From positions 1 through 64,000 of the forward strand of contig JAUNLW010000003.1 of assembly GCA_030532065.1 (NCBI GenBank): DNA of 64,000 bases, written 5' to 3'. Below are positions 1 to 64,000 of this stretch, piece by piece. The notes beneath the pieces were generated by a model. That model saw only the letters and a list, made by a program, of their open reading frames with translations. It was not told the DNA's origin and did no database searches. Within the stretch, counting starts at the first letter, position 1; every line of letters begins with the position of its first letter. A program made the translations under genes and the position numbers. The stretch comes from Eubacteriales bacterium (GTDB taxonomy: Bacteria; Bacillota; Clostridia; Saccharofermentanales; DTU023).

Positions 1-107
1 CTACAACGGCTTTTCAATTTTTTTCGCTAACTAATGACTGTCAAACTCCCGAGCTAAGGCAGAAAGCCGAAAAGAAGTTGCGCCATGTCTACCTGGGCAA
101 TATCTTT

Positions 108-136
108 TAGGCCTGGCCGGTTCTGTCTTGTATAAT
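108..136 (+). promoter_or_regulatory. Possible promoter of the thiamine-binding gene
   Basis: A perfect TATAAT lies at 131-136, about 57 bases before the start codon at 193. No convincing -35 hexamer sits 17 bases upstream. The first 100 bases of the window show no gene or RNA that I can support. Confidence 0.3.
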
Positions 137-192
137 AAGAAAGTGTAATAAGCAGACAGCTTAGCAGCTGCCTAAACCAGAAAGGAAATGAG

Positions 193-513
193 ATGAAAGT
201 ATCTTTAGCAATCCAAGTTTTACCCAGCATGGCTAATGACCAAGAGGTCTGCAGAGTAGTAGACGAAGCGATTGATGAGATCGCCAAGTCCGGCCTGAAT
301 TACGTGGTAGCTCCCTTTGAGACCACCGTAGAAGGCAACTCCATGGAAGAGTTACTGGACCTTATCAAAAGAATCGACCAGAGAACCTTTAAAGCCGGAG
401 CTAAGCAGGCTATCTATTATATGAAGCTAGCCCATGGTGAAGAAGACATCCTGAGTATTGATGATAAGATTGGCAAGTATCAGGAACATAACCAACAGGC
501 AGCCAAAGAATAG
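193..513 (+). CDS. Thiamine-binding protein, MTH1187/YkoF-like (DUF77) family
   Basis: The 106-residue protein matches the small MTH1187 family in length and pattern: an N-terminal beta strand (MKVSLAIQVLP), a central strand around the YVVAPFETTVEG segment, and an amphipathic helix, giving a ferredoxin-like fold. Members form oligomers that bind thiamine or a related pyrimidine in the cytoplasm and do no known catalysis. The start is the ATG preceded by AAAGGAAATGAG. A hairpin follows at 531-552, so the gene is probably transcribed alone or attenuated before the flavin reductase gene. The TPP-riboswitch-controlled transporter at 27-30 kb belongs to the same metabolic theme but is not linked. 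The family call is from sequence pattern; ligand binding is inferred. Confidence 0.8.
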   Translation: MKVSLAIQVLPSMANDQEVCRVVDEAIDEIAKSGLNYVVAPFETTVEGNSMEELLDLIKRIDQRTFKAGAKQAIYYMKLAHGEEDILSIDDKIGKYQEHNQQAAKE

Positions 514-530
514 AGAGACAAGACGCTCAT

Positions 531-552
531 AGCCCTGCTCATCAGCGGGGCT
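531..552 (+). terminator. Terminator-like hairpin
   Basis: A 9-bp stem, AGCCCTGCT / AGCGGGGCT with one G-T wobble and a 4-base loop, is followed by ATACGTTTATTAT. The T-rich tail is interrupted, so termination may be partial. Confidence 0.5.
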
Positions 553-579
553 ATACGTTTATTATAAGGGAGAAAGACA

Positions 580-1107
580 ATGGACCTGAGAAGTAAAGAC
601 TACAAAATTTTCGAAATGTTTAACAAAGACTGGGCCTTGGTCACAGCCGGCAATCTGGATGACTTTGGCTCTTGCACGCTGAGTTGGGGCAGTTTAGGTA
701 ATATCTGGGACGCGTCTAGCAAAGGCAGCCGCGCGACCGTGACAGTCTATGTCCATCCGGCGCGTTACACCAGCCAATATTTGCTGAGCAACGAATTTTT
801 TACCCTGAGCTTTTTCCCCGAGGAATACCGTAAAGCTTTATCCTACATGGGATCTCACTCCGGCCGCGATGATGAGCATAAGGCTGTAACAGCTGGGTTG
901 ACTCCCATAGCCATTGGCGAGAGCGTAACTTTTAAAGAAGCCAAACAAACTTTTCTCTGCAGAAAGATCTATCAAGGCCAATTCCAGAAGGAAAACCTGG
1001 CAGCTGACATTCAAGAATATTATGCTGCTTCGCCAAAGGTCTTTCCTGACTTCAAAGGTGGCTGGCAGCCTCATATTATCTTCATGGGAGAGATAATCAA
1101 CCTGTAA
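580..1107 (+). CDS. Flavin reductase-like, FMN-binding split-barrel protein
   Basis: This 175-residue protein resembles the flavoredoxin/flavin reductase-like split-barrel family. The N-terminal half (FNKDWALVTAG, then CTLSWGSLGNIW) fits the segment that cradles FMN, followed by the VHPARYTSQYLLSNEFFTLSF strand region typical of these proteins. Such proteins bind FMN and either reduce flavin with NAD(P)H or shuttle electrons in anaerobes; the substrate here cannot be read from sequence. A ribosome binding site (AAGGGAGAAAGACA) precedes the ATG. The gene ends before a strong bidirectional terminator shared with the convergent symporter operon. Confidence 0.8.
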   Translation: MDLRSKDYKIFEMFNKDWALVTAGNLDDFGSCTLSWGSLGNIWDASSKGSRATVTVYVHPARYTSQYLLSNEFFTLSFFPEEYRKALSYMGSHSGRDDEHKAVTAGLTPIAIGESVTFKEAKQTFLCRKIYQGQFQKENLAADIQEYYAASPKVFPDFKGGWQPHIIFMGEIINL

Positions 1108-1132
1108 AATTACAAAAAATAAGCACAAACGG

Positions 1133-1171
1133 AGAAAGGCTTGTCCCAATTGAAACAAGCCTTTCTTCTTA
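1133..1171. terminator. Bidirectional intrinsic terminator
   Basis: The stem GAAAGGCTTGT / ACAAGCCTTTC has a loop of about 9 bases, with TTCTT on the plus side and a T-rich tract on the minus side. It lies between the convergent flavin reductase-like gene and the symporter gene. Confidence 0.8.
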
Positions 1172-1195
1172 AATTAAGCCAAATTTTAGATTAAA

Positions 1196-2662
1196 TTAAT
1201 TATTGGCGTAGAAGAAATCGTTGATCTCGCTTATGAGCTCAACCGCTCTTTCTGACGGGTTAGTAAAGCGAGAAGTCGCAAAGTAAACTATGATACTTAC
1301 GATCAGTCCCCACAGTCCAGGCATTAAGCCTAAAGGAGAAGGGATGACGAAGGTGGTTAGCAACATAGCTACTTCACCAGTTATGATGCTTGCGATCGCA
1401 GCTTCTTTACTGGCCTTCTTATAATAGATACCACCTAAGACAGCTGGTGCTAGTGAAGCCACGCCTCCATTGGACAGAGCTAAAATATTGCCCAGCAGTC
1501 CCGGTTTGATGAGGGCTACGATTACAGAAATTACACCTAAGATCAAAATACATACCTTTGCTACATGGTATTGCTTTTGTTCGCTGGCGTCTTTATTTAC
1601 ATACTTTTTGTAAACATCGGTAGCTAACATTGAACCTACAGCGTGTAACTGAGAGTCACCAGTGGACATACTTGCAGCCAAAGCGCCAGAGATAACTAGA
1701 GCGGCAAATACCATGGGAGTGTATTTTAGCAACAGCTCAGGCAAAATCGTATCAGCGTTGGCCAAGCCGGGCATGAGCAGATGACCTGCCATGCCAATAG
1801 CGGGGATAAAAACGTAGATACTGGTAAGGTAAATGGAAGAGAACACAGATGACCATTTCAGCACCCTTAAGGACTTACCAGAGAAAAAGCGCAGGGTAAC
1901 GTGAGGGAACATCATCATGCCAATTGTGATGACTACCCAGCGGCTGATCCAATCGCCGCCAGTAATGAGACCTTGCGGCCCAGGCAGTGTAAAGTGTTCC
2001 GGAATTACTTTAAAAGCTTCGGTATAGGCTGCAGAAACAGATGGGTAATTTCCTTTAATGATAATGAAGGAACCGATAACCAGGCCAACCCACATAAAAA
2101 CACCCTGAGCAGCATCTGTTAGCGAAACACCCTTCATACCTCCGAGCCACACAAGAGCAATCATAATTACAAAGAAAATAATGGTTCCTACTTCGTAACT
2201 GAGAGCGCCATTACTGATGGTGTCGAAGATGTAACCTGAACCGATGGCCTGCATGGCGATGTAGGGCACGGTGAATACCATGGTGATTAAAGTAACTAGT
2301 AAGCCGACCAGATTTGAATCGTATGCGTCTGACATATATTCGGACAAAGAGAGATAGCCGTGGCGTTTACCAAGCAACCAAAAGCGGCGACCAATCAACC
2401 AAAATAAGATTCCGGGGAAAACGGTCCAAATACCATTAGCCCACCAGCCTATACCGTGAGTATAAACGAAGCCGGGCGCTCCGAGGAAAGCATAAGCGCT
2501 GTGGTAAGTGGCACTAAAAGTAAGAGTTAAAACAAATACACCCAGGGAACTATCGGCAGTCGCAAAGTCGGCGATTGTTTTTTTGTCTTTCTTTGAGGCG
2601 TAGATAGCTAATCCCAGGATTGCAATCATATAAATGACGAGAATGATTAAACCTACGTTCAT
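1196..2662 (-). CDS. Sodium:solute symporter (SSS) family permease
   Basis: The 488-residue protein is strongly hydrophobic with about 13 predicted membrane helices, the usual size for the SSS family (PutP/PanF-like). Family features include the GFVYTHGIGWWANGIW segment near residue 70-85, the SLSEYMSDAYDS region, and the ALAASMSTGDSQLHAVGSM helix, which corresponds to the Na+-site helix of SSS proteins. It should couple Na+ entry to uptake of an organic solute. It is third in a minus-strand operon, 5 bases after a small two-helix protein and downstream of a creatininase-family amidohydrolase. The solute may therefore be an amide or cyclic amide such as creatinine, but that is inference. Confidence 0.88.
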   Translation of the reverse strand: MNVGLIILVIYMIAILGLAIYASKKDKKTIADFATADSSLGVFVLTLTFSATYHSAYAFLGAPGFVYTHGIGWWANGIWTVFPGILFWLIGRRFWLLGKRHGYLSLSEYMSDAYDSNLVGLLVTLITMVFTVPYIAMQAIGSGYIFDTISNGALSYEVGTIIFFVIMIALVWLGGMKGVSLTDAAQGVFMWVGLVIGSFIIIKGNYPSVSAAYTEAFKVIPEHFTLPGPQGLITGGDWISRWVVITIGMMMFPHVTLRFFSGKSLRVLKWSSVFSSIYLTSIYVFIPAIGMAGHLLMPGLANADTILPELLLKYTPMVFAALVISGALAASMSTGDSQLHAVGSMLATDVYKKYVNKDASEQKQYHVAKVCILILGVISVIVALIKPGLLGNILALSNGGVASLAPAVLGGIYYKKASKEAAIASIITGEVAMLLTTFVIPSPLGLMPGLWGLIVSIIVYFATSRFTNPSERAVELISEINDFFYANN

Positions 2663-2667
2663 AATAC

Positions 2668-2946
2668 TTATCCTCTCTCTTTGTGATCAGCTTGCATTTC
2701 CGCAGTTATTTTTGCGTCCTGTTCTTCAGTCTGCCAATTGCGGATAGTCAACGCGCCAATGAGAAAGGCAGCGATGGCGACGGCGTACCAGAATTCCAGC
2801 CAGACCCACATGGTGGGGTAGCCAAAAGTTAAAGGATTGTCTTTGGCGTAGTTGTTTACCAATCCCAAAATAGGGGGATTAGCCATGATTAAGGAGATAA
2901 TAAACATCAGGTGAACTGCTTTTTCTCCTTTTGATAGCTTCATCAT
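2668..2946 (-). CDS. Small two-helix membrane protein, symporter companion (DUF3311-like)
   Basis: The 92-residue protein has two hydrophobic helices (about residues 9-28 and 46-68) separated by a short polar stretch, and a charged C-terminus. Small proteins of this shape (DUF3311 and relatives) are often encoded beside SSS permeases and are thought to be accessory subunits. The start has GGAAGGAGACAATT directly upstream. Close packing between the creatininase gene and the symporter gene supports a shared transcript. Family membership is tentative because the protein is short. Confidence 0.6.
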   Translation of the reverse strand: MMKLSKGEKAVHLMFIISLIMANPPILGLVNNYAKDNPLTFGYPTMWVWLEFWYAVAIAAFLIGALTIRNWQTEEQDAKITAEMQADHKERG

Positions 2947-2972
2947 AATTGTCTCCTTCCTACGGGCAAGAG

Positions 2973-3749
2973 TTACTCAGAGCGGAGCGCCTCAATTACT
3001 TGCAGCAGGCGAGCGGTTAAGTAATCGTGATATTTCTGGCCAAATTCTTTATTGGACTTAGTGGGACATCCAGAGACGCCTTTTGTTTCGGCAACATGCT
3101 TAGCTGCTTCAGAGCAGGCCGTGGGGACATAACATAAGGTGTCCTTAGGATAACCGGGATCAACACTATATAATTCAGTGGCTTTTACAGGATGGTCTTC
3201 CGCTAGTTCCATATGGGTTAACTCAGGATGGAGAACCATCATATGAGAACTCTCAATTTCTTCAGCATGACCGACCGGACCCATGCCTTCGGTTGCTTCA
3301 ATCAGCTCTTTGGACATATAGGCCGGGTCAAAAATCTTGACTTTAACTCCTAACTCGTTCTGAGCCTTTTCAGCTGCTAGCTGCAACCAAATAATATTGA
3401 CGATTCTATGCCCATTGATGAAGATAAATTTATCAACACCATGCGTATGCAGAGATTTCATGACATCGTAGGCCAGACCAATAAGAATCTCCGGACGAAT
3501 GGAAATAGAACCAGGGAGCACCATGTGATGAGGGCAATAACCAAGCCAGAGTGGCGGGCAGACCAGAACATCTGTCTGCTCCAAAGCTGCGTCTGCTAAG
3601 CCGATTGCCACAAAGCTATCTGTTCCTACTGGTAAATGAGGACCATGTTGCTCAATACTGCCCACAGGAATAATGGCAACACCTTTAGAACTTTCAATTG
3701 CCTTTTCGGCCTCTTGCCAGGTCATTTCGTATAAATGCTTGCGTTTCAT
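2973..3749 (-). CDS. Creatininase-family amidohydrolase
   Basis: The 258-residue protein carries the N-terminal family motif PVGSIEQHGPHLPVGTD (about residues 27-43), whose E, H and D ligate the metal pair. It also has GHAEEIESSHM (about residues 176-186), supplying the later His and Glu ligands. The usual NGHGGN motif is changed to NGHRIVN, which may alter substrate preference. Relatives hydrolyse creatinine or formamides, including MftE and FAPy-type deformylases. It is the first gene of the operon with the two membrane proteins, which suggests uptake and hydrolysis of an amide compound. Substrate unknown. Confidence 0.85.
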   Translation of the reverse strand: MKRKHLYEMTWQEAEKAIESSKGVAIIPVGSIEQHGPHLPVGTDSFVAIGLADAALEQTDVLVCPPLWLGYCPHHMVLPGSISIRPEILIGLAYDVMKSLHTHGVDKFIFINGHRIVNIIWLQLAAEKAQNELGVKVKIFDPAYMSKELIEATEGMGPVGHAEEIESSHMMVLHPELTHMELAEDHPVKATELYSVDPGYPKDTLCYVPTACSEAAKHVAETKGVSGCPTKSNKEFGQKYHDYLTARLLQVIEALRSE

Positions 3750-3797
3750 AGATTTCCTCCTGTTTTTTGAGTTGCGTGTTTATACAACTCTGCAGAA

Positions 3798-3837
3798 CGT
3801 GATTTTTTTGACATATTGACAAAAAATGCGTTATGCT
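3798..3837 (+). promoter_or_regulatory. Promoter with CRP/FNR-like palindrome in divergent intergenic region
   Basis: CGTGA-N6-TGACA at 3798-3813 matches the TGTGA-N6-TCACA consensus of Crp/Fnr operators at 8 of 10 positions. It overlaps TTGACA at 3808-3813, which pairs with TATGCT at 3832-3837 (18-bp spacing) pointing toward the Crp-family gene. The site sits between that gene and the divergent symporter operon, so autoregulation and control of the operon are both possible. Confidence 0.35.
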
Positions 3838-3914
3838 TCTTGTAGTTTTCTACTCGTTTACATAATATTGCCGTGACTAAAGAAATACTGTGTTGCGGAA
3901 CACAGGAGGAGCGA

Positions 3915-4595
3915 ATGTTTTTTGATATTGCCTACCAAGTCCAGGACGAGTATAGAAAATACATTAAGAATTATTTTAGAGACAAGGCTCCTTTAATTAA
4001 CTACAAAAAAGGTGAGCTAATTGAAGCTGACTTTACCTCCACCAATTATTGTTACTGTGTAGCTGATGGTATAGTTCGTCAATATTTTATTGATGGCGCG
4101 GGAAAAGAACGTACGGTTATCCTTCTTCGTCCAGGAGAAATATTCAGCGAGATTAATATGATGCAGGGAAATATCGACTTGGTTATTTCTGCTGCCTTTA
4201 CGGATTGCTCAGTACATCGCATTTACCAGGCGAACTTTGCCAAATTGTTTGAGGATAACCCGGAATTTGCTTACCAGCTTTTTATGATGGAAACAACAAA
4301 GATCAGGCAGTTTCTCTTCCAAATATACGATGGCTCGTTTTATGACGTGGATAATTCACTTATCAATCTTTTGAGCCGTTTATCTGTGCTTTTTGGCGTA
4401 CGAACTGAGGCTGGTGTGTTGTTAGACATATATTTGAGCCATGAAGATATGGCCAAAATGATAGGCTCAAGCCGCAGTACAGTTACCAGATCAATCAATA
4501 GACTCGAAGAAAAAGGGTATATCCAATCTAAAAACAAGCGGATTACCATTTTGGATAGAGCAGATAACCCGATAAGGACGACATTCTCAATGTGA
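3915..4595 (+). CDS. Crp/Fnr-family transcriptional regulator
   Basis: An N-terminal cyclic-nucleotide-binding-like beta barrel (about residues 1-115, including LLRPGEIFSE) is followed by a dimerisation helix and a C-terminal winged helix with the recognition segment MIGSSRSTVTRSINRLEEKG. I place the start at the ATG at 3915, not the upstream in-frame GTG at 3873, because AGGAGGA lies 4 bases before it; this gives about 226 residues, normal for the family. No FNR-type N-terminal cysteine cluster is present in this start version. It is divergent from the symporter/creatininase operon and 74 bases upstream of the D-cysteine desulfhydrase-like gene, so either may be its target. The effector is unknown. 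Confidence 0.85.
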   Translation: MFFDIAYQVQDEYRKYIKNYFRDKAPLINYKKGELIEADFTSTNYCYCVADGIVRQYFIDGAGKERTVILLRPGEIFSEINMMQGNIDLVISAAFTDCSVHRIYQANFAKLFEDNPEFAYQLFMMETTKIRQFLFQIYDGSFYDVDNSLINLLSRLSVLFGVRTEAGVLLDIYLSHEDMAKMIGSSRSTVTRSINRLEEKGYIQSKNKRITILDRADNPIRTTFSM

Positions 4596-4669
4596 GAGGT
4601 AAACCTGCATTCTGGTGAATTACCTGTTCGTGTGATGCGTAAAGAATTTCTGAATAATAGGAGGAACCG

Positions 4670-5674
4670 ATGAGACACCTAAACCTGGCCAACTTGCCAA
4701 CCCCCATCCGTAAGCTGGATTTGCTTCCAGACCAAGGAGTAAACCTTTGGATAAAACGCGACGACTATAGTGGCGTGGAGTTAAGCGGTAACAAGATTCG
4801 TAAGCTGGAGTTTTCCCTGGCGGAATGCCAGGAACAAGGCTGCGATTATGTGATTACCAGAGGAGCTATCCAGTCTAACCATTGCCGCGCTACGGCTGCG
4901 GCTTGTGCTCAGTTGGGCTTGAAATGCATTCTGGTGCTGAATACAGATAATCCCCCGTCTTTAGACAATATAGAAGGCAATACTTTCTTTGACTTGGCCT
5001 TGGGCGCGGAAGTCTACCTGGTGAAAGATAAAGAGGCGGCTACTAAGCAGATCTCAGAGCTTACTGAGCAGCTGAAGGCTGCAGGCCACAAACCCTATCT
5101 CATTCCGGTAGGAGCGTCCAATGCGGTCGGTTCTAATGGCTATCGCCGCTGCTTAGATGAGATTGTCGAGCAAGAAAAGGAGATGGGCGTAGATTTTGAT
5201 CTCATAGCTTTAGCTGTTGGCTCTGGTGGCACCTATGCCGGCCTGGCTTATGAGAATGTTTACAGGAAGCTGGGCAAGAAGATCCTGGGTTTTGCTGTTT
5301 GTGACTCAACCGAAATCTTTACCCGCGACATTTTGGCAATTCTCGAAGATATGACCAAGCTGGAGCAAAGTAAGTTAAGTTTTGGCGAGGGAGATGTGTG
5401 GATCAATGATGACTATATTGGTCTGGGTTATGCGCTTTCACGAGATGAGGAGCTTGCCTTTATTATGGAAATAGCTGCTAAGACCGGCGTTATCTTGGAT
5501 CCCTGCTACAGCGGCAAAGCTTTTTATGGCTTACACACGGAACTCACGCAAGGTAATCTTTCTGACTATAAAAATGTGCTCTTTATTCATACAGGCGGTT
5601 TGGCCGGTTGGACAGCTGAAGCCAGAAAACGAGCCAGCAAATTTGTGGAGAATCAGTGGCACGATCAAGATTAG
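4670..5674 (+). CDS. D-cysteine desulfhydrase / ACC deaminase-family PLP enzyme
   Basis: The 334-residue fold-type II PLP enzyme has the family signature LSGNKIRKLEF with Lys42 as the predicted Schiff-base lysine, followed by TRGAIQSNHCRATAAA, the typical substrate and phosphate loop of D-cysteine desulfhydrases. A C-terminal TGGLAGW glycine-rich segment completes the family pattern. The likely reaction is breakdown of D-cysteine to pyruvate, sulfide and ammonia; ACC deaminase or D-serine activity cannot be excluded. The start has AGGAGG about 6 bases upstream. It follows the Crp-family regulator in the same orientation and converges on the ABC exporter operon, with no clear terminator in the 23-base gap. 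Confidence 0.85.
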   Translation: MRHLNLANLPTPIRKLDLLPDQGVNLWIKRDDYSGVELSGNKIRKLEFSLAECQEQGCDYVITRGAIQSNHCRATAAACAQLGLKCILVLNTDNPPSLDNIEGNTFFDLALGAEVYLVKDKEAATKQISELTEQLKAAGHKPYLIPVGASNAVGSNGYRRCLDEIVEQEKEMGVDFDLIALAVGSGGTYAGLAYENVYRKLGKKILGFAVCDSTEIFTRDILAILEDMTKLEQSKLSFGEGDVWINDDYIGLGYALSRDEELAFIMEIAAKTGVILDPCYSGKAFYGLHTELTQGNLSDYKNVLFIHTGGLAGWTAEARKRASKFVENQWHDQD

Positions 5675-5697
5675 TGTTGGGCTGTCACTTTTATGAA

Positions 5698-7578
5698 CTA
5701 TTGATAATACGCTGCCTGAGCCTGCCACATCTGCCTGTAAAGGCCATCCTGGTCGACCAGACCGTCATGAGTGCCGCGTTGCACTAACTGACCGTCGTCA
5801 AAGACTAAGATGTCCTCGCAGAAACGGCAGGAGCTCATGCGGTGAGAGATAAAGACCGTGGTCTTGTCTTGGATCATTTCGTTCAAATGTGTGTAGATAT
5901 TGGCTTCGGCCAATGGGTCTAAAGCGGCCGTAGGTTCGTCCAGAATGACGACAGAGCTAGGTTTGTAGATGGCTCTGGCAATCGCGATTTTCTGCTGTTC
6001 GCCTCCGGAATAGCGGGTGCTGGAGTCATGGAAATCAGCTAAAGGCTGCTTCAACTCTTCTGACAGCGATTTAGCTTGCTTAGTTGCCTCAAAACCGGCA
6101 CTGTTAAGCACATTTATGACTCTTTCCTGGTCATAGTCTACGCTACAAGCCACATTCTCTCCTAAAGGGAAAGCGAAAAGCGCGAAGTCCTGGAATACGG
6201 TTGCGAAGAGAGTTAGATACTCTTCGTAATCGTATTTTTTTATGTCAATGCCATTTAAGGTGATCATGCCTTCAGTGGGGTCGTAGAGACGGCATAGCAG
6301 AAGTATCAGTGTTGTTTTGCCGGAACCATTGGGACCAACGATAGCATGCTTGCGCTTCATATCCAAAGTGAAGGAAACGTTCTTTAAAGCCCAATGGGTG
6401 CTGTTCGGATAACGGAAGCTGACATCGTGGAATTCAAATTTAACTTCGTTATCGTGACGCTTCTCAACTGGGATGCTGCCGGTAGCAAGCGTGTTTTCTT
6501 TTTCCATAAATTGGATGACGTCATCAAAGTAGGGCAAGCTTACGCGCAGCATGGTCAATTTTTGACTGATATCACTTATGGCAGCAGTAAGCTGGTTGAA
6601 GCTCTGAGCGTAAGTTACGACTGTGGTCATAAGGATCGCGCCGGCAAAAACTTTCAGCACGATCACAGAGTAAGCCAAGAGGGCTAAGACCAAGCTTACG
6701 ATGCCAAAGTAAGCGCCTTCCATGGCATTGTAATGGAAAGCCTTTTGGAAAAAAACATTACCTTTATAGGCATAGTCAGTTAATTTTTCTCGCAAATAGG
6801 GTAGCATATCGTAGAGCTGGTAGACGGGATAGCGCTTAGGTTTACCACCGATTTCGCTGATAACATAGTTTAAATCTTGCTCCACCTTGGCGTGAGCGGT
6901 GAGATATTTGCGTCTGCCAGTCTGAGTTTTCTTCATGCCGTATTGCTGGAAGGCAAGACTCAGGATAATAACGAGGATAGTGATCAAGGAAGCCCAAACT
7001 GGCTCAGCTAAGAAAACCACACCGCCGTTGATCTTAGGTGAGTTGACAGCACCAACCGGGCTGAGCAGCATCTTTAAAGTGAGAGCAGAGGCGAAAATAA
7101 TGCTCACAATGCTTTGTAAGATGGTAAAGATTCGGCGGATTGATGAGCCCAAACCACCAATCTCATAACGGAAACTGTTCATGGCTTGGTTGAAGCTCTC
7201 CATCTTGTTCTTGTCCTGAGAGCTGGGATAATCAATATCTAGCAGATGCAGCTTCATATTTCGCATCATCTTATTGTGGATTTGGCTTTCGCCAAGCTCC
7301 AGGCGCCCCAGGATCAGATTGCGCAACATGGCGCAGATAAAAGCTGCTAGCAAGAACCAAACCAGAGTCTTCAGCGCCAAGGGTAGATCACGCGCCGCCA
7401 GAGCGCTCAACAAAGGGGTAAACATGATAATGGGTAGATAAGTAGTGGCCAGAGAGAAGATCAGTTCCAGTGAGGCCAAGGCCAGATAGTCCCGATCGTG
7501 GGCTTTAACCTGACTAAAGATCCATTTGATGACGGCAAGGGAATGCTTGGTATCTGTTTTTTGCTTTGATTTAGTCAT
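5698..7578 (-). CDS. ABC exporter half-transporter (membrane + ATPase)
   Basis: The 626-residue fused half-transporter has an N-terminal six-helix membrane domain (about residues 1-340) and a C-terminal nucleotide-binding domain with Walker A GPNGSGKTT, signature YSGGEQQK, Walker B VVILDEPTAALD and an H-loop in TTVFISHR. There is no C39 peptidase domain. It is encoded 12 bases after a second half-transporter gene, so the two probably form a heterodimeric exporter. Location downstream of a LytTR/GHKL two-component system suggests peptide or lipid-active compound export or resistance. Substrate unknown. Confidence 0.88.
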   Translation of the reverse strand: MTKSKQKTDTKHSLAVIKWIFSQVKAHDRDYLALASLELIFSLATTYLPIIMFTPLLSALAARDLPLALKTLVWFLLAAFICAMLRNLILGRLELGESQIHNKMMRNMKLHLLDIDYPSSQDKNKMESFNQAMNSFRYEIGGLGSSIRRIFTILQSIVSIIFASALTLKMLLSPVGAVNSPKINGGVVFLAEPVWASLITILVIILSLAFQQYGMKKTQTGRRKYLTAHAKVEQDLNYVISEIGGKPKRYPVYQLYDMLPYLREKLTDYAYKGNVFFQKAFHYNAMEGAYFGIVSLVLALLAYSVIVLKVFAGAILMTTVVTYAQSFNQLTAAISDISQKLTMLRVSLPYFDDVIQFMEKENTLATGSIPVEKRHDNEVKFEFHDVSFRYPNSTHWALKNVSFTLDMKRKHAIVGPNGSGKTTLILLLCRLYDPTEGMITLNGIDIKKYDYEEYLTLFATVFQDFALFAFPLGENVACSVDYDQERVINVLNSAGFEATKQAKSLSEELKQPLADFHDSSTRYSGGEQQKIAIARAIYKPSSVVILDEPTAALDPLAEANIYTHLNEMIQDKTTVFISHRMSSCRFCEDILVFDDGQLVQRGTHDGLVDQDGLYRQMWQAQAAYYQ

Positions 7579-7590
7579 ATTACTTTCCTC

Positions 7591-9402
7591 CTAAGACCAG
7601 GCTTCTGCCATCTGGCCATCCTCCGCTGGATGCTCGCGGTAGTATTGGGCTTGTGTTTCAAACATTTCTCGATAAGGCCCGGCTACACTCATCAATTCTT
7701 CGTGGGTACCACTTTGTACAATGCGGCCATTTTCCAGGAACAGGACCCGGTCACAAAATTGCGTACTGGACAGGCGGTGGGAAATAAAGATAGCAGTTTT
7801 ATCTTGTGTAAAACGGAGGTATTCTTGATACATAGCAGCCTCAGCCAAGGGATCTAAGGCGCTGGTAGGTTCGTCTAAAATTAGCAGGTCGCCTGACTTA
7901 TACAGGGCTCTGGCCAACATGAGCCTTTGTGTTTGACCGCCAGATAGTTGTACACCTTCGGGATCCAGATAGGTGGTCAACTGCGTATCCAGTCCGTGCG
8001 GTAACTCGGCAATATCGTGTTCCATACCAGACTCAAGGATGGCTTTTTGCAGACGTTCTTTATCCCTTTGCTGGTGGGGCTTGAGGGTAATATTTTCTTC
8101 TGCGCTGGCGGCAAAGAGTTCCAACTCCTGGAAGACCATGGCCACCCGGGCATAACGTTCTTTGGGATTGACTGTCTGGATGTCCACACCGTTAAGATAG
8201 ATTTTTCCGCTCTGGGGAGTTAAGAGTCCAGAGGCAAGTTTGACCAGAGTCGTTTTGCCTGCGCCATTATTACCTACCAGCGCAATGTGTTCGCCGGCTT
8301 TTACCTTTAAGTTTAAGTGCTGGAAGACCGTCTTATCTGCATAGGAGAAAGACACATCTTCAAAAATTAATTCCAGCGGGCCTTCTGGAATGTGTCCAGT
8401 AAACTCACCCTCGTCATAGGAGGGCAGATCGTAGAATTTGCGGTAAGGAGTCACCTGATTGCTGTTGTTGATCATTTGACCATAGGAGCTGATGACTCCG
8501 TCCACGTGTTTGCTGATGTTAAACATAATGCCCATAAAGAGTACAACATCTGCCAGAGCCAGATTTTGCGCGCTATAAGCCTTAAGCAGAATGATCGAGC
8601 CTATGAGGTCTCTGACCAGGTTTAAGCTCAAGGAGAGAGCGTCGCGTGAACGCAGCCAGATCTGTTCTTTTTTCAGCAGCTCATACATACGCAGCCAGAC
8701 AGATTGCAGCTTAGATTGGAAATAGTCTTTCAAATGATAAAGTCGCATATCTTTGGCGGTACTTTGACTCCAGATCTTGCGGTCACAATAAGCCTGCTCA
8801 TAATAGAGCGTTCTCTGCTGAGCCTCGATTTCGAGCTCGAAACGGTTGAAATAGTAAGTTACTATGCCACGCGCCAGAGAAGGGCTGACCAATAGGAGCA
8901 GCCAGTACCAGGGCAAGCGGGCAGAAGTCAAAAGGTATACACATAAGATCAAGAAAGAGGTGAGTGTATCCCAGCTTTGGCGCATCATACCTTCAGTACC
9001 GTATTGATTACCTTGATATATCACCCGACTGATATTTTCGACATCTTTCGCGCCTTGGGGGCCATTCATATACTCTGAAGAAATACCCATCATAAAACAA
9101 CTGGATAGATGGAGGTCAATAATGCGAAATTCCATACCACTAAAAAAACGTAAGGGATCTAAGACTTGAAACAGCATTATAGATAAGCCAAGCGAGCATA
9201 CTGGCAACAGAATGCGGTAGAAAGAAGCTCCTTCTTCCAACAGTTGTACGACTTGTGCCGGAACGTATACGCTCAGTACCTGCCAGGATATGGTCAAAAT
9301 CATAAAAAGCAGATGGTAGGCCCAATAGCTGGCCATAGAATGAGGCATAATCTCATGGTAGCGGCGAATGATAAAACGCCAGTTTTTAAAAAAGTCCTTC
9401 AA
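7591..9402 (-). CDS. ABC exporter half-transporter, partner subunit
   Basis: The 603-residue half-transporter has a membrane domain (about residues 1-330) and an ATPase domain with Walker A GNNGAGKTT, signature LSGGQTQR and Walker B LLILDEPTSALD. The start is a TTG with AGGAGG nine bases upstream. A LytTR-type operator and promoter lie directly upstream at 9429-9497, so this gene and the next probably form the regulated output of the adjacent two-component system. The two half-transporters share architecture but differ in sequence, as expected for a heterodimer. Confidence 0.88.
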   Translation of the reverse strand: MKDFFKNWRFIIRRYHEIMPHSMASYWAYHLLFMILTISWQVLSVYVPAQVVQLLEEGASFYRILLPVCSLGLSIMLFQVLDPLRFFSGMEFRIIDLHLSSCFMMGISSEYMNGPQGAKDVENISRVIYQGNQYGTEGMMRQSWDTLTSFLILCVYLLTSARLPWYWLLLLVSPSLARGIVTYYFNRFELEIEAQQRTLYYEQAYCDRKIWSQSTAKDMRLYHLKDYFQSKLQSVWLRMYELLKKEQIWLRSRDALSLSLNLVRDLIGSIILLKAYSAQNLALADVVLFMGIMFNISKHVDGVISSYGQMINNSNQVTPYRKFYDLPSYDEGEFTGHIPEGPLELIFEDVSFSYADKTVFQHLNLKVKAGEHIALVGNNGAGKTTLVKLASGLLTPQSGKIYLNGVDIQTVNPKERYARVAMVFQELELFAASAEENITLKPHQQRDKERLQKAILESGMEHDIAELPHGLDTQLTTYLDPEGVQLSGGQTQRLMLARALYKSGDLLILDEPTSALDPLAEAAMYQEYLRFTQDKTAIFISHRLSSTQFCDRVLFLENGRIVQSGTHEELMSVAGPYREMFETQAQYYREHPAEDGQMAEAWS

Positions 9403-9428
9403 CTCTCAATACCTCCTACTAATTGCTG

Positions 9429-9497
9429 ATACTAAATTAGCATTAGCAGTCTGGTAATTGGGCTAATTGGCGTGAAAGGTCGCTTTAGCGGCGTGAA
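9429..9497 (-). promoter_or_regulatory. LytTR-type direct-repeat operator plus promoter for the ABC exporter genes
   Basis: Two perfect copies of GGCGTGAA (plus-strand reading) occur at 9469-9476 and 9490-9497. Their starts are exactly 21 bp apart, two helical turns. LytTR regulators such as AgrA and ComE bind pairs of roughly 9-bp direct repeats with about 12 bp between them, which is this geometry. Eleven bases downstream on the minus strand lies TTACCA, then 17 bases, then TAGTAT, a plausible promoter whose transcript would start near 9421, just before the TTG start at 9402. Confidence 0.6.
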
Positions 9498-9506
9498 TAG
9501 CAAAAA

Positions 9507-10676
9507 TTAGGCCAGAGTTTCTTCGCTCGAGCTTCCTGGACCCAAGGGCAGAGTTAATTCTGCGGCAAAAACACCAGGCTCATTTTGCAGGTTGAGATAA
9601 CCTTTATACTGGTCAACTAACAGAGCGACTCGCTTCATACCCAGGCCGTGGTGACCTCGCTTGGTGGAGATGTAGTTGCGCTCCTCAAAGCTGAGGATCT
9701 CTTTAGCAGAATTTTGAATCGACAGATAAAGCTGCTGACCAAAAGTATCGCAGTAGATGCGGATGAAGCGGTCCTCGGGCGGGATTTCTTCGCAGGCTTC
9801 TATAGCGTTATCGAGCAGGTTACCGAACATAATGCAGAGGTCTGTATCCTTGATGGGCAAGTCTCCCAGAACGGTGACTTTTGCGTCTACATCAATGGAT
9901 TTGCTCTTGGCCAGTGAAAGTTTACTGTTAAAGATAGCGTCCACTAGAGGATTGGCGCTGTTTACCAAGAGGTCAATAGAAATAAGATCCTGCTCTAATA
10001 GGTTCAAATAATTGCGTAGGGCCTCTATTTGGCCACTTTCCAGATACGCTTTTTCAGTCTGTATATGGCTGTGATAGTCGTGCCTCCAGCCTCGCATTTG
10101 TAGATAGATTTCCTTTATCTCTTGATACTGAGAAGCCATGATCTGACGTTGCAACATCTCGGTAGAATTAGAGATTGTTTGTAGAGAGCGAATGTACAAA
10201 CTGGCGACAACGGCGGAAGCCAACAATAGGGAGATCAGCTTTAGGGCGAGGTTGCTTATGGCGTTGTAAGGCAGGAGCAGGAGTAGTGAAAGGGCGATAT
10301 CCGGTAGAGGAAATTGCTTAAACTTTAACATAAGCGCAACTGCGGTAGCCGGTAAAATAAAGCAGGTCCAAGTCAAGGGAACAAATTGAACTGCCAGACA
10401 ACTAATTACCAGATAAGGCAGCCAGTAACGGGCCAGAATAGGGAAAGGCTCATCGTCGTAGAAGAGACTAAACAAGGTCAGGCATAAACCACCGCCCAAG
10501 AAAAGTATTTGTAAGTGGTAGAAGTAAGCAGCTATCCCCAGGCCTGACAAAATCATTGCCAAGATAAAAAAGCGCCAGGGCTGTTGCTTTGGCAGCCTAA
10601 AGCCAAACAGAGAAAGAGCTAGTCCCGGTAAAAACAAGAGTAGGCTGAGAATTTTGGGGTTAGAGAATATGGCCAT
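9507..10676 (-). CDS. GHKL-type sensor histidine kinase (AgrC-like)
   Basis: About six N-terminal membrane helices (first 180 residues) are followed by a coiled-coil linker, a phosphoacceptor segment GWRHDYHSHI and a GHKL ATPase domain with N-box NLLDNAIEAC and G-box GHHGLGMKR. This is the AgrC/FsrC class, which commonly senses peptides. The chosen ATG at 10676 is 2 bases after the stop of the response regulator gene; an in-frame upstream ATG at 10709 would overlap that gene by 31 bases. It should phosphorylate the LytTR regulator encoded immediately upstream. Confidence 0.85.
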   Translation of the reverse strand: MAIFSNPKILSLLLFLPGLALSLFGFRLPKQQPWRFFILAMILSGLGIAAYFYHLQILFLGGGLCLTLFSLFYDDEPFPILARYWLPYLVISCLAVQFVPLTWTCFILPATAVALMLKFKQFPLPDIALSLLLLLPYNAISNLALKLISLLLASAVVASLYIRSLQTISNSTEMLQRQIMASQYQEIKEIYLQMRGWRHDYHSHIQTEKAYLESGQIEALRNYLNLLEQDLISIDLLVNSANPLVDAIFNSKLSLAKSKSIDVDAKVTVLGDLPIKDTDLCIMFGNLLDNAIEACEEIPPEDRFIRIYCDTFGQQLYLSIQNSAKEILSFEERNYISTKRGHHGLGMKRVALLVDQYKGYLNLQNEPGVFAAELTLPLGPGSSSEETLA

Positions 10677-10678
10677 GC

Positions 10679-11428
10679 CTAAGACCTGTCTTTCTGGCGT
10701 TGACGACAAAAGGTAAAATAAGCTTCCATAAAGTCCTGCTTGCGCGAACGAGCCAGGGGAACCGTCTGATCCTGCACAAGATGCAGGAGAGTGGGTTCTA
10801 CACGAACTACCCAGGCTAAATTGCAGTAATAGCTGCGATGAGGCTGACAGAAGACCATACCGGGCTCCAGTGATTCTTCTATTTTTTCGATCCAGGTCTG
10901 CAAAGTGGCCCGTATGCGTAATTGCTCAGGTGTTGGTGTTTCTGAATGCAGGTAGAATACGATTTCTTTGTCTTGCGCTTCCAGATAAATAATGCGGGAT
11001 AATTCAAGGCTTTGGTAACCGTCCGGAGTCTCCACCAGTATCTTAGCCGGCTCGCGCTTGCACTGTAACTTGGCCCGGTCCAGCACTTTTTCTAACTCTT
11101 TTTTATTTACTGGTTTTAGCAGATAGTCCAGAGCCTCGACTTTGTAGCCTTCAAAGACAAAAGACGCTTCGGCAGTTAGAAAAACGATTAGAGTTCGATT
11201 GTTGGCCAGGCGCAGCTTTTTTGCTAGCTCCATGCCACTCATATCCGGCATCATGATGTCTACCAGTAGCAGATCAAAAGGCTCATCTTCCGCGGCAAAG
11301 AGAAAGGCCTGAGCACTGGGAAATTCTCTGACCTCACCGCTGGGGTCACCAGTAGCTTGCCAGTTAACCACCAAGTCCATAATTAATTGGCGGTGCACAG
11401 GATTGTCTTCTATGATCGCGATGCGCAT
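10679..11428 (-). CDS. LytTR-family response regulator (AgrA-like)
   Basis: The N-terminal receiver domain begins MRIAIIEDN and has the phosphoacceptor Asp in LLLVDIMMPDMSG; a LytTR DNA-binding domain occupies about residues 140-249. The start is set at the ATG at 11428, which has AAAGGATAACC directly upstream, rather than the ATG six codons earlier. It is first in an order of regulator, kinase, exporter, exporter, all on the minus strand. The direct repeats at 9469-9497 are its most likely operator. Confidence 0.88.
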   Translation of the reverse strand: MRIAIIEDNPVHRQLIMDLVVNWQATGDPSGEVREFPSAQAFLFAAEDEPFDLLLVDIMMPDMSGMELAKKLRLANNRTLIVFLTAEASFVFEGYKVEALDYLLKPVNKKELEKVLDRAKLQCKREPAKILVETPDGYQSLELSRIIYLEAQDKEIVFYLHSETPTPEQLRIRATLQTWIEKIEESLEPGMVFCQPHRSYYCNLAWVVRVEPTLLHLVQDQTVPLARSRKQDFMEAYFTFCRQRQKDRS

Positions 11429-11502
11429 GGTTATCCTTTCGATCACTCTTAGTGATTTGTGGCAGAAACTAAGTTCAATACCAATAAATTATTTTAACAC
11501 AA

Positions 11503-11541
11503 GAAAAATCCGACTCCTGTTGCCGCGACAGGAGCCGGACT
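11503..11541 (-). terminator. Intrinsic terminator after the DUF3160 gene
   Basis: On the minus strand GTCCGGCTCCTGT pairs with ACAGGAGTCGGAT around a 7-base loop, followed by TTTTTCTT. It separates the DUF3160 gene from the response regulator operon. Confidence 0.85.
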
Positions 11542-11566
11542 TGGGCTAGTTAGTAAAGGGTGAGCC

Positions 11567-13693
11567 TTAGTTTAGTGTGAAACGATAGTCCTCAGTCCAA
11601 GCAGGCTTCGTGACAACTAGGTCAGATTCGCTTTCGCTCTTCTGATACAGGTTACGATAGATTAGCTGCCAATCTTCGTCGGTGAGACGCTGCTGAGTAG
11701 GAACGGGGAATTCATAGAAGTCATAAGCGGCACCTTTGGCGAGACGGAGCACACCGTCAACCGGTACGATGACCCAAATTTCCTGGGCACTGCCAATGGC
11801 AAGTTCCAGGCATTGACCGCTGTTAGGATCAGTGGCGATATCAGCCGCGATTTCTTCGGGAATATTTACTGGCCAAGTCTCACCATCTACTTCTTCAAAA
11901 GGTGTTACCAAGGTTTTCAAGTAATCCAGGGAGCCACCGATGGACTTGATAAACTCAAAGTCCTCTTCAGAAGGTACTTCTCCGGCTAATTCGGTGTCGG
12001 CTATAACGGCCAGGTGCTCACACAGATCAATAAAGATGTTTAAGCTTTCCTGGTCTTTATCTTCTAACATTTTTGCTTGGGCAAGGCTATCTGCCGTTTC
12101 CCGACTCAAGTCAGCCAGGGCACGGAAGATTTCCGGTACGGGCTGCACATATCCACGGTCGTCTACTTCTTCTTGGAAAATACCACCCATCTCAGCCATC
12201 ATCTGTTTGCTGTACAGTATGGTGTCATGCTTTAATTCGGTAAAGGAGCCGGCAAAGCACTCTAGGTTGCGTCTGGCCCACTTGTCACCGCGCATAAAGG
12301 AAGGATAATAGCCTTCAACCTGACTTTTGTCTTTTAGGAGCGGACGGAGTAGTTGCAGCCATTTAGCAGTGAAATTATCGGCCTCTGCTGGCTCACCATG
12401 CTCTTCTTTTAAAGCAGCTAAGTTCTCAGGGAAATTTTGAAAGTCAAAGTCACCATTGGCTTTCAGTAATTCTTCTGCCTGAGCTGAGCCAAAGACAGCT
12501 GCCAGGTCCAGCACGGAAGGAAGGCCACGCTTTTCGCCATCTAGATTTTCTTTAACCGCGTTCCAAACCAGTTGTCCAAATACTTCTTCGTCCAGGCTGT
12601 AGCGCTGGCCGATAAAGCGGAAGCCCAAAGCCTTTTCGGCCTCCAGCTGTCGGTCGACTTCATCATCATCGCTATCTTCTACATAACGAACATGTGAGTA
12701 AATTTTCGGCAGAGGCAGTTCTTTGTAAGCTTCAGCGAAAGCTTCCCAGCCGGCATTATCTTCAATAACTTTTTTAAGGGTAGGTTTCTCGCCATAACAT
12801 TCATTGATTAAGGGTGTAAGCTGCGTAAAGGAGATATCATCTGAAGGACCGGCGAACAAGGCAGTGGTTTGATAAATATTTTCCCAGTCTTTAGCGATCT
12901 CAGCATCTTCTTGGAAGATCAGGTTCTGCAAGATCGCTGCTTGACGCAAGGTTTCCTGGTAGAGGGCGAAATTAGCGCGACCAAACCAGGTCATGGCCCG
13001 GAAATAGCGCTCTTGCTCCGGACTTTGCGTGTAATAACCACGGGGCTTATACAAGGAATAGTCTTCAAGTTGAGGCTCTTCTGGATTTAAGCTAAAGAGA
13101 GGGGAGGGCAGCATATCCTGAGCCGCCAGAATATTAGTGTATTCTTCGGCAGCGGCTTCTGATAACTTACTGGTATCAGGTTCCTCTTCTAATAGAGCCT
13201 GGCCGATTTGGAAGAAGTCACGGTTGAGCACAGCGGCCTGCTCCCAGTCACTACCCTCTGCGTCAGCAAGCTGTTGATTGCTGGCTTGAACCATACGCTC
13301 TGCCAGGTCCGCCAGACGATCGGTGAGATAGTCTTTCTCAGTTTGGCGCAGCAGATAGCTGAAAATATAATGCTGGAAATGCAGCGCGATGTCAGCCGTA
13401 ACATAGCTGGGTACTTGCTGATAAACGTTCATCTCATAGAGACTTACCCAGTCATTGGGTCTTGCCACAATAGCAAAATGATCTTGGCTTAGTTGATTGA
13501 TAAAATCTGGTGTGTCCAATTCGTTGAGAGCCGGCATGAGCACATTCGAGAGGTCAGCTTCTGGTTCTGGTGGCTGATCATTGCCTGACTCGGCAAAGAT
13601 AAGGCCGGCGCCAGCGCTCCAAATTACAGCTAATGTAAGGAACGCGCAGAGCCAGCCCTTGATAGTCTTTTGTTGTTTCTTGAGATTTCCCAT
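11567..13693 (-). CDS. DUF3160-family secreted or membrane-anchored protein
   Basis: The 708-residue protein starts with a basic segment and a hydrophobic helix (about residues 12-33, ending GLIFAESGN), consistent with a Sec signal peptide or N-terminal anchor. The rest is a large acidic, helix-rich domain with the DUF3160 pattern, including the ADIALHFQHYIFSYLL region near residue 100 and WARRNLECFAGSFTELKHDT near residue 480. No enzymatic function is established for this family that I can name. AAGGAGGTAAAT precedes the ATG. It is 95 bases after hypA in the same direction and may be read through from that operon. Confidence 0.75.
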   Translation of the reverse strand: MGNLKKQQKTIKGWLCAFLTLAVIWSAGAGLIFAESGNDQPPEPEADLSNVLMPALNELDTPDFINQLSQDHFAIVARPNDWVSLYEMNVYQQVPSYVTADIALHFQHYIFSYLLRQTEKDYLTDRLADLAERMVQASNQQLADAEGSDWEQAAVLNRDFFQIGQALLEEEPDTSKLSEAAAEEYTNILAAQDMLPSPLFSLNPEEPQLEDYSLYKPRGYYTQSPEQERYFRAMTWFGRANFALYQETLRQAAILQNLIFQEDAEIAKDWENIYQTTALFAGPSDDISFTQLTPLINECYGEKPTLKKVIEDNAGWEAFAEAYKELPLPKIYSHVRYVEDSDDDEVDRQLEAEKALGFRFIGQRYSLDEEVFGQLVWNAVKENLDGEKRGLPSVLDLAAVFGSAQAEELLKANGDFDFQNFPENLAALKEEHGEPAEADNFTAKWLQLLRPLLKDKSQVEGYYPSFMRGDKWARRNLECFAGSFTELKHDTILYSKQMMAEMGGIFQEEVDDRGYVQPVPEIFRALADLSRETADSLAQAKMLEDKDQESLNIFIDLCEHLAVIADTELAGEVPSEEDFEFIKSIGGSLDYLKTLVTPFEEVDGETWPVNIPEEIAADIATDPNSGQCLELAIGSAQEIWVIVPVDGVLRLAKGAAYDFYEFPVPTQQRLTDEDWQLIYRNLYQKSESESDLVVTKPAWTEDYRFTLN

Positions 13694-13788
13694 ATTTACC
13701 TCCTTGCATCTTATCGGTAGCTGTTACTTACAAATATAGGTCTAATATCTAGTTAGAGGAGTGTAAATCAGGGAAGGTTAAAGACTCG

Positions 13789-14133
13789 TCACTTAACTTG
13801 CACTTCTCTTACGGTGACCTCATCGCCTGTTACCAAATAGGTATCTTTACTCTGGCAATAGGGACAGGTCTTACCGTAGGCGGTGGTAGAGTAGGTTTTA
13901 CGGCAGTCACGACAAAAGCTCATTGCTTCAATAATGACCAGGTTGAGCGCGCAGTTTTGCATATACTTGGTCTGCTTGATAGCCCATTTGTAGCAGTCGC
14001 GAAAGTAAGAGGGGACTATGGTGGAAACCTCGCCAATCTCTAAAGTAACGCTGACTACTTCGTTGGCGTTGTTGTCTTCTGCCGTTTTCTCGACCATGTC
14101 GATAAAATACATTACGATACCTAATTCATGCAT
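13789..14133 (-). CDS. hypA: HypA/HybF nickel-insertion metallochaperone
   Basis: The 114-residue protein begins MHELGIV, whose MHE motif binds nickel through the N-terminus and His2. It carries a zinc site formed by CRDC and CPYC (about residues 74-77 and 92-95). HypA hands nickel to [NiFe]-hydrogenase, or in some bacteria urease, together with the GTPase HypB encoded nearby at 17097-17768. A strong hairpin (14152-14184) lies between it and the large flavoprotein gene upstream. No hydrogenase structural genes or hypCDEF are in this window, so the client enzyme is unknown. Confidence 0.93.
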   Translation of the reverse strand: MHELGIVMYFIDMVEKTAEDNNANEVVSVTLEIGEVSTIVPSYFRDCYKWAIKQTKYMQNCALNLVIIEAMSFCRDCRKTYSTTAYGKTCPYCQSKDTYLVTGDEVTVREVQVK

Positions 14134-14151
14134 ATTCTAACCTGTTCAATC

Positions 14152-14184
14152 TAATAGTCCGGGGCTTTGTAACCCCGGACTACT
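14152..14184 (-). other. Strong intercistronic hairpin between the 965-residue flavoprotein gene and hypA
   Basis: GTAGTCCGGGG pairs with CCCCGGACTAT around a loop of about 8 bases. There is no T-run after it on the minus strand, so it is more likely an mRNA stability or attenuation element than a simple terminator. Confidence 0.5.
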
Positions 14185-14197
14185 TGTTTATTTACTG

Positions 14198-17095
14198 TTA
14201 TTCTTCGGGAGTGTAGGCGTTACCTGTGAAAGGATGAGTTTTGTTGAACTCTTTATTGGCAGCGTTATAGGCTCTGCGTTTCTTACGCATGAGTCTAGCC
14301 TCCTTGGAACCGGAGTTTGCCACGATCTTGAAGGCACGTTTGAGTTGATAGGCGAGCATCAGACCAATCTTATCTTCACCGCGGACCATCTTGGTCATCT
14401 CAGGTTTATCGCGATAGAGATGGATAGCGTCAAAGCCACAGCGAGTAGTGCAAAGTCCACAACCAATGCACTTGTTCTCATCGACTTCAGCGGCGCCGCA
14501 GCTGAGGCAGCGTCCGGTTTCGATCTTGACTTGCTCTTCTGTCAGGCTGAGGCGTTCGTCACGGAAAGGATCCTTGCCGGCAGTGTTAGCGGCCTCTTTC
14601 TGTCGTCCAGATGTATCGTAGGACGTAGGCAGAGAAATGTCTTCAGTGTCAAAGGGTTTGTAGACATGGCGGTCACGTCCGATAACCATTTCGGCGCCTG
14701 GACGTACACGTCTGTGCAGAGATTCGGCTGCGTGATGGCCCTGGGCGATGGCGTCGATAACAAACTTAGGTCCGGTATAGAGGTCACCACCTACGAAGAT
14801 ATCAGGATCTTCAGTCTGATAGGTCAAGGGATCTGCTACCGGATAATTACCATGGTGGAAGGTTACACCGGTACTTTCTAAGAGGTCGCCCCAGACTACG
14901 CTCTGACCGATAGCAAAGATAATAAAGTCCGCGTCGACGGTGATGGTATCAGACTCGTCATATTTGGGGGAGAAACGGTGGGTTTCAGGATCGATGACCT
15001 GGGTGCAGCGCTTCATGACGAGACCCTTCACGTGTCCTTCATCATTTAAGAGCACTTCCTTGGGACCCCAGGAGTTGCAGATCTTGACGTTTTCTTCCAA
15101 GGCCTCAGCAATTTCGCTATCTTTGGCTGGCATCTCTTCACGAGATTCCAAAGAGTACATGGTCACTTCAGATGCCTGACGTTTAGCTGCCGTGATAGCG
15201 CAGTCAATAGCAACGTTACCACCACCGATTACAGCTACCTTACCAGTGAAAGGAGCGTGTCCTTCTTCCAGAGCGTCATGCAGGTATTCAACTGCGATAG
15301 CGGTTTCTGGCGCGTCATCGTTAGGTACGCCGGGGCGTCTGCCGCCCTGGCAGCCGATGGCCAGGTAGAAGGCCTTGTAGCCTTGATCCTTGAGTTCCTG
15401 CAGAGTGACATCTTTACCGACTTCGCAGTTAGTCTTGATCTCAACGCCTAATTGACGGATAACGTCGATTTCTGCGTCTATTACATCTTTCTCTAACTTG
15501 TATGAAGGGATGCCGTAGGTCAGCATACCGCCTGGTTTGGCGTTCTTCTCAAAGACGGTGGGGCTGTAGCCTAAAAGCGCTAGATAATAGGCGCAGGATA
15601 AACCGGCGGGACCGGCTCCGATGATGGCGATCTTCTCATCAAATTTACCGTGGACAGAAGGCACTACTTTCTCAGGGATATAGCGGTTCTCTTCCTTGAT
15701 TTCCCAGTCAGCGATAAATTTCTTTACGGCATCGATGGAGATCGCTTCGTCTACGGTACCTCTGGTACAAGCGTCTTCACAGGGCTTATTGCAGATACGT
15801 CCGCATACGGCAGGGAAGGGGTTCTCTCGCTTGATCAGTTCTAGCGCTTCTCTATACTCGCCGTCATGTGCTTTCTTGAGGTAGCCTTGGATAGCGATAT
15901 GAGCCGGGCAAGCAGATTTGCAGGGAGCGGTACCATTGGGCCAGGAGTTTGATAATCTGGCCGTATCACGATAGTTCTCGTCCCAGGCGTATTTGCCCCA
16001 CTTAATCTTGTCAGGCAGGATGGATTTAGGATTCTCAGCCTCGCTGCCGTCTTTTTTGCAGAGCTTTTGGCCTAATTTGACCGCGCCGACGGGGCAGACC
16101 TCAACACAACGTCCGCAAGCTACACACTTATCTTTAGTTACTCTAGAGGTATAAGCTGAGCGGGAGAGGTTAGGTGTGTTGAAGAGCTGGCTGGTCCGCA
16201 ACGCGTGGCAGATCTTAACGTCGCAGTTACAGATATCGAAAATCTTTTCTGAACCATCGATGTTGGTGATCTGATGAACGAAACCGTTATCTTCTGCCTT
16301 CTGCAGGATTTCCATAGCTTCTTCGTGGGTAATGTAGTGAGCACGGTTGGTCTCGACAGTATAGTCTGCCATGTCACCAACCTGGATGCACCAGTTATCC
16401 GGGTCATCGCCGCAGCCAATACCCATGACTGCAGTTGATTGACGGCAAGAGCAGATACCGCAGGAGATATGGCCTTCGTATTTCTTGAGCCAGTAAGAGA
16501 TGTGCTCCAGGTCTACCGACTCATTCTCAAACTCGATGGCCTTTTCTACCGGTATGACATGCATGCCAATACCGGCTCCGCCCGGAGGCACCATTTGGGT
16601 AATGCCGGCCAGAGGCTGGAAGGTCATACGCTCGAAGAAACTGGTAACTGGAGGATTCTTGGCAATACGGTCTTTGGAGGAGTTGAAGAGTTCCGCCGAG
16701 CCCGGTACAAAAAAGGGTAGACGGTAGCGACGTACACGTAACGCGTCCTTGATCGGGGCATCGTGAGAGTAGTTGTCACCGTAGTCATACTCCAGGATGC
16801 CGATATAAGCCATCTCAAAGAGTAATTGCTGGAAATCTGAGGCCTCATATTCAGAGTTCATGGCGTAGAGCTCTTCAAAGGTGTAGTTCTTACGCAACTT
16901 CATCTTGTTGGCCACTTTGACCATCTCATCGGTCAGAACTTCGCGCAGACCCCAATATTCAGGATCATCAGCGGTAACACCTTTGATCTTGTGAGCAGCT
17001 ATATCAGTAATCTTACGGCCTAGCTTGGCGTACTCTTTTTTGAAGTCTTTTTCTCCTTGGTAAACTGATTTTATGCTTGTTTGTTGTTCTGGCAT
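14198..17095 (-). CDS. Multidomain iron-sulfur FAD/NAD(P) oxidoreductase (GltD-like core)
   Basis: The 965-residue protein is modular. Residues about 1-310 form a domain with a CGICSCRQ cluster near 213. A ferredoxin-type CVACGRCVEVCP follows near 325. A GltD-like N-terminal cluster domain has CKSACPAHIAIQGYL near 390 and CGRICNKPCEDAC near 437. FAD (IGAGPAGLSCAYYL near 495) and NAD(P)H (VIGGGNVAIDCA near 623) Rossmann domains come next, then a C-terminal ferredoxin with CLSCGAAE and CIGCGLCTTRC near 862-890. Such proteins pass electrons between NAD(P)H, flavin and ferredoxin or a partner enzyme. Its stop is followed by hypA and its start abuts hypB (1-base gap), hinting at service to a nickel enzyme. 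Confidence 0.85.
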   Translation of the reverse strand: MPEQQTSIKSVYQGEKDFKKEYAKLGRKITDIAAHKIKGVTADDPEYWGLREVLTDEMVKVANKMKLRKNYTFEELYAMNSEYEASDFQQLLFEMAYIGILEYDYGDNYSHDAPIKDALRVRRYRLPFFVPGSAELFNSSKDRIAKNPPVTSFFERMTFQPLAGITQMVPPGGAGIGMHVIPVEKAIEFENESVDLEHISYWLKKYEGHISCGICSCRQSTAVMGIGCGDDPDNWCIQVGDMADYTVETNRAHYITHEEAMEILQKAEDNGFVHQITNIDGSEKIFDICNCDVKICHALRTSQLFNTPNLSRSAYTSRVTKDKCVACGRCVEVCPVGAVKLGQKLCKKDGSEAENPKSILPDKIKWGKYAWDENYRDTARLSNSWPNGTAPCKSACPAHIAIQGYLKKAHDGEYREALELIKRENPFPAVCGRICNKPCEDACTRGTVDEAISIDAVKKFIADWEIKEENRYIPEKVVPSVHGKFDEKIAIIGAGPAGLSCAYYLALLGYSPTVFEKNAKPGGMLTYGIPSYKLEKDVIDAEIDVIRQLGVEIKTNCEVGKDVTLQELKDQGYKAFYLAIGCQGGRRPGVPNDDAPETAIAVEYLHDALEEGHAPFTGKVAVIGGGNVAIDCAITAAKRQASEVTMYSLESREEMPAKDSEIAEALEENVKICNSWGPKEVLLNDEGHVKGLVMKRCTQVIDPETHRFSPKYDESDTITVDADFIIFAIGQSVVWGDLLESTGVTFHHGNYPVADPLTYQTEDPDIFVGGDLYTGPKFVIDAIAQGHHAAESLHRRVRPGAEMVIGRDRHVYKPFDTEDISLPTSYDTSGRQKEAANTAGKDPFRDERLSLTEEQVKIETGRCLSCGAAEVDENKCIGCGLCTTRCGFDAIHLYRDKPEMTKMVRGEDKIGLMLAYQLKRAFKIVANSGSKEARLMRKKRRAYNAANKEFNKTHPFTGNAYTPEE

Positions 17096-17096
17096 A

Positions 17097-17768
17097 CTAT
17101 TTCCTCCAGTTAGTGATTTCCGCTGTCAACCAATCGACCAGTTGTTCTACACCTTCACCAGTCTTAGCTGACAGAGGGATGACTTGACATTTGCTGTTAT
17201 GCGGGCGTAAGAAACCTTCAAAAACGTTCATATCAAAATCGAAAAAAGAAATGGCGTCCATTTTATTGATGACTACCACATCCGCAACCTCAAACATCTT
17301 GGGATACTTGAGTGGTTTGTCGTCGCCTTCAGGTACAGATAGGATGACCAAGTTGCGACTGGAACCGGTGTCAAAGGACGCGGGGCAGACTAAGTTGCCC
17401 ACATTTTCCATAAAAATCAGTTCGGGTAATTCGCCTTCCAGGTTTTCCAAGCCTTCAGAAGTCATGCCGGCATCTAAGTGACACATGCCGCCGGTGTGCA
17501 GCTGGATGGCCTCCACACCGGTGTTCTTGATAATATCGTTGGCGTCAATGTCACCATCTATATCGGCTTCCATTACTCCGATCCTGTAATCGTCCTTTAG
17601 TCGGTTGATAACCTGCGTCAAGAGTGTTGTCTTACCCGAACCCGGACTGGACATTACATTTAAGAGAAAGCAGCCTTTCTGCTTGAGCTGTTGCCTAACC
17701 TCTTCGGCCTTGGCGTCGTTATCCGAGAAAACGCTTTTTTGCACTTTGATGATTTTAGCCTGGTCCAC
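17097..17768 (-). CDS. hypB: HypB hydrogenase nickel-incorporation GTPase
   Basis: The 223-residue SIMIBI-class GTPase has P-loop SSPGSGKTTLL (about residues 40-50), the switch and metal segment HTGGMCHLDAGM with the Cys-His pair of HypB, IFMENVGNLVCPA, and the base-specificity motif NKMD. It lacks the N-terminal His-rich nickel-storage tail of some HypB proteins. The start is a GTG with TAAGGAG seven bases upstream. It works with HypA in GTP-dependent nickel transfer. The operon order here is FAD oxidoreductase, hypB, large flavoprotein, hypA. Confidence 0.93.
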   Translation of the reverse strand: MDQAKIIKVQKSVFSDNDAKAEEVRQQLKQKGCFLLNVMSSPGSGKTTLLTQVINRLKDDYRIGVMEADIDGDIDANDIIKNTGVEAIQLHTGGMCHLDAGMTSEGLENLEGELPELIFMENVGNLVCPASFDTGSSRNLVILSVPEGDDKPLKYPKMFEVADVVVINKMDAISFFDFDMNVFEGFLRPHNSKCQVIPLSAKTGEGVEQLVDWLTAEITNWRK

Positions 17769-17819
17769 TATTGTTCTCCTTAATGTTTAGTATTCTTGTC
17801 TAATCGTCTGGAATGGTGA

Positions 17820-19202
17820 TTAAGAGAAGAATCTCCTCACCAGATCACGCGAATATTCTACTGTTTCTTCCATATCGCCAAAGGCCATTACTTCGCCGGC
17901 AAAATAGGTATTCTTATCACCTTGCAAGGCTTCCACCTTGTCGTACCATCCAGCGGCGTAATCTTCAGAATTGACATGCGGGAAATAATACCAGTCATCA
18001 ATACGCTCGATCTTGTCTACAGGGAGGCCAGCCTTGGCCATGTCAGCGATGGTGGTAGCTTTAGCCTCCTCAAATGGTACATCCGCCATATCTTTGTGAT
18101 TACGCAAAGTGAAAGTGACCAACGGTTGAGGGCCGCAATCAGGCCAACGATGGTAGAAGACCATGAGGTGGCCGCGAGTTTCCGGCGTCATGTTGTCGAA
18201 GAAGTAGTAGGAAATATCTGGATCGTTTCCTTCTTCGGTACGTACAGCCATGGTGAAGTATTTCTTGTGAACGATCTTAGAAAACAGCTCTTTTTCTTCT
18301 TGTGTTGGATCGCCATAATCTAAGAACATTTCCAGCGGTGTACAAATGATGATGTGATCGAAGACTTCTTCTTTTTCGCCGTTTATGGTGACGATCACCT
18401 GATCATTTTCACGCTTAATGCCGGTGACTTCGCTGTTGAGTATGGCTGGATGTTGTAGATGCTTGTTTACACCTTCCCAAATAGATTGGGTACCATACTT
18501 CCAGGTCCAGAGTCGACCAGTGGAAAGGAATTGTCTAACCGTAAAGGCGTCCAAATACTTCAATACATAAGCGGCAGGGATCTCGTCGAAATAGCCGTAA
18601 CCAAAAGATGTGAAGGGGCCTTTCCAGACTAAAGTAGCATCCTCACAGTCATTTAGTTTGAGAAATTCCGCAAAAGGCATGCAAAGGTCTTTGAGATTTT
18701 CATTGGTGCCTTCAATATGTTTTAGCTTCATCTCAGGTGAAGGACAAGGACCCTCATAGCGGCCTTGTGCTACACCACGGTGTCCGTTGACGTCGTAACC
18801 GACATACTTGGTATTGAGAAGCTTGGTCAGCTTTTTCATCTTCATGATCTTTTTGAGCATGGCGATCGGGCTGGACTTTAGAGGAGTGCCATCTGTGTTC
18901 ATAAAACGGCGGCCCATAGGAGGACCATCCAGGTGAGTTACGCCGCCAAACTCTTCACACTCATGTACAGCGAAGTAAGTGCCGCAGCCCATGACCGCGC
19001 CCATCTCAATGGTGCGATCTTCCCATTTACCATCGGCGGTCTTAACTTTCATTAAAGGTGAAAAGGCTTTACCACCAATTTTGTCGCTTTTCTCATAGAT
19101 TACGTAGTTGCGATAGCCATTGCGTTCCAAATACATGGCTGCCGAGGTGCCTGCCGGGCCTCCGCCCACGATGCAGATTCGATCAGTTTTTGACTTTGAC
19201 AT
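17820..19202 (-). CDS. FAD-dependent oxidoreductase, amine oxidase/protoporphyrinogen oxidase-like
   Basis: The 460-residue protein begins with a dinucleotide-binding motif, ICIVGGGPAGTSAAMYLER, then YEKSDKIGGKAFS, the GG motif of the amine-oxidase-like flavoprotein superfamily. A C-terminal FAD-contact segment reads NTYFAGEVMAFGDMEETVE. The substrate cannot be told; relatives include phytoene desaturase-like and polyamine oxidase-like enzymes. GGGAGG lies seven bases before the ATG. It is first in the operon with hypB, the 965-residue flavoprotein and hypA and follows a good sigma-A-type promoter at 19347-19375. Confidence 0.75.
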   Translation of the reverse strand: MSKSKTDRICIVGGGPAGTSAAMYLERNGYRNYVIYEKSDKIGGKAFSPLMKVKTADGKWEDRTIEMGAVMGCGTYFAVHECEEFGGVTHLDGPPMGRRFMNTDGTPLKSSPIAMLKKIMKMKKLTKLLNTKYVGYDVNGHRGVAQGRYEGPCPSPEMKLKHIEGTNENLKDLCMPFAEFLKLNDCEDATLVWKGPFTSFGYGYFDEIPAAYVLKYLDAFTVRQFLSTGRLWTWKYGTQSIWEGVNKHLQHPAILNSEVTGIKRENDQVIVTINGEKEEVFDHIIICTPLEMFLDYGDPTQEEKELFSKIVHKKYFTMAVRTEEGNDPDISYYFFDNMTPETRGHLMVFYHRWPDCGPQPLVTFTLRNHKDMADVPFEEAKATTIADMAKAGLPVDKIERIDDWYYFPHVNSEDYAAGWYDKVEALQGDKNTYFAGEVMAFGDMEETVEYSRDLVRRFFS

Positions 19203-19346
19203 AATTACGCCTCCCGTATCAAAGCTTGTGTTGGCAAGTCTTGTTAATTTATCTGGCTGAAAAAAGAATATCTTTGTTTTTAACAGCGCTAAAGGCTTGC
19301 GTTTTGTTACAAAGAGAAGAAATTCTCTCCTAAAAGCTCCTCATAT

Positions 19347-19375
19347 ATTGTACATTGCCCAGAAAATGAATACAA
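19347..19375 (-). promoter_or_regulatory. Promoter of the FAD oxidoreductase-hypB-flavoprotein-hypA operon
   Basis: On the minus strand TTGTAT (19375-19370) is separated by exactly 17 bp from TACAAT (19352-19347). The transcript would have a leader of about 140 bases before the ATG at 19202. Apart from this promoter and the ligase terminator at 19451-19481, I see nothing in the 318-base gap 19203-19520. Confidence 0.55.
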
Positions 19376-19450
19376 ATGAGAAATCCTTAATTTTACTTAA
19401 TTGAGGCCCAAAAACAGAAAAAAACAGTGAGTTAGTCTTCAATTTAAGAG

Positions 19451-19481
19451 AAAAACACCCGGATACTTTAGCATCCGGGTG
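19451..19481 (-). terminator. Intrinsic terminator of the acetoacetyl-CoA synthetase gene
   Basis: CACCCGGAT pairs with ATCCGGGTG around an 8-base loop, followed on the minus strand by TTTTT. It is 40 bases after the stop codon. Confidence 0.9.
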
Positions 19482-19520
19482 AAAAATGGCAATTTTAAGA
19501 TAAATTTAAGCCTGAGATAA

Positions 19521-21521
19521 CTAGAAGACCAGACCTGATTGAGCTGTCTCCTCGGGGGAGGCTTCAATAACTGGCACAATCTTCTCGTAGAAATCCAGAG
19601 ATTCTGGATTTTGCAGGGCATCACGGTTGGTGACTCTACGATGGTTGACGATATTGGTAACCGCGCTTTCTACGATTTTTCCGTTAAGGGTTTTGGGAAT
19701 ATCCGGGGTCTGGATGATCAAGGCAGGAACGTGGCGGGGAGAAGCGTTCTTCCTCAGGACAGTACGAATTTCCCTGGCTACCTCAGCGGTCAGCGTGCGG
19801 CCTTCCTTCATCTCTACAAACAGGATCACGCGTTGGTCGCTGTCATATTGTTGGCCGATCGCCAGAGAGTCTTGGACGGCATCAACTTTTTGCACTTGAG
19901 CGTAGATCTCTGAAGTACCAATGCGTACGCCCGAGGGCTTTAAGACAGAGTCAGAACGGCCATAATAGGTAACTCCGCCGGTATCAGAGTGCATTTCCAC
20001 ATAGTCACCGTGACGCCAGATGCCGGGGAAGACGTCAAAGTAAGCGTCATGGTAGCGCTTGCCTTCCGGGTCGTTCCAGAAATAAATTGGCATGGCAGGG
20101 ATGGGAAAGAGGCAGACCAGCTCGCCTTGTTCGTCCCAGACCTGCTCTCCTTTGTCGTTAAAAGCTGCTACAGGCTCACCTAGGCCAGGGCCCTGCAACT
20201 CGTTACTGTAAACGGGTTCCAGAGGATTGCCGATACAGAAACAACCGTTAATATCTGTACCACCTGCGATTGATGAGAAGTGCAGGTCTTCTTTAATCGC
20301 GTCATAGACAAAGTGGAAGCCAGCATCGGACAAGGCAGATCCGGTCTGTGAAATACAGCTCAGATGACTGAGATCGGCGTGATCTTTGGGGATAAAGCCT
20401 TCGGCCATGAGAGCGTGGATATAGCTGGCAGAAAGACCAAAAACAGTAACCTTCTCTTCTTCCAATATTTTCCAGATAGCGGAGGTATCAGGATAGGAAG
20501 GATTACCATCGTAAAGCACCAGTGAGCAACCGGCTCCTAACGCTGCCAACATCCAGTTCCACATCATCCAGGAACAAGTAGTGATGTAGAGCATGCGATC
20601 TTTCTCCGTCACATCGTGCTGCAGAATGATCTCTTTAAGTTGATTAATGAGCAGACCGGCCTGGGACTGTACCATGCATTTGGGTTTGCCGGTAGTGCCG
20701 GAAGAGAACATCACGACTAAGGGGTGACGTGCCGGCATTTGCTCAAAGTAGAAGGGTTTTTGGGCAGAAGCCGGAGTGGAAAAATCTTCCCAGAGAACAC
20801 CGTTAGTCAACTGGCTAACAGTAGCAGGGTCGCCTGCATAGTGGATCAGGACCACTTTCTCCACGCTGGGGATGCCTTGAGCTACTAGCTCTGCCCGCTC
20901 AGTTACCGAGAAGGTTTTACCTTTGTAGCTATAACCGTCTACGGAGAAGAGCACCTTGGGTTCTACCTGGCCTAATCGGTCAATGGCAGCCTGTGAGCCA
21001 ATGTCAGTCGCGCAAGAGCACCAGACTGCGCCGATAGAAGAAGTTGCAAGCATAGCAATGATAGTTTCCGGCAGGTTAGGCAGGTAAGCAGCCACTGTGT
21101 CGCCTGGTTTTATTCCTATAGAGCGAAGAGCTCCGGCGATTCTTTCGACTTCTGAGCGTAGCTCATGCCAAGACAGGCTGCGGCGAGTGTGATTCTCGCC
21201 TCTAAAAATCAAGGCCGGCTCGTCGCTGTCCCGCCCGCCCAGGATATTCTCCGCATAATTAAGCATTGCTCCCGGAAACCAGTCTGCGCCGGGAAACTTC
21301 TTCAAATCATCTACTACTTTCTCGTAGGGATGAGAAGTCTTGATCTCCAAAAATTTCCATAATTCATCCCAGAAAATTTCGGGATTATCAATACTCCACT
21401 TTTGCAGTTCGCGGTAACCGGACAGGTTCAAATCATATTTCTTATTTATCAGCTGCATAAAAGCAAACATCTTTGAGTGTTCTACGCGTTCTCTGCTCGG
21501 TGTCCATAACTTCTCTCTCAT
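19521..21521 (-). CDS. Acetoacetate-CoA ligase (acetoacetyl-CoA synthetase)
   Basis: The adenylate-forming enzyme has the AMP-binding core motif MFSSGTTGKPKCMVQ, the A5-type motif segment IAGGTDINGCF, the hinge and FAD-like loop YGRSDSVLKPSGVRIG and the C-terminal catalytic lysine in IPKTLNGKIVE. The N-terminus (LWTPSRERVEHSKMFAF) matches acetoacetyl-CoA synthetases better than acetate ligases. It activates acetoacetate to acetoacetyl-CoA with ATP, allowing use of ketone bodies or polymer-derived C4 units. I start it at the ATG at 21521 (666 residues), with an AAAGGAG upstream, rather than an in-frame GTG at 21551. It is monocistronic between a promoter at 21653-21681 and the terminator at 19451. 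Confidence 0.88.
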   Translation of the reverse strand: MREKLWTPSRERVEHSKMFAFMQLINKKYDLNLSGYRELQKWSIDNPEIFWDELWKFLEIKTSHPYEKVVDDLKKFPGADWFPGAMLNYAENILGGRDSDEPALIFRGENHTRRSLSWHELRSEVERIAGALRSIGIKPGDTVAAYLPNLPETIIAMLATSSIGAVWCSCATDIGSQAAIDRLGQVEPKVLFSVDGYSYKGKTFSVTERAELVAQGIPSVEKVVLIHYAGDPATVSQLTNGVLWEDFSTPASAQKPFYFEQMPARHPLVVMFSSGTTGKPKCMVQSQAGLLINQLKEIILQHDVTEKDRMLYITTCSWMMWNWMLAALGAGCSLVLYDGNPSYPDTSAIWKILEEEKVTVFGLSASYIHALMAEGFIPKDHADLSHLSCISQTGSALSDAGFHFVYDAIKEDLHFSSIAGGTDINGCFCIGNPLEPVYSNELQGPGLGEPVAAFNDKGEQVWDEQGELVCLFPIPAMPIYFWNDPEGKRYHDAYFDVFPGIWRHGDYVEMHSDTGGVTYYGRSDSVLKPSGVRIGTSEIYAQVQKVDAVQDSLAIGQQYDSDQRVILFVEMKEGRTLTAEVAREIRTVLRKNASPRHVPALIIQTPDIPKTLNGKIVESAVTNIVNHRRVTNRDALQNPESLDFYEKIVPVIEASPEETAQSGLVF

Positions 21522-21652
21522 AATCTCTAGTGCTCCTTTATTTTTGTTCACTTAGCTTCCTGTGTTGTTCGCTGAAATCTGACTGAAAACCCTGGGCTCA
21601 TCAGATATTGCCTAGCGTTCTGCACAAGGAAATTATTCTGTGCAACTCTTTT

Positions 21653-21681
21653 ATTATCGTTTACGCTGTAAAGTTTTGCAA
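21653..21681 (-). promoter_or_regulatory. Promoter of the acetoacetate-CoA ligase gene
   Basis: On the minus strand TTGCAA (21681-21676) and GATAAT (21658-21653) have 17-bp spacing. The spacer holds TTACAGCGTAA, a short palindrome that weakly resembles a cre site (three mismatches to the consensus), so catabolite control is possible but unproven. Confidence 0.5.
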
Positions 21682-21781
21682 GCAAAGAGCCTTAAGCGCA
21701 AGATAACAAAATACCAGTCGCTTTACCCTATAATGCGTAGATGATTAATGCTCTACGAAGACGGAGGAGGAAGAACTAAAA

Positions 21782-22423
21782 GTGGCTGTTTATGTGCTAA
21801 AAGACGTACGCTATAAAGATATCCTGTACGTAGAGGATCTAAAGATTGAAGAAGGTAAGATCAGCTCAATCACAGGTGAGAGTGGCAGCGGCAAGACCAC
21901 GCTCCTGAGACTCCTAAATAAGCTGATTTCCTGCGACAGCGGAGAGATTACTTTCCGAGGAGAACCTCTTTCAAAGCTGGATGCCGTCAAATTGAGACGT
22001 TCGGTAGTTATGCTGCCACAAACAACGCCAATCTTTCCCGGAACGGTTGAGGATAACTTGCAGATAGGTCTGCGTTTCGCGGAAAAAGAACCTGCAGCCA
22101 AAGAAAGACTCAAAGAAGTTTTAGAACTGGCTCATCTGAGTAAAGCTTTAGACGACGAGGCAGACCGCCTCTCCGGTGGCGAGAAGCAGCGGCTGGGTTT
22201 AGCGCGAGTGTTTCTTTTGGAGCCGGAGGTCTATCTCTTGGATGAGCCGTCTTCAGCCCTGGATGAGGAGACCGCGCGCTTGATTATGGAAGGCATGGTC
22301 CAACACGTCAAAGCCCAGCAGAAAACGCTGGTTATGGTAACACATGCGCGTGAATTGGCAAGACTTTACTCAGACTGTCAGATCTGCTTGAGTAAGGGAC
22401 GGATTGTAAGTGTTGAAGGCTAG
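21782..22423 (+). CDS. fetA: FetA/YbbL-like ABC transporter ATPase
   Basis: The 213-residue stand-alone nucleotide-binding protein has Walker A GESGSGKTTLL (about residues 33-43), signature RLSGGEKQR and Walker B VYLLDEPSSALD. It is paired with the FetB-like permease 40 bases downstream. FetAB-type transporters are linked to iron export and oxidative stress resistance in E. coli. The start appears to be a GTG after GGAGGAGG at a longer than ideal spacing. A TATAAT at 21729-21734 may be the -10. Confidence 0.8.
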   Translation: MAVYVLKDVRYKDILYVEDLKIEEGKISSITGESGSGKTTLLRLLNKLISCDSGEITFRGEPLSKLDAVKLRRSVVMLPQTTPIFPGTVEDNLQIGLRFAEKEPAAKERLKEVLELAHLSKALDDEADRLSGGEKQRLGLARVFLLEPEVYLLDEPSSALDEETARLIMEGMVQHVKAQQKTLVMVTHARELARLYSDCQICLSKGRIVSVEG

Positions 22424-22463
22424 TACCGCAGGGCGTTTTTAGTTCTAAGAGAGGAGATCACTA

Positions 22464-23246
22464 ATGCAACAAATAATAGATCTGAGTTTCTGGCAGTTAC
22501 TATCTGCCTATGTTTTTATCTTGATCTTAATGGTCATTGTCCGCCTCAAAGGTATCCAACGCGAAAAAGAGATCTTGATCGCTTCAGTACGCATGACTGT
22601 ACAGCTTGGTCTAACCGGCTATCTTTTGGGCTATATCTTCGACACTCCGTCACCGTGGATGACCCTGTTGATCTTGCTGGCCATGGAGAGCTTTGCTATC
22701 TACACCTTATTTAAGCGTAATAAGGGAAAATTAACCAAGAAACTAAAACGCACTGTTGCTTTATCCCTGATCTGCGGCACGGTTACCTGTCTCTTATTTT
22801 TCCTCTTAGTGGTTGTAAGAATTGATCCCTGGTACACGCCGCAATACTTTATTCCGATTGCAGGTATGTTAATCGGCAACTCCATGACCGGCATTTCTCT
22901 GGGTATATCTCGCCTGGTAGATGGCATGCATGACCAACGTGATTTGGTGGAAGGGGCTTTGATGTTGGGAGCCACGCCTCAGTTAGCGGCTAAGCCGGTA
23001 GTAAACGCTGCCTTTGACGCGGCAATTTTACCCAGCCTTAACTCCATGCTTGGCATGGGCATCGTCTTCCTGCCTGGCATGATGACCGGTCAAATACTCT
23101 CTGGTACCTCACCCTTAACAGCGATTAGTTACCAAATCGCTATTATGCTTGGCATAGTAGGGGCCGTATCTTTGACGGTTATTCTGTTTCTCCAACTAGG
23201 CTACCGCTGCTTTTTTAATGAACAGTCCCAGCTCATAGTTGATTAG
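22464..23246 (+). CDS. fetB: FetB/YbbM-like ABC transporter permease
   Basis: The 260-residue integral membrane protein with about seven helices matches the UPF0014/FetB family. Family features include RMTVQLGLTGYLL near residue 45 and the segments PIAGMLIGNSMTG and LVEGALMLGATP, which form the coupling region. With the ATPase encoded upstream it would export iron or a related substrate across the membrane. AGAGGAG precedes the ATG. The gene ends without an obvious terminator. Confidence 0.85.
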   Translation: MQQIIDLSFWQLLSAYVFILILMVIVRLKGIQREKEILIASVRMTVQLGLTGYLLGYIFDTPSPWMTLLILLAMESFAIYTLFKRNKGKLTKKLKRTVALSLICGTVTCLLFFLLVVVRIDPWYTPQYFIPIAGMLIGNSMTGISLGISRLVDGMHDQRDLVEGALMLGATPQLAAKPVVNAAFDAAILPSLNSMLGMGIVFLPGMMTGQILSGTSPLTAISYQIAIMLGIVGAVSLTVILFLQLGYRCFFNEQSQLIVD

Positions 23247-23410
23247 CCAGCCTTCCTTTGGCTCTAGCGTACCATTTGATAACTGACAAATATGCCGAAA
23301 AGCAAAAGCAGATGTTACAATTGGGACTCCACACTTGTATGCTAAGTAGCAGTAAGAACTTTTAAGGCTTTAACTATAGTAAATATAGAGTTCTCAATAA
23401 AGGAAACAGC

Positions 23411-23890
23411 ATGCTGCAAAAGAGTGAACTGGCCGAAATATACGAACGTCAAGCAGACACGGTCTATTTGGTAGCTGTGGGCTACGGTCTACAGCGCGCG
23501 GATTGTGAGGATATTGTGCATGAGACATTTCTCAAGCTCATGCGCTATGCACCTGTTTTTGAAAGTCAGGAGCATGAAAAAGCCTGGCTGATCGTGACTG
23601 CCGGTAATATTTGTAAGAATTTATTCCGTAAGCGCTACAGACAGGATCTGCCCCTGGAAGACTGGGACAGGCCGGAGGAAGCGAAGACGGGAGAGGCAGA
23701 AAGCGATCTGCTTTCTGCTTTACGTAAACTGCCAGAAAGGCTGAGGCTTGCAGTGCACCTCTACTATTACGAAGGTTACCAGTCAGCGGAGATAGCGGAG
23801 ATGCTGGGTTTGCATCCGGCCAGCGTAAGACGCCAGCTTGTGCAAGCCAGGAAATTATTAAAACAAGAATTGGGAGGGGAATGGGAATGA
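23411..23890 (+). CDS. ECF-type RNA polymerase sigma factor
   Basis: The 159-residue protein has only regions 2 and 4. Region 2 contains DCEDIVHETFLKLMRY, the core-binding and -10 recognition helix, and region 4 contains YQSAEIAEMLGLHPASVRRQLVQAR, a helix-turn-helix for the -35. This is the size of ECF or SigV/SigW-like factors. Its stop overlaps the start of the next gene, a single-pass membrane protein that is probably its anti-sigma factor. It may direct genes for the cell envelope, perhaps the FemAB-like gene downstream, which is an inference from position. Confidence 0.88.
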   Translation: MLQKSELAEIYERQADTVYLVAVGYGLQRADCEDIVHETFLKLMRYAPVFESQEHEKAWLIVTAGNICKNLFRKRYRQDLPLEDWDRPEEAKTGEAESDLLSALRKLPERLRLAVHLYYYEGYQSAEIAEMLGLHPASVRRQLVQARKLLKQELGGEWE

Positions 23891-24651
23891 AAAAAAGCAC
23901 TTATCAGGCAGAACTCAGGCACCAAGCCCCGACAAGTACTGAGAAGCAGAAAATGTGGGATCGTTTAGAAGCTGCTTTTGATCAGGAGATCGCGCTCTCA
24001 GCTGATCATGAGTTTTTAGATAAAAGATCCATGGAGCCTAAGCCCCACGGTAAAGTGATTGCCTGGCGTCCTATCCTGAGCCTGGTTGCAGTCCTGGCTA
24101 TAGCCACCTGCCTCTACTTTTTGTTACCTCCAATGCAAACTAACCGTAAGGATGAAGTCAGCCTAAAACGCTCGCTTCCGAAATCAGAAGATAGCGCCGA
24201 GCAAGAGGATATGCCAGCTCCTGTTGCTGTAGCCCGGTTCTATTCAGCGACGGAAGCTGAAAACGATAGCGTAGAGAACTTCCAGGCGGATGCGTATAAG
24301 TCAAATGCAGAAATTCCTATAACCGTATCACCCGGCATTTGGACCTTGATCACGGATCAAGAGCAGCTTGTCTTGGTTTTATCGGAAGACTCTGAGCAAA
24401 AAGTAGATCTTTATTATTCTGCGGATCAAGACAGCGCACTCAGTGGAAATTATAATTGGGAGGCAGGATATTTGGTTATGACTTTCGACCAAGAAGAGCT
24501 GACTTTCCTGTCCTATGAGGGTGGGTTCGCTTTGGCTGGACGAAGCGAACACTTCTCCGAATTAGAGATAGATAGCCACTTAAGTTATTTTGGTTCTGAT
24601 ACTCAGGAAAACCGAGCAAAAGTTTGGCAAAGCAAGACTAAGCAAAATTAG
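23887..24651 (+). CDS. Single-pass membrane protein, putative anti-sigma factor
   Basis: A cytoplasmic N-terminal region of about 55 residues (with RHQAPTSTEKQKMWDRLEAAF) precedes one membrane helix (WRPILSLVAVLAIATCLYFL, about residues 60-80) and an acidic extracytoplasmic C-terminal domain of about 170 residues. The layout matches anti-sigma partners of ECF factors. I chose the ATG at 23887, which forms an ATGA overlap with the sigma stop and has GGAGG eight bases upstream; an ATG two codons earlier is possible. No zinc-binding HxxxCxxC motif is visible, so it is not a ZAS-type anti-sigma. Confidence 0.6.
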   Translation: MKKSTYQAELRHQAPTSTEKQKMWDRLEAAFDQEIALSADHEFLDKRSMEPKPHGKVIAWRPILSLVAVLAIATCLYFLLPPMQTNRKDEVSLKRSLPKSEDSAEQEDMPAPVAVARFYSATEAENDSVENFQADAYKSNAEIPITVSPGIWTLITDQEQLVLVLSEDSEQKVDLYYSADQDSALSGNYNWEAGYLVMTFDQEELTFLSYEGGFALAGRSEHFSELEIDSHLSYFGSDTQENRAKVWQSKTKQN

Positions 24652-24668
24652 CTAAAATACTAGATAAT

Positions 24669-25928
24669 ATGAAAACTTTTTGTAAACTCACCGAGGCAGA
24701 GTTTGATGCCTTTAGCCGCAGTTATCGACCTGCAACTTTCCTTCAATCTGTGCCCATGGCACGCTCGCAACAAGAACGGGGCAGCCAGATTGCCTATTAC
24801 GGCATCAAGGACGGATCTGAGGTAGTTGCGGCCGGGCTTTTCACACTTACGCCTTTTCGTAGATTTTTCCGCATTGCCAGTGCTTTTGGGGGCATGCTCA
24901 TGGACTACTCCAATGAGGAAGACCTGGCAATTTTGTACGAAGGATTGCGGCAGGAGTTCAGCAGAAGCCGTGTGGCGCAAGTCAGAATTTTGCCGTATTT
25001 CAATTTGATAGAGCGTGACATAGATGGAGAGATCGTAGAGGGTGGTTATGATAATCACGAACTGGTAACGAAGCTAAAGACTGCCGGATTTCACCACCAC
25101 GGCTATCAAAATCACTACAATACCACCGACAGCCGTTGGTTCTTTCAAAAAGACATCAGCCAGATAACTACGCCGGACGAGCTTTTGGCCTCTTTTGGTG
25201 GCCAAAATCGCTGGGCAACCCGCAAAACACAAAAGTTAGGTATACAGGTACGAGATCTGAGCCTGGATGAATTAGATCAGTTTGATCGCATTTTAGAGCA
25301 CACGGCTGATCGTCGTGAGTTTATGAATCGCGGTATCGACTATTACCGTAGTATTTACCATTGCTTTGTTCCCAGTGGCGAGGCGCGCTTCTTACTGGCC
25401 GAGCTAGATTTGGATCACTACGAAGCACAGTTGCAGGAGTTGCGTCAGACTCAAGTAGAAGAATTGCGGGAATCAGAGAGACGCTTTGCCTCCAAACCCA
25501 CTAACAAGATGGAGAATCGCATTCGCACGGCTCAGGAAGCGATAGATGGTTTTGACGATAAATTAGCGGAATTAAAACGTGATCTGCGCCCCAAGGGTCC
25601 GGTGATCCCTTTGGCAGCAGCTGTGTTCTTGCGCTACGTCGGTTCAGTAACCTATCTTTTCAGTGGCGCCTATTCTGAATACCTACATTTCAATGCGCCA
25701 TATGCTATCCAGTGGGAGGCAATGAACTGGGCTTTAGAAAACAAAGCGGATATTTATGATTTTTATGGCACTGAAGGCGCCTTTTGCGGCGCGAAAGATG
25801 AGGGCGTCTACCATTTCAAAAAAGGCTTTGGTGGCTTCGTAGTAGAAAAGCCAGGTATTTTCAGCCTTAACCCCAATCCCGGTCTCTATAAGTTCTTGAG
25901 CAGGGTTTCAGATATTGACCGGGAGTAA
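24669..25928 (+). CDS. FemAB-family peptidoglycan bridge aminoacyltransferase
   Basis: The 419-residue protein has the two GNAT-like subdomains of FemA/FemX proteins and, at about residues 245-305, the charged antiparallel coiled-coil insertion typical of the family (QLQELRQTQVEELRESERR onward). The C-terminal part has YDFYGTEGAFCGAKDEGVYHFKKGFGG, the family signature. It would transfer an amino acid from aminoacyl-tRNA to the lipid II stem peptide, building the interpeptide bridge. It may be co-transcribed with the ECF sigma pair just upstream (17-base gap). Confidence 0.88.
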   Translation: MKTFCKLTEAEFDAFSRSYRPATFLQSVPMARSQQERGSQIAYYGIKDGSEVVAAGLFTLTPFRRFFRIASAFGGMLMDYSNEEDLAILYEGLRQEFSRSRVAQVRILPYFNLIERDIDGEIVEGGYDNHELVTKLKTAGFHHHGYQNHYNTTDSRWFFQKDISQITTPDELLASFGGQNRWATRKTQKLGIQVRDLSLDELDQFDRILEHTADRREFMNRGIDYYRSIYHCFVPSGEARFLLAELDLDHYEAQLQELRQTQVEELRESERRFASKPTNKMENRIRTAQEAIDGFDDKLAELKRDLRPKGPVIPLAAAVFLRYVGSVTYLFSGAYSEYLHFNAPYAIQWEAMNWALENKADIYDFYGTEGAFCGAKDEGVYHFKKGFGGFVVEKPGIFSLNPNPGLYKFLSRVSDIDRE

Positions 25929-25961
25929 TAAAACATAATCCTAAGCCTAGAGGAGTAAGCT

Positions 25962-27038
25962 ATGGCCAGAGAAATAGTTAAGTTTGATTTGGATCGCGAT
26001 TTTAGCGGTTTCGAAGCCTTGAGTAAGGCTTGTTTCGGACCGAATTCCAATCTCAATAAAGAAATGCACCGCTGGTTGCTGGATGAGAACCCTTATCAGA
26101 CGGACGGTAATCTACTCTTCCTCATGAAAGAAAGCGACAAACCCATAGCCTGCGATGGCATCTTGCTAAATGAGCTCTACTTAAAAGGTAAAATCTACTC
26201 GGTAGCTCATTCAGTTAAGTCTATGACAGACCCGAACTATCGTGGTCAGGGCCTATTTAGGACGATGACGGAAAACTCAGTAGAGCAAGCTAAAAAAGCA
26301 GGGGCGGATCTGATCCTGGGACTGGCAAACAAAGCCTCTTATCCGGCTTATCAGAAATTCAACTGGGAGACACTTTTTGAAAAAGAAGTCCTGGTAAAAC
26401 CCATCCATATCAAGAAATTTCTAAAACGCAAGCTGCGTTTCACACCTTTAGCAATGGCAGGAGATGCTGTTTTTAGCCTCTGGGATAAAATTCGTATTTC
26501 TAAGTCCAATAAGGACCTGAATTTTACCTGGTTAGAACAAGTGCCTTCAGAAACACAGCAAGTTTGGAATCGTTTTAAAGATAAATACGACGTGTTGTTA
26601 GTACGAGATTACAAATATCTTAGTTATCGCTATAACGCCCGCCCCGACGTATCTTACCGCACACTCATAATGAGAGACCAAGGTCAGATCGTAGGTTATG
26701 CCATCTTAAGGGAAGCATCTACGGAACATTCGGTACTGGCCTCGGTTGCGGAATTTTTCACTGATCCATTTAACGATAACTACATAAAGTACCTGGCGCA
26801 GCAGCTAACCAAATATGCCTATGAACGAGGTTTAGACTACCTGGTCTTAAGCTGCGGTGATTTTGGTAACTATCGACAAGTGCTAAAAACGCAAGGTTAC
26901 CACCCTACGCTCCAACCACCAGTAAATAACATGATGATTGCCTGTGCTCTAAATGATGAGATAAAGTTGGAAGACCTTAAAGACGCAGAACACTGGCATG
27001 TTACTCAAGGCGACGGTGACGCGGAACTTGACCTGTAA
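25962..27038 (+). CDS. GNAT-family N-acetyltransferase
   Basis: The 358-residue protein has an N-terminal GNAT domain with the acetyl-CoA motif MTDPNYRGQGLFRTMTE (about residues 87-103) and a second, more diverged half in the C-terminus, an Eis-like or two-domain layout. The ATG has AGAGGAGTAAGCT upstream. It follows the FemAB-like gene by 33 bases, so an envelope role is possible. The acceptor is unknown. It converges on the pyrimidine transporter operon with a 15-base gap and no visible terminator. Confidence 0.75.
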   Translation: MAREIVKFDLDRDFSGFEALSKACFGPNSNLNKEMHRWLLDENPYQTDGNLLFLMKESDKPIACDGILLNELYLKGKIYSVAHSVKSMTDPNYRGQGLFRTMTENSVEQAKKAGADLILGLANKASYPAYQKFNWETLFEKEVLVKPIHIKKFLKRKLRFTPLAMAGDAVFSLWDKIRISKSNKDLNFTWLEQVPSETQQVWNRFKDKYDVLLVRDYKYLSYRYNARPDVSYRTLIMRDQGQIVGYAILREASTEHSVLASVAEFFTDPFNDNYIKYLAQQLTKYAYERGLDYLVLSCGDFGNYRQVLKTQGYHPTLQPPVNNMMIACALNDEIKLEDLKDAEHWHVTQGDGDAELDL

Positions 27039-27053
27039 AAGCAAGCTTTCTTA

Positions 27054-27860
27054 TTAGATGTCGCGTTGCAGAAGTTGTAGAATCTTTTCCTTATAAACCA
27101 CGAAACTGGGTTGCTTCCAGAAATTGCCGCTGCGATCATGATCAGGCGGCAAAACTATTTCTTCAATAATGCTACCGGGCTGGCCGCCTAAGATGTAGAT
27201 GCGATCCGAAAGGGTCAGAGCTTCATCAATATCGTGAGTGATGAGTAAGGTGGCAAATTGGGCCTTTTTACGCATACCTAGAAACCAGCGATGCAGCTGC
27301 TCCTTAGTAATTGCGTCCAGAGCGGAGAATGGCTCGTCCAGGAGGAAAAGCTCCGAGGAGAATAAATAAGTACGCAAGAAGGCTGCTCTCTGAGCCATGC
27401 CACCGGAAAGCTGTCCCGGATAATAGTTTTCTGTACCGGCCAGGCCGAAGTTCTCAAAGTGACTGATTGCTTCTGCTAGGGCTTTGTCTTTGCGCTCCCC
27501 TCTGAGTAAGAGAGGAAGGGCTACGTTCTCTGCTATGGTTAGGTGTGGTAAAAGCAAGTCTTTCTGTAGCATATAGGCAATCTTGCCTTTTTGACCGGTA
27601 ATATCCTCGCCTTTAAAAATAACCTTGCCTTGATCAGGCACCAGCAAACCGGCGGCCAGATTGAAGAGGGTAGATTTACCAGCGCCACTAACGCCTAGTA
27701 AAGAAACCAATTCTGCCGGACCCACATAAAGTGAGACATCAGCTAATACCGGCTTACCCGGGAAACTCATGCTGATGTTTTCCATCTGCAACAAGGGAGT
27801 GACTGACGGATCTTGGCCAGCTGACGATGCTTCCTGCTTGGCAAATAATATTTCTTCCAT
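27054..27860 (-). CDS. thiZ: Thiamine-precursor ABC transporter ATPase (ThiZ-like)
   Basis: This ATPase of the nitrate/taurine/pyrimidine class has Walker A GVSGAGKSTLF, signature QLSGGMAQRAA and Walker B ELFLLDEPFSALD, followed by LITHDIDEALTLSDRI. The start is set at the ATG at 27860, which has AAGGAGAAGCCG before it, not the ATG 11 codons upstream. It is last of three transporter genes under a TPP riboswitch. The likely substrate is hydroxymethylpyrimidine or formylaminopyrimidine, salvaged for thiamine. Confidence 0.85.
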   Translation of the reverse strand: MEEILFAKQEASSAGQDPSVTPLLQMENISMSFPGKPVLADVSLYVGPAELVSLLGVSGAGKSTLFNLAAGLLVPDQGKVIFKGEDITGQKGKIAYMLQKDLLLPHLTIAENVALPLLLRGERKDKALAEAISHFENFGLAGTENYYPGQLSGGMAQRAAFLRTYLFSSELFLLDEPFSALDAITKEQLHRWFLGMRKKAQFATLLITHDIDEALTLSDRIYILGGQPGSIIEEIVLPPDHDRSGNFWKQPSFVVYKEKILQLLQRDI

Positions 27861-27950
27861 CGGCTTCTCCTTATTACCGCGATAAAAATGCAAGTTAGGC
27901 TGTTGGCCTCAAGTGGAGACCAACAGCCTGGTGGATTAAGTTATGACAGT

Positions 27951-29117
27951 TTATGCTTCTGGCTTTACCAGATCGTTAGTGAACCCAAAATCTGCGGGAA
28001 TCTCATACTCAATGAGCTTCTCGTCCCAGAGCCAGGCATAGAACTTATTCCAACGCTCGGCATCGATATAGCCCCAGTAGGGCGCGTCAGACTGGTATTG
28101 ATCTTTGAGCCATTCCTGGCTGGCTTTTACGAGCTCAGGATCCAGTTCAGGAACTGCGTCGCAAAGGATCTTAGCGGCTTCGTCAGGATGCTCGATGGCG
28201 TAGTTATAGCCCTTGGCGGTAGCGCGCATAAATGCTTTAGCTAGGTCAGGCTGTTCTTCAAGAAATTTATCGTTGGCAATAATAATGGGGCTGTAGTAGT
28301 CAAAGACAGGGTTCAGCTTGGAGATATCAAGATAGTTGGTGTCCAGATCGGCTTGCTCAATGGCGATACCGTCCCAGGCATAGTAGATCCAGAGAGAATC
28401 AACATTTGTCTGCAGGCCGGAGACTGCGTCGGTAATGGTGTAGGGAACAACCTCTACATCTTCCCATTTGCCGTTATCTGCTTCGACAATATTCTTCATG
28501 ATGGCGATCTCTGTGGGGGTTTCCCAACTGGCGTAGTTATGGCCGGCAAGTTTCCCCGGGCTTTCGATGCCTTTTTCTTTGAGAGAAACGATGCCGGAAG
28601 TGTTGTGGTTGATGATAGCGGCTACCGCAGTTATAGGCATGGGTTCTTCCTTAGCCCAAGCGTTAGAGGTGAAGTCCTGGAAGCTGATGCCGAATTGAGC
28701 ATGACCGGCAGCAACCAAAGTTTCAGCTCCATCCTCCGCAGGCTGCTGAATATCGATCTCAATGCCTTCGTCAGCGTAATAGCCTAAGTTTCTGGCTACA
28801 TAAAGACCGGTATGGTTGGTGTTAGGTGTCCAATCCAAAGAAAAAGTGACCTTCTGTAGCTTTGCATCAGTTTTTGCTTCTGGCTCTGTGGTCTCAGCTT
28901 CTTCATTGCTTTCAGTCTCAGTTTTCTCTGCTTCGGTATGAGCTGCTTCAGTTTTTTCTGGCTCGTTTTCTTCTGCTGCCTGCTTGGTGACTTTGGCAGT
29001 AGTTTCTTTAGTTGGCTGGTTCTTATCATCGGTGTTGCAGGCGGTTAAGCCAAACATCAGAGATAATGCCAGGAGGAGTGTAAGCGCGCGTACGCTAAAG
29101 GTTTTTTTACGTTGCAT
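27951..29117 (-). CDS. thiY: Thiamine-precursor ABC transporter substrate-binding lipoprotein (ThiY-like, NMT1/THI5 domain)
   Basis: The 388-residue protein has a lipoprotein signal with the lipobox FGLTAC, so Cys27 is lipidated. A Thr/Glu/Lys-rich linker of about 50 residues follows, then an NMT1/THI5-like domain starting FSLDWTPNTNHTGLYVA. That WTPN/THTG-type start is characteristic of pyrimidine-binding proteins such as ThiY. It captures the pyrimidine outside the membrane and delivers it to the permease encoded upstream. The riboswitch control supports the thiamine assignment. Confidence 0.9.
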   Translation of the reverse strand: MQRKKTFSVRALTLLLALSLMFGLTACNTDDKNQPTKETTAKVTKQAAEENEPEKTEAAHTEAEKTETESNEEAETTEPEAKTDAKLQKVTFSLDWTPNTNHTGLYVARNLGYYADEGIEIDIQQPAEDGAETLVAAGHAQFGISFQDFTSNAWAKEEPMPITAVAAIINHNTSGIVSLKEKGIESPGKLAGHNYASWETPTEIAIMKNIVEADNGKWEDVEVVPYTITDAVSGLQTNVDSLWIYYAWDGIAIEQADLDTNYLDISKLNPVFDYYSPIIIANDKFLEEQPDLAKAFMRATAKGYNYAIEHPDEAAKILCDAVPELDPELVKASQEWLKDQYQSDAPYWGYIDAERWNKFYAWLWDEKLIEYEIPADFGFTNDLVKPEA

Positions 29118-29142
29118 GTTTACGTGTTTCCTTTCGTGTGAC

Positions 29143-29943
29143 TTATTTATCCTGAACAGCAGTATCCGTTGAACGGCCCTCGCGTTTACTGGTGGCAGTT
29201 TGCCAGGGCATGACCAGTTTTTGGATCTGCTTGAGGAGGCTGAGTAAGAGGAAGCTTAAGGCGGAGATCAAGAAAATAACAGCAAACATCTTATCGAAGT
29301 CATAGCTTTTCTTGACACGCATCATATAGACACCCAGACCGGCATTGCCACCCATCCACTCCGCGATAACCGCTCCGATGATGGCATAGGACGTGGAAAC
29401 TCGGACGGCCGAAAAAAACGCAGGCAGGCTCTCCGGCCATTTGCAGTAGCGAAAGATCTGAAAAGGACCTGCCCCCATGGCTTCTAAGAGTTTTATTCGG
29501 TCTTTATCCGCGTGATTAAAGCCATCCAGCAGATTGACTATCACGGGGAAAAAGGTAGTTAGAAAAACGAGGACGATCTTGGGCAGCGAACCATAGCCCA
29601 GCCAGAGTACCAAAAGCGGTGCTATGGCCACTGTGGGCACGGTCTGTGTAAGTACGGCCAGAGGGTAGAAGGCCAAATGGAAAAACTCGAAGTGATCCAT
29701 GAGTATGGCCAGGCCGATGCCGGCAGCAATACCCAATAGGAGTCCGGCCATTGCTTCCGTGAGCGTAACCTTCAAGTGCTGCATCAAGAGTGGAAAATCT
29801 TTAACAAAAGCTTGGACTACCGCCCAAGGAGAAGGCAACATGAAGCTGGGTATGACCTTAAGTGAGGAAAGTAGTTGCCAGACGGCAATAATAATCACGA
29901 TCACGGACACACTGATTAGATTTTTCTTCCACTTAGGCCGCAT
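29143..29943 (-). CDS. thiX: Thiamine-precursor ABC transporter permease (ThiX-like)
   Basis: The roughly 266-residue permease of the BPD/SsuC type has six helices and the EAA-like loop LLEAMGAGPFQIFRYCKWPESLP. It is first of the permease, binding protein, ATPase operon. I use the ATG at 29943 because AAAGGAG lies six bases before it; an in-frame TTG at 29961 has no good binding site and would lie in the terminator region. The TPP riboswitch and its terminator are immediately upstream. Confidence 0.88.
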   Translation of the reverse strand: MRPKWKKNLISVSVIVIIIAVWQLLSSLKVIPSFMLPSPWAVVQAFVKDFPLLMQHLKVTLTEAMAGLLLGIAAGIGLAILMDHFEFFHLAFYPLAVLTQTVPTVAIAPLLVLWLGYGSLPKIVLVFLTTFFPVIVNLLDGFNHADKDRIKLLEAMGAGPFQIFRYCKWPESLPAFFSAVRVSTSYAIIGAVIAEWMGGNAGLGVYMMRVKKSYDFDKMFAVIFLISALSFLLLSLLKQIQKLVMPWQTATSKREGRSTDTAVQDK

Positions 29944-29961
29944 CCTGATCTCCTTTCCCAA

Positions 29962-29987
29962 GAAAAAACCCGTCCGGAGGGACGGGT
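29962..29987 (-). terminator. Riboswitch-controlled intrinsic terminator
   Basis: ACCCGTCC pairs with GGACGGGT around a 4-base loop and is followed on the minus strand by TTTTTTC. It sits between the TPP aptamer and the permease start, so it is the likely expression platform. In the TPP-bound state the terminator would form and block the transporter genes. Confidence 0.85.
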
Positions 29988-30001
29988 CCTGAAAAACACA
30001 T

Positions 30002-30092
30002 CTGATCCCTACGCCGGCATTATCCGAACAGGTGCTACGGGTCTGACGCGAACTTGCGTCACTCTCAGCCGGTATTCACCAACTCCCCGAAT
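30002..30092 (-). promoter_or_regulatory. TPP riboswitch (THI element)
   Basis: Read on the minus strand, the element has GGGGAG at its 5' side, the hallmark GGCTGAGAGTGACGC, then GACCCGTAGCACCTG, then CGGATAATGCCGGCGTAGGGA. These are the conserved thi-box blocks in correct order and spacing, including the CTGAGA and the P4/P5 GGATAATGCC core. It binds thiamine pyrophosphate and is followed by an intrinsic terminator and the three-gene pyrimidine transporter operon. Confidence 0.96.
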
Positions 30093-30107
30093 ATCTGATT
30101 CCCGATC

Positions 30108-30136
30108 AGCTTAAGGCTAGCGGGATAAAATGTCAA
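30108..30136 (-). promoter_or_regulatory. Promoter upstream of the TPP riboswitch
   Basis: On the minus strand a perfect TTGACA (30136-30131) is followed after 17 bp by TAAGCT (30113-30108), a weak -10. Transcription would start just before the aptamer. Confidence 0.45.
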
Positions 30137-30158
30137 ACCATCTGATAACTAACTATAC

Positions 30159-31670
30159 CTATCTGGCATAGGCAGATTGTGAGCTAAAAGCTGCGTCATA
30201 GGTCAAATCTATACCCAGGCCACGACAAACTTCTTCGTCTGTTTTGGAAGGAATAACTGTGGCATGTGCCTGGCAACCTCTCAGTTCTTTTAACTTGTTA
30301 AAGGCTGCTTCGGCCATAGGGTTAGTAGCGGTTGAGATACTGAGAGCGATCAGTATTTCTTTGGCATCTAAAGGTTCTTCCACATCTCGGAACACTTGGC
30401 CTTTGAGCTTCTGCACTGGCTCCAGGATAAGGGGTGACAACAAGTGCAGGTTGTCCTGGATACCGGCCATTTGTTTGGCAGCGTTGAGCAGGCAGGCGGC
30501 GAGAGAAGACATGGTATATGAAGCCTTGCCACAGACAAATTCGTCAGAACCAAGCTGTAGAGAAGTTACCTCAGTACGGTCTGAGAGCTGGCTGCTTTGT
30601 TGATAGCTGGCTCTCTTTTCGCGCGCGCAACGAACGACCTCACGATCTTCTTCTGTAAGCTGTAGCTCGTGCATAAGAAGCTTGCCTCTTTGGCTAGCTT
30701 CCTGGCTGACCAGACCGCGTTTATATTCGTTATCTAATTGGAAAGAACGGCGGATAACCTCTTGTTTAGCGGCTTCTCTAACGACTTCATCATCAGTGAT
30801 GCAAAAACCGATGCGGTTTACGCCCATATCGGTAGGAGATTTATAAGGAACCTCATCTCCGAAAATTTCTTTCAGAATGCGGCGTAAGAGCGGGAATTGC
30901 TCAACGTCACGGTTATAGTTGACCGCAGAAACACCGTATTCTTCCAGATGGAAGGGATCGATCATATTGACGTCGCCAATATCTGCCGTAGCTGCCTCGT
31001 AAGCGACATTTACCGGATGCTTAAGTGGTAAATTCCAGATCGGGAAGGTCTCAAACTTAGCATAGCCGGCCTTTAAGCCTAACTGCTTTTCGTGGTAAAG
31101 CTGGCTTAAACAAGTCGCTAGTTTGCCGGAATTCGCACCTGGCGCAGTGACCACCACCAGTCGTTTGCTGGTAGGAATGTAGGTGTTCTTACCGTAACCG
31201 GCTGGGCTGACTATAGTGGCAACATCCAAGGGGTAGCCTTCAGTGTAGGAATGTGTGTATACCTTGATGCCAGCATTGCGCAGACGATTCATAAAAATAT
31301 CGGCGGCGGGCTCACCTTGGTAGCGAGTGATTACTACAGAATTGACCGACAAGCCCCACTTGCGGAAATCCTCAATTAAGTAAAAAACCTCCTCATCATA
31401 GGTAATGCCGTAGTCCCCACGAATCTTGGATTTTTCTATATCTTTGGCGTAAATACATATAATAACTTCAGCTATGTCTTTGAGTCGGTTAAGTAGCTTG
31501 ATCTTGGCATCTGGATCAAAGCCGGGCAAAACTCTTGCCGCGTGGTAGTCACCGATAAGCTTGCCACCAAATTCCAGGTAAAGCTTGTCTACACCTTCTA
31601 TCCGCTCGCGGATATGTTGACTTTGTTCTTCCAGATATTTATCTGGGTTAAAGCCTTTTTTGACTTCCAT
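30159..31670 (-). CDS. DUF1846-family protein
   Basis: The 503-residue protein matches the DUF1846 family in length and in the N-terminal block GFNPDKYLEEQSQHIRERI and the block KLYLEFGGKL. Structures of relatives suggest a phosphate or nucleotide-binding fold, but no activity is settled to my knowledge. Glycine-rich stretches such as VVTAPGANSGKL (about residue 175) and GDVNMIDPFHLEEYG are visible. GAGGAG lies eight bases before the ATG. It is monocistronic, with no obvious partner. Confidence 0.85.
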   Translation of the reverse strand: MEVKKGFNPDKYLEEQSQHIRERIEGVDKLYLEFGGKLIGDYHAARVLPGFDPDAKIKLLNRLKDIAEVIICIYAKDIEKSKIRGDYGITYDEEVFYLIEDFRKWGLSVNSVVITRYQGEPAADIFMNRLRNAGIKVYTHSYTEGYPLDVATIVSPAGYGKNTYIPTSKRLVVVTAPGANSGKLATCLSQLYHEKQLGLKAGYAKFETFPIWNLPLKHPVNVAYEAATADIGDVNMIDPFHLEEYGVSAVNYNRDVEQFPLLRRILKEIFGDEVPYKSPTDMGVNRIGFCITDDEVVREAAKQEVIRRSFQLDNEYKRGLVSQEASQRGKLLMHELQLTEEDREVVRCAREKRASYQQSSQLSDRTEVTSLQLGSDEFVCGKASYTMSSLAACLLNAAKQMAGIQDNLHLLSPLILEPVQKLKGQVFRDVEEPLDAKEILIALSISTATNPMAEAAFNKLKELRGCQAHATVIPSKTDEEVCRGLGIDLTYDAAFSSQSAYAR

Positions 31671-31811
31671 ACGTCATTCTCCTCAGCCTATATTGATAGC
31701 TAAGACTCAAGCTTTTTGCTCAGTCTTCTTACGCAAAAACAACATTTTAATGATAGTCCAGTTGATAACCTGCTGCAAGCAAAAGAAGTTTAGATCCCTG
31801 ATAAAGCCTGT

Positions 31812-31823
31812 TATAGCGCTATA
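31812..31823. promoter_or_regulatory. Perfect 12-bp palindrome upstream of larE
   Basis: TATAGCGCTATA is a perfect inverted repeat about 95 bases upstream of larE, within the divergent gap. It may be an operator. A possible extended -10, TGCTAGACT, lies about 35 bases further toward larE. Nothing else is recognised in this 245-base gap. Confidence 0.25.
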
Positions 31824-31915
31824 GTCGCAAATATTACCCTGTAGGTTGAGAACCCATGCTAGACTAAGAAAAATAAGCTATAAATTAACTTTCAAAAAGG
31901 AGTAACAACTTAAAA

Positions 31916-32713
31916 ATGCCAGCTGAAGCCTTAATTTTATCTGCCAAAGCCGGTAGAGGCGTGGATGAGGAATTAGGTCAATTGATCCGTCAATTACCAC
32001 CAGTGGCCCTGGCTTTTTCCGGGGGCGTAGATTCCGCGTATTTGTTATATGCCTTAAGGGCTTCTGAGCATCCCTTCAGAGCTTATTATGTGGCTAGTGA
32101 ATTCCAGCCAGCTTTTGAGCTAAAAGATGCCGAATGTTTAGCTTCGGAACTGGATGTGCCCTTGACGGTAATTAGATTAAGTAACCTGGGAAATAACAAG
32201 ATAGCGGAGAATGGTCCCCAACGCTGCTATTATTGCAAGAAGCAGATCTTCAGCCATATCGCGGAGCGAGCGTTGGCTGACGGTTTTAACTTGCTCCTGG
32301 ATGGCACCAATGCCGATGATCAAGTGGATGATCGGCCTGGCATGCGCGCCTTGACCGAGCTGGGCGTCCGATCACCCTTGCGTGAAGCAAACTTGAGTAA
32401 GGCACGTATTCGTGAGCTTTCGCGTGCTGCGGGCTTGTTTACCTGGGACAAACCGGCTTACGCGTGTCTTGCTACCCGCATAGCAGAGGGTACAGCGATT
32501 GACGCTGCAAGCCTTGCGCGGGTTGAAGAAGCAGAAAACGCATTGTCGGCTATGGGATTTAAAGACTTTCGCTGTCGCAAGTTGGGGGAGGCAGCTAAAC
32601 TGGAAGTGAATGAACATGATCTGCCTCTCCTGATTCAAAAACGTGAACAGGTGCTGGCTGTTTTAAGACCTTACTTTGAGCAGGTGTATCTGGACCTCAA
32701 GCTGCGAAATTGA
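31916..32713 (+). CDS. larE: LarE, ATP-dependent sacrificial sulfur transferase
   Basis: The 265-residue PP-loop protein has the ATP-binding motif AFSGGVDSAYLLYAL (about residues 33-47), CYYC at 104-107 and KPAYACLATRI with Cys184. In LarE of Lactiplantibacillus the Cys in this last motif gives up its sulfur to the pyridinium thiocarboxylate, becoming dehydroalanine. Other LarE proteins use a cluster held by three cysteines, and the additional CxxC leaves that possible. It makes the nickel-pincer nucleotide cofactor of lactate racemase-family enzymes together with LarB and LarC encoded directly downstream. Confidence 0.92.
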   Translation: MPAEALILSAKAGRGVDEELGQLIRQLPPVALAFSGGVDSAYLLYALRASEHPFRAYYVASEFQPAFELKDAECLASELDVPLTVIRLSNLGNNKIAENGPQRCYYCKKQIFSHIAERALADGFNLLLDGTNADDQVDDRPGMRALTELGVRSPLREANLSKARIRELSRAAGLFTWDKPAYACLATRIAEGTAIDAASLARVEEAENALSAMGFKDFRCRKLGEAAKLEVNEHDLPLLIQKREQVLAVLRPYFEQVYLDLKLRN

Positions 32714-32751
32714 TAGAAAATGGTACAAGAAGGGGAGAGCGATCAAACACC

Positions 32752-33507
32752 ATGGAAAAAGAACAGATCAATAATATATTGGAGCAACTGCTTGAGGGAC
32801 AGCTCAGTCAAGAAGAAGCCCTAGATCACCTCTCATATCCGGGCTTTGATGACTTAGGCTACGCTAAAGTAGATCATGATCGCCTAACACGCCAGGGCAT
32901 GAGTGAAGTTATCTACGCCAGCGGCAAAACGCCGGAACAGATTCGTGGTATATGTCTCAATTTGGCTGAACGAGGAGAGAGTAATATACTGCTGACTCGC
33001 CTTAGCCCTGCCAAGGCAGAGAAACTGAAAGATTTGGAATTAGATTACCAAACAATAGCTCAACTGGCTGTATTTAAGCCTCAGGCTCAAGAACTGCGCG
33101 GCAACATCATTATAGCGACCGGCGGCACCAGTGACTTGCCAGTGGCTGAAGAAGCAGCCATTACGGCAGAAACCCTGGGCAGCAAAGTTACGCGCTTGTA
33201 TGACGTGGGGGTTGCGGGAGTTCATCGCATCTTAGCGCAAAAAGAGCTCCTGGACCAGGCAAGAGTAGTTATTGCTGTTGCAGGAATGGAGGGAGCTCTA
33301 GCCAGTGTGGTGGGGGGCTTGGTTGCCTGCCCCGTAATTGCGGTCCCTACCTCTGTAGGCTATGGGGCCAGTTTTAACGGTCTGGCTGCTTTACTTTCCA
33401 TGCTGACTGCCTGCGCTTCCGGCATCGGTGTGGTAAATATTGATAACGGCTTCGGGGCCGCTGTTTTGGCTCATAGAATCAACACGATGACAGCATGTCA
33501 AGACTAG
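32752..33507 (+). CDS. larB: LarB, pyridinium-3,5-biscarboxylate mononucleotide synthase
   Basis: LarB carboxylates and hydrolyses nicotinate adenine dinucleotide in the first step of nickel-pincer nucleotide synthesis. The C-terminal half resembles PurE, with IIATGGTSDLPVAEEAAITAE and the segment VAGMEGALASVVGGLV followed by PVIAVPTSVGYG. I use the ATG at 32752 (251 residues); an upstream in-frame TTG at 32710 overlaps the larE stop and lacks a binding site. It sits between larE and larC. Confidence 0.92.
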   Translation: MEKEQINNILEQLLEGQLSQEEALDHLSYPGFDDLGYAKVDHDRLTRQGMSEVIYASGKTPEQIRGICLNLAERGESNILLTRLSPAKAEKLKDLELDYQTIAQLAVFKPQAQELRGNIIIATGGTSDLPVAEEAAITAETLGSKVTRLYDVGVAGVHRILAQKELLDQARVVIAVAGMEGALASVVGGLVACPVIAVPTSVGYGASFNGLAALLSMLTACASGIGVVNIDNGFGAAVLAHRINTMTACQD

Positions 33508-33557
33508 TTATTTCGCTTTAATAAAACACTAATTAGCACAAAACGGAAGGAGATCAT

Positions 33558-34886
33558 ATGACAAAGAAAATTCTTTACCTGGAATGCAACATGGGTGCAG
33601 CCGGTGATATGTTGACAGCTGCTCTATTAGAACTCTTGCCCGATAAAAATGCCTTTCTGGCAAAATTGCGTTCGATTATCCCTGTGGGCGTAGAGATTGA
33701 TTGTCTACCAGCCCAAAAAGCGGGTATCTGGGGCAGCCAAATGTCTGTGCGTATAAATGGTAATGAAGAAATGAGCCAAGACGTTGCTCTTGGCCGGGCT
33801 GATCACGCTAAAGCTGACCATTCTCACCACGACCATGATCATAGCCATAGTCATGACCATCATGATCACGACCATCGCGATCATAATCACAACCACGCTG
33901 GACATAGCCATAATTCCTATGCTGACATTAGGGAGATACTGGCAAAAATGGATTTGCCTGACAAGGTGCGCCAGGATGCATCTGCTGTCTACCAACTGAT
34001 TGCGGATGCTGAGAGCAAGGCACATGGTGTCTCAGTTGATGAAGTGCACTTCCATGAAGTAGGCATGCTGGACGCGGTAGTAGATGTGGTGGCTGTTTGC
34101 TATTTGATCCATGAGCTAAAACCGGATAAGATCTTAGCCTCGCCTATACACCTTGGATCTGGTCAAGTTCGCTGCGCGCATGGAATCTTACCAGTTCCGG
34201 TTCCCGCTGTGGCACATATACTGCGGGGAGTGCCTACCTATCAAGGTGAAATAAAAGGCGAGCTTTGTACTCCTACCGGAGCGGCGCTCCTGCGTCACTT
34301 TGTTGAAGGTTACGGCCCTATGCCGGTACTAGCAATTAAGCAGGTGGGTTATGGTTTAGGCCATAAGGATTTCCCGGTGGCAAACCTCGTGCGAGCCTTC
34401 TGGGGCACGGAGACCGGAGAGGAAACTACTGACCGCTTCAGTGATCAGGTAGTTGAGATCAAGGCTACGCTTGATGATATGACCGGTGAAGACCTTGCCT
34501 TTGCTGCGCAAAAGCTTTTGGCTGCCGGCGCTTTGGATGTCTATTATCAGAGTATCTATAGCAAGAAATCGCGCCCCGCTTATGAACTGATTTGTCTGGC
34601 CAAACCACAGGAGGCTAAGGCTTTAGCAGAAAAAGTACTGCAGGAGACATCCACTTTTGGTGTTCGCTTCTCTACCTGGGAGCGTTTGATCTTGGAGAGA
34701 GAGTCGGTCTCAGAAAAACTCGGGGAGAGTCCAGTAAGCGTCAAGCATGGTAGTTACCATAATGACAAGTCCGGGCTATATATCCACAAGGCCAAACCGG
34801 AGTACGAAGACTTAGCTAAGTTGGCCGAGAACGAGGATCAACCCTTATATCAGATGCGCCAAGCGCGAAACTGGCAAAAAGATTAA
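33558..34886 (+). CDS. larC: LarC, nickel-pincer cofactor cyclometallase
   Basis: The 442-residue protein inserts nickel into the pincer nucleotide using CTP. It begins YLECNMGAAGDMLTAALLEL, the LarC start block, and carries a histidine/aspartate-rich segment at about residues 79-118 with more than 15 His, likely nickel-binding. The block VDEVHFHEVGMLDAVVD follows. LarC1 and LarC2 are joined in one uninterrupted frame, unlike the L. plantarum gene, which uses programmed frameshifting. The ATG has AAGGAGATCAT upstream. No larA-like racemase gene is in this window. Confidence 0.93.
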   Translation: MTKKILYLECNMGAAGDMLTAALLELLPDKNAFLAKLRSIIPVGVEIDCLPAQKAGIWGSQMSVRINGNEEMSQDVALGRADHAKADHSHHDHDHSHSHDHHDHDHRDHNHNHAGHSHNSYADIREILAKMDLPDKVRQDASAVYQLIADAESKAHGVSVDEVHFHEVGMLDAVVDVVAVCYLIHELKPDKILASPIHLGSGQVRCAHGILPVPVPAVAHILRGVPTYQGEIKGELCTPTGAALLRHFVEGYGPMPVLAIKQVGYGLGHKDFPVANLVRAFWGTETGEETTDRFSDQVVEIKATLDDMTGEDLAFAAQKLLAAGALDVYYQSIYSKKSRPAYELICLAKPQEAKALAEKVLQETSTFGVRFSTWERLILERESVSEKLGESPVSVKHGSYHNDKSGLYIHKAKPEYEDLAKLAENEDQPLYQMRQARNWQKD

Positions 34887-34911
34887 TGGCATAAACATAA
34901 ATGATAAAAAC

Positions 34912-34944
34912 ATCACCCCGCCTCAATTAATTGAAGCGGGGTGT
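34912..34944. terminator. Bidirectional intrinsic terminator between larC and the aldo/keto reductase gene
   Basis: CACCCCGCCTCAATT pairs with AATTGAAGCGGGGTG (one wobble or mismatch) with a tight loop. It is followed by TGTTTTA on the plus strand and ATGTTTTTATC on the minus strand. Confidence 0.85.
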
Positions 34945-34974
34945 GTTTTATGTGGAAATACCAACTGTTTGTAA

Positions 34975-36117
34975 TTAAGCTTGAGCGGGTTTGATCTTAG
35001 CGCTCAGTTTAGCCATCGTTTCAGCGATCTTGATGCCTTGCGGGCACTGTTTCTCACAGCGCTTGCAGGCGATGCAGGCAGATGGCATCTGGTAGTCTTC
35101 CAGATCTTTCATAAAGGAGGGAACACTGCCACCTTCAGAGAAAGCCAGCATATTATAGGCTTCCATGAGGAAGGGGATGTTGAGTTTTCTGGGGCATTCC
35201 GGTACACAATACTGGCAGGCGGTGCAAGGAACCACCAACTTGGACAATTTGTCATCAGCGACTGCCATAAGAGTTTTCATCTCTGCTTCATTCAAGGGCT
35301 TTTCTTCAGAGAAAGTCTCGAGGTTTTCCTGTAAGGCTTCCATAGTGGTCATACCGGAAAGCACAAGTTGGACGCCAGGTAGGGTCTGGAGGAAGCGGAA
35401 AGCCCAAGCCGCGGTTTTCTCGTGTGGGCGAGCGGCTTGCAGTTGAACTACTTCGCCCTCATCTAAAGTGGCCAGTTTACCGCCACGTAAGGGCTCCATG
35501 ACCCAGACAGGTAAGTTGTGAGCTTGTAGAATCTCGTATTGCTCTTTGGCCTTTTGATAAGTCCAGTCCAGCCAGTTGAGCTGGATCTGGCCAAATTCTA
35601 CGTATTCACCGTAAACTTCCAGGAAACGCTTAAGATTTTCCAGACTGGCGTGAGAAGAGAAGCCCAGATGTTTGATGCGACCGGATTTTTTCTCAGCGTA
35701 GATGGTCTCCCAGAGCTTGTACTCGGGGTTGAGATAGTCCTCGATATTAGAATCGGAAACCGTGTGGAAGAGATAAAAGTCGAAATAATCAACCTTGCAC
35801 TTATCCAATTGCTCCTGGAATACGGCTTTGGCGTTCTTGATGTTCTCCACATCGTAGCCGGGAAATTTAGAAGACAGGTAGAAGGAATCACGCGGATATT
35901 TTTGCAAGATCTCACCTGCTACCACAGTCTCAGAAGTACCGCCATGATAGCCGTAAGCTGTGTCATAGTAATTGATACCGTGCTTCATGGCATAGTCTAT
36001 CAGTTCGGCTGATTTCTCTTTGTCGATCTGTTTATTATCGCCATCAATAACGGGCATACGCATCAAGCCGTAGCCAAGTCTGGAAAGTTTAATACCTTTA
36101 AAATCTCTGTAGATCAT
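34975..36117 (-). CDS. Aldo/keto reductase with C-terminal 4Fe-4S ferredoxin domain
   Basis: The 380-residue protein has an N-terminal aldo/keto reductase barrel (about residues 1-280), with NYYDTAYGYHGG containing the catalytic Asp and Tyr and HLGFSSHASLENLKRF downstream. A ferredoxin-like tail has CTACQYCVPECP (about residue 298) and CIACKRCEKQCP (about residue 349). This fusion is common in anaerobes, where it probably links carbonyl reduction to ferredoxin rather than only NADPH. The substrate is unknown. It is monocistronic. Confidence 0.9.
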   Translation of the reverse strand: MIYRDFKGIKLSRLGYGLMRMPVIDGDNKQIDKEKSAELIDYAMKHGINYYDTAYGYHGGTSETVVAGEILQKYPRDSFYLSSKFPGYDVENIKNAKAVFQEQLDKCKVDYFDFYLFHTVSDSNIEDYLNPEYKLWETIYAEKKSGRIKHLGFSSHASLENLKRFLEVYGEYVEFGQIQLNWLDWTYQKAKEQYEILQAHNLPVWVMEPLRGGKLATLDEGEVVQLQAARPHEKTAAWAFRFLQTLPGVQLVLSGMTTMEALQENLETFSEEKPLNEAEMKTLMAVADDKLSKLVVPCTACQYCVPECPRKLNIPFLMEAYNMLAFSEGGSVPSFMKDLEDYQMPSACIACKRCEKQCPQGIKIAETMAKLSAKIKPAQA

Positions 36118-36266
36118 TCTTTTCTCTCCTTTTTTCTGGTAAATGTGATGCGGTGATCTCTTTTATCTCCGATCAGGTTAATTAAGTAAACTAGCTTGCC
36201 CTTATTCTAACACTTTAGTGGGTAGAGGCAGCAAGCTTGTACGTATACCAAAAGCGTGTCTGATAT

Positions 36267-37469
36267 TTAGTTTTTGCCATCAGGGTCCGACGGGCCATTA
36301 GCTGTCTTTGGCTTCTTGCGTTTGAGAAAGACACGGAGATAGGCTTTGAATTCGTAAAAGTCCAGAATCCAGTCATCGAAGAGTCCTGCCTGGAATAGAC
36401 CAATCAGGAGTACCAGCACGATGGGAGCCAGGATCGCGCCCCATACGCCTTTAATTTGTGAACCGGCGTAAATCGCGATCAACGTAACCAGTGGATGCAG
36501 TCCTGTGGCATCACCCATGATCTTCGGCTCTAAGATCCTGCGGCTAAGGAAGTAGATCACGATCACCGCCGCAAGCTTAATACCATAGGTCTGATCGCCC
36601 AGAATCAGGTCATAAACACACCAAGGGACCAGCACTGTCAGAGCGCCTATAATAGGCAGGATATCGAAGATCGCCAGAATTAGAGCCAACCAGAAAACAA
36701 AGGGATGGCCAATGATCAAAAAGGCCACGATCATGAAGAAAAAACAATAGATGGCCAAGTGAAATAGGCCTTTTAAATACTTGAAAACGGCCGCGATGGT
36801 TGTGTCTTGCAAAAGCCGTAATTCCTTTTGCATTTGAAGCGACATCAACGAGGACAGTCCTCTTTTTATAGTTTCATGCTCTGCCAGGAGAAAGTAATAA
36901 GACATAAAAAAGGTAAAGGTCCAAAGAAAGACATATACAACCTTGGACACCAGACTGCGTATGTAAGTGATGGCGCTCTGCCAGAGAGTGGCGGACCGCT
37001 CTTTTACATATTTCACCAGCTTGTTGACGCTCTGTTGCAACTCGTCTTGCCAGGGCTCAGGCACCAGTTCTTTTATCCAGGTAAAGCCTTCGTTGGGCTC
37101 CTTGGTAACGTCCGGAGCCTCATAGTTATTGATGGCACCCATAATGCCGCCAACCTGTGAGATGCCTTCTTTCCCCAGAAAATAGATCGGCACACATACC
37201 AATACCAGAAATAAAAGAACCAGGATCAAGGCCAGCACCTTTTGCGGTATTTTGAGCTTGGTCGTGCCGAAACGCATGAGCGGGAAATTAAGGCGCGCAA
37301 AAATAGCGGCGAATATCACCGGACTGAGAATCTTAATAAGAGGTATTAGCAAATAGCGGAGCAGAAGTATGGCTGCCACGAAGATCCCTAAACGGATCAT
37401 GAGCCTTTGAAAAAGCTCTCTGCTGCAGATCGGTTGTTTAGGTTGTATCTCTTTTGCTTTAGGCGCCAT
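36267..37469 (-). CDS. AI-2E family transporter (TqsA/YdiK-like)
   Basis: The 400-residue membrane protein has about eight helices and a long soluble loop after the second or third helix, typical of the AI-2 exporter family. The C-terminal block has FDILPIIGALTVLVPW and DATGLHPLVTLIAIYAGSQIKGVWGAILAP, the family signature. Members export small molecules, including AI-2 or sodium, but the substrate cannot be assigned. I use the ATG at 37469 with GGGAGA six bases upstream. The C-terminus is basic and disordered. The gap before the aldo/keto reductase gene (36118-36266) holds nothing I recognise. Confidence 0.85.
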   Translation of the reverse strand: MAPKAKEIQPKQPICSRELFQRLMIRLGIFVAAILLLRYLLIPLIKILSPVIFAAIFARLNFPLMRFGTTKLKIPQKVLALILVLLFLVLVCVPIYFLGKEGISQVGGIMGAINNYEAPDVTKEPNEGFTWIKELVPEPWQDELQQSVNKLVKYVKERSATLWQSAITYIRSLVSKVVYVFLWTFTFFMSYYFLLAEHETIKRGLSSLMSLQMQKELRLLQDTTIAAVFKYLKGLFHLAIYCFFFMIVAFLIIGHPFVFWLALILAIFDILPIIGALTVLVPWCVYDLILGDQTYGIKLAAVIVIYFLSRRILEPKIMGDATGLHPLVTLIAIYAGSQIKGVWGAILAPIVLVLLIGLFQAGLFDDWILDFYEFKAYLRVFLKRKKPKTANGPSDPDGKN

Positions 37470-37563
37470 CAAAATCTCCCTTAAAATATGGTGAATCAGT
37501 TACAAGGTTGATTATACCCAAAAAAGTTAATGCCAAGAAGTGGCTAAGTTAAAAATTAGGACA

Positions 37564-37572
37564 TGCTATAAT
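37564..37572 (+). promoter_or_regulatory. Extended -10 promoter for hprK
   Basis: TGCTATAAT at 37564-37572 is a perfect extended -10, about 28 bases before the ATG of hprK. The -35 is weak, as expected for an extended -10 promoter. It probably drives hprK-murB-rapZ-whiA. Confidence 0.6.
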
Positions 37573-37600
37573 CAGGGGCAAGCAGACTAGGAGATAAGCT

Positions 37601-38569
37601 ATGGAAAGCATATTACTCTCGGACGTGGTGTCGTCCTTTAATCTCAAACCGCTAAACGAACAGCCCATGGACCTCAACATCCATATTTACGAGTCGGATG
37701 TTATCCGGCCCGGATTACAGCTGGCCGGACATTACCTGCACTTTGGCCCTGACCATATCCAAGTGATCGGTAATATGGAATACGCCTTTCTGGCCTCTTG
37801 CCCACCGGCAGAGCGTCAACGGCGCATCAATAAGCTGTTCGCTACCGGTATTCCCTGTTTTATCCTAGCTCGTTCGCACCAGCCCATGCCGGAGATGCAA
37901 AAAGCATCGGTGCGCTACGGAGTGCCACTTTTGGGTTCTGACGAAGCCACAGGCAGCTTGGTGAGCGCGATCAATAAGCAACTAAATGTTGATTTAGCCG
38001 AGCGGATCTCTATGCATGGTGTTTTAGTCGAAGTCTACGGCGAAGGCATTCTCATCTTAGGCGACTCTGGTGTAGGTAAATCAGAAACTGCCTTGGAGAT
38101 CGTCAAGCGTGGCCATCGCCTGATCGCGGATGACCTGGTTGAGATCCGCAAGGTATCGGACACCACCCTTTTGGGTATGGCCCCAGAGATAATTCGCTAT
38201 TTAATCGAAATTAGAGGCGTAGGCATTTTGGATGTCAAAGAACTCTATGGTGTATCATCCGTCAAATTGCAGGAAAAAATTGACTTCGTGATCAATTTGG
38301 AATACTGGGACGAGGATAAGCTTTACGAGCGTTTTGGACTCGTAAATGAGACCACCAATATCTTAGGAATTGATTTGCCTTCTCTGACTATCCCGGTGAG
38401 GCCAGGCCGCAACCTAGCGGTTATCGTAGAAGTAGCCGCTATCAACTTCCGCCAAAAAACCATGGGCTACGACGCGGCTCAAGCCTTGGCAAGACGCGTC
38501 TTTGGCCAGGAAAATGACGGATCTGATACGAAGATAGTAGAGCAATATATTGACGATTTTGATCGCTAA
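37601..38569 (+). CDS. hprK: HPr kinase/phosphorylase
   Basis: The 322-residue enzyme has an N-terminal domain and a C-terminal kinase core with P-loop GDSGVGKSETALE (about residues 153-165), LIADDLVEIRK, and the family signature EIRGVGILDVKELYG. It phosphorylates and dephosphorylates Ser46 of HPr, controlling carbon catabolite repression through CcpA. It heads the hprK-murB-rapZ-whiA cluster found in many Clostridia. Its presence makes cre-mediated control plausible elsewhere in the window. Confidence 0.96.
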   Translation: MESILLSDVVSSFNLKPLNEQPMDLNIHIYESDVIRPGLQLAGHYLHFGPDHIQVIGNMEYAFLASCPPAERQRRINKLFATGIPCFILARSHQPMPEMQKASVRYGVPLLGSDEATGSLVSAINKQLNVDLAERISMHGVLVEVYGEGILILGDSGVGKSETALEIVKRGHRLIADDLVEIRKVSDTTLLGMAPEIIRYLIEIRGVGILDVKELYGVSSVKLQEKIDFVINLEYWDEDKLYERFGLVNETTNILGIDLPSLTIPVRPGRNLAVIVEVAAINFRQKTMGYDAAQALARRVFGQENDGSDTKIVEQYIDDFDR

Positions 38570-38629
38570 ACGCTAAACGGTCTGCTTGGAACTTACTACG
38601 CAAACGTTAAATAGTTAGGAACTACATAG

Positions 38630-39565
38630 ATGCAAGCTAATGATGAAAAAAGCAGGTTGCAGGCATGTTATGAAGAGCTCAATCTTTTAGAGAATTTAGA
38701 TCTGGTCCTGGACTTGCCGCTCCTTGAATATACCTACTTTAAGGCTGGCGGACCAGCTGATCTTGCCTGCTTTCCGCATACGGAAACCTCTCTCTTAGCC
38801 TGCCTTAAAACCGCGCGAAAACACGAGTTACCGATAACCATTTTGGGTAAAGGTTCTAATGTTTTAGTGGCTGACCGAGGTGTCAGAGGTGTGGTGATAT
38901 TGCTAAGGGAGAACTATGCGCAAGTACGCCAGGAAGGAGACCTCTGGGTAGCCCAGGCCGGCGCGCCTCTGTATGAAGTGGGTGCTTTATTGGCCAGGGA
39001 AGGCCTAGCCGGAGGGGAGTTTTTGGCAGGTATTCCCGGTTCTGCCGGAGGAGCTACCTATATGAATGCCGGTGCCTACGAAGGCGTGATTGCGGATTTG
39101 GTGCAGAAAGTTAGCTTTATTAACGAGGACTTGGAAATTCAGACCTTAAATAATGAGCAATGCGCTTTTTCTTACCGCCATTCTTATTTCACTGACCACC
39201 CCGGTGTAATTTCTGAAATATACTTTACAGGACAGCCTGGCAGGAGAGAGGATATTTACTCAAAGATTTTCGAGATTCAAAAGCGCAGGCGCGAAGCACA
39301 ACCTTTGGAGATGCCATCCGGTGGCTCTTCTTTCAAGCGTCCCCAAGGCGCTTATGCCGCAAAGCTAATCGCTGATTCCGGCCTTAAAGGCAAGCGTTGG
39401 GGTCAGGTAGGAGTTTCCGCCAAGCATTCCGGTTTTATTGTGAATTATGGGGGAGCAAGCGCTTCTGAGATCTACGCTGTATTTCAAAGAGTAAGGCAGC
39501 ACGTGCATGAAGTAACAGGCTTCAACTTAGAAATGGAAGTTAAACGCATCGGGGAGTGGAAGTGA
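38630..39565 (+). CDS. murB: UDP-N-acetylenolpyruvoylglucosamine reductase
   Basis: The 311-residue MurB has the FAD-binding blocks YTYFKAGGPADL and ILGKGSNVLVADRGVRG. It also has GIPGSAGGATYMNAGAYEG, and the catalytic Ser region PSGGSSFKRPQGAYAAKLI that is typical of type II (Gram-positive) MurB. It reduces the enolpyruvyl group to lactyl in peptidoglycan precursor synthesis. Its stop overlaps the rapZ start (TGATG). Confidence 0.96.
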   Translation: MQANDEKSRLQACYEELNLLENLDLVLDLPLLEYTYFKAGGPADLACFPHTETSLLACLKTARKHELPITILGKGSNVLVADRGVRGVVILLRENYAQVRQEGDLWVAQAGAPLYEVGALLAREGLAGGEFLAGIPGSAGGATYMNAGAYEGVIADLVQKVSFINEDLEIQTLNNEQCAFSYRHSYFTDHPGVISEIYFTGQPGRREDIYSKIFEIQKRRREAQPLEMPSGGSSFKRPQGAYAAKLIADSGLKGKRWGQVGVSAKHSGFIVNYGGASASEIYAVFQRVRQHVHEVTGFNLEMEVKRIGEWK

Positions 39566-40443
39566 TGGAGTTTATAATTCTCAGCGGTTTGTCCGGCGCG
39601 GGCAAGTCGACCGCAGCCAAGTTTTTAGAAGATATGGGTTTTTTCTGCATTGATAATGTCCCGCCCGATCTATTAAGCCTGGTCTTACAGTCTCTGGCAG
39701 AAGACCCCGAGTCCAAGGATGGACGACGCTACTGCCTGGTGACAGATATTCGTTCCATCCGCGATGCTGATGACGTTGCCCATCTCCTGGCTGCCTTTCC
39801 TAAAGAGTGGGATAACTTGCGTGTGGTATTTTTAGAAGCAACCGACCAAGCACTTCTCTCGCGCTATAAGCAGAGCAGACGCAATCATCCTTTGGCCGGC
39901 AGAACCAGTCTAGTAGAAGCTATCCAGGCAGAACGCAAGATCCTGAGTCCGCTGCGCGAACGTGCTACAGATATAATTGATACCAGTGGTCTTTCCACTT
40001 CTGAATTACGCGATCTGCTCCTGGCCAGTTTTACCAGGTCAGGCAAGCACAAGCTAATGCGAATCTTTATCCAGTCTTTCGGCTTCAAACACGGCCTACC
40101 GCTAGATTCGGATATAGTTTATGACGTGCGCTTTATCCCCAATCCTTATTACCGACCTGATTTGCGCTATAAGCTCGGCTTAGACCCTGAAGTTAAAGAA
40201 TACATTTTTGATCAGAAAGTAGCGCGAGAATACCTGGACCGCGAATACTCAACACTCAAATTTTTACTCCCTTATTACCACAAAGAAGGAAAGATGCGCC
40301 TAAATTTAGCCGTGGGTTGTACCGGCGGCCAACATCGCTCGGTAGCATTCGCGGAAGCTCTGCGTGATAAATTCCAGGAAGAAGATTATCAAGTCTTTGT
40401 TGATCACCGAGATTTAAAAAAAGCACCTTCAGCCGGTTTGTAA
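39565..40443 (+). CDS. rapZ: RapZ/YvcJ nucleotide-binding RNase adapter protein
   Basis: The roughly 292-residue protein has P-loop SGLSGAGKSTAAKFLEDMG, a DIR Walker B-like segment (LVTDIRS) and the conserved C-terminal blocks FGFKHGLPLDSDIVYDVRF and AVGCTGGQHRSVAFAE. In E. coli RapZ controls GlmS through small RNAs; Firmicute YvcJ hydrolyses GTP and affects competence and envelope. I choose the ATG at 39565, which overlaps the murB stop by one base and has GGGGAG upstream, over an in-frame GTG at 39556. The usual yvcK gene is missing downstream. Confidence 0.93.
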   Translation: MEFIILSGLSGAGKSTAAKFLEDMGFFCIDNVPPDLLSLVLQSLAEDPESKDGRRYCLVTDIRSIRDADDVAHLLAAFPKEWDNLRVVFLEATDQALLSRYKQSRRNHPLAGRTSLVEAIQAERKILSPLRERATDIIDTSGLSTSELRDLLLASFTRSGKHKLMRIFIQSFGFKHGLPLDSDIVYDVRFIPNPYYRPDLRYKLGLDPEVKEYIFDQKVAREYLDREYSTLKFLLPYYHKEGKMRLNLAVGCTGGQHRSVAFAEALRDKFQEEDYQVFVDHRDLKKAPSAGL

Positions 40444-40464
40444 TTAGAAGAAGGAAAGCAGCTA

Positions 40465-41388
40465 GTGAGTGAAAACTTGATCAACGACAATTTTATTGAA
40501 AAACTCAGGCAAGAATTGTTAAAACAACTGGTTGAGGACCGTACCGGCTATCAATTAGTATTCAATACGGTTGCTTTGGCAGCTTTCCGCTTCCAGGGCA
40601 GGGAAGTGCGCTTCAGCACCCATAATCTGGCCTTCGCCCAGTACCTGCAGCTACTTTTTGGTGAGCTTTATGACTTAGAAGTTGATCTTACTGCCGCAAA
40701 AAGCCAAGCTGGTATTCATATATCATCTTTGCCGCTAAGCCGTCTCCTGCGCGATAACATGGAACAATTTAGCCGTGAGGGAATGAGTTATTTCAACGAA
40801 GACCTGGGGCAGGAAGAAGCTCTGAAAAATTTGGGGCTCTGTCTATCAGCACTCTTTCTAGCCTGCGGATCTCTAGCAAGCCCGCAAGATGCTTACCATT
40901 TGGAATTTGCACTGCAACGACAACTGGCTCTAGACTTCTTTGATCAACTGTTCCAACATTTCGAATTGGACTTCAGCAGTCTCCGCCACCAAGGCTACTT
41001 TGTCCTATATGTAAAAGATGGCGGCAGCATCTCTGATTTTCTCCTCCTGGCACAGGCGCATCAAGCCATGCTGGCCTTTGAGAATCTGAGAGTCGAGAAA
41101 GATATGTTCAACCGCGTGAACCGTGTAGTCAACTGTGATCAGGCTAATGCCCAAAGAGTTGCTAATTCCTCCGCCAAGCAGCGCCGCTCAATCCAGGTCA
41201 TTATGGATTATCAGCAGTTTGACCGTTTACCGGTTGAACTGCAGGAAGTAGCACTCTTGCGTATGGAAAATCCGGAACTTTCTCTAGCTGAATTAGGGCA
41301 GAAACTTTCACCGCCACTGGGCAAATCCGGCGTAAATCATCGACTGAAACGCATTGAAGAATTTGCCTCTGACCTCAGTGAGCGCTAG
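40465..41388 (+). CDS. whiA: WhiA sporulation/division regulator
   Basis: The 307-residue protein fits WhiA: an N-terminal LAGLIDADG-like domain (first 220 residues, with LFLACGSLASPQDAYHLEF near 131-149) and a C-terminal helix-turn-helix with NRVVNCDQANAQRVANSSAKQ and LGKSGVNHRLKRIEEFA. WhiA is a DNA-binding protein linked to cell division and, in actinobacteria, sporulation. It follows rapZ by 21 bases. Confidence 0.93.
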   Translation: MSENLINDNFIEKLRQELLKQLVEDRTGYQLVFNTVALAAFRFQGREVRFSTHNLAFAQYLQLLFGELYDLEVDLTAAKSQAGIHISSLPLSRLLRDNMEQFSREGMSYFNEDLGQEEALKNLGLCLSALFLACGSLASPQDAYHLEFALQRQLALDFFDQLFQHFELDFSSLRHQGYFVLYVKDGGSISDFLLLAQAHQAMLAFENLRVEKDMFNRVNRVVNCDQANAQRVANSSAKQRRSIQVIMDYQQFDRLPVELQEVALLRMENPELSLAELGQKLSPPLGKSGVNHRLKRIEEFASDLSER

Positions 41389-41454
41389 TTTTCACAGTTT
41401 ACAGGCTTTACTTCAGCTTAAAATGTGATATAGTTCTACAAATAGGAGTTTGGC

Positions 41455-41865
41455 ATGAATGAGCACAATTTGATTGATTATAATGACATTAGCTGGATAG
41501 AATGCTCCGTAATGCGCTACCGGCAAGGTGAAATCACGGTCCGCTTGGACTTCGATCGTAACCTGCTTACATGGAAAGATTCCAATCGCTGGTTTAACGA
41601 TTTTGTGCGCAGTATCACTTCCGAGCAGGCAAGAAAGATCAAAGATCTACTGCACAGACTCCTAGGTTATGTGGAACTTAAGAAAACCTTCATATACGAT
41701 CCGGATGACAGCTTTATTTGGCAAATCAAGTTAGGTGAGCGTAACTCTGATACCCCCAGTTGGGAGGTCGGCGGTACGCGCAACGATCTTGCTGCCTGGG
41801 TCGAATTTGTTAAGGTAATCGAGGAAGCCAGCGAACAGACTATTGATCCCCTGGGAGGCCACTAG
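41455..41865 (+). CDS. Unrecognised 136-residue protein
   Basis: I do not recognise this gene. The product is soluble and acidic, with a mixed alpha/beta character and Trp-rich stretches (SWIECSVMRYRQGEITVRLDF, SNRWFNDFVRS). It starts with an ATG after AATAGGAGTTTGGC and is followed one base later by the start of a four-helix membrane protein gene, so the two are almost certainly cotranscribed and may interact. The pair lies between whiA and the HtrA-like protease gene. Confidence 0.6.
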   Translation: MNEHNLIDYNDISWIECSVMRYRQGEITVRLDFDRNLLTWKDSNRWFNDFVRSITSEQARKIKDLLHRLLGYVELKKTFIYDPDDSFIWQIKLGERNSDTPSWEVGGTRNDLAAWVEFVKVIEEASEQTIDPLGGH

Positions 41866-41866
41866 G

Positions 41867-42472
41867 TTGGACTTTTGGGAAGGAGCTTTACTGGGACCGA
41901 TATGGGTCCAGACCGATTATCAGGATCGTAAGCACAGAGGTTTTTACTTCGCGGTAGGTATCTGCTGCTTAGCTTCGCTTTTGGCCTATTTATTTGTACC
42001 GAGCCTTACTCCTATCTTATCGTTCTCACCATACGTTTACTTAGGCGTTAGCGCGGCGCTTTTGGTCCTGCTGCCTTTTGCCGCCTCACGTTACCGCTCT
42101 TTTCCCTTAATAGCAAGGATATTCATACTTTTAGCTTATATCTTGCAATACTTGGCCGCCTGGGCATTTGTAGTAAAGCTGTTTAGCATAAAAACTAATA
42201 TTGATCCTATGGAAATATTTATGGATTTCGGTCATCTGGCCAACAATATCATGGGAGCGGCTTCTAGCTTTTTTGCTTTCCTGGGAGGTTTAAGCGCGAC
42301 CTTAGTTGGTATGATCGTCGGTGCTTTGTTGCTAGGCCTGGCAGGACTTTTAGCACTTATTGTCGCGACTTACTTACCATTACTTTATTTGTTTTTGATC
42401 AAAAAACTACAGCGTCTGGTAGATGCGCTTATCCTGCACTCTTTCTTCAAGGAACATTCGGCTAGCTCATAA
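41867..42472 (+). CDS. Unrecognised four-helix membrane protein
   Basis: The roughly 201-residue protein has four hydrophobic segments (about residues 23-42, 52-71, 77-100 and 122-175 as one or two helices). I start it at the TTG at 41867 with GGGAGG eight bases upstream; another in-frame TTG at 41843 overlaps the preceding gene. No family is recognised. It is translationally coupled to the preceding soluble protein, so a small membrane-attached complex is possible. Confidence 0.55.
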   Translation: MDFWEGALLGPIWVQTDYQDRKHRGFYFAVGICCLASLLAYLFVPSLTPILSFSPYVYLGVSAALLVLLPFAASRYRSFPLIARIFILLAYILQYLAAWAFVVKLFSIKTNIDPMEIFMDFGHLANNIMGAASSFFAFLGGLSATLVGMIVGALLLGLAGLLALIVATYLPLLYLFLIKKLQRLVDALILHSFFKEHSASS

Positions 42473-42670
42473 GTGGGATCGACGCTCAAGTACCATAGAA
42501 AAAGCGTTTTCACAATTCCGCAATAATCTTTTGCATTCTTGTTGGGCTTTAACATTTTGTTTGAGCTATGATAGGTCCTGCAAATCAGAAGCAGGCTTTT
42601 GCTTCGCAGCCTCCAATTTGCCCCGCGCGCAATGTGACAAAAGCCGCTTTTTATAGAAGGAGTCACTAGC

Positions 42671-44059
42671 ATGGACAATAATGAGAAATTTTACCGTCCC
42701 TCACATCCACAAGGATCTAGATCGACCAACACCTATAACACGCAAAATCACAATGGAGTTTATTGCGTAGATGGTGATGAACATCGTTCCGCCGATAATA
42801 AGAAAAGTAAGAGATCAGCGCTGCAGCAAGTGCTAACGGTCATTTTAATTGTAGTCGCTTTGATTTCCGTTATTACCCTGCGCTTTGAGAATAAAAGCCT
42901 TAATGAGCGTTTAGACAAAGAAATCAAGGCTCAAGCTGACACTTCCGCTTTACTGGAAGCAAGTCGCGAGATGCGGCAGCCTGAGAAAAAAACAGCTTCC
43001 GAAAAGCACATGTCAGTTTACTCAGCCGCGGTTAAAGAAGATTCTGAGCGTGAAACTCTCAGCATTACCGAAATAGCCAAAACCGGCAAACCTTCGGTGG
43101 TTGCTATCTCTACCGAGAAAGCTGTGCCTTTTGGTTATTACTTTGAAGCAGTAATGCCGGTAGCCGGCTCTGGCTTCTTTATTTCCGAAGATGGTCTTAT
43201 CGCCACTAATAACCACGTAGTTGAAGGTGCCAACAATATCAAAGTGCACACCGATGATGGCTATCTCTATGAAGCACAAATTGTGGGTAATGACCCAGTT
43301 TCCGACCTGGCAGTCATCAAGATCGAGCCGCAAAACGGCGAAACTTTCCCGGCAGTCATTTGGGGTGACTCTGATGACCTGGAAGTCGGTGAACTGGCAG
43401 TGGCTATTGGTAACCCTTCCGGTACGCTTGAAGGCTCTGTAACAGCGGGTATTATCTCCGCTCTGGAGCGGACTATTGAGATCGGTGACCTGGAGCTTAA
43501 CGTACTGCAAACAGATGCTGCTATCAACGCAGGCAATTCCGGTGGCGCATTGTTTAATTCCTATGGTGAAGTTATCGGTATCAACACCGCTAAATTGTCT
43601 GGTGACGGCAACACCAACTTCGACGGTATCGCTTTTGCTATCCCATCAAATTATGCAACCTCAATCCTCGAAGATTTATCGCAACATGGTAAAGTAACCT
43701 CCCGTGTATTGCTGGGCATCACCGGTCGCGGCTTTGATACAGACTTTGCCCGTCGCTATCGTTTAGCCGATCGCCCTGGTATCTTGATCTCCTCCGTACT
43801 AAAAGGTAGCTCAGCCGATAAAGCAGGTCTGGCTGCAGGAGACTTCCTCGTAGAGATTGACGGCCAGGCGACAGATTCTATCGCTACCGTAAACAATATG
43901 AAGAAATACTGGACCATCGATCAGGAAGTAGATGTTGTCTATTTCCGTAATGGCGAGAAAGCTGAAACTAAGATGATCCTGCAAGGAGAAGACAGCGCTG
44001 ATACAGATGCTAACGAAGCCGAGGCGCCTACCGAAACCGAAGAAAGCAAAGTCAGCTAA
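42671..44059 (+). CDS. HtrA/DegP-like membrane-anchored serine protease with PDZ domain
   Basis: The 462-residue protein has a cytoplasmic N-terminal region, one membrane helix (LTVILIVVALISVITL, about residues 56-71), a trypsin-like domain with His in NNHVVEG, Asp in SDLAVIKI and catalytic Ser in NAGNSGGALF, and a C-terminal PDZ domain (LAAGDFLVEIDGQ). It degrades or refolds misfolded proteins outside the membrane. The acidic Glu/Ala tail is unusual but unremarkable. A strong terminator follows at 44174-44203. Confidence 0.93.
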   Translation: MDNNEKFYRPSHPQGSRSTNTYNTQNHNGVYCVDGDEHRSADNKKSKRSALQQVLTVILIVVALISVITLRFENKSLNERLDKEIKAQADTSALLEASREMRQPEKKTASEKHMSVYSAAVKEDSERETLSITEIAKTGKPSVVAISTEKAVPFGYYFEAVMPVAGSGFFISEDGLIATNNHVVEGANNIKVHTDDGYLYEAQIVGNDPVSDLAVIKIEPQNGETFPAVIWGDSDDLEVGELAVAIGNPSGTLEGSVTAGIISALERTIEIGDLELNVLQTDAAINAGNSGGALFNSYGEVIGINTAKLSGDGNTNFDGIAFAIPSNYATSILEDLSQHGKVTSRVLLGITGRGFDTDFARRYRLADRPGILISSVLKGSSADKAGLAAGDFLVEIDGQATDSIATVNNMKKYWTIDQEVDVVYFRNGEKAETKMILQGEDSADTDANEAEAPTETEESKVS

Positions 44060-44173
44060 TGGCTGGTAATCAATTAACTGTTAGCCAATACATATCGTTG
44101 CTGCTAATTAGTGATTAGGTTTAGCCAAATCACATAAACAGACAAATAGCGACAACTGCATACACTAACTCTT

Positions 44174-44203
44174 AAACCCCGCGCTTGGTCGTGGGGTTTT
44201 TTT
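44174..44203 (+). terminator. Intrinsic terminator before the CRISPR-cas locus
   Basis: AAACCCC pairs with GGGGTTT around a 12-base loop and is followed by TTTTTT. It ends the protease transcript and insulates cas3 from upstream reading. Confidence 0.88.
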
Positions 44204-44214
44204 GCGCATGAAGG

Positions 44215-44243
44215 TTTCTTTATTGTGAAATTCATGATATATT
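44215..44243 (+). promoter_or_regulatory. Possible cas3 promoter
   Basis: TTTCTT (44215-44220), 17-bp spacing, TATATT (44238-44243), about 70 bases upstream of the cas3 ATG. The upstream terminator makes a local promoter necessary, but the -35 is weak. Confidence 0.4.
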
Positions 44244-44314
44244 TAAGACTATGAGATGGATTGATTGTTTATTGTGAATAAATAAGAGGCTCTTTTAGGG
44301 GTGGGGAGGTTAGT

Positions 44315-46933
44315 ATGGCCTATTATGCGCGACCAAATGAAGATGGTAGTTGCTATCAACCACTAGCAGAACACATTCTTCAAACCGCACAGCTGGCGAG
44401 GTCCAGCGCTGAGTCGATTGGTTTAGGTATGCTCCTATTTGTATGCGGCTTGCTCCATGATTTGGGAAAATACCTGGATGAGTACCAGCGGTATATTCGA
44501 GAAGTCGGAGCTGCACTAGCAAAAGGAATTATTCCTCCACCAGCTAGAGTAGATCACGGCGTTTACGGTGCCCTTTATATCTACATATTTTGTGAAAAAT
44601 TGCTGGAATCTTCTGAAGCCTCTACTTGTACAATTAACGGTAAAGAAATATCAAAAACAGTCATTAAGCGTGCCAGAGACCTGATTACCATGTGTATCTG
44701 CTACCATCATGGTTCACTACAAGATTTCATACCGGTAGGGCGTAATGAAGAACCTGTTTTGCTAAAACGCTTGAGAAAGCTAGAGTCAACTTTGGCTGAC
44801 GAAAATAAATCTAACTGGGAACAAGTTCAAAGTAGATTTTTCAATGAAGTCTGTTCGGAGGATCGACTGCAATCCTATCTTTTCCAGGCAATCTTTGAAC
44901 TAGATACTCTTAATTCTCACATTAATGAGCAAGCCTTCGTTTGTCATCATCCGGAAAACGCAGAAGATAATAGCAATGTATACTTAAAATCTTTACAGAA
45001 CTATGCGTGGCAAATGCTGGTGCGCTATACCTATAGCGCGTTGATTGATGCTGACCGCTGGGATGCATACATTTACCAAACTAACAGTGACGAGGACTAT
45101 AATCACAGCATTGAACAACACCTAGAGTCGTATCTTCATGGCTTATACCATAAACTTGAAGAATTTAACGCGAAAAAACCAACTAGTCCATCTGAAGCAA
45201 AAGTCCAGCAAGTAAGAGCTGAGATAAGTGAAATTTGCTCTAAGGCAGCTAGCAGACATACGGGATTATATGATTTAACGGTGCCGACAGGTGGCGGTAA
45301 AACTTTTGCCAGCCTGCGTTTTGCGTTGGAGCATGCTAAATTTTTGCAGGGTACCGCTGAGGCCAAAGAGCGCATAATCTACGTTTTACCGTATACATCT
45401 ATTATCGAACAAAATGCCCATGACGTTAGAGACGCATTAAAATCCTCAAATGATGAAGTTTTGGAAGTCCACTCTCAAGTGACTTTTCAAGAAGATGGAA
45501 GTAGAGCGAAGCCAGATGAAGCAGATAAAAACACACTGGTTGATGAAACAAGATACAAGCTACTTGCTGAACGCTACAATAGCCCCATTATTTTTATGAC
45601 ACAAGTTTCATTTCTGGAAACTTTGGTAAAGGCACATGGTCAATATGCTCGCCGTTTCAATCACTTAGCAAATAGCATTATTATCTTGGATGAAGCGCAA
45701 ACACTGCCCTTGCATAGTACGTATATAAGCAATGCAGCCATAAACTGTTTAGTGTCATGCTTTAACAGCACCGTGTTGATGTGTACCGCTACTCAACCAC
45801 CGCTAGACCAGGCAATAATTCCTTTACTCTTTTCTGAAAATAAACATATTATTCCTGAATCTAACCTGGAAATAAATCAAGAGTTAAAACGTGTTGAAAT
45901 ATTAGATGTTAGGAAGGACGCAGGCTACAGTTTGGAAAAAGGAGCAGAATGGCTAACAAATAATTTCCTTTCGTCTCAGAGTGTGTTGATTGTTCTCAAC
46001 ACGAAAAAAGGAGTGAAACAATTAGCCGAGCTTTTGAAAGATCAACAGAAAGAATTTGAGATCATCTACTTAACCACTTACTTATGCGCCGCGCATAGAA
46101 AAGAAAAAATAGCCGAAATAAAACGCAAATTGGCGAATGGTGATCGGCTAATGGTAGTCAGTACTACTCTGATTGAGTGCGGTGTAAATTTGAGCTTTGA
46201 GGTTGTGGTGCGCAATTTGGCAGGACTACCCTCGATAGTTCAAAGCTGTGGAAGAGGTAATCGTAATGCGGAAAAAGAGCTAGGATATGGATATATAGTT
46301 TCCTGGAATGAAAACATAAAGAATTTAGCAAATCTGTCAGCGCAACAAACGTCCACCAAAAGTGTGATTAGATCATTACGCAAAGTTACTGATACAAGAA
46401 ACGCTGATCTATTGTCGCCATTTGCTATGCAAGAATATTATCGTAAGTATTTTATTGGAAGTATCAAGAAGAAGATGGCTTATCCTATCAACAACGGTAA
46501 TGCTTATCTTTATGAATATTTAGACTCCAGACAGATCGATTTACTAGAATTTGCTGAAAGATGGCCATTTGATTTGAAAATAGCTTTTAGATTCGTTTCT
46601 GAAAGATACGAAGTTATTGGTAACGGCGGCTCAACTCTAATTGTTCCTTATAAAGAAGGTAAATCCCTACAAGTAGAGCTATTAAATGCTCAAAACCTAC
46701 CCTTATCAGATCGCTATCGACTATTAAGAAAAATACAGCCATATACTGTAAATATGTATATAAACAAGACCCCCAGTATGAATGATGATTCATTTTATAC
46801 CAGGTTATGTAGGGAAGGTTTATATATAGTCCCTGGGTTTAATAACTTATATATCGTAAAGGACGGCTTCTACAATGAAGAATTTGGTGTGAGTGCCACA
46901 GGAATGTTTGATGATGTTTGTATTTTCGAATAA
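44315..46933 (+). CDS. cas3: Cas3 helicase-nuclease, type I-C
   Basis: The 872-residue protein has an N-terminal HD nuclease domain (His20, and GLLHDLGKYLDEYQ with His48 and Asp49, then a further His in DHGVYGALY) and an SF2 helicase with Walker A VPTGGGKT (about residue 323), motif II DEAQ (about 459) and motif VI QSCGRGNRN (about 643). It is recruited by Cascade to unwind and degrade target DNA. GGGGAGG is five bases before the ATG. Unlike many I-C operons, cas3 is cut off from cas5c by a terminator and a 292-base gap that contains an antisense crRNA-like element. Confidence 0.96.
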   Translation: MAYYARPNEDGSCYQPLAEHILQTAQLARSSAESIGLGMLLFVCGLLHDLGKYLDEYQRYIREVGAALAKGIIPPPARVDHGVYGALYIYIFCEKLLESSEASTCTINGKEISKTVIKRARDLITMCICYHHGSLQDFIPVGRNEEPVLLKRLRKLESTLADENKSNWEQVQSRFFNEVCSEDRLQSYLFQAIFELDTLNSHINEQAFVCHHPENAEDNSNVYLKSLQNYAWQMLVRYTYSALIDADRWDAYIYQTNSDEDYNHSIEQHLESYLHGLYHKLEEFNAKKPTSPSEAKVQQVRAEISEICSKAASRHTGLYDLTVPTGGGKTFASLRFALEHAKFLQGTAEAKERIIYVLPYTSIIEQNAHDVRDALKSSNDEVLEVHSQVTFQEDGSRAKPDEADKNTLVDETRYKLLAERYNSPIIFMTQVSFLETLVKAHGQYARRFNHLANSIIILDEAQTLPLHSTYISNAAINCLVSCFNSTVLMCTATQPPLDQAIIPLLFSENKHIIPESNLEINQELKRVEILDVRKDAGYSLEKGAEWLTNNFLSSQSVLIVLNTKKGVKQLAELLKDQQKEFEIIYLTTYLCAAHRKEKIAEIKRKLANGDRLMVVSTTLIECGVNLSFEVVVRNLAGLPSIVQSCGRGNRNAEKELGYGYIVSWNENIKNLANLSAQQTSTKSVIRSLRKVTDTRNADLLSPFAMQEYYRKYFIGSIKKKMAYPINNGNAYLYEYLDSRQIDLLEFAERWPFDLKIAFRFVSERYEVIGNGGSTLIVPYKEGKSLQVELLNAQNLPLSDRYRLLRKIQPYTVNMYINKTPSMNDDSFYTRLCREGLYIVPGFNNLYIVKDGFYNEEFGVSATGMFDDVCIFE

Positions 46934-46956
46934 TAACTATAAAAATGCAAAAAAGA

Positions 46957-46980
46957 GAAAAGCGGCAAAAGCCGCTTTTT
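46957..46980. terminator. Bidirectional terminator downstream of cas3 and of the antisense crRNA-like element
   Basis: AAAAGCGGC-AAAA-GCCGCTTTT is a clean hairpin. On the plus strand it ends cas3 with TTTTT. On the minus strand it is followed by TTTTCTCTTTTTT and ends the pseudo-crRNA transcript. Confidence 0.88.
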
Positions 46981-47041
46981 ACCAAGGAATATAGCTCTAT
47001 ATACAGCACTATATTTCAATCCACATCCGCTGAGCAGATGA
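46957..47041 (-). ncRNA. crRNA-like RNA with degenerate repeat, antisense between cas3 and cas5c (CreA/CreR-like)
   Basis: Read on the minus strand from 47040, CATCTGC-TCA-GCGGATG forms a 7-bp hairpin (one G-T pair) and is directly followed by TGGATTGAAAT. That 11-base string is identical to the last 11 bases of the CRISPR repeats, the expected 5' handle after Cas5c cleavage. The stem bases differ from the array repeat but still pair. After the handle come about 33 bases (47012 to 46980), the size of an array spacer, then an intrinsic terminator in place of a second repeat. An extended -10 (47048-47056) puts the transcript start at the hairpin. The first 15 guide bases match the cas5c promoter except at positions 6 and 12. 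Confidence 0.75.
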
Positions 47042-47047
47042 AACTTA

Positions 47048-47056
47048 ATGATAACA
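47048..47056 (-). promoter_or_regulatory. Extended -10 promoter of the crRNA-like RNA
   Basis: On the minus strand TGTTATCAT (TGN plus TATCAT, one mismatch to TATAAT) lies seven bases before the pseudo-repeat hairpin, so transcription would begin at about 47041. No good -35 is seen. Confidence 0.5.
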
Positions 47057-47129
47057 AAGAGAGGAGTGAGTAGCTAGTTATTTATAAATTTTCTGAATAG
47101 TGTAAGGACTAAAAAGGCAGATCTAACTC

Positions 47130-47158
47130 TTGACATTTTTAGCTATATTATTTACAGT
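47130..47158 (+). promoter_or_regulatory. Promoter of the cas5c-cas8c-cas7-cas4-cas1-cas2 operon, overlapped by a pseudo-protospacer
   Basis: A perfect TTGACA (47130-47135), 17-bp spacing, and TACAGT (47153-47158) give a plausible sigma-A promoter starting near 47165. The minus-strand sequence from 47163 to about 47130, which covers both hexamers, is the partial match to the crRNA-like guide. The PAM position (47166-47164, minus strand) reads TTT. Confidence 0.55.
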
Positions 47159-47225
47159 ACTATAAAGAACTTGATCAACCCGCTACTTAATAAATAGCAA
47201 TAGTCGACTAGAAAGGAGACGCGAA

Positions 47226-47918
47226 TTGAAAAGTTTAAGCTTCCGGGTTTGGGGACGGTACGCTCTTTTCTCTGATCCTCTAACCAGGATCGGTGGTGAG
47301 AAATCGACGTTACAGATACCGACTTATGCGGCTCTGCGTGGGGTTTGCGAAGGAGTCTATTGGAAACCGAGTTTAATAACTGTAATTGAATCAGTGACCT
47401 TGTTGAGCCCAATTCGTACGGAAAGTAAGGGGATTCGTCCTATTAAATACAACGGTGGAAATGATTTGTCTTACTACACGTACCTAAAAAATCCCAATTA
47501 CCTTGTTAGATTCCATTATGAATTTAACCAACAAAGGCCAGAACTAAAGAACGATTGGAACATGAATAAACATCTAGCTATTTTTGAACGAAGCCTCAAG
47601 AAAGGAGGAAGGAGAGACATTTTTCTGGGCACTAGAGAGTGTCAAGCGTATGTGGAAACGGCAGATGAGAATTTAACTCCATACTATCAAGGAGAGATGG
47701 ACTTTGACCTCATGTATCACTCCATTAGTTACGCTGACGAAAATTCTGACCAGATTATGAGAGTAAATTTTTGGAGACCTCATATGCAAGATGGGTTAAT
47801 AGTTTATTGCAGACCTGAAGAATGTGAAGTTAGACGAGACATCCGTCAGATACCAAGGCGTACCTTTACTATAGGTGAGAATATGAAGGCAGTAGAGCAA
47901 GAGGAGGGTGACCTATGA
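47226..47918 (+). CDS. cas5c: Cas5c (Cas5d), Cascade subunit and crRNA-processing endoribonuclease
   Basis: The 230-residue type I-C Cas5 starts at a TTG with AAAGGAG upstream. The N-terminal strand block (KSLSFRVWGRYALFSDPL) is the Cas5 RAMP fold, and YWKP near residue 40 and KGIRPIKYNGG contain conserved Tyr and Lys residues of the processing site. In I-C systems Cas5c replaces Cas6 and cuts the repeat below its hairpin, leaving an 11-nt 5' handle. The gene overlaps cas8c by four bases. Confidence 0.94.
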   Translation: MKSLSFRVWGRYALFSDPLTRIGGEKSTLQIPTYAALRGVCEGVYWKPSLITVIESVTLLSPIRTESKGIRPIKYNGGNDLSYYTYLKNPNYLVRFHYEFNQQRPELKNDWNMNKHLAIFERSLKKGGRRDIFLGTRECQAYVETADENLTPYYQGEMDFDLMYHSISYADENSDQIMRVNFWRPHMQDGLIVYCRPEECEVRRDIRQIPRRTFTIGENMKAVEQEEGDL

Positions 47919-49918
47919 TATGGTTAAATCGCTTGGCTCAAAGTCATGATCTTATGAGCTCTATGGATAGCCTTACGTTTCTTGACCAACGTCCCGTTCC
48001 TGTTGCTCATGCAACCCAAAATGCAAACCTGGAGATCCAACTGGATTCAGATGGTGATTTTTTGGCCGCTAGAGTTCTAAAAAACCCGACAAAAAAAGAA
48101 GTAGATGCTGCTCGAAAAAATAACCAAACCTTACTTAAGGAACAGGTAACTATGATACCGGTAACGGAAGCTTCTATTTCGCGTACCAGCGGTCTGTCTC
48201 CTCATCCTTTGCATGACAAATTGATGTATGTAGCTGGTGATTACCGGCTTTACGGTGGTAATAGGTCTGGATATGAAGATTATATGCAGTTACTAAAGAG
48301 CTGGTGTGATTTTGATCCGGGAAACACCGTCATCAATTTGGTCTACCGGTATGTCAGTAAAGGTACGATGATTGAGGATCTGATCGATGACGGACTTATT
48401 TTCCAAGATGGTGGGACTGTAATACAAAAATGGCAAACAGAGTTAGGACCAAAACCACCACTATACGCCAGCGTAAATGGGAATGTTCTTGATGCTTTCG
48501 TAAGGTTTACTGTAGAGAGTGATAATGGCAATGTGATCCTGCCATGGGAAGATCCTGCCACCATTAATTCTTATATTTCTTTTGATGAGTCAAGACAGGA
48601 AAGCGTAGGGTTTGACTATGTAACAGGACAACAAAAAACTATAGCAAAAACTCATCCACAATATGTACGCTATGCTGGAGATAGAGCAAAACTAATATCT
48701 TCTAACGATACTCAAGGCTTTACGTTTAGAGGTCGTTTTGTAGATTCGAAAGAGGCTGCGCAAGTATCATATGAAATCTCACAAAAGGCCCACAATGCGC
48801 TGAAATTTCTAATCCAGAGACAGGGCCATAATGTTGGTGATCGTGTGTTCCTTATTTCTGGCTCTAGTGGCTGTCCTTTCCCGGATCCTACTGCAGATTC
48901 AAATGCGTTTAACGAGGCCGCTTCTGATGATTTAGGCAATATTAAAGAAGATACTGTAGCTACTTATAATTTTGCTTTGGATTTGGCAAACGAATTAACG
49001 GCCGCTTTAAAAGGCCTAAAGCATAAGTTTGATTCAGAAAAGAGCATCTTTGTGATGATCTTAGATGCTCCTGGACCAGGCCGACTATCCATTGTCTATT
49101 ACCGCGACTTCACTGGTACCGACAAAGATCAATTTTTCAAGAATGTAGAAGCTTGGCATAAAAAGCTATCTTGGCAACAGTCTCGCTTTAGCACAAACGG
49201 TAAGGGTGTAGTTCATTTTGTTGGAGCACCTTCCTTACAGGAAATTATTCTCGCGGCCTACGGTGTTGATCGTAGTACAGATCAAAAAGGCAGTTACTTA
49301 GAACTGGATAGTAAGTTCAGTGCAATGGTAATGACGCAACTTTTTCCACTCGTTATAGAAGGCTCTGACAGGCTACCTGATACTTTAGTCAGGCAAGCCT
49401 TTACTAACGCATGTTACCCACAAAAATATTCCACAAATAATTGGAACAAAATCCGTACCACAGCCTGCAGCCTAATAAAGGCTTATCGCAACCAGAAATA
49501 TCAAGAAAATTGGAGGTATATCGTGGACATTAACTCTAGTGACTTAACCTATAACATAGGAAGATTGCTTGCAGTGATGCAGCAAATTGAAGAAAGAGCT
49601 CTATGGATATCTAATAATGAGAAACCTCGCGCAACGAGTGCGATGCGTTACTTTACCAAAGTGATGGAGCATCCATCAGCAGCTTTCGCTCTCCTTGCCT
49701 CAAGTTTGGTGCCCTATAGATCAACTTTAGATAAAGCTGGGAATGCAGGTGCAGATTTATATGCCATGGAACAGCAAATAAGTAGTTTGATCGATCCGCA
49801 AGAATTTGCCAAAATTCGTCACCTGGATGGACGTTTCTTGCTGGGATATGATGCTCAACTATTTCACATCTACGAAGAAAATAAGCGGCGTAAAGCAGAG
49901 AAAAAGATCAAAGAGTAA
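47915..49918 (+). CDS. cas8c: Cas8c (Csd1), Cascade large subunit
   Basis: The 667-residue I-C large subunit recognises the PAM and, through an internal start, commonly also yields a small subunit (Cas11c) from its C-terminal part. The C-terminal region from about residue 545 (LTYNIGRLLAVMQQIEERAL) is the typical helical Csd1 tail. Translation is coupled to cas5c through an ATGA overlap. A methionine near residue 590 could mark such an internal start, but I see no decisive binding site. Confidence 0.93.
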   Translation: MIWLNRLAQSHDLMSSMDSLTFLDQRPVPVAHATQNANLEIQLDSDGDFLAARVLKNPTKKEVDAARKNNQTLLKEQVTMIPVTEASISRTSGLSPHPLHDKLMYVAGDYRLYGGNRSGYEDYMQLLKSWCDFDPGNTVINLVYRYVSKGTMIEDLIDDGLIFQDGGTVIQKWQTELGPKPPLYASVNGNVLDAFVRFTVESDNGNVILPWEDPATINSYISFDESRQESVGFDYVTGQQKTIAKTHPQYVRYAGDRAKLISSNDTQGFTFRGRFVDSKEAAQVSYEISQKAHNALKFLIQRQGHNVGDRVFLISGSSGCPFPDPTADSNAFNEAASDDLGNIKEDTVATYNFALDLANELTAALKGLKHKFDSEKSIFVMILDAPGPGRLSIVYYRDFTGTDKDQFFKNVEAWHKKLSWQQSRFSTNGKGVVHFVGAPSLQEIILAAYGVDRSTDQKGSYLELDSKFSAMVMTQLFPLVIEGSDRLPDTLVRQAFTNACYPQKYSTNNWNKIRTTACSLIKAYRNQKYQENWRYIVDINSSDLTYNIGRLLAVMQQIEERALWISNNEKPRATSAMRYFTKVMEHPSAAFALLASSLVPYRSTLDKAGNAGADLYAMEQQISSLIDPQEFAKIRHLDGRFLLGYDAQLFHIYEENKRRKAEKKIKE

Positions 49919-50001
49919 TCTAAACCCTCATAAACAGCAAACTTAAAGCAGTAATAACTATGGCGATACAGTATCGTCTATCAAATAAAAAGGAGAAAGA
50001 A

Positions 50002-50877
50002 ATGACTACTTTACAGAATAAAATTGATTTTGTCGGCTTGATTGATGTTAACCACGCTAACCCCAACGGCGATCCGCTAAGTGGCAATCGCCCTCGCATT
50101 ACCAGTGACTTCTTAGGGGAAATCTCGGACGTGTGTCTCAAACGAAAGATTCGTAATCGTTGGTTAGATTTAGAGCAGAATATTTTGGTACAGTCTGATG
50201 ATTACAAGAAAGACAATTTCAAGAGCATTAAAGATCGGGTAGCAGGTCAAGAAGCTCTGAAGGATTTCGAGAAAAAACTGGATGAAGATGAATTTTACAA
50301 GCTTGCCTGTGCAACTTGGTTGGATGTGCGTTCCTTTGGGCAAGTTTTTGCCTTCGGTAAAAGCGGTGATAACAGCAAAGGTGTTTCTATCGCAGTTCGA
50401 GGACCAGTAACAATTCAATCAGCCTTTTCTGTAGATCCGGTAGAACTTGAGACTTTACAAATCACGAAGAGCGTAAATAATGAAACCAATGTAAAGGGTG
50501 GAAAGAGCTCAGACACAATGGGGTTGAAGCATAGAGTAAAATATGGCCTCTATGTCCTCAAAGGATCAATAAATGTACAATTAGCGGAGTTGACTGGCTT
50601 TTCCGCGCAAGATGCTGACATGCTCAAAAAAGCTTTATCCCAATTATTTGCTAATGATGCGTCTTCAGCAAGACCTGAAGGCAGTATGGATCTGAAACGT
50701 CTTTATTGGTTTGAGCACAATTGTAAATTGGGACAATATTCTCCCGCGCAAGTTCATAGCAGTATAGTGATAAGCCACAAAGAGGGAATTGAAGTACCAA
50801 CTTGTTTTGAGGACTATGATATCAATATAAATCCACTGCCTGGCCTTGAACCGGAAATCGTTGAGCAATACTGTTAA
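50002..50877 (+). CDS. cas7: Cas7c (Csd2), Cascade backbone subunit
   Basis: The roughly 291-residue protein begins TTLQNKIDFVGLIDVNHANPNGDPLSGNRPR, the highly conserved Csd2 N-terminus (positions 2 onward; key residues N, P, N, G, D). It polymerises along the crRNA; the thumb kinks every sixth base. I use the ATG at 50002 with AAGGAG eight bases upstream; the in-frame ATG at 49960 would add 14 residues without a good binding site. Confidence 0.95.
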   Translation: MTTLQNKIDFVGLIDVNHANPNGDPLSGNRPRITSDFLGEISDVCLKRKIRNRWLDLEQNILVQSDDYKKDNFKSIKDRVAGQEALKDFEKKLDEDEFYKLACATWLDVRSFGQVFAFGKSGDNSKGVSIAVRGPVTIQSAFSVDPVELETLQITKSVNNETNVKGGKSSDTMGLKHRVKYGLYVLKGSINVQLAELTGFSAQDADMLKKALSQLFANDASSARPEGSMDLKRLYWFEHNCKLGQYSPAQVHSSIVISHKEGIEVPTCFEDYDININPLPGLEPEIVEQYC

Positions 50878-50900
50878 TTAGCAAAACACCAAAGCAAAAT

Positions 50901-51578
50901 ATGACCTGTTATAGCAACAATGAATATCTGCCACTATCGCATATCCAGCATTACGTCTTTTGTAAAAGGCAATTTACGCTGATCGCTATAGAACAATCTT
51001 GGGTCGAAAACTTTTTGACCCAAGATGGCAGATGGCTGCACGAAAACGTGCATAATGGTTTAGCTATTGAGTCTCGCGGCAATCACTTGCAGTGTCGTGG
51101 CTTGCGTGTGCAATCGAAAAGACTGGGCCTTTATGGCGTTTGTGACATGGTTGAATTTGAAAAGACCGATGACGCAAATCCCAGAGGAGTTAAGCTCTGG
51201 GGCTTTAAGGGAAATTATATTCCATCTATTGTGGAATATAAGAGAGGAAAACCCAAGCAAGGCCTAGAAGATATCGCTCAGCTGGTAGCGCAAAGTATGG
51301 CCTTGGAAGAAATGCTGAATTGCTCAATTAATGAAGCCTATTTATACTATGGCGCAACTCGGCATCGCTTACCGGTTGAATTAACTGAGGAGCTAAAAGA
51401 GCAAATAGTGATAATAAGTGCTGAAATGCATGAGCTGGTAGAAAAGGGCTATAGGCCAAAGGCAGTCTGCAGCCCTAAATGTCACGCTTGTTCTCTATAT
51501 GAAGTGTGCCTCCCGGATGTAGACCAACACAAAACCGTAGATCAATATATTAGTGAGATGACCGATTTGAGCGACTGA
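50901..51578 (+). CDS. cas4: Cas4 exonuclease of the adaptation module, type I-C
   Basis: The 225-residue RecB-like nuclease has the N-terminal Cys of HYVFCKRQF, a catalytic block with EYKRGKPKQG (Glu and Lys of the PD-(D/E)xK core) and the C-terminal Fe-S cysteines in CSPKCHACSLYEVC. Cas4 trims prespacers and sets PAM-correct orientation with Cas1-Cas2. It lies between cas7 and cas1 as usual in I-C. Confidence 0.95.
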   Translation: MTCYSNNEYLPLSHIQHYVFCKRQFTLIAIEQSWVENFLTQDGRWLHENVHNGLAIESRGNHLQCRGLRVQSKRLGLYGVCDMVEFEKTDDANPRGVKLWGFKGNYIPSIVEYKRGKPKQGLEDIAQLVAQSMALEEMLNCSINEAYLYYGATRHRLPVELTEELKEQIVIISAEMHELVEKGYRPKAVCSPKCHACSLYEVCLPDVDQHKTVDQYISEMTDLSD

Positions 51579-51589
51579 GGGAAACCTAT

Positions 51590-52624
51590 ATGAGAAAATT
51601 GCTAAATACTCTGTATGTTCAACATCCAAACTATTATTTATCTCTAGAGCAAGAAGCAGTAGTCATTAGTAAGGATAGAGTGACTATGGCGAAGTTCCCT
51701 TTATTGAATTTTGAGAGCATAGTAACTTCATCTCAGGTTTCAATTAGTCCCTATTTACTTGAGGCTTGTATGGAGAGGGGCATAAGCGTTAGCTATCTGG
51801 ATCGTAATGGAAAATTCCTTGCCAGAGTGAGTGGGAAAAATATTGGCAATGTTTTACTTAGGAAGAGTCAGTATAGGTACTCTGATGATAAAACTGTCAG
51901 CAATCAAATCGCGAAATATATGATTCTGGGCAAAACTTACAATCAGCGTTGGTTGCTGGACCGTTATTGCCGTGATCATCCACTTTCTATCGACCTTGAC
52001 TCTGTAAAAAAATGTTGCGGTAATTTGCAGGCTGCCTATCCTCGTATAAGAGAATGTGCTGATTTGGACATATTGCGTGGTATAGAGGGAGAGCTGGCAC
52101 AGCAGTATTTTGGCGTGTTTGATTCTTTAATTCTAAAAAATAACGATTTTTTTGCTTTTAAAAAAAGAACTCGAAGGCCGCCTTTAGATCCAGTTAATTC
52201 TGTAATGTCCTATCTTTACACAATTTTGTATCACGAATCGGCCAGCGCCTTATCTTGTGTAGGCTTAGATCCCTACGTAGGATTTTTGCATCGTGATAGA
52301 TCAGGCAGGATGAGCTTGGCCTTAGACCTAATGGAAGAATTGCGCGCGCCATTGGTTGATAGATTGACGCTTAGCCTCATAAATCGTGGACAGTTACAAG
52401 CAAAACATTTTGAAAAGCAAGCAGCGGGAGCGGTTTTAATAACTGATATGGGTCGCAAAATCATAATAGAAGCTTGGCAGCAGAGAAAACAAGAACTTGT
52501 TATGCATCCATTTCTTGAGAATAAGATTGAATGGGGTACAGTGCTGTATGCTCAGGCTCTACTTTTGGCGCGTTATATACGTGGTGATTTAGACGATTAC
52601 CCTCCAATTTTATACAAGAATTAA
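51590..52624 (+). CDS. cas1: Cas1 integrase, type I-C
   Basis: The 344-residue Cas1 has an N-terminal beta domain and a C-terminal helical catalytic domain. Conserved features include the Glu in LRGIEGELAQQYF, PLDPVNSVMSYLYTILYHE, and the His and Asp of VGLDPYVGFLHRDRSGRMSLALDLMEELR. It integrates new spacers at the leader-repeat junction of the array at 53113. Confidence 0.96.
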   Translation: MRKLLNTLYVQHPNYYLSLEQEAVVISKDRVTMAKFPLLNFESIVTSSQVSISPYLLEACMERGISVSYLDRNGKFLARVSGKNIGNVLLRKSQYRYSDDKTVSNQIAKYMILGKTYNQRWLLDRYCRDHPLSIDLDSVKKCCGNLQAAYPRIRECADLDILRGIEGELAQQYFGVFDSLILKNNDFFAFKKRTRRPPLDPVNSVMSYLYTILYHESASALSCVGLDPYVGFLHRDRSGRMSLALDLMEELRAPLVDRLTLSLINRGQLQAKHFEKQAAGAVLITDMGRKIIIEAWQQRKQELVMHPFLENKIEWGTVLYAQALLLARYIRGDLDDYPPILYKN

Positions 52625-52627
52625 ATA

Positions 52628-52921
52628 ATGTACATTATAGTGTGTTGCGATGTAAAAACGGAGTCTGCTGCTGGTCGTAAACGTTTACGACGAGTAGCCA
52701 AGGCTTGTGAAGCTTGTGGTCAACGTGTGCAAAATTCTATCTTTGAATGCCAGCTAGACTCTGTACAAAAAAGAGCATTGGTAGGGAAGTTGTTAAAAAT
52801 TATTGACCAAGACGAAGACAGTTTAAGGATATATAATCTAGGGAAAAATTATCGACAGAAAATTGAACATTGGGGAACGAAAAATGTGCCTGATTTAAGT
52901 AAAGATACTATCATTTTCTAA
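52628..52921 (+). CDS. cas2: Cas2, type I-C
   Basis: The 97-residue ferredoxin-like fold protein begins MYIIVCCDVKTESAAGRKRL with the conserved Asp8 and has the segment VQNSIFECQLD. It forms the Cas1-Cas2 integration complex. The ATG follows cas1 by three bases. It is the last cas gene; the leader starts directly after. Confidence 0.96.
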   Translation: MYIIVCCDVKTESAAGRKRLRRVAKACEACGQRVQNSIFECQLDSVQKRALVGKLLKIIDQDEDSLRIYNLGKNYRQKIEHWGTKNVPDLSKDTIIF

Positions 52922-53112
52922 TTAACAAACAGCTAGATCGTAGTGTGAAGTACAAGCTCACAGAAAAAGCAGGTGTCACTCACACCACATTAAATGTGAT
53001 TTTTGAATTAAAAAACAGGGTATTTTAGAATCACAGTTCATCTGATAGAATGAATTTATACTAGCGGCACAAAGATACTGCTTTGATTTAAAAATTTCTA
53101 GTAGCTTTTGAC
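52922..53112 (+). promoter_or_regulatory. CRISPR leader with array promoter
   Basis: This 191-base A+T-rich segment lies between cas2 and the first repeat. It contains TTGAAT (53003-53008), 17 bp, TAGAAT (53026-53031), a good promoter reading into the array. GATAGAATGAATTTAT at 53044 and AAAGATA at 53071 recur with one mismatch and almost the same spacing near 55632-55666. Confidence 0.75.
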
Positions 53113-55152
53113 GTCGCACCCCTCGTGGGTGCGTGGATTGAAATCATACTATCTAATCTCTCCTTATATACAATTTGTCGCACCCCTCGTGGGTGCGTGG
53201 ATTGAAATACGAAAATTAAACGAAAGTTGAAGGGTACAAGAGTCGCACCCCTCGTGGGTGCGTGGATTGAAATAGCCGTGCATGGAAGGAAAAACCAGCA
53301 GAAGCGTCGCACCCCTCGTGGGTGCGTGGATTGAAATTATATAGTGCCTAAAATTGACTGTAAAGTTACGTCGCACCCCTCGTGGGTGCGTGGATTGAAA
53401 TCAACTGCATCAAAAACCGTTAAAGGTGGCGTCGTCGCACCCCTCGTGGGTGCGTGGATTGAAATATAGAAAGCATTTTCCTCCGACGTAAGCATACGTC
53501 GCACCCCTCGTGGGTGCGTGGATTGAAATTGCTGGGCAGGCGCTTCGCCCTGTCTCCCATTGTCGCACCCCTCGTGGGTGCGTGGATTGAAATAACTGTC
53601 GGAAGCCTATCGGAAGTATTTACCCGTCGCACCCCTCGTGGGTGCGTGGATTGAAATTCCCAACGTTTACGCCCATGTTTTGCTCCTGGGTCGCACCCCT
53701 CGTGGGTGCGTGGATTGAAATTCCAGCTTGAGCTCCCAGCGGTCATAAGCCCCGAGTCGCACCCCTCGTGGGTGCGTGGATTGAAATTCAACAGCGCACT
53801 GTAGCCCTGTAGCAGTTGCGTCGCACCCCTCGTGGGTGCGTGGATTGAAATACAGACTTGACCTTGCCTGCTTCCTCTAGGGCAGCTGTCGCACCCCTCG
53901 TGGGTGCGTGGATTGAAATGCCTAAGCTCGCCATTGACGCCATGCTTAACTGTCGCACCCCTCGTGGGTGCGTGGATTGAAATATGGATGTTGTAAATCA
54001 CGGAAAGATCTTTAGCGTCGCACCCCTCGTGGCTGCGTGGATTGAAATGGACTAGCCAAGGCGTAACATCAGCTAACGCCCTGTCGCACCCCTCGTGGGT
54101 GCGTGGATTGAAATGACGATGGGCCGCAGGCGGGACAGCTTGTAACGTCGCACCCCTCGTGGGTGCGTGGATTGAAATCTTTCCGGGAGCTGCACCTCCC
54201 TTACTTGTTGAGTCGCACCCCTCGTGGGTGCGTGGATTGAAATGTTTAACGATCCAAGTACGCTGAAAGATACCGGTCGCACCCCTCGTGGGTGCGTGGA
54301 TTGAAATTTTATGAGTTCGGGTAATATTTTCTTGCCCAGGTCGCACCCCTCGTGGGTGCGTGGATTGAAATGCGATTTGTTCTAGGTACGGATCTAGCGC
54401 TGTACCGTCGCACCCCTCGTGGGTGCGTGGATTGAAATTCGGTATAGCTCAGGATCATCTGATAGATCCCGGTCGCACCCCTCGTGGGTGCGTGGATTGA
54501 AATAAATCGGCGTTGAGTTGCACTCGAGGGCATATAGCGTCGCACCCCTCGTGGGTGCGTGGATTGAAATAATATACAAAATCCTTAAAAAGCGTTGAAA
54601 ACGTCGCACCCCTCGTGGGTGCGTGGATTGAAATACTGTAAATTTGTGCAAATTAGGCTTCCAACTATGTCGCACCCCTCGTGGGTGCGTGGATTGAAAT
54701 AATCTAGACGTCCAGGCCGCACTCGCTAATGCTGTCGCACCCCTCGTGGGTGCGTGGATTGAAATATTAGAGAGACCTCGCTTTGGGAGTTTGACCGCGT
54801 CGCACCCCTCGTGGGTGCGTGGATTGAAATGCACAAACACACCGTAAAAGATGTATCGTTTTGTCGCACCCCTCGTGGGTGCGTGGATTGAAATATGGCT
54901 TTCGTCCATGCAGCCACACAAGACGAGGTCGCACCCCTAGTGGGTGCGTGGATTGAAATATCTGCCCCTGATAGACCTTCTTAAGGGCACAAGTCGCACC
55001 CCTCGTGGGTGCGTGGATTGAAATTGTAAAAAAGACCGCAGACCACATGGATAAGCGTCGTACCCCTCGTGGGTTCGTGGATTGAAATGAAGATGGTAGC
55101 CTTGTTAATCAAGCACTTTCGTCGCACCCCTCGTGGGTGCGTGGATTGAAAT
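53113..55152 (+). CRISPR. Type I-C CRISPR array, 32 repeats and 31 spacers
   Basis: The 32-base repeat begins GTCGCACCCCTCG and ends GGGTGCGTGGATTGAAAT, a standard I-C repeat with a GCACCC/GGGTGC hairpin. Repeats start at 53113, 53177, 53242, 53306, 53370, 53434, 53498, 53562, 53626, 53690, 53756, 53820, 53888, 53952, 54017, 54083, 54147, 54212, 54276, 54340, 54407, 54472, 54539, 54603, 54669, 54734, 54799, 54863, 54928, 54993, 55057 and 55121. Spacers are 32 to 36 bases and none look alike. Variants are at 54017 (one stem change), 54928 (loop change) and 55057 (two changes); the last repeat at 55121 is intact. Orientation, with cas2 and leader at the left, agrees with the ATTGAAAT end. Confidence 0.98.
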
Positions 55153-55219
55153 TTAGGTGGTCTAGCGAGAGCAAGGCTTGCGATTGCTCCAGTGCGGATT
55201 ACCCAGATTGAGGACTATT

Positions 55220-55228
55220 TGGTACAAT
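55220..55228 (+). promoter_or_regulatory. Extended -10 promoter of the 74-codon membrane gene
   Basis: TGGTACAAT at 55220-55228 (TGN plus TACAAT) sits 19 bases before the ATG at 55247, giving a very short leader. It means the small gene downstream of the array need not depend on array transcription. Confidence 0.45.
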
Positions 55229-55246
55229 TATAAGGGAGGGCAAATT

Positions 55247-55471
55247 ATGAGCGATGGATCAAGAGAAGTATTGGGCTGGCTCCTAGGAGCGGCCATAGTC
55301 GCGGTGATAGCCGGCCTTATCATGGCAGCTGACAGATACAGAGAGGACCAAGATAAAATAGAACTCGCCAAAGGAATTATGAAAGCATTAGGCTACGGTC
55401 TAGCAGCATTTCTCCTACCACTTACAATTATTGCTATAATAGCAATAGGTACTAACAGAAAGACATTCTAA
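55247..55471 (+). CDS. Unrecognised 74-residue two-helix membrane protein downstream of the CRISPR array
   Basis: The ATG has GGGAGGG seven bases upstream. The product has two hydrophobic helices (about residues 9-27 and 47-68), a charged loop DRYREDQDKIELAKG between them, and a short basic tail. I do not recognise a family. The length and hairpin topology are shared by holins, small toxins and pilin-like or stress membrane proteins, but nothing decides among these. It starts 94 bases after the last repeat, has its own promoter-like sequence, and is followed by a terminator, so it is probably a real gene. Confidence 0.6.
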   Translation: MSDGSREVLGWLLGAAIVAVIAGLIMAADRYREDQDKIELAKGIMKALGYGLAAFLLPLTIIAIIAIGTNRKTF

Positions 55472-55489
55472 CGCAAATCATTTAGAAAT

Positions 55490-55515
55490 ACCCGGCTCTG
55501 ACCGGGCTATTTTTA
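55490..55515 (+). terminator. Intrinsic terminator of the 74-codon gene
   Basis: CCCGG-CTCTGA-CCGGG is followed by CTATTTTTA, 20 bases after the stop codon. Confidence 0.75.
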
Positions 55516-55572
55516 TGCACGTCCACTATGGGCGGGTTTTTATTTGCTTCAGGTTACGAGCTTAAGTTAAAC

Positions 55573-55604
55573 ATCGCACCCCTCATGGGTGCGTGGATTG
55601 AAAC
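55573..55604 (+). repeat. Orphan degenerate CRISPR repeat
   Basis: A 32-base sequence beginning ATCGCACCCCTCATGG and ending GATTGAAAC matches the array repeat at 29 of 32 positions (first base, one loop base, last base). It is 420 bases downstream of the last array repeat, in the same orientation. The hairpin stem is intact. It is followed by a second leader-like stretch and not by another repeat. Confidence 0.9.
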
Positions 55605-55631
55605 CACGATTAAGCTAAAATAGGCACTGTA

Positions 55632-55666
55632 GATAGAATGTATTTATCGCAAAGGTGCGAAAGATA
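55632..55666 (+). other. Second leader-like segment
   Basis: GATAGAATGTATTTAT at 55632 matches GATAGAATGAATTTAT of the true leader with one mismatch, and AAAGATA follows 28 bases on, against 27 in the leader. This suggests a duplicated or relict leader. No repeat follows at the expected distance. The rest of the gap 55472-55906 holds no gene I can support. Confidence 0.5.
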
Positions 55667-55906
55667 GTAAGGCAAAACTATGGCTCAAAACGTGATAAAT
55701 AAAAAAATCTCCTAAGAAAGTGCTATCTTGAAAAACAAACCTTAAAGAAGGGCACATAGGCAGAAAGCTTATGGCTATTATATGCACAATAAACAATACA
55801 CAAGAAACAGTCCAAGATTTTGTTACGCGGTTACCTCCGCCTCCTGCCTTGACTAGCCTTAGCATACATGTTACAAGTTAATAAATGAGTGGTGGAGGAA
55901 TGGCCA

Positions 55907-56356
55907 ATGAAAGGTATAAGTATAAATCCTATTTATGCACAAGCAATTGCTTGTGGAGATAAGACCATAGAAGCCAGGACCTGGTCCAGTAATTACAGAG
56001 GAGAGCTGCTAATTTGCTCTACTGCAGATCCCGGATATGCTGATCTAAGACCGGTATCCATTACTGGATATGCTTTGGCTGTAGCTGACATGGTAGACTG
56101 CCGACCTTTCGTAGATGGGGAAGACCAGGCCAAGGCTTTTTTTGATGAACCATTTACCGGTTATGCTTTTGTGCTGGACAATATTAGGCCCATCGTACCG
56201 GTTCCAATCAAAGGTAGCCAACGCATCTGGAATGCACCAGAAGACATCAAGCTTGAATTTCTTGACCTGAAAGATTGGGAATTATATGCCTGGTGGGATG
56301 AGCACGGATACTTGTCTTTAGATGCAGTATTAGATTTTTACGGCATAGAGCATTAA
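55907..56356 (+). CDS. ASCH-domain protein
   Basis: The 149-residue protein has an N-terminal ASCH/PUA-like fold with KGISINPIYAQAI, GDKTIEARTW and YRGELLICST, the typical opening of ASCH proteins that bind RNA or nucleic-acid-derived ligands. The C-terminal third is acidic and aromatic (KDWELYAWWDEHGYL). I use the ATG at 55907, seven bases after GGAGGA, instead of the GTG at 55889. Its role is unknown; being next to the CRISPR locus may be accidental. Confidence 0.75.
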   Translation: MKGISINPIYAQAIACGDKTIEARTWSSNYRGELLICSTADPGYADLRPVSITGYALAVADMVDCRPFVDGEDQAKAFFDEPFTGYAFVLDNIRPIVPVPIKGSQRIWNAPEDIKLEFLDLKDWELYAWWDEHGYLSLDAVLDFYGIEH

Positions 56357-56483
56357 GGGTATAGTCCTGGTGTTTTAATATTGGAGCCGGTCACGCATTT
56401 TTTGTGATCGGCTTTTGCTTTCCGGAAAAATTTGCTAGACGGGAAAGTCGCGTTTAAAATAACTTACTGATTATAAATGACGA

Positions 56484-56511
56484 AGCCCTGAAAACACTAG
56501 GTTCCAGGGCT
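56484..56511 (-). terminator. Hairpin downstream of tRNA-Ser
   Basis: AGCCCTG pairs with CAGGGCT across a 14-base loop directly after the tRNA 3' end on the minus strand. There is only a broken T-rich tail, so this is a weak terminator candidate. Confidence 0.35.
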
Positions 56512-56512
56512 A

Positions 56513-56603
56513 TGGCGGAGAAGGAGGGATTCGAACCCTCGTATCGGTTACCCGATAAACTGATTTCGAGTCAGTCCCGTTACGGCCACTTCGGTACTTC
56601 TCC
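56513..56603 (-). tRNA. tRNA-Ser(CGA)
   Basis: The minus strand gives a 91-base class II tRNA with acceptor GGAGAAG/CTTCTCC, a long variable arm (TATCGGGTAACCGATA), the T-loop GGTTCGAATCC and an encoded CCA. The anticodon loop CTCGAAA within the stem ACTGA/TCAGT gives anticodon CGA, which reads UCG serine codons. Confidence 0.96.
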
Positions 56604-56616
56604 GTAAACTTTGAGT

Positions 56617-56645
56617 ATTATAGCCAATGGCTTGTATGCCTGCAA
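56617..56645 (-). promoter_or_regulatory. Promoter of tRNA-Ser
   Basis: On the minus strand TTGCAG (56645-56640), 17 bp, TATAAT (56622-56617), 13 bases before the tRNA 5' end. A near-consensus stable-RNA promoter. Confidence 0.75.
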
Positions 56646-56744
56646 ACATTCTACCACTAAGGGAAAAAACAAATCTGGGCTTGAGTTTTCCCATTAGTCA
56701 GGCAGGGGCGAGTGTATCTAGCCTGAGTTTAACTATGATAAGAC

Positions 56745-58094
56745 TTAAACTCTAGCAAACAAACTTTGCGCGGGCTGGCCTATATGGATGCTCGACTCAA
56801 AGGCAGCCATTTCCCATTGACTGGTAATTGCTTGGCCTAATGCCAGGTCGCGGTAAATACCGTAACGCTGGAAGAAGTCCTCTCCGCTCATTTGGGAGTC
56901 TCGCAAAAATTTGATAATACTGGACATAAAGTGACGGGTGTTGGGCAAGCTGATTTCTGAGATCAGATGGACAGACTTCCAATCAAAGTGCTTCTGCCCC
57001 AGAACCAGTCCATCCAGATGAGCCATCTCTTCCACCTGCAGGGTGTGTTTGGTGACTTCTGATTCTTCCAATACTTCGCATAATATAGCGAGGCCTTTCT
57101 GCACTGTGGAACGGGGATATGCGTACTGGAGCGTCAGCCAACCTTGTATATAGAGATACTTGCTGGGGCGTATGACGAGTAAGCGTAAAAGTTTATCGAT
57201 CTCCGCGCCAGTCTTTAGACTGGCTAATGTTGGGAAAATTATGGCCAGGTCTTTGTAGTCCATAGAATAGGCTAGTCGTTCTAAATCAGCGCGACTGTGA
57301 CAGTTAGCTAATTGAGCCATAAGCCAGGTTTGGTATTCTGGCTTCTGCTGTAATTGCATTTCGCGAGGATTGGGAAATTGACCCTGAGCATAGCTGACTA
57401 TATCAGCAAAGCTGTCGAACCGTCTGGGTCTGTGGCCAGAGAGGCTCTCTTCACGTAACTTGGGGCTGCGAATGGTCAATTCGGCTTCTTTGATCGGCCT
57501 GGGAGCAATCCCCATGTTTGCATAAAGTTTTGCCTGCCGAATCTGATTTTTCTGCTCATCACGCTCAGTTTTTTCTGCCTCAGAGGAACCTCTTGAATGT
57601 GCTGCAGCGGAGGAGCGATTAGACTCTATCTGTTTCTTAGCTTCATCAGTAGAAGATTTTGCCGCGTCGGCTGTGGAGAGAGGAGGTTCATTGCGAGATG
57701 ATAGTTCAGCCTTAGTCGCAGCAACTTCCACCTCAGCTTTAGATGTGAATTCGCCAACATCTTTCTTGACTTGACCAATACTTTCTGAGCCTACGGTAAA
57801 CGATTCTACCGGAGCTTCTCGTTCAAGTGCTTCAAGTTTAGCAGCTGTCGCTTGGTCTGATTTAGTGCGTTTAAGCTTTCCGTCAGCTAGCGGTGCTGTA
57901 AGATCAGTCAAATGGTCCAGGTCTTCCTGAACCGTATCCGGCATCTCCGGTTCTCCAAAACGTACAGCGAGATTAACTGATCTGACCTTGACCTCTTGAT
58001 CGTCAGGCTTAGTTGTCAGCACTTGGCGTGCCAGGTGCTTCATAGGGGTATCAGGCTTGGGAGAGCCTGGTTTAGATTTGTTTTGCCACATCAT
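56745..58094 (-). CDS. Unrecognised 449-residue protein with disordered N-terminal half
   Basis: I do not recognise this protein. Residues about 1-210 are low-complexity, rich in Ser, Ala, Glu and Lys, and probably disordered or coiled. Residues about 215-449 form a compact helical domain (YAQGQFPNPREMQLQQKP, RPSKYLYIQGWLTLQYAYP, QRYGIYRDLALGQAIT). There are no membrane segments. The ATG at 58094 is four bases after the stop of the membrane coiled-coil gene; an upstream in-frame ATG at 58142 would overlap that gene by 44 bases. The tight coupling suggests a cytoplasmic partner of the membrane protein. Confidence 0.6.
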   Translation of the reverse strand: MMWQNKSKPGSPKPDTPMKHLARQVLTTKPDDQEVKVRSVNLAVRFGEPEMPDTVQEDLDHLTDLTAPLADGKLKRTKSDQATAAKLEALEREAPVESFTVGSESIGQVKKDVGEFTSKAEVEVAATKAELSSRNEPPLSTADAAKSSTDEAKKQIESNRSSAAAHSRGSSEAEKTERDEQKNQIRQAKLYANMGIAPRPIKEAELTIRSPKLREESLSGHRPRRFDSFADIVSYAQGQFPNPREMQLQQKPEYQTWLMAQLANCHSRADLERLAYSMDYKDLAIIFPTLASLKTGAEIDKLLRLLVIRPSKYLYIQGWLTLQYAYPRSTVQKGLAILCEVLEESEVTKHTLQVEEMAHLDGLVLGQKHFDWKSVHLISEISLPNTRHFMSSIIKFLRDSQMSGEDFFQRYGIYRDLALGQAITSQWEMAAFESSIHIGQPAQSLFARV

Positions 58095-58098
58095 GTAT

Positions 58099-59649
58099 TT
58101 ACTTAAAATGTCTAATTGCTTCCGGCAATGCGTCAACCGCATCTCTGAGCGCAGAAGCGGTAAAGATCAATCTTTCAACTACATCCGCCAGCCCTTCATC
58201 AAAGGATTGCAGTGTCCGGTTGACATAGGTATTGGATTCTTGGGTGAAGTTGCTGGCGCTGCTTCTCAGGCTGGCATCGATTTCCTCCAGCTGGGTAATC
58301 AATTTGCTCAGCTGAATGGAGATTTCTTCATGTTGCTCAGCTTGTTCTGCTTTTAACTCTCCTGCCATTTTAAGTGAGTTTGCCGCGTTTTGCAGTCCAC
58401 TGGAATATACGCCCAGGGCTTCCTTGGTGACTTGTGACAAATCGCGGATACGGTCTGAGAGTACATCTTCTTCTCCGGCGAAAGCCTTGGCCATCTTATT
58501 TGTGGTATCGGAAAGCACCTGTACGTCATCAGCAATGGAAGACATCTCATTAGCGAGATCATTCTTTGCCATAGTCATAAGCTTGAGGGACTCAGATATA
58601 TCACGATTAAGAGCTTGATTCTGTCCACGGCTGGCTTCCAGAGTATCAATGGAGGCCTCCACAAAGTCTTTGGTGCGGCCCATGAGCCGGTTGAGGCCGG
58701 TCAATTCCTGATGCAAGGGCTCTAAATAAGAGAGTAGGTCTTGGTTTAGCTGAGCTGAGAATTCTTTCGCTAAGTTTTCCATACCGGTCATTTGGCGCTG
58801 GTCCAAGTTACGAGCCAAGTCAGCCAAGCTGTTACTGGCGACCGCTATAGGTGGCGCAATTTCCTGGCTCATGATTTCGCGTACTGAACGGCAGATACCT
58901 TCAGAGAAGTCTGCATTGGCCATTTTTGCGGCGCTGCTTTGGAACTCCGTAATAGAGTCAGCAAGTTTGCTCTCATGAGCCAGCATCTCGTCTACTAGGA
59001 GCGCAATGCCGTTTTGGGTGTTATAAACAGGTACCAGGTTAGACAGTAATTGACGCAGTTGAGCGTACTTCGCTTCACGTTGTCTTGATCCGACCATCGC
59101 GGCATTGGCGAGCAGAAGTGCTGCAGGGATGCCGATAATCAATGGCAGAAGCGCAACCCCGGTAAAGTAGATACTGCTAACAGTGCTCAAGTAAATATAG
59201 AGCAGGACACTTGAAAGGCCACCCAAAGCACCTACTAATATTGCGGGCGTATAAGTTAGGCTATTTTCCTCATGAGCGTCAGCCAAATTGTCTGGATTAA
59301 TCTGCTGCTCAAGGGGTGGAAACCAGCGGTCCTGATAGCAAGCTTTCGCTCCGACTTGCAATTTTGCCCAGGCCAATCCGAGTTTCTCTTCTTTACGAGC
59401 GGCTATAACTGTAGCTATTCTCTCACCATTAGCCGTGTCTTGGCCTTTTAGAGATGCTAAGTCGTGTTCTAATGCTTCCAGCAAGGCTTCACCATTCATC
59501 TCGTTACGTTTGATGCGCGCCAGGTAAAGCCAGGTTATAATTATCAGGACTAATGGCAGGGCCAGTCCAAAAATAATGACCATAATTTTATCAGGTTGAA
59601 CCTGTAAACATACGTTTCTCTCTAAGAGCAGAGACACTTGTGCAAACAT
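58099..59649 (-). CDS. Three-helix membrane protein with long coiled-coil tail (ExbB/ZorA-like topology)
   Basis: The 516-residue protein has a membrane helix at 22-44, a charged loop of about 90 residues, two closely spaced helices at about 134-156 and 162-185 (with LVGALGGLSS and LLPLIIGIPAALLLA), and then about 325 residues of heptad-like helix to the end. One helix, a cytoplasmic loop, two helices and a long cytoplasmic tail is the layout of ExbB/TolQ/MotA-class motor subunits, most like ZorA of the Zorya defence system, although I cannot confirm homology. The tail also looks chemoreceptor-like. AAAGGAG precedes the ATG. It is cotranscribed with the following unknown gene; no MotB/ZorB-like partner is in the window. 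Confidence 0.6.
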   Translation of the reverse strand: MFAQVSLLLERNVCLQVQPDKIMVIIFGLALPLVLIIITWLYLARIKRNEMNGEALLEALEHDLASLKGQDTANGERIATVIAARKEEKLGLAWAKLQVGAKACYQDRWFPPLEQQINPDNLADAHEENSLTYTPAILVGALGGLSSVLLYIYLSTVSSIYFTGVALLPLIIGIPAALLLANAAMVGSRQREAKYAQLRQLLSNLVPVYNTQNGIALLVDEMLAHESKLADSITEFQSSAAKMANADFSEGICRSVREIMSQEIAPPIAVASNSLADLARNLDQRQMTGMENLAKEFSAQLNQDLLSYLEPLHQELTGLNRLMGRTKDFVEASIDTLEASRGQNQALNRDISESLKLMTMAKNDLANEMSSIADDVQVLSDTTNKMAKAFAGEEDVLSDRIRDLSQVTKEALGVYSSGLQNAANSLKMAGELKAEQAEQHEEISIQLSKLITQLEEIDASLRSSASNFTQESNTYVNRTLQSFDEGLADVVERLIFTASALRDAVDALPEAIRHFK

Positions 59650-59735
59650 TAGTTTCTCCTTTGACAGAACAATTGCGTTCTAACCAAACACAGCAGGCGC
59701 GGATTAACTGGCCTTAAGTGTGGGTCTTTGCGGGC

Positions 59736-59744
59736 ATTATATCA
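59736..59744 (-). promoter_or_regulatory. Extended -10 promoter of the membrane coiled-coil operon
   Basis: On the minus strand TGATATAAT (59744-59736) is a perfect extended -10, about 87 bases before the ATG at 59649. Confidence 0.55.
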
Positions 59745-59836
59745 TATGTGTTACAAATCTATGAGAGTCTCTTTGCAAGATGCCTGAACGGAACAGAGAA
59801 ATTCGACTGGTACCCGGTTTGCGGGTCAAGGGTCAA

Positions 59837-59865
59837 TTGACAGCTGACAGGCCCTTATCTAGAAT
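59837..59865 (+). promoter_or_regulatory. Promoter of the pseudo-glutaminase gene
   Basis: A perfect TTGACA (59837-59842), 17 bp, TAGAAT (59860-59865). The transcript would start about 59872, 18 bases before the first possible start codon. Confidence 0.65.
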
Positions 59866-59889
59866 AACTAATATCCGGTGAGGTAGTCT

Positions 59890-60591
59890 ATGTGCCGTGA
59901 AAACTCAATTAATTGTCGGAGGAGGCAGCTGTTGCTAAAAACGTTGGGTTCTGACGACCAGCCCCTAATGGTCGGTCTAGCCTGTGATCAGCCAAACGGC
60001 GATTTTTGCGTGCGCGTAAAAACGGACTTGCTGAATGCTGGCCGAGAACTTGGTAAACAGCTTGCAATAACAAGTTTGCGCCCAGAAGATCTGTCCTTGG
60101 ATATAGATTACACTGGGGTTTTGGTTATAGGACAAGGTAAGGCCGCATCTAGCTCAGACTATAAGACTTTGGCTGATTGTGCGCGCCAGAAGAACTTACC
60201 TTTTATAAGTTTGGGAACTGGGTTTTATGCGGCTTTAGAAGCTTTCGCGGAAAATGTTTTGCATATAAAGTCTGATCTTTTCCTAGAACCGCAGCTTTTT
60301 CGCACGGCCCAAAACCCTGTTTTTAACGTTGCATACCAAGGCCCCTTTATCGAGCATGGTTGGCAGATTATGCTGGATAGTGAAGCGGAGCATTTGCCAT
60401 TATATTTGGTCTATACAGCTGCTCGTTGCTATCATGCGTTCTACGATCTGCCCTCATCTGAACCGCCGTATTTCAGTCAAAACAGTTCAAAAGAAATTGA
60501 TGATCAAACGGAACTGGCAAAATTCCAAAGCCTATGGCATGATTGCCTGATAGATTTTGTAAAGGCTATGGCCGAGACTGTTACAGACTAG
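59890..60591 (+). CDS. CTP-synthase C-terminal-like glutaminase pseudoenzyme
   Basis: Residues about 73-124 follow the CTP synthase glutaminase domain: DYTGVLVIGQGKA for the oxyanion GGFG region and LPFISLGTGFYAALEAFAE for the nucleophile elbow. In CTP synthase the elbow reads PFLGICLGMQ; here the catalytic Cys position is Gly, so glutamine hydrolysis by the usual route is not expected. The usual FHPE motif is also not seen. It may bind a ligand or regulate nucleotide synthesis. Two starts compete: the ATG at 59890 (after TGAGGT) and a TTG at 59932 that has AGGAGG six bases upstream. It is followed 66 bases later by guaB. Confidence 0.6.
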   Translation: MCRENSINCRRRQLLLKTLGSDDQPLMVGLACDQPNGDFCVRVKTDLLNAGRELGKQLAITSLRPEDLSLDIDYTGVLVIGQGKAASSSDYKTLADCARQKNLPFISLGTGFYAALEAFAENVLHIKSDLFLEPQLFRTAQNPVFNVAYQGPFIEHGWQIMLDSEAEHLPLYLVYTAARCYHAFYDLPSSEPPYFSQNSSKEIDDQTELAKFQSLWHDCLIDFVKAMAETVTD

Positions 60592-60657
60592 CAAGTGTAG
60601 TAAGAGTGACCTTAGCTAGCAGCAATAACACAAAAGGAGAATAGGAAGGTAATACTT

Positions 60658-62169
60658 ATGGCGTATGTATTTGATGATTTATCGCGTACTTTTAGCGAGT
60701 ACCTCTTACTGCCCAACTTGAGCGAGGAGCACTGCGTTCCGTCCAACGTAAAGTTGGATACACCTTTTTCTCGTTACGAGCCAGCCAAAGAAAAACCCAA
60801 GCACAAGCTAAATATTCCCTTCACCTCAGCCATCATGCAGGCCGTATCCGATGACCGCATGGCGATCGCTCTGGCACGTAATGGTGGTTTATCCTTTATT
60901 TACGCTTCTCAGAGCATTGAATCGCAAGCGGAGATGGTAGCAAAAGTCAAAGGTTATAAGGCCGGTTTTGTAACCAGCGACTCTAACCTGACACCTGACC
61001 ATACACTGGCAGATATTTTGGCTCTTAAAGAGAAAAACGGTCATTCAACAATTGCTATTACCGATGATGGTACAGCCCATGGTAAATTGCTGGGCTTGGT
61101 TACTTCCCGTGACTATCGTATCAGCCGGATGTCTACAGACGAGAAGATCAGCGAGTTCATGACTCCGATCTCCGAGCTAATCTGTGGTGAAGATGGCATT
61201 TCCCTGAGTGAGGCAAATAACTTGATTTGGGATAATAAGCTCAATCAAGTACCTATTGTAGATAAGAAAGGTAATCTGGTTTCTTTGGTATTCCGTAAGG
61301 ACTACGCAGAGCACAAAGAAAATCCTCTAGAGCTTCTGGATGATCACAAGCGTCTGGTCTGTGGAGCCGGTATCAATACCCGCGACTACAAAGAAAGAGT
61401 ACCCGCTCTGATTGAAGCCGGTGCTGATGTCCTCTGCATGGACTCTTCTGACGGTTTTTCCATTTGGCAGAAAAAGTGCTTGGACTGGATCAAAAAAGAA
61501 TACGGTCCAGATACCTTGGTTGGTGCTGGTAACGTAGTAGACCGCGATGGTTTCCGCTATCTGGCGGAAGCAGGCGCTGACTTTGTAAAAGTTGGTATCG
61601 GCGGTGGATCTATCTGCATTACGCGTGAACAAAAAGGTATAGGCATGGGTCAAGCTTCTGCTGTAATGGCAGTTGCCGCTGCTCGTGACGAATGGCTGAA
61701 GGAAACCGGTGTTTACATTCCCATTTGCTCAGACGGTGGTATTGTCTATGACTACCACATGACTTTGGCTCTGGCTATGGGCGCTGATTTCCTCATGCTG
61801 GGCCGTTACTTCTCCCGCTTTGATGAGGCTCCTGGCCAGCGCTTGGTTTACAAGGGCAATTACGTCAAAGAATATTGGGGTGAAGGTTCCAACCGCGCGC
61901 GTAACTGGGCTCGTTACGATGACGGTCACGGTGGCAAGGGGGCGCACTTTGAAGAAGGCGTTGACTCCTACGTGCCATATGCCGGTGGCCTTAAGGAAAA
62001 CTTAGACAATACCATTGCCAAGATTGTGGCAACCATGGTTTCTTGCGGATCGGTTTCCATCCAGGAGTTGCAAGAGAAGGCACGTTTAGTAGTTGTTTCA
62101 CCTACAAGTATCGTAGAAGGTGGAGCCCACGACGTTATTCGAAAAGAACAGGATGCCGTAAACAGGTAG
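60658..62169 (+). CDS. guaB: Inosine-5'-monophosphate dehydrogenase
   Basis: The 503-residue IMPDH has an N-terminal [17 protein letters not shown] block, a CBS-domain pair inserted at about residues 110-220, and a catalytic domain with [17 protein letters not shown], the K+-site and active-site loop [12 protein letters not shown] with the nucleophilic Cys, and [26 protein letters not shown]. It oxidises IMP to XMP for guanine nucleotide synthesis. The length and loop resemble the longer IMPDH form found in some anaerobes and protozoa. No purine riboswitch was seen upstream. Confidence 0.94.
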
Positions 62170-62235
62170 TTAACCAATCATATACAGGTCGATATAGAAT
62201 ATAGTTTTAGTTACTGAATTGAGAAGGAGATAAAT

Positions 62236-62727
62236 ATGGCTAAAGATATTGTGGAAATGACTTCGGAAGGTATTCGCGAGCTGCAAGCAGAGTTAGAAGA
62301 GCGTAAGACCAGTATTTCCATAGAAATTGCCGAACGTCTTAAAGAAGCAAGGTCGCAAGGTGACCTGTCTGAGAACTCCGAGTACGATGATGCCAAAGAG
62401 GCTCAGTCTCAAAACGAAGTTAGAATCGCTGAGATTGAGTCGATCTTAAAGAATGTTAAAGTCATTGAAGACAAACACATTCTTAAGACTAAGGTCTCCC
62501 TGGGATCTTTAATTGAGATCTTAGACATAGAAACGGGTGAGGCCATGGAGTATGTGGTGGTCAATCCCATGGAAGAAGATATCTCTAAGAATAAGATCTC
62601 TTCCGAATCTCCGGTAGGAGCTGCGGTCCTCGGCAAAAAGAAGGGTGAAGTAGTAGATGTTAAGACCCCGATCGGCTTGATTCAGTACAAGATTTTACGC
62701 ATTGGTAAAAAAGAAGGTGAGGAATAA
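62236..62727 (+). CDS. greA: Transcription elongation factor GreA
   Basis: The 163-residue GreA has an N-terminal coiled coil with AELEERKTSISIEIAERLKEAR and SQGDLSENSEYDDAKEAQ, whose tip acidic residues coordinate Mg2+ in the RNA polymerase active site. The C-terminal FKBP-like domain carries NKISSESPVGAAVLGKKKGE. It rescues backtracked polymerase. GAGAAGGAGATAAAT precedes the ATG. It is two bases before lysS, so the two are cotranscribed, a common Firmicute arrangement. Confidence 0.97.
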   Translation: MAKDIVEMTSEGIRELQAELEERKTSISIEIAERLKEARSQGDLSENSEYDDAKEAQSQNEVRIAEIESILKNVKVIEDKHILKTKVSLGSLIEILDIETGEAMEYVVVNPMEEDISKNKISSESPVGAAVLGKKKGEVVDVKTPIGLIQYKILRIGKKEGEE

Positions 62728-62729
62728 AG

Positions 62730-64000
62730 ATGAGAGAGCAAGAGATGCCCTTAAGTGACCAGGAACAGGCGCGCTTAAGTAAGCTGGAGCTGATAGAGGA
62801 AGCGGGTGAGTCACCTTATCGGCTGACTACTGTAGACCAAGATACCCGTGCCCGGGATATTACCGATAACTTTGAGGCATATGAGGGCAAGATGGTTAAG
62901 GTCGCTGGCCGACTTATGTCTAAACGAGGCATGGGCAAAGTGAGCTTTTGCGACCTCTTTGACCGCACCGGCGGTATCCAGATCTTCTCTAAGATTGACG
63001 TGCTAGGTGAGGAAAATTTCTCTAAGTGGCAGAAGCTGGATGTTGGTGATTTGGTTGCTGTAGAAGGTGAAGTCTTCCGTACGCAACGTGGCGAAATTTC
63101 TATCCGCAACGAGAAATATGCTCTCATATCTAAATGCCTGCGCCCTTTGCCGGAAAAATGGCATGGCTTACAGGACGTTGACGCGCGTTTTAGAAAACGC
63201 TACCTGGACCTGATCGTTAACCAGGACGTGCAGGCAACTTTTATTAAGCGTTCTCAGATCATCTCCAAGATGCGCTCAATCTTAGATGAGCGTGATTTTA
63301 TTGAAGTGGAAACACCACTCTTACAAACCATTGCCGGAGGTGCCAGCGCTCGTCCATTTATTACTCACCACAACGCTCTCGACTTGGACCTATACCTCCG
63401 CATTTCACCGGAACTCTATCTCAAACGCTTGATTATCGGCGGCCTGGAACGTGTGTATGAGATTGGTCGAAACTTCCGTAATGAGGGACTGTCAGTCAAG
63501 CATAATCCGGAATTTACCATGATCGAACTCTACCAGGCATACACCGACTACCACGGCATGATGGAGATTTCCGAGATCTTGATTAGTGAATGCTGCAAGG
63601 AAGTGAATGATGGCAAGACAGTCATTACTTTTAACGGCCAGGAGATTGATCTGACGCCGCCTTTCCGTCGACTTTCCATGAATGACGCGATCAAGGAATA
63701 CACGGGTGTTGATTTCTCTAAGGTTGACAGCTTGGAAGAAGCCCAGCGCCTGGCAAAAGAAAACGGTCTAAAAGAAGAGGACTATGCTGGATTGCGCGTA
63801 GGCGAGATCATGAATCTGTTTTTTGAAGAATTCTGCGAAGAAAAATTGATCCAGCCAACCTTTATCTATGACTATCCTGTTGAGATCTCACCTTTGACCA
63901 AGAAAAAGGCGGGCGTTGACGGAATAGTAGAGCGCTTTGAGATTTTTATTGCCGGTTCTGAATATGGTAACGCTTATACTGAGCTTAACGATCCGCGCGA
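62730..64000 (+). CDS. lysS: Lysyl-tRNA synthetase, class II (5' part; runs off the window)
   Basis: The reading frame opens at the ATG at 62730 and is open to the window end, about 423 codons of a usual 490-500. An OB-fold anticodon-binding domain (about residues 53-140, VKVAGRLMSKRGMGKVSF) is followed by the class II core with motif 1 region RSQIISKMRSILDERDFIEVETP and motif 2 YEIGRNFRNEG. The C-terminal part, including motif 3, is beyond the window. There is no T-box leader; the gene is translated from the greA transcript. Confidence 0.95.
   Translation, partial: MREQEMPLSDQEQARLSKLELIEEAGESPYRLTTVDQDTRARDITDNFEAYEGKMVKVAGRLMSKRGMGKVSFCDLFDRTGGIQIFSKIDVLGEENFSKWQKLDVGDLVAVEGEVFRTQRGEISIRNEKYALISKCLRPLPEKWHGLQDVDARFRKRYLDLIVNQDVQATFIKRSQIISKMRSILDERDFIEVETPLLQTIAGGASARPFITHHNALDLDLYLRISPELYLKRLIIGGLERVYEIGRNFRNEGLSVKHNPEFTMIELYQAYTDYHGMMEISEILISECCKEVNDGKTVITFNGQEIDLTPPFRRLSMNDAIKEYTGVDFSKVDSLEEAQRLAKENGLKEEDYAGLRVGEIMNLFFEEFCEEKLIQPTFIYDYPVEISPLTKKKAGVDGIVERFEIFIAGSEYGNAYTELNDPR

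Follow-up and report, generated by a model that had tools for sequence, protein, structure and literature searches.

The gap between cas3 and cas5c of a type I-C CRISPR-Cas locus contains an antisense element made up of one degenerate repeat, a guide and an intrinsic terminator, and the 5' end of the guide matches the promoter of the Cascade operon that follows. From sequence comparison we consider it very likely (probability about 0.9) that the element encodes a type I-C CreR-like RNA and that Cascade represses its own operon through it. The same reading had been put forward in the preliminary description of this DNA, and it gains support from pairing that is conserved among I-C loci and from mismatches that fall almost only at guide positions 6 and 12.

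The locus lies in the window, by which we mean the whole stretch of 64,000 nucleotides that was analyzed, and is complete, with the gene order cas3-5c-8c-7c-4-1-2 followed by an array, based on NCBIfam profile matches. Cas8c, Cas5c, Cas7c, and the I-C Cas1 exceed their NCBIfam cut-offs, which assigns the locus to type I-C. Its features are as follows.

44315..46933, plus strand: cas3 (TIGR01587, TIGR01596)
46958..46979, minus strand: intrinsic terminator capping the guide; terminator-like on the plus strand too, after cas3
46980..47012, minus strand: guide, 33 nt (nt 1-15 are 47012-46998)
47013..47023, minus strand: intact 11-nt 5' handle TGGATTGAAAT, identical to that of the array repeat
47024..47040, minus strand: hairpin of the degenerate repeat, re-paired over 7 bp (CATCTGC-TCA-GCGGATG)
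47048..47053, minus strand: putative -10 (TATCAT) of the antisense RNA, upstream of the hairpin and 24 nt before the handle
47130..47158, plus strand: sigma70-like promoter of the cas5c operon (TTGACA at 47130-47135, 17 nt, TACAGT at 47153-47158)
47149..47163, minus strand: target of guide nt 1-15, with PAM TTT (plus-strand AAA at 47164-47166)
47226..47918, plus strand: cas5c, the crRNA-processing Cascade subunit, heading the targeted operon (TIGR01876, E 1e-62)
47915..49918, plus strand: cas8c (TIGR01863, above cut-off)
49960..50877, plus strand: cas7c (TIGR02589)
50901..52921, plus strand: cas4, cas1c, and cas2 (profile matches)
53113..55024, plus strand: CRISPR array of ~30 repeats of 32 nt, repeat GTCGCACCCCTCGTGGGTGCGTGGATTGAAAT

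The degenerate repeat with its re-paired hairpin, the intact handle, the 33-nt guide, and the terminator, all of which had been proposed beforehand for the minus strand, were each located in the 292-nt gap between cas3 and cas5c. A repeat-like sequence thus stands in the cas locus outside the array, as is expected of CreR. The hairpin (MFE -7.2, z -2.9) closes flush with the handle, and the terminator, read from 46979 to 46958, is the sole one detected across a 400-nt region. T-runs flank the terminator hairpin on both strands (46958-46985), so that one structure could terminate both transcripts, that of cas3 (plus strand) and the antisense RNA (minus strand). The putative antisense promoter is weak on paper and has no good -35. 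The guide region is partly palindromic and able to fold on itself, which might hinder loading. A search of 46500-55200 against Rfam gave no match, even at E 1. When the window array was compared with phage genomes, the only matches were to other arrays; one record from human faeces named "Bacteriophage sp." (MT836291.1, positions 5282-7224) has 35 matches to the window array; either a phage carries this type I-C array or the contig is bacterial.

The minus strand of the target, 47163-47149 (ATAGTACTGTAAATA), differs from the start of the guide (ATAGTGCTGTATATA) only at nt 6 and 12, exactly as the preliminary description had noted; pairing ends at nt 15 and the remainder of the guide is unmatched. 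With nt 6 and 12 left free, the 1.6-Mb genome has this pattern at exactly two places, the guide itself and the promoter 151 nt away, and a reversed control pattern does not occur in the genome. If one mismatch is allowed, three matches are seen across the 64 kb of the window, where 0.04 would be expected, and none of 20,000 local Markov-1 shuffles reached the block match. The match between guide and promoter is not a product of chance. A footprint of 34 nt, the length given to the target earlier, would reach 47130, where TTGACA begins, and take in the -10-like TACAGT. The guide is partly complementary to a cas promoter next to a PAM, as in CreR. That PAM is indeed TTT, which had been considered a weakness of the proposal; the objection is softened because the type I-C system of N. 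lactamica uses both TTT and TTC (PMC10865793) and because TTT also recurs among the surveyed pairs described below, although TTT may be the weaker PAM of the two.

We surveyed 102 type I-C loci for solitary handles outside arrays, the arrays having been masked beforehand. The loci came from named public genomes and from members of the window's family, order and class. The query was TGGATTGAAA[TC] with at most one mismatch, and a handle passed if, within 400 nt, guide nt 1-5 and 7-11 matched a site flanked by TTC or TTT. Nineteen of the 68 solitary handles passed, from 18 loci including the window; as the survey is a sample of related genomes, these counts are of loci and not of independent origins. 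The Cas8c proteins sampled from the surveyed loci matched TIGR01863 above its cut-off. When the guide register was moved by 2-15 nt in either direction no handle passed, and a shift of -1 gave one. Pairs of free positions other than 6 and 12 gave four to five, and 38 of 40 shuffled handles gave none; the other two, with 19 and 5 matches, are taken to lie near the true handle sequence. Loosening the handle, the core and the PAM gained few loci and raised the register-shift background.

The strict test was passed by 17 of the 69 I-C loci from the order and class sample (window included), but by only one of 33 named or viral contigs, a Lachnospiraceae MAG (L011). No strict match was found in plasmid-borne I-C loci of Paenibacillus, Monoglobus, Lysinibacillus, Lacticaseibacillus, Nitratidesulfovibrio, Zymomonas, or Thermus. 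In the remainder of the phylum there was one convincing case among 80 loci (L198), whose mismatches are at 6 and 12 only. That locus, from another class, has the same device at 2700-2850, with a long terminator hairpin, handle TGGATTGAAGC, and a TTC PAM. Two further candidates were rejected. In L212 the match is a perfect short duplication with no hairpin, and in L180 the guide pairs with a site directly before its own repeat; the L180 site (2960-3010) is TTC-flanked and lies over a TATACT box, possibly reflecting a guide RNA that silences itself. Four relatives of the same family (L054, L057, L058, and L060) have no element, even with lax settings, and two genus mates examined do not have cas5c.

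The guides differ nearly everywhere among the 18 loci and the pairing is kept, the reverse of the missing conservation that had been set in advance as grounds to reject autorepression. An identical guide was found only in two related species (L100 and L101), whose targets differ within nt 1-15 at nt 12 alone. In L137 the array handle is TGGGTTGAAAT and the solitary handle has changed likewise. Eighteen of the 19 elements are antisense to the operon, and the gene adjoining the target is cas3, cas5c or, in L055, a cas2 that heads the operon. Where the gap between cas3 and cas5 exceeds 100 nt, an element is present in 11 of 15 loci (one through a relaxed match). The PAM is TTC in 16 of the 19 pairs and TTT in three, and allowing other PAMs under the same handle rule gave no gain. 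In 15 of 20 elements the guide is succeeded by a terminator-like hairpin and T-run that exceed the 95% level of shuffled sequence. Of the same 20, 70% have a TATAAT-like hexamer (score of at least 5.5) 18-31 nt ahead of the handle, compared to 20% in shuffled sequence. The repeat hairpin is not rebuilt everywhere, several elements having none in a 21-nt fold.

Guide and target could instead be a protein operator present twice, with one copy following the handle by coincidence, and the partly palindromic guide region would suit such a site. However, the match begins at the handle boundary in all loci, with the PAM in register, and the motif varies from locus to locus, which makes this explanation scarcely credible.

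Other arrangements were also seen. L135 (5877-8405) has two elements, each with its own guide, one for the cas3 and one for the cas5c promoter. In L140 (3588), L146 (3584), L148 (8917), L149 (3582), and L151 (3413) a sense-strand mini-array of two repeats stands upstream of cas3, with handle TGAGTTGAAAT and a guide of ~20 nt that matches a CTC-flanked site ~18 nt before cas3, its mismatches being mostly at nt 6 or 12. In two I-C loci of Desulfobacterota (L021:100-220 and L028:820-940) the stretch immediately preceding cas3 holds a shared mini-array, whose spacer begins with a conserved ATTAACAATAATTA and whose second repeat is degenerate; no target matching this spacer was found within either locus.

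Because the first filter had left positions 6 and 12 free, the search was repeated with any two mismatches allowed in nt 1-15, in 190 loci after addition of a second phylum sample and plasmids. This position-neutral filter returned 21 pairs. Of their 31 mismatches in nt 1-15, 28 are at nt 6 (15) or nt 12 (13), and positions 4, 9, and 10 have one each. The mismatch frequencies at position 6 (15 of 18 pairs) and position 12 (13 of 18) are near chance expectation, so that these two bases look unconstrained. Positions 16 and 17, which are outside all filters, are matched in 12 of 18 pairs and in 10 of 18, respectively; position 18 matches in five of 18, the chance level, and from position 19 on there is noise. 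In type I complexes every sixth base of the guide is flipped out (PMC11127173, PMC5904413), and the simplest account of the six-base rhythm would be that these guides are read by Cascade.

The same data bear on whether the element might be the remnant of a mini-array in decay, or a promoter-derived self-targeting spacer, with no function at present. A degenerate repeat, a missing second repeat, and pairing confined to the 5' end speak for this. Yet the differing guides of 18 loci keep nt 1-5, 7-11, and 13-15 and not 6 and 12, while the handle is intact, the hairpin re-paired, and the terminators kept, and we regard a relic as very unlikely.

Autorepression through Cascade would proceed as follows, the transcription, processing, loading, repression, and derepression of the element all being steps that we infer. 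A short antisense RNA would start at the degenerate repeat, run through the guide, and end at the terminator. Cas5c would cleave it at the foot of the hairpin, leaving the 11-nt handle, and the product would take the place of a crRNA in Cascade. At the cas5c promoter, Cascade would then recognize the site flanked by TTT and open an R-loop of ~15 nt, in which paired blocks of 5 bp are separated by the flipped-out bases 6 and 12. This R-loop would mask the -10 region and the spacer and so block transcription of cas5c-8c-7c-4-1-2, the pairing being too short to license cutting by Cas3. The level of Cascade would thereby be self-limited, and the block could be eased by competing crRNAs from the array or by an anti-CRISPR that removes Cascade; relief by both routes is part of the CreR model (PMC12737573).

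Several of these steps have precedents. I-C Cascade of N. lactamica lowers transcription when aimed at the -10 on the coding strand (PMC10865793). In the I-E system of E. coli, seed pairing plus a PAM suffice for Cascade binding, interference requires far longer pairing, and binding without interference has been observed; in addition, the RNA from the last repeat to the terminator is a likely noncanonical crRNA (PMC5904413). By analogy with this other subtype, a terminator-capped guide and binding without cutting are plausible for I-C. Local expression was unaffected in E. coli, which counts against repression, although the sites there had not been selected for promoters (PMC5904413).

The element might instead give rise to an antisense or decoy RNA, acting either by titrating Cas5c or Cas7 in the manner of Racr or by transcriptional interference with read-through from cas3. 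Solitary repeats are able to inhibit Cascade, in I-C included (RacrIC1, PMC10651486), and a terminator readable on both strands is compatible with interference. Neither route, however, predicts a promoter-matching guide with a PAM and a periodicity at nt 6 and 12, and we hold both to be highly improbable. Racr resembles the element in being a solitary CRISPR repeat expressed as a small RNA, with a known I-C example, but differs from it in residing on mobile elements and in disturbing Cascade assembly without a promoter-matching guide (PMC10651486). The window element is inside a complete cas locus, not on a phage or plasmid, and its guide matches, whereas Racr needs none.

Autorepression by CreR has been reported for types I-B, I-E, and V-A (PMC13131331), and for type I and V-A broadly (PMC12737573). 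The element shares with CreR a crRNA-like RNA beside cas genes, partial complementarity to a cas promoter, and (as we read it) autorepression by the effector (PMC13131331, PMC12737573). It differs from CreR in belonging to subtype I-C, in being nearly always antisense to the operon, in pairing over ~15-17 nt in 5-nt blocks, and in having one degenerate repeat with an intrinsic terminator in place of the second. The usual mini-CRISPR form of CreR, two repeats flanking a pseudo-spacer, is absent from the window, where the terminator takes the place of one; since CreTA modules with a single ectopic repeat are described (PMC9458426), we count the two-repeat form as usual and not as defining. CreA of CreTA likewise combines a degenerate repeat with a pseudo-spacer that partly matches a Cascade-repressed promoter, but mostly has two repeats (PMC9458426). 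The window element has one and targets the cas operon, with no toxin seen beside it. Across the genome the seed is matched in full only at the cas5c promoter, and there is no plus-strand ORF of 80 aa in the gap. The natural single-guide RNA of type II-A, in a 2021 report by Workman, reportedly pairs over a short stretch and so makes the effector repress its own promoter. That RNA is based on Cas9 and tracrRNA and has no repeat-derived handle, unlike the I-C element.

No CreR case in I-C was found in the literature searched, which did not extend to the 2023 survey by Shmakov. The abstract of that survey reportedly mentions crRNA-like elements in many type I systems, and I-C may therefore be among them. 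With its one repeat, its terminator cap and its antisense setting, the I-C form appears to be a new variety of CreR. We lean, with modest conviction, toward an undescribed I-C class that stands antisense before the Cascade genes in about one in four of the loci of this subtype sampled from the order and class to which the window belongs, is built of a single degenerate repeat and a terminator, pairs in blocks over ~15-17 nt, and has guides that record in their evolution the flip-out of every sixth base.

If this is true, RNA-guided autorepression would reach one of the commonest Cascade subtypes, in which crRNAs are processed by Cas5c. The signature that emerges from the survey (handle, guide in 5-nt blocks, PAM, terminator) offers an easy means to find such regulators. 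The mismatch pattern would document from nature that Cascade leaves bases 6 and 12 unread in living cells, and would hint at the length of pairing that permits binding without self-destruction, which matters for gene silencing with I-C systems and for the response of cells to anti-CRISPRs.

Follow-up and report, generated by a model that had tools for sequence, protein, structure and literature searches.

A solitary diverged repeat between cas3 and cas5c as a probable gene for a Cas-regulating RNA in type I-C CRISPR-Cas

The gap between cas3 and cas5c in a 64,000-nucleotide stretch of DNA from a Eubacteriales bacterium (the window) carries, on the minus strand, a solitary and strongly diverged copy of the CRISPR repeat, which very probably belongs to a CreR-like gene (Cas-regulating RNA) of type I-C whose product guides Cascade to repress cas5c to cas2. 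At the level of sequence, the element is made up of a pseudo-repeat, a guide and a terminator, is accompanied by a target with a PAM, and recurs across loci. The pseudo-repeat had been noticed in an initial annotation that named no target. A guide part, a terminator and a site in the promoter lay beyond that annotation, and it is on account of these three that the element is given a function.

The locus is a complete type I-C locus, with cas3, cas5c, cas8c, cas7, cas4, cas1, cas2 and an array of 32-nt repeats (GTCGCACCCCTCGTGGGTGCGTGGATTGAAAT), and the pseudo-repeat lies inside the 292-bp gap from the end of cas3 to the start of cas5c (Table 1). The operon predicted to be repressed, cas5c-cas8c-cas7-cas4-cas1-cas2, begins with cas5c; in the window, cas3 stands outside this unit.

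Table 1. Coordinates of the element, its predicted target and the surrounding type I-C genes in the window
Feature	Position	Strand	Remarks
cas3	44315..46933	+	TIGR01587 and TIGR01596 above cut-off; element lies downstream
Intrinsic terminator	46958..46979	-	hairpin of 9 pairs and T-rich tail; closes the predicted RNA, with no second repeat
Pseudo-spacer	46980..47012	-	33 nt, within the spacer lengths of the array
Pseudo-repeat	47013..47044	-	32 nt, hairpin and 5' handle of the predicted guide RNA; GTTTCATCTGCTCAGCGGATGTGGATTGAAAT
Handle	47013..47023	-	11 nt, TGGATTGAAAT, identical to array repeat; 12 nt identical with the preceding G
Hairpin	47024..47040	-	7 pairs by RNA folding; 5' arm 47040-47034, loop 47033-47031, 3' arm 47030-47024
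Predicted sigma-70 cas5c promoter	47130..47158	+	-35 TTGACA 47130-47135, 17 nt, -10 TACAGT 47153-47158
Target (protospacer) of pseudo-spacer	47147..47163	-	read from 47163
PAM	47164..47166	-	TTT
cas5c	47226..47918	+	TTG start; TIGR01876, E=1e-62
cas8c, cas7, cas4, cas1 (type I-C), cas2	47915..52921	+	TIGR01863, TIGR02589, TIGR00372, TIGR03640, TIGR01573
CRISPR array	53113..55152	+	repeat with same handle as pseudo-repeat

The initial annotation had described a 3' handle unchanged over 11 bases, and the identity to the array repeat was confirmed. Of the 33 copies of the corresponding 12-mer (GTGGATTGAAAT) that the 1.6-Mb genome contains, 32 belong to the array and one to the pseudo-repeat, and since the latter is the sole copy outside the array, the handle of the window element is not there by chance. 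The accompanying description of a stem that is mostly changed yet still forms seven pairs also held upon RNA folding: the pseudo-repeat stem (CAUCUGC/GCGGAUG, one of the seven pairs being U-G) closes a loop of 3 nt and folds with -7.8 kcal/mol, seven pairs around a 5-nt loop give -12.5 kcal/mol for the array repeat, and five of the seven pseudo-repeat pairs differ from those of the array. Numbered outward from the predicted Cas5c cut, which on the model of Cas5c work would fall between 47024 and 47023, pairs 1 and 7 are the same as in the array, both bases are replaced in pairs 2, 3, 4 and 6, and a single base in pair 5; the 5' arm of the pseudo-repeat sits 2 nt further in, so that there is no position-for-position compensation relative to the array. 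At least seven contiguous pairs ending at the cut site arose in 1,244 of 100,000 shuffles of the window copy, the fold of which has a z-score of -1.54. The probability of a chance hairpin in this single copy is thus not negligible, and the case for selection on the stem rests on the comparative sets described below and not on the window copy. Being repeat-like, located outside the array but within the cas locus, and with its 3' handle kept, the element answers to the description of a CreR, whereas the single repeat followed by a terminator, with no second matching repeat, sets it apart from a canonical mini-array, in which at least two repeats surround a spacer.

Positions 1-15 of the pseudo-spacer (47012-46998) match the minus strand at 47163..47149 in 13 of 13 bases, positions 6 and 12 excepted; these two mismatch the target and no position past 15 matches. 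The target scores 10/10 in the seed and 3/5 in the extension (p=0.002, the floor of the test), a score that was equalled by none of the 1,892 real array spacers from type I-C loci run against the window gap. It covers the -10 element of the predicted cas5c promoter, itself weak evidence alone, as one such promoter was found and 1.3 were expected in shuffles. Limited complementarity to a cas promoter beside a PAM is a further trait of CreRs and recurs in the second set of loci below; the TTT of the window is less usual than TTC across the targets. A terminator scan of the gap returned one terminator, against 0.1 in shuffles, and the minus strand yielded no clear promoter from which the predicted RNA could be transcribed. 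The pseudo-spacer can also fold on itself (AUAUAGUG..AGCUAUAU) within the predicted 99-nt RNA.

Transcription, processing, binding, repression and competition are what we infer from this arrangement. A short RNA would be transcribed on the minus strand and stop at the terminator. Cas5c would recognise the hairpin and cut at its base, leaving the 11-nt handle; the small RNA bound to Cascade would start with UGGAUUGAAAU, the 5' end being at UGGAUUGAAA, or at CGGAUUGAAA in the comparative locus L074 (which, like L059 and L086, is from Sporolactobacillus or Mesobacillus), followed by the pseudo-spacer, and Cas5c, Cas7 and Cas8c would assemble on it as on a crRNA. Guided by the pseudo-spacer, Cascade would then reach the promoter of cas5c and pair over about 15 bases, covering the -10 element. 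Going by the precedents of CreA and CreR, the match is presumably too short to license Cas3, and the consequence would accordingly be repression of cas5c-cas2 instead of cutting. The outcome would be negative feedback on cas5c-cas2, and owing to the weakness of the hairpin, crRNAs from the array would be able to compete for the Cas proteins, relieving repression.

Two sets of loci were searched for comparable elements. The first consisted of 80 type I-C loci from named genomes, loci of the family and order, and the window, giving 103 gaps from 84 loci, each lying either ahead of cas3 or in the interval that separates it from cas5c, with a 10-nt handle as the search key and at most one mismatch allowed. 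The 75 handle hits comprised 38 array copies, which were dropped, and 37 solitary ones in 33 of the 84 loci, when about five hits, 0.3 of them exact, were expected in base-shuffled gaps. These rule-based 37 replaced the 34 elements of an earlier, hand-picked pass (24 at p<=0.01), which had included L034 and L038 by eye and omitted some weak hits. Each pseudo-spacer was scored against its own gap at positions 1-5 and 7-11, with 13-17 as tie-break and positions 6, 12 and 18 onward left out, and a target was called at p<=0.01 against 500 real spacers as control, the PAM not being used in the selection. A target was found in this way for 27 of the 37 solitary repeats, with TTC as PAM in 21 and TTT in 6 (0.5 and 0.8 expected). 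The second set came from an even draw of 393 genomes across the class, which held 66 Cas5c places including the window; 60 were taken, and 56 loci were left after removal of one duplicate and three without usable gap. Here, 24 of 35 solitary handle hits, in 23 of the 56 loci, had a target at p<=0.01, with TTC in 18, CTC in 6 and no other PAM. Over both sets the 51 targets bear TTC (39), TTT (6) or CTC (6), counts that are not all independent because L183 and L185 have a pseudo-repeat in common and L138, L139 and L141 resemble one another, while TTC stands in only one of the 21 target-less hits (that one among the 10 of the first set, the other 11 belonging to the second). Loci without any solitary handle numbered 51 of 84 in the first set and 29 of 56 in the second.

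Matches between guide and target in the 51 elements are concentrated at positions 1-5, 7-11 and 13-17 and are close to chance at 6, 12 and 18 onward: positions 13-16 match in 45-48 elements and position 17 in 37, against 20, 13 and 9 at positions 6, 12 and 18. In type I Cascade every sixth base is flipped out and unpaired, and the match pattern is the footprint expected of such a complex, with pairing confined to about 17 bases. The element is followed by a terminator-like hairpin in 20 of 27 cases in the first set and 18 of 24 in the second (2.7 and 2.8 in shuffles). Overlap of the target with a predicted sigma-70 promoter, seen at 9 of 27 loci with 5.7 expected, is not significant. Some solitary elements were located between cas3 and cas5c and others ahead of cas3. 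Our reading is that the element tracks the operon promoter, the scan having covered only the region ahead of cas3 at loci whose cas3-cas5c gap is shorter than 60 nt. At five of the 27 first-set loci (L016, L021, L025, L056 and L063), target and cas gene are on opposite sides of the element, and between target and element there is room for an undescribed toxin RNA. L173 has two solitary elements; the first lies ahead of cas3, the second between cas3 and cas5c, and both have a separate TTC target. L177, L180, L183, L184, L185 and L188 are related to one another; they have a handle of the TGAGTTGAAA type (TGAGTAGAAA in L180) and the PAM CTC at every target, and their stems vary by paired changes.

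Of candidates with two mismatches in the handle, 62 were tested and three reached p<=0.01. The one in L010 looks real; that in L080 is an antisense match to an array. In the window itself, a degenerate handle (TGGATTGATTG) followed by TTTATTGTGAA lies upstream of cas3 (44216-44278, plus strand); the 11-mer TTTATTGTGAA recurs 49 nt upstream with TTC before it (p=0.002, one of the 62 tests), there is no hairpin, and the element is possibly a second, decayed guide for cas3, or chance.

Cas5c was found in 7 of 38 genomes of the window's family, and six loci besides the window, together with two of the order, were compared. No close orthologue of the window element was found among these eight loci, and the comparison of homologous gaps was therefore made across genera. 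The only other solitary handle in a cas3-cas5 gap of the family (L008/L097) differs in both stem and guide; in L098 a solitary handle precedes cas3, with a guide that matches 10/10 and 4/5 and the PAM TTT, and L096 is a weak candidate with a best target match of 9/10. L096 also carries a long minus-strand open reading frame upstream of cas5c, perhaps an inverted cas3, beyond which, at 859, its solitary handle is found with a terminator-like hairpin.

Stem conservation was assessed in the elements with a cas-promoter target, against a null in which 5' arms were swapped between loci. The mean number of contiguous pairs at the cut site was 4.67 in the first set, against 3.11 in the null (sd 0.20), and 5.0 in the second, against 3.39 (sd 0.22); at least five pairs were present in 16 of 27 and 15 of 24 elements, with 3.5 and 4.3 expected. 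Among the first six pairs at 17 loci with known array repeat (102 pairs), 36 had both bases changed and still paired, 12 were changed on one side, 28 were unchanged and 26 fell outside the contiguous stem. Identical in handle and pseudo-spacer, L183 and L184 differ at pair 4, where A-U stands against G-C, and their near relative L188 has G-U at this pair. An alignment of eight Bacilli-type loci whose element lies between cas3 and cas5 shows G-C or A-U at pair 2 and C-G, U-A or U-G at pair 3, while pair 5 is A-U, G-C, C-G or broken. Folding energy per element is a weak signal (mean z -0.93, 11 of 27 below -1), and the hairpin is weaker than that of the locus's own array at all 17 loci, with means of -4.8 and -12.3 kcal/mol. 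The hairpin thus keeps its form while its bases change, though not universally. The initial annotation had proposed selection to keep a Cas5c substrate, to be judged by compensatory as opposed to stem-breaking changes in homologous gaps. The stems above the null in both sets and the compensatory changes in L183, L184 and L188 speak for the proposal, the stem-poor elements (at most three contiguous pairs in 6 of 27 and 2 of 24) in part against it, and on these comparisons selection for hairpin and handle as a Cas5c-type substrate is supported.

A second proposal, that the repeat diverged to avoid recombination with the array or spacer insertion beside it, found no signal: over 21 nt at the 17 loci, the pseudo-repeat is 31% identical to its own array and 30% to the arrays of other loci, when arrays are mutually 48% identical. 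In the available text of the CreTA study of type I-B (PMC9458426), degenerate repeats are argued to recombine less and to lose bases used in adaptation, and repeat degeneration is discussed as limiting recombination; with the idea already in print for type I-B, such a benefit is plausible for type I-C as well. Drift under the constraint of hairpin and handle nevertheless explains the divergence equally well, since identity to the own array is no lower than to foreign ones. A lone repeat would be neither copied nor kept alike in the manner of array repeats, hairpin and handle would be the sole constraint, and selection against recombination or spacer insertion would be unneeded; the hairpins merely weaken, in 17 of 17 loci. 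We incline, without great confidence, to drift as the whole cause of the divergence, an account that leaves the CreR-like function of the element untouched.

Natural guides outside defence have precedents with which the element can be compared. With Cas9, tracr-L effects autoregulation through a short match near a promoter, repressing without cutting. The scaRNA, as covered in the available text of PMC9458426, is likewise a natural non-defence guide used with Cas9, with a short match near a promoter and repression without cutting, which for the window element is predicted; both, however, belong to type II, with Cas9 and a different RNA. CreRs (Liu et al. 2023, Cell Host Microbe), known here through the accessible parts of reviews (PMC12737573, PMC13131331, PMC12948488), are closer: they are reported to autorepress types I-B, I-E and V-A (PMC13131331), with a scope given as type I and V-A broadly (PMC12737573), and share with the window element a degenerate repeat and a limited match to a cas promoter, together with a crRNA-like RNA beside cas genes and autorepression, both here predicted; they have no toxin, which is probably true of the window element as well. 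The window element differs from those of I-B, I-E and V-A in belonging to type I-C, with no Cas6, a substrate that Cas5c would bind through its hairpin, and a single repeat with a terminator. No type I-C CreR was found in the literature searched, the primary CreR paper (Liu et al. 2023) and its tables excepted. In CreA of type I-B CreTA, the degenerate first repeat similarly keeps the handle bound by Cas5 and loses other bases, and the promoter match is partial, but the target is the promoter of a toxin; haloarchaeal repeats have no conserved hairpin and hence no stem constraint, while the I-C elements keep the stem, so that the hairpin constraint is a feature that the I-B work, in its available text, did not see (PMC9458426).

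The same resemblance raises the alternative that the RNA is the CreA of a CreTA pair, which would repress a small toxin gene and make the cell depend on Cascade without regulating cas genes. The anatomy of degenerate repeat and partial promoter match is shared, and the elements of L016, L021 and L025 are co-oriented with cas3 and have their target upstream, which is the creT-creA layout. In the window, however, only 60 nt separate the target from the start of cas5c and a ribosome site precedes the TTG, leaving little room for a toxin, though a toxic RNA would still be compatible with the sequence, and the predicted target promoter leads directly to cas5c; we hold this reading to be improbable.

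A decayed, functionless relic of an old array would account for repeat-like sequence in a CRISPR locus and for the strong divergence of the stem, but hardly for a perfect handle, a terminator, a guide match equalled by no control spacer and a PAM at 51 of 51 comparative targets; it is disfavoured and we hold it to be very improbable. Scarcely any weight falls to a prophage remnant acting as an RNA anti-CRISPR (a Racr, or solitary repeat unit) that would sequester Cas5c or Cas7. In the text available for these (PMC10651486), a lone CRISPR repeat likewise acts as a small RNA, in type I-C as well, where one Racr was validated; Racrs are nevertheless encoded by phages or plasmids, apart from cas genes, to inhibit Cas proteins and have no promoter guide. 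The window element, whose RNA is predicted, lies inside the cas locus, between cas3 and cas5c, its guide matches a cas promoter with a PAM, and elements of this kind recur in the cas gaps of many hosts.

The CreR-like reading is thus the one that we retain for the window element, and a wider statement, to which we give an even chance, can be built upon it: type I-C systems may carry a widespread autorepressor guide class of their own, present in about two in five loci when the class is sampled evenly, with a hairpin that Cas5c forces to be kept while its bases turn over by paired changes. With hairpins weaker than those of the array, the RNA may lose Cas5c to array crRNAs and thereby gauge crRNA supply, and the minority of elements with a CreTA layout may guard a toxin. 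If so, many type I-C systems would repress themselves, and expression of the cas genes would rise with array supply or under anti-CRISPRs that disable Cascade. The element would also serve as a clean natural test of the RNA needs of Cas5c, as the sequence of the hairpin varies freely while its form and the handle stay.
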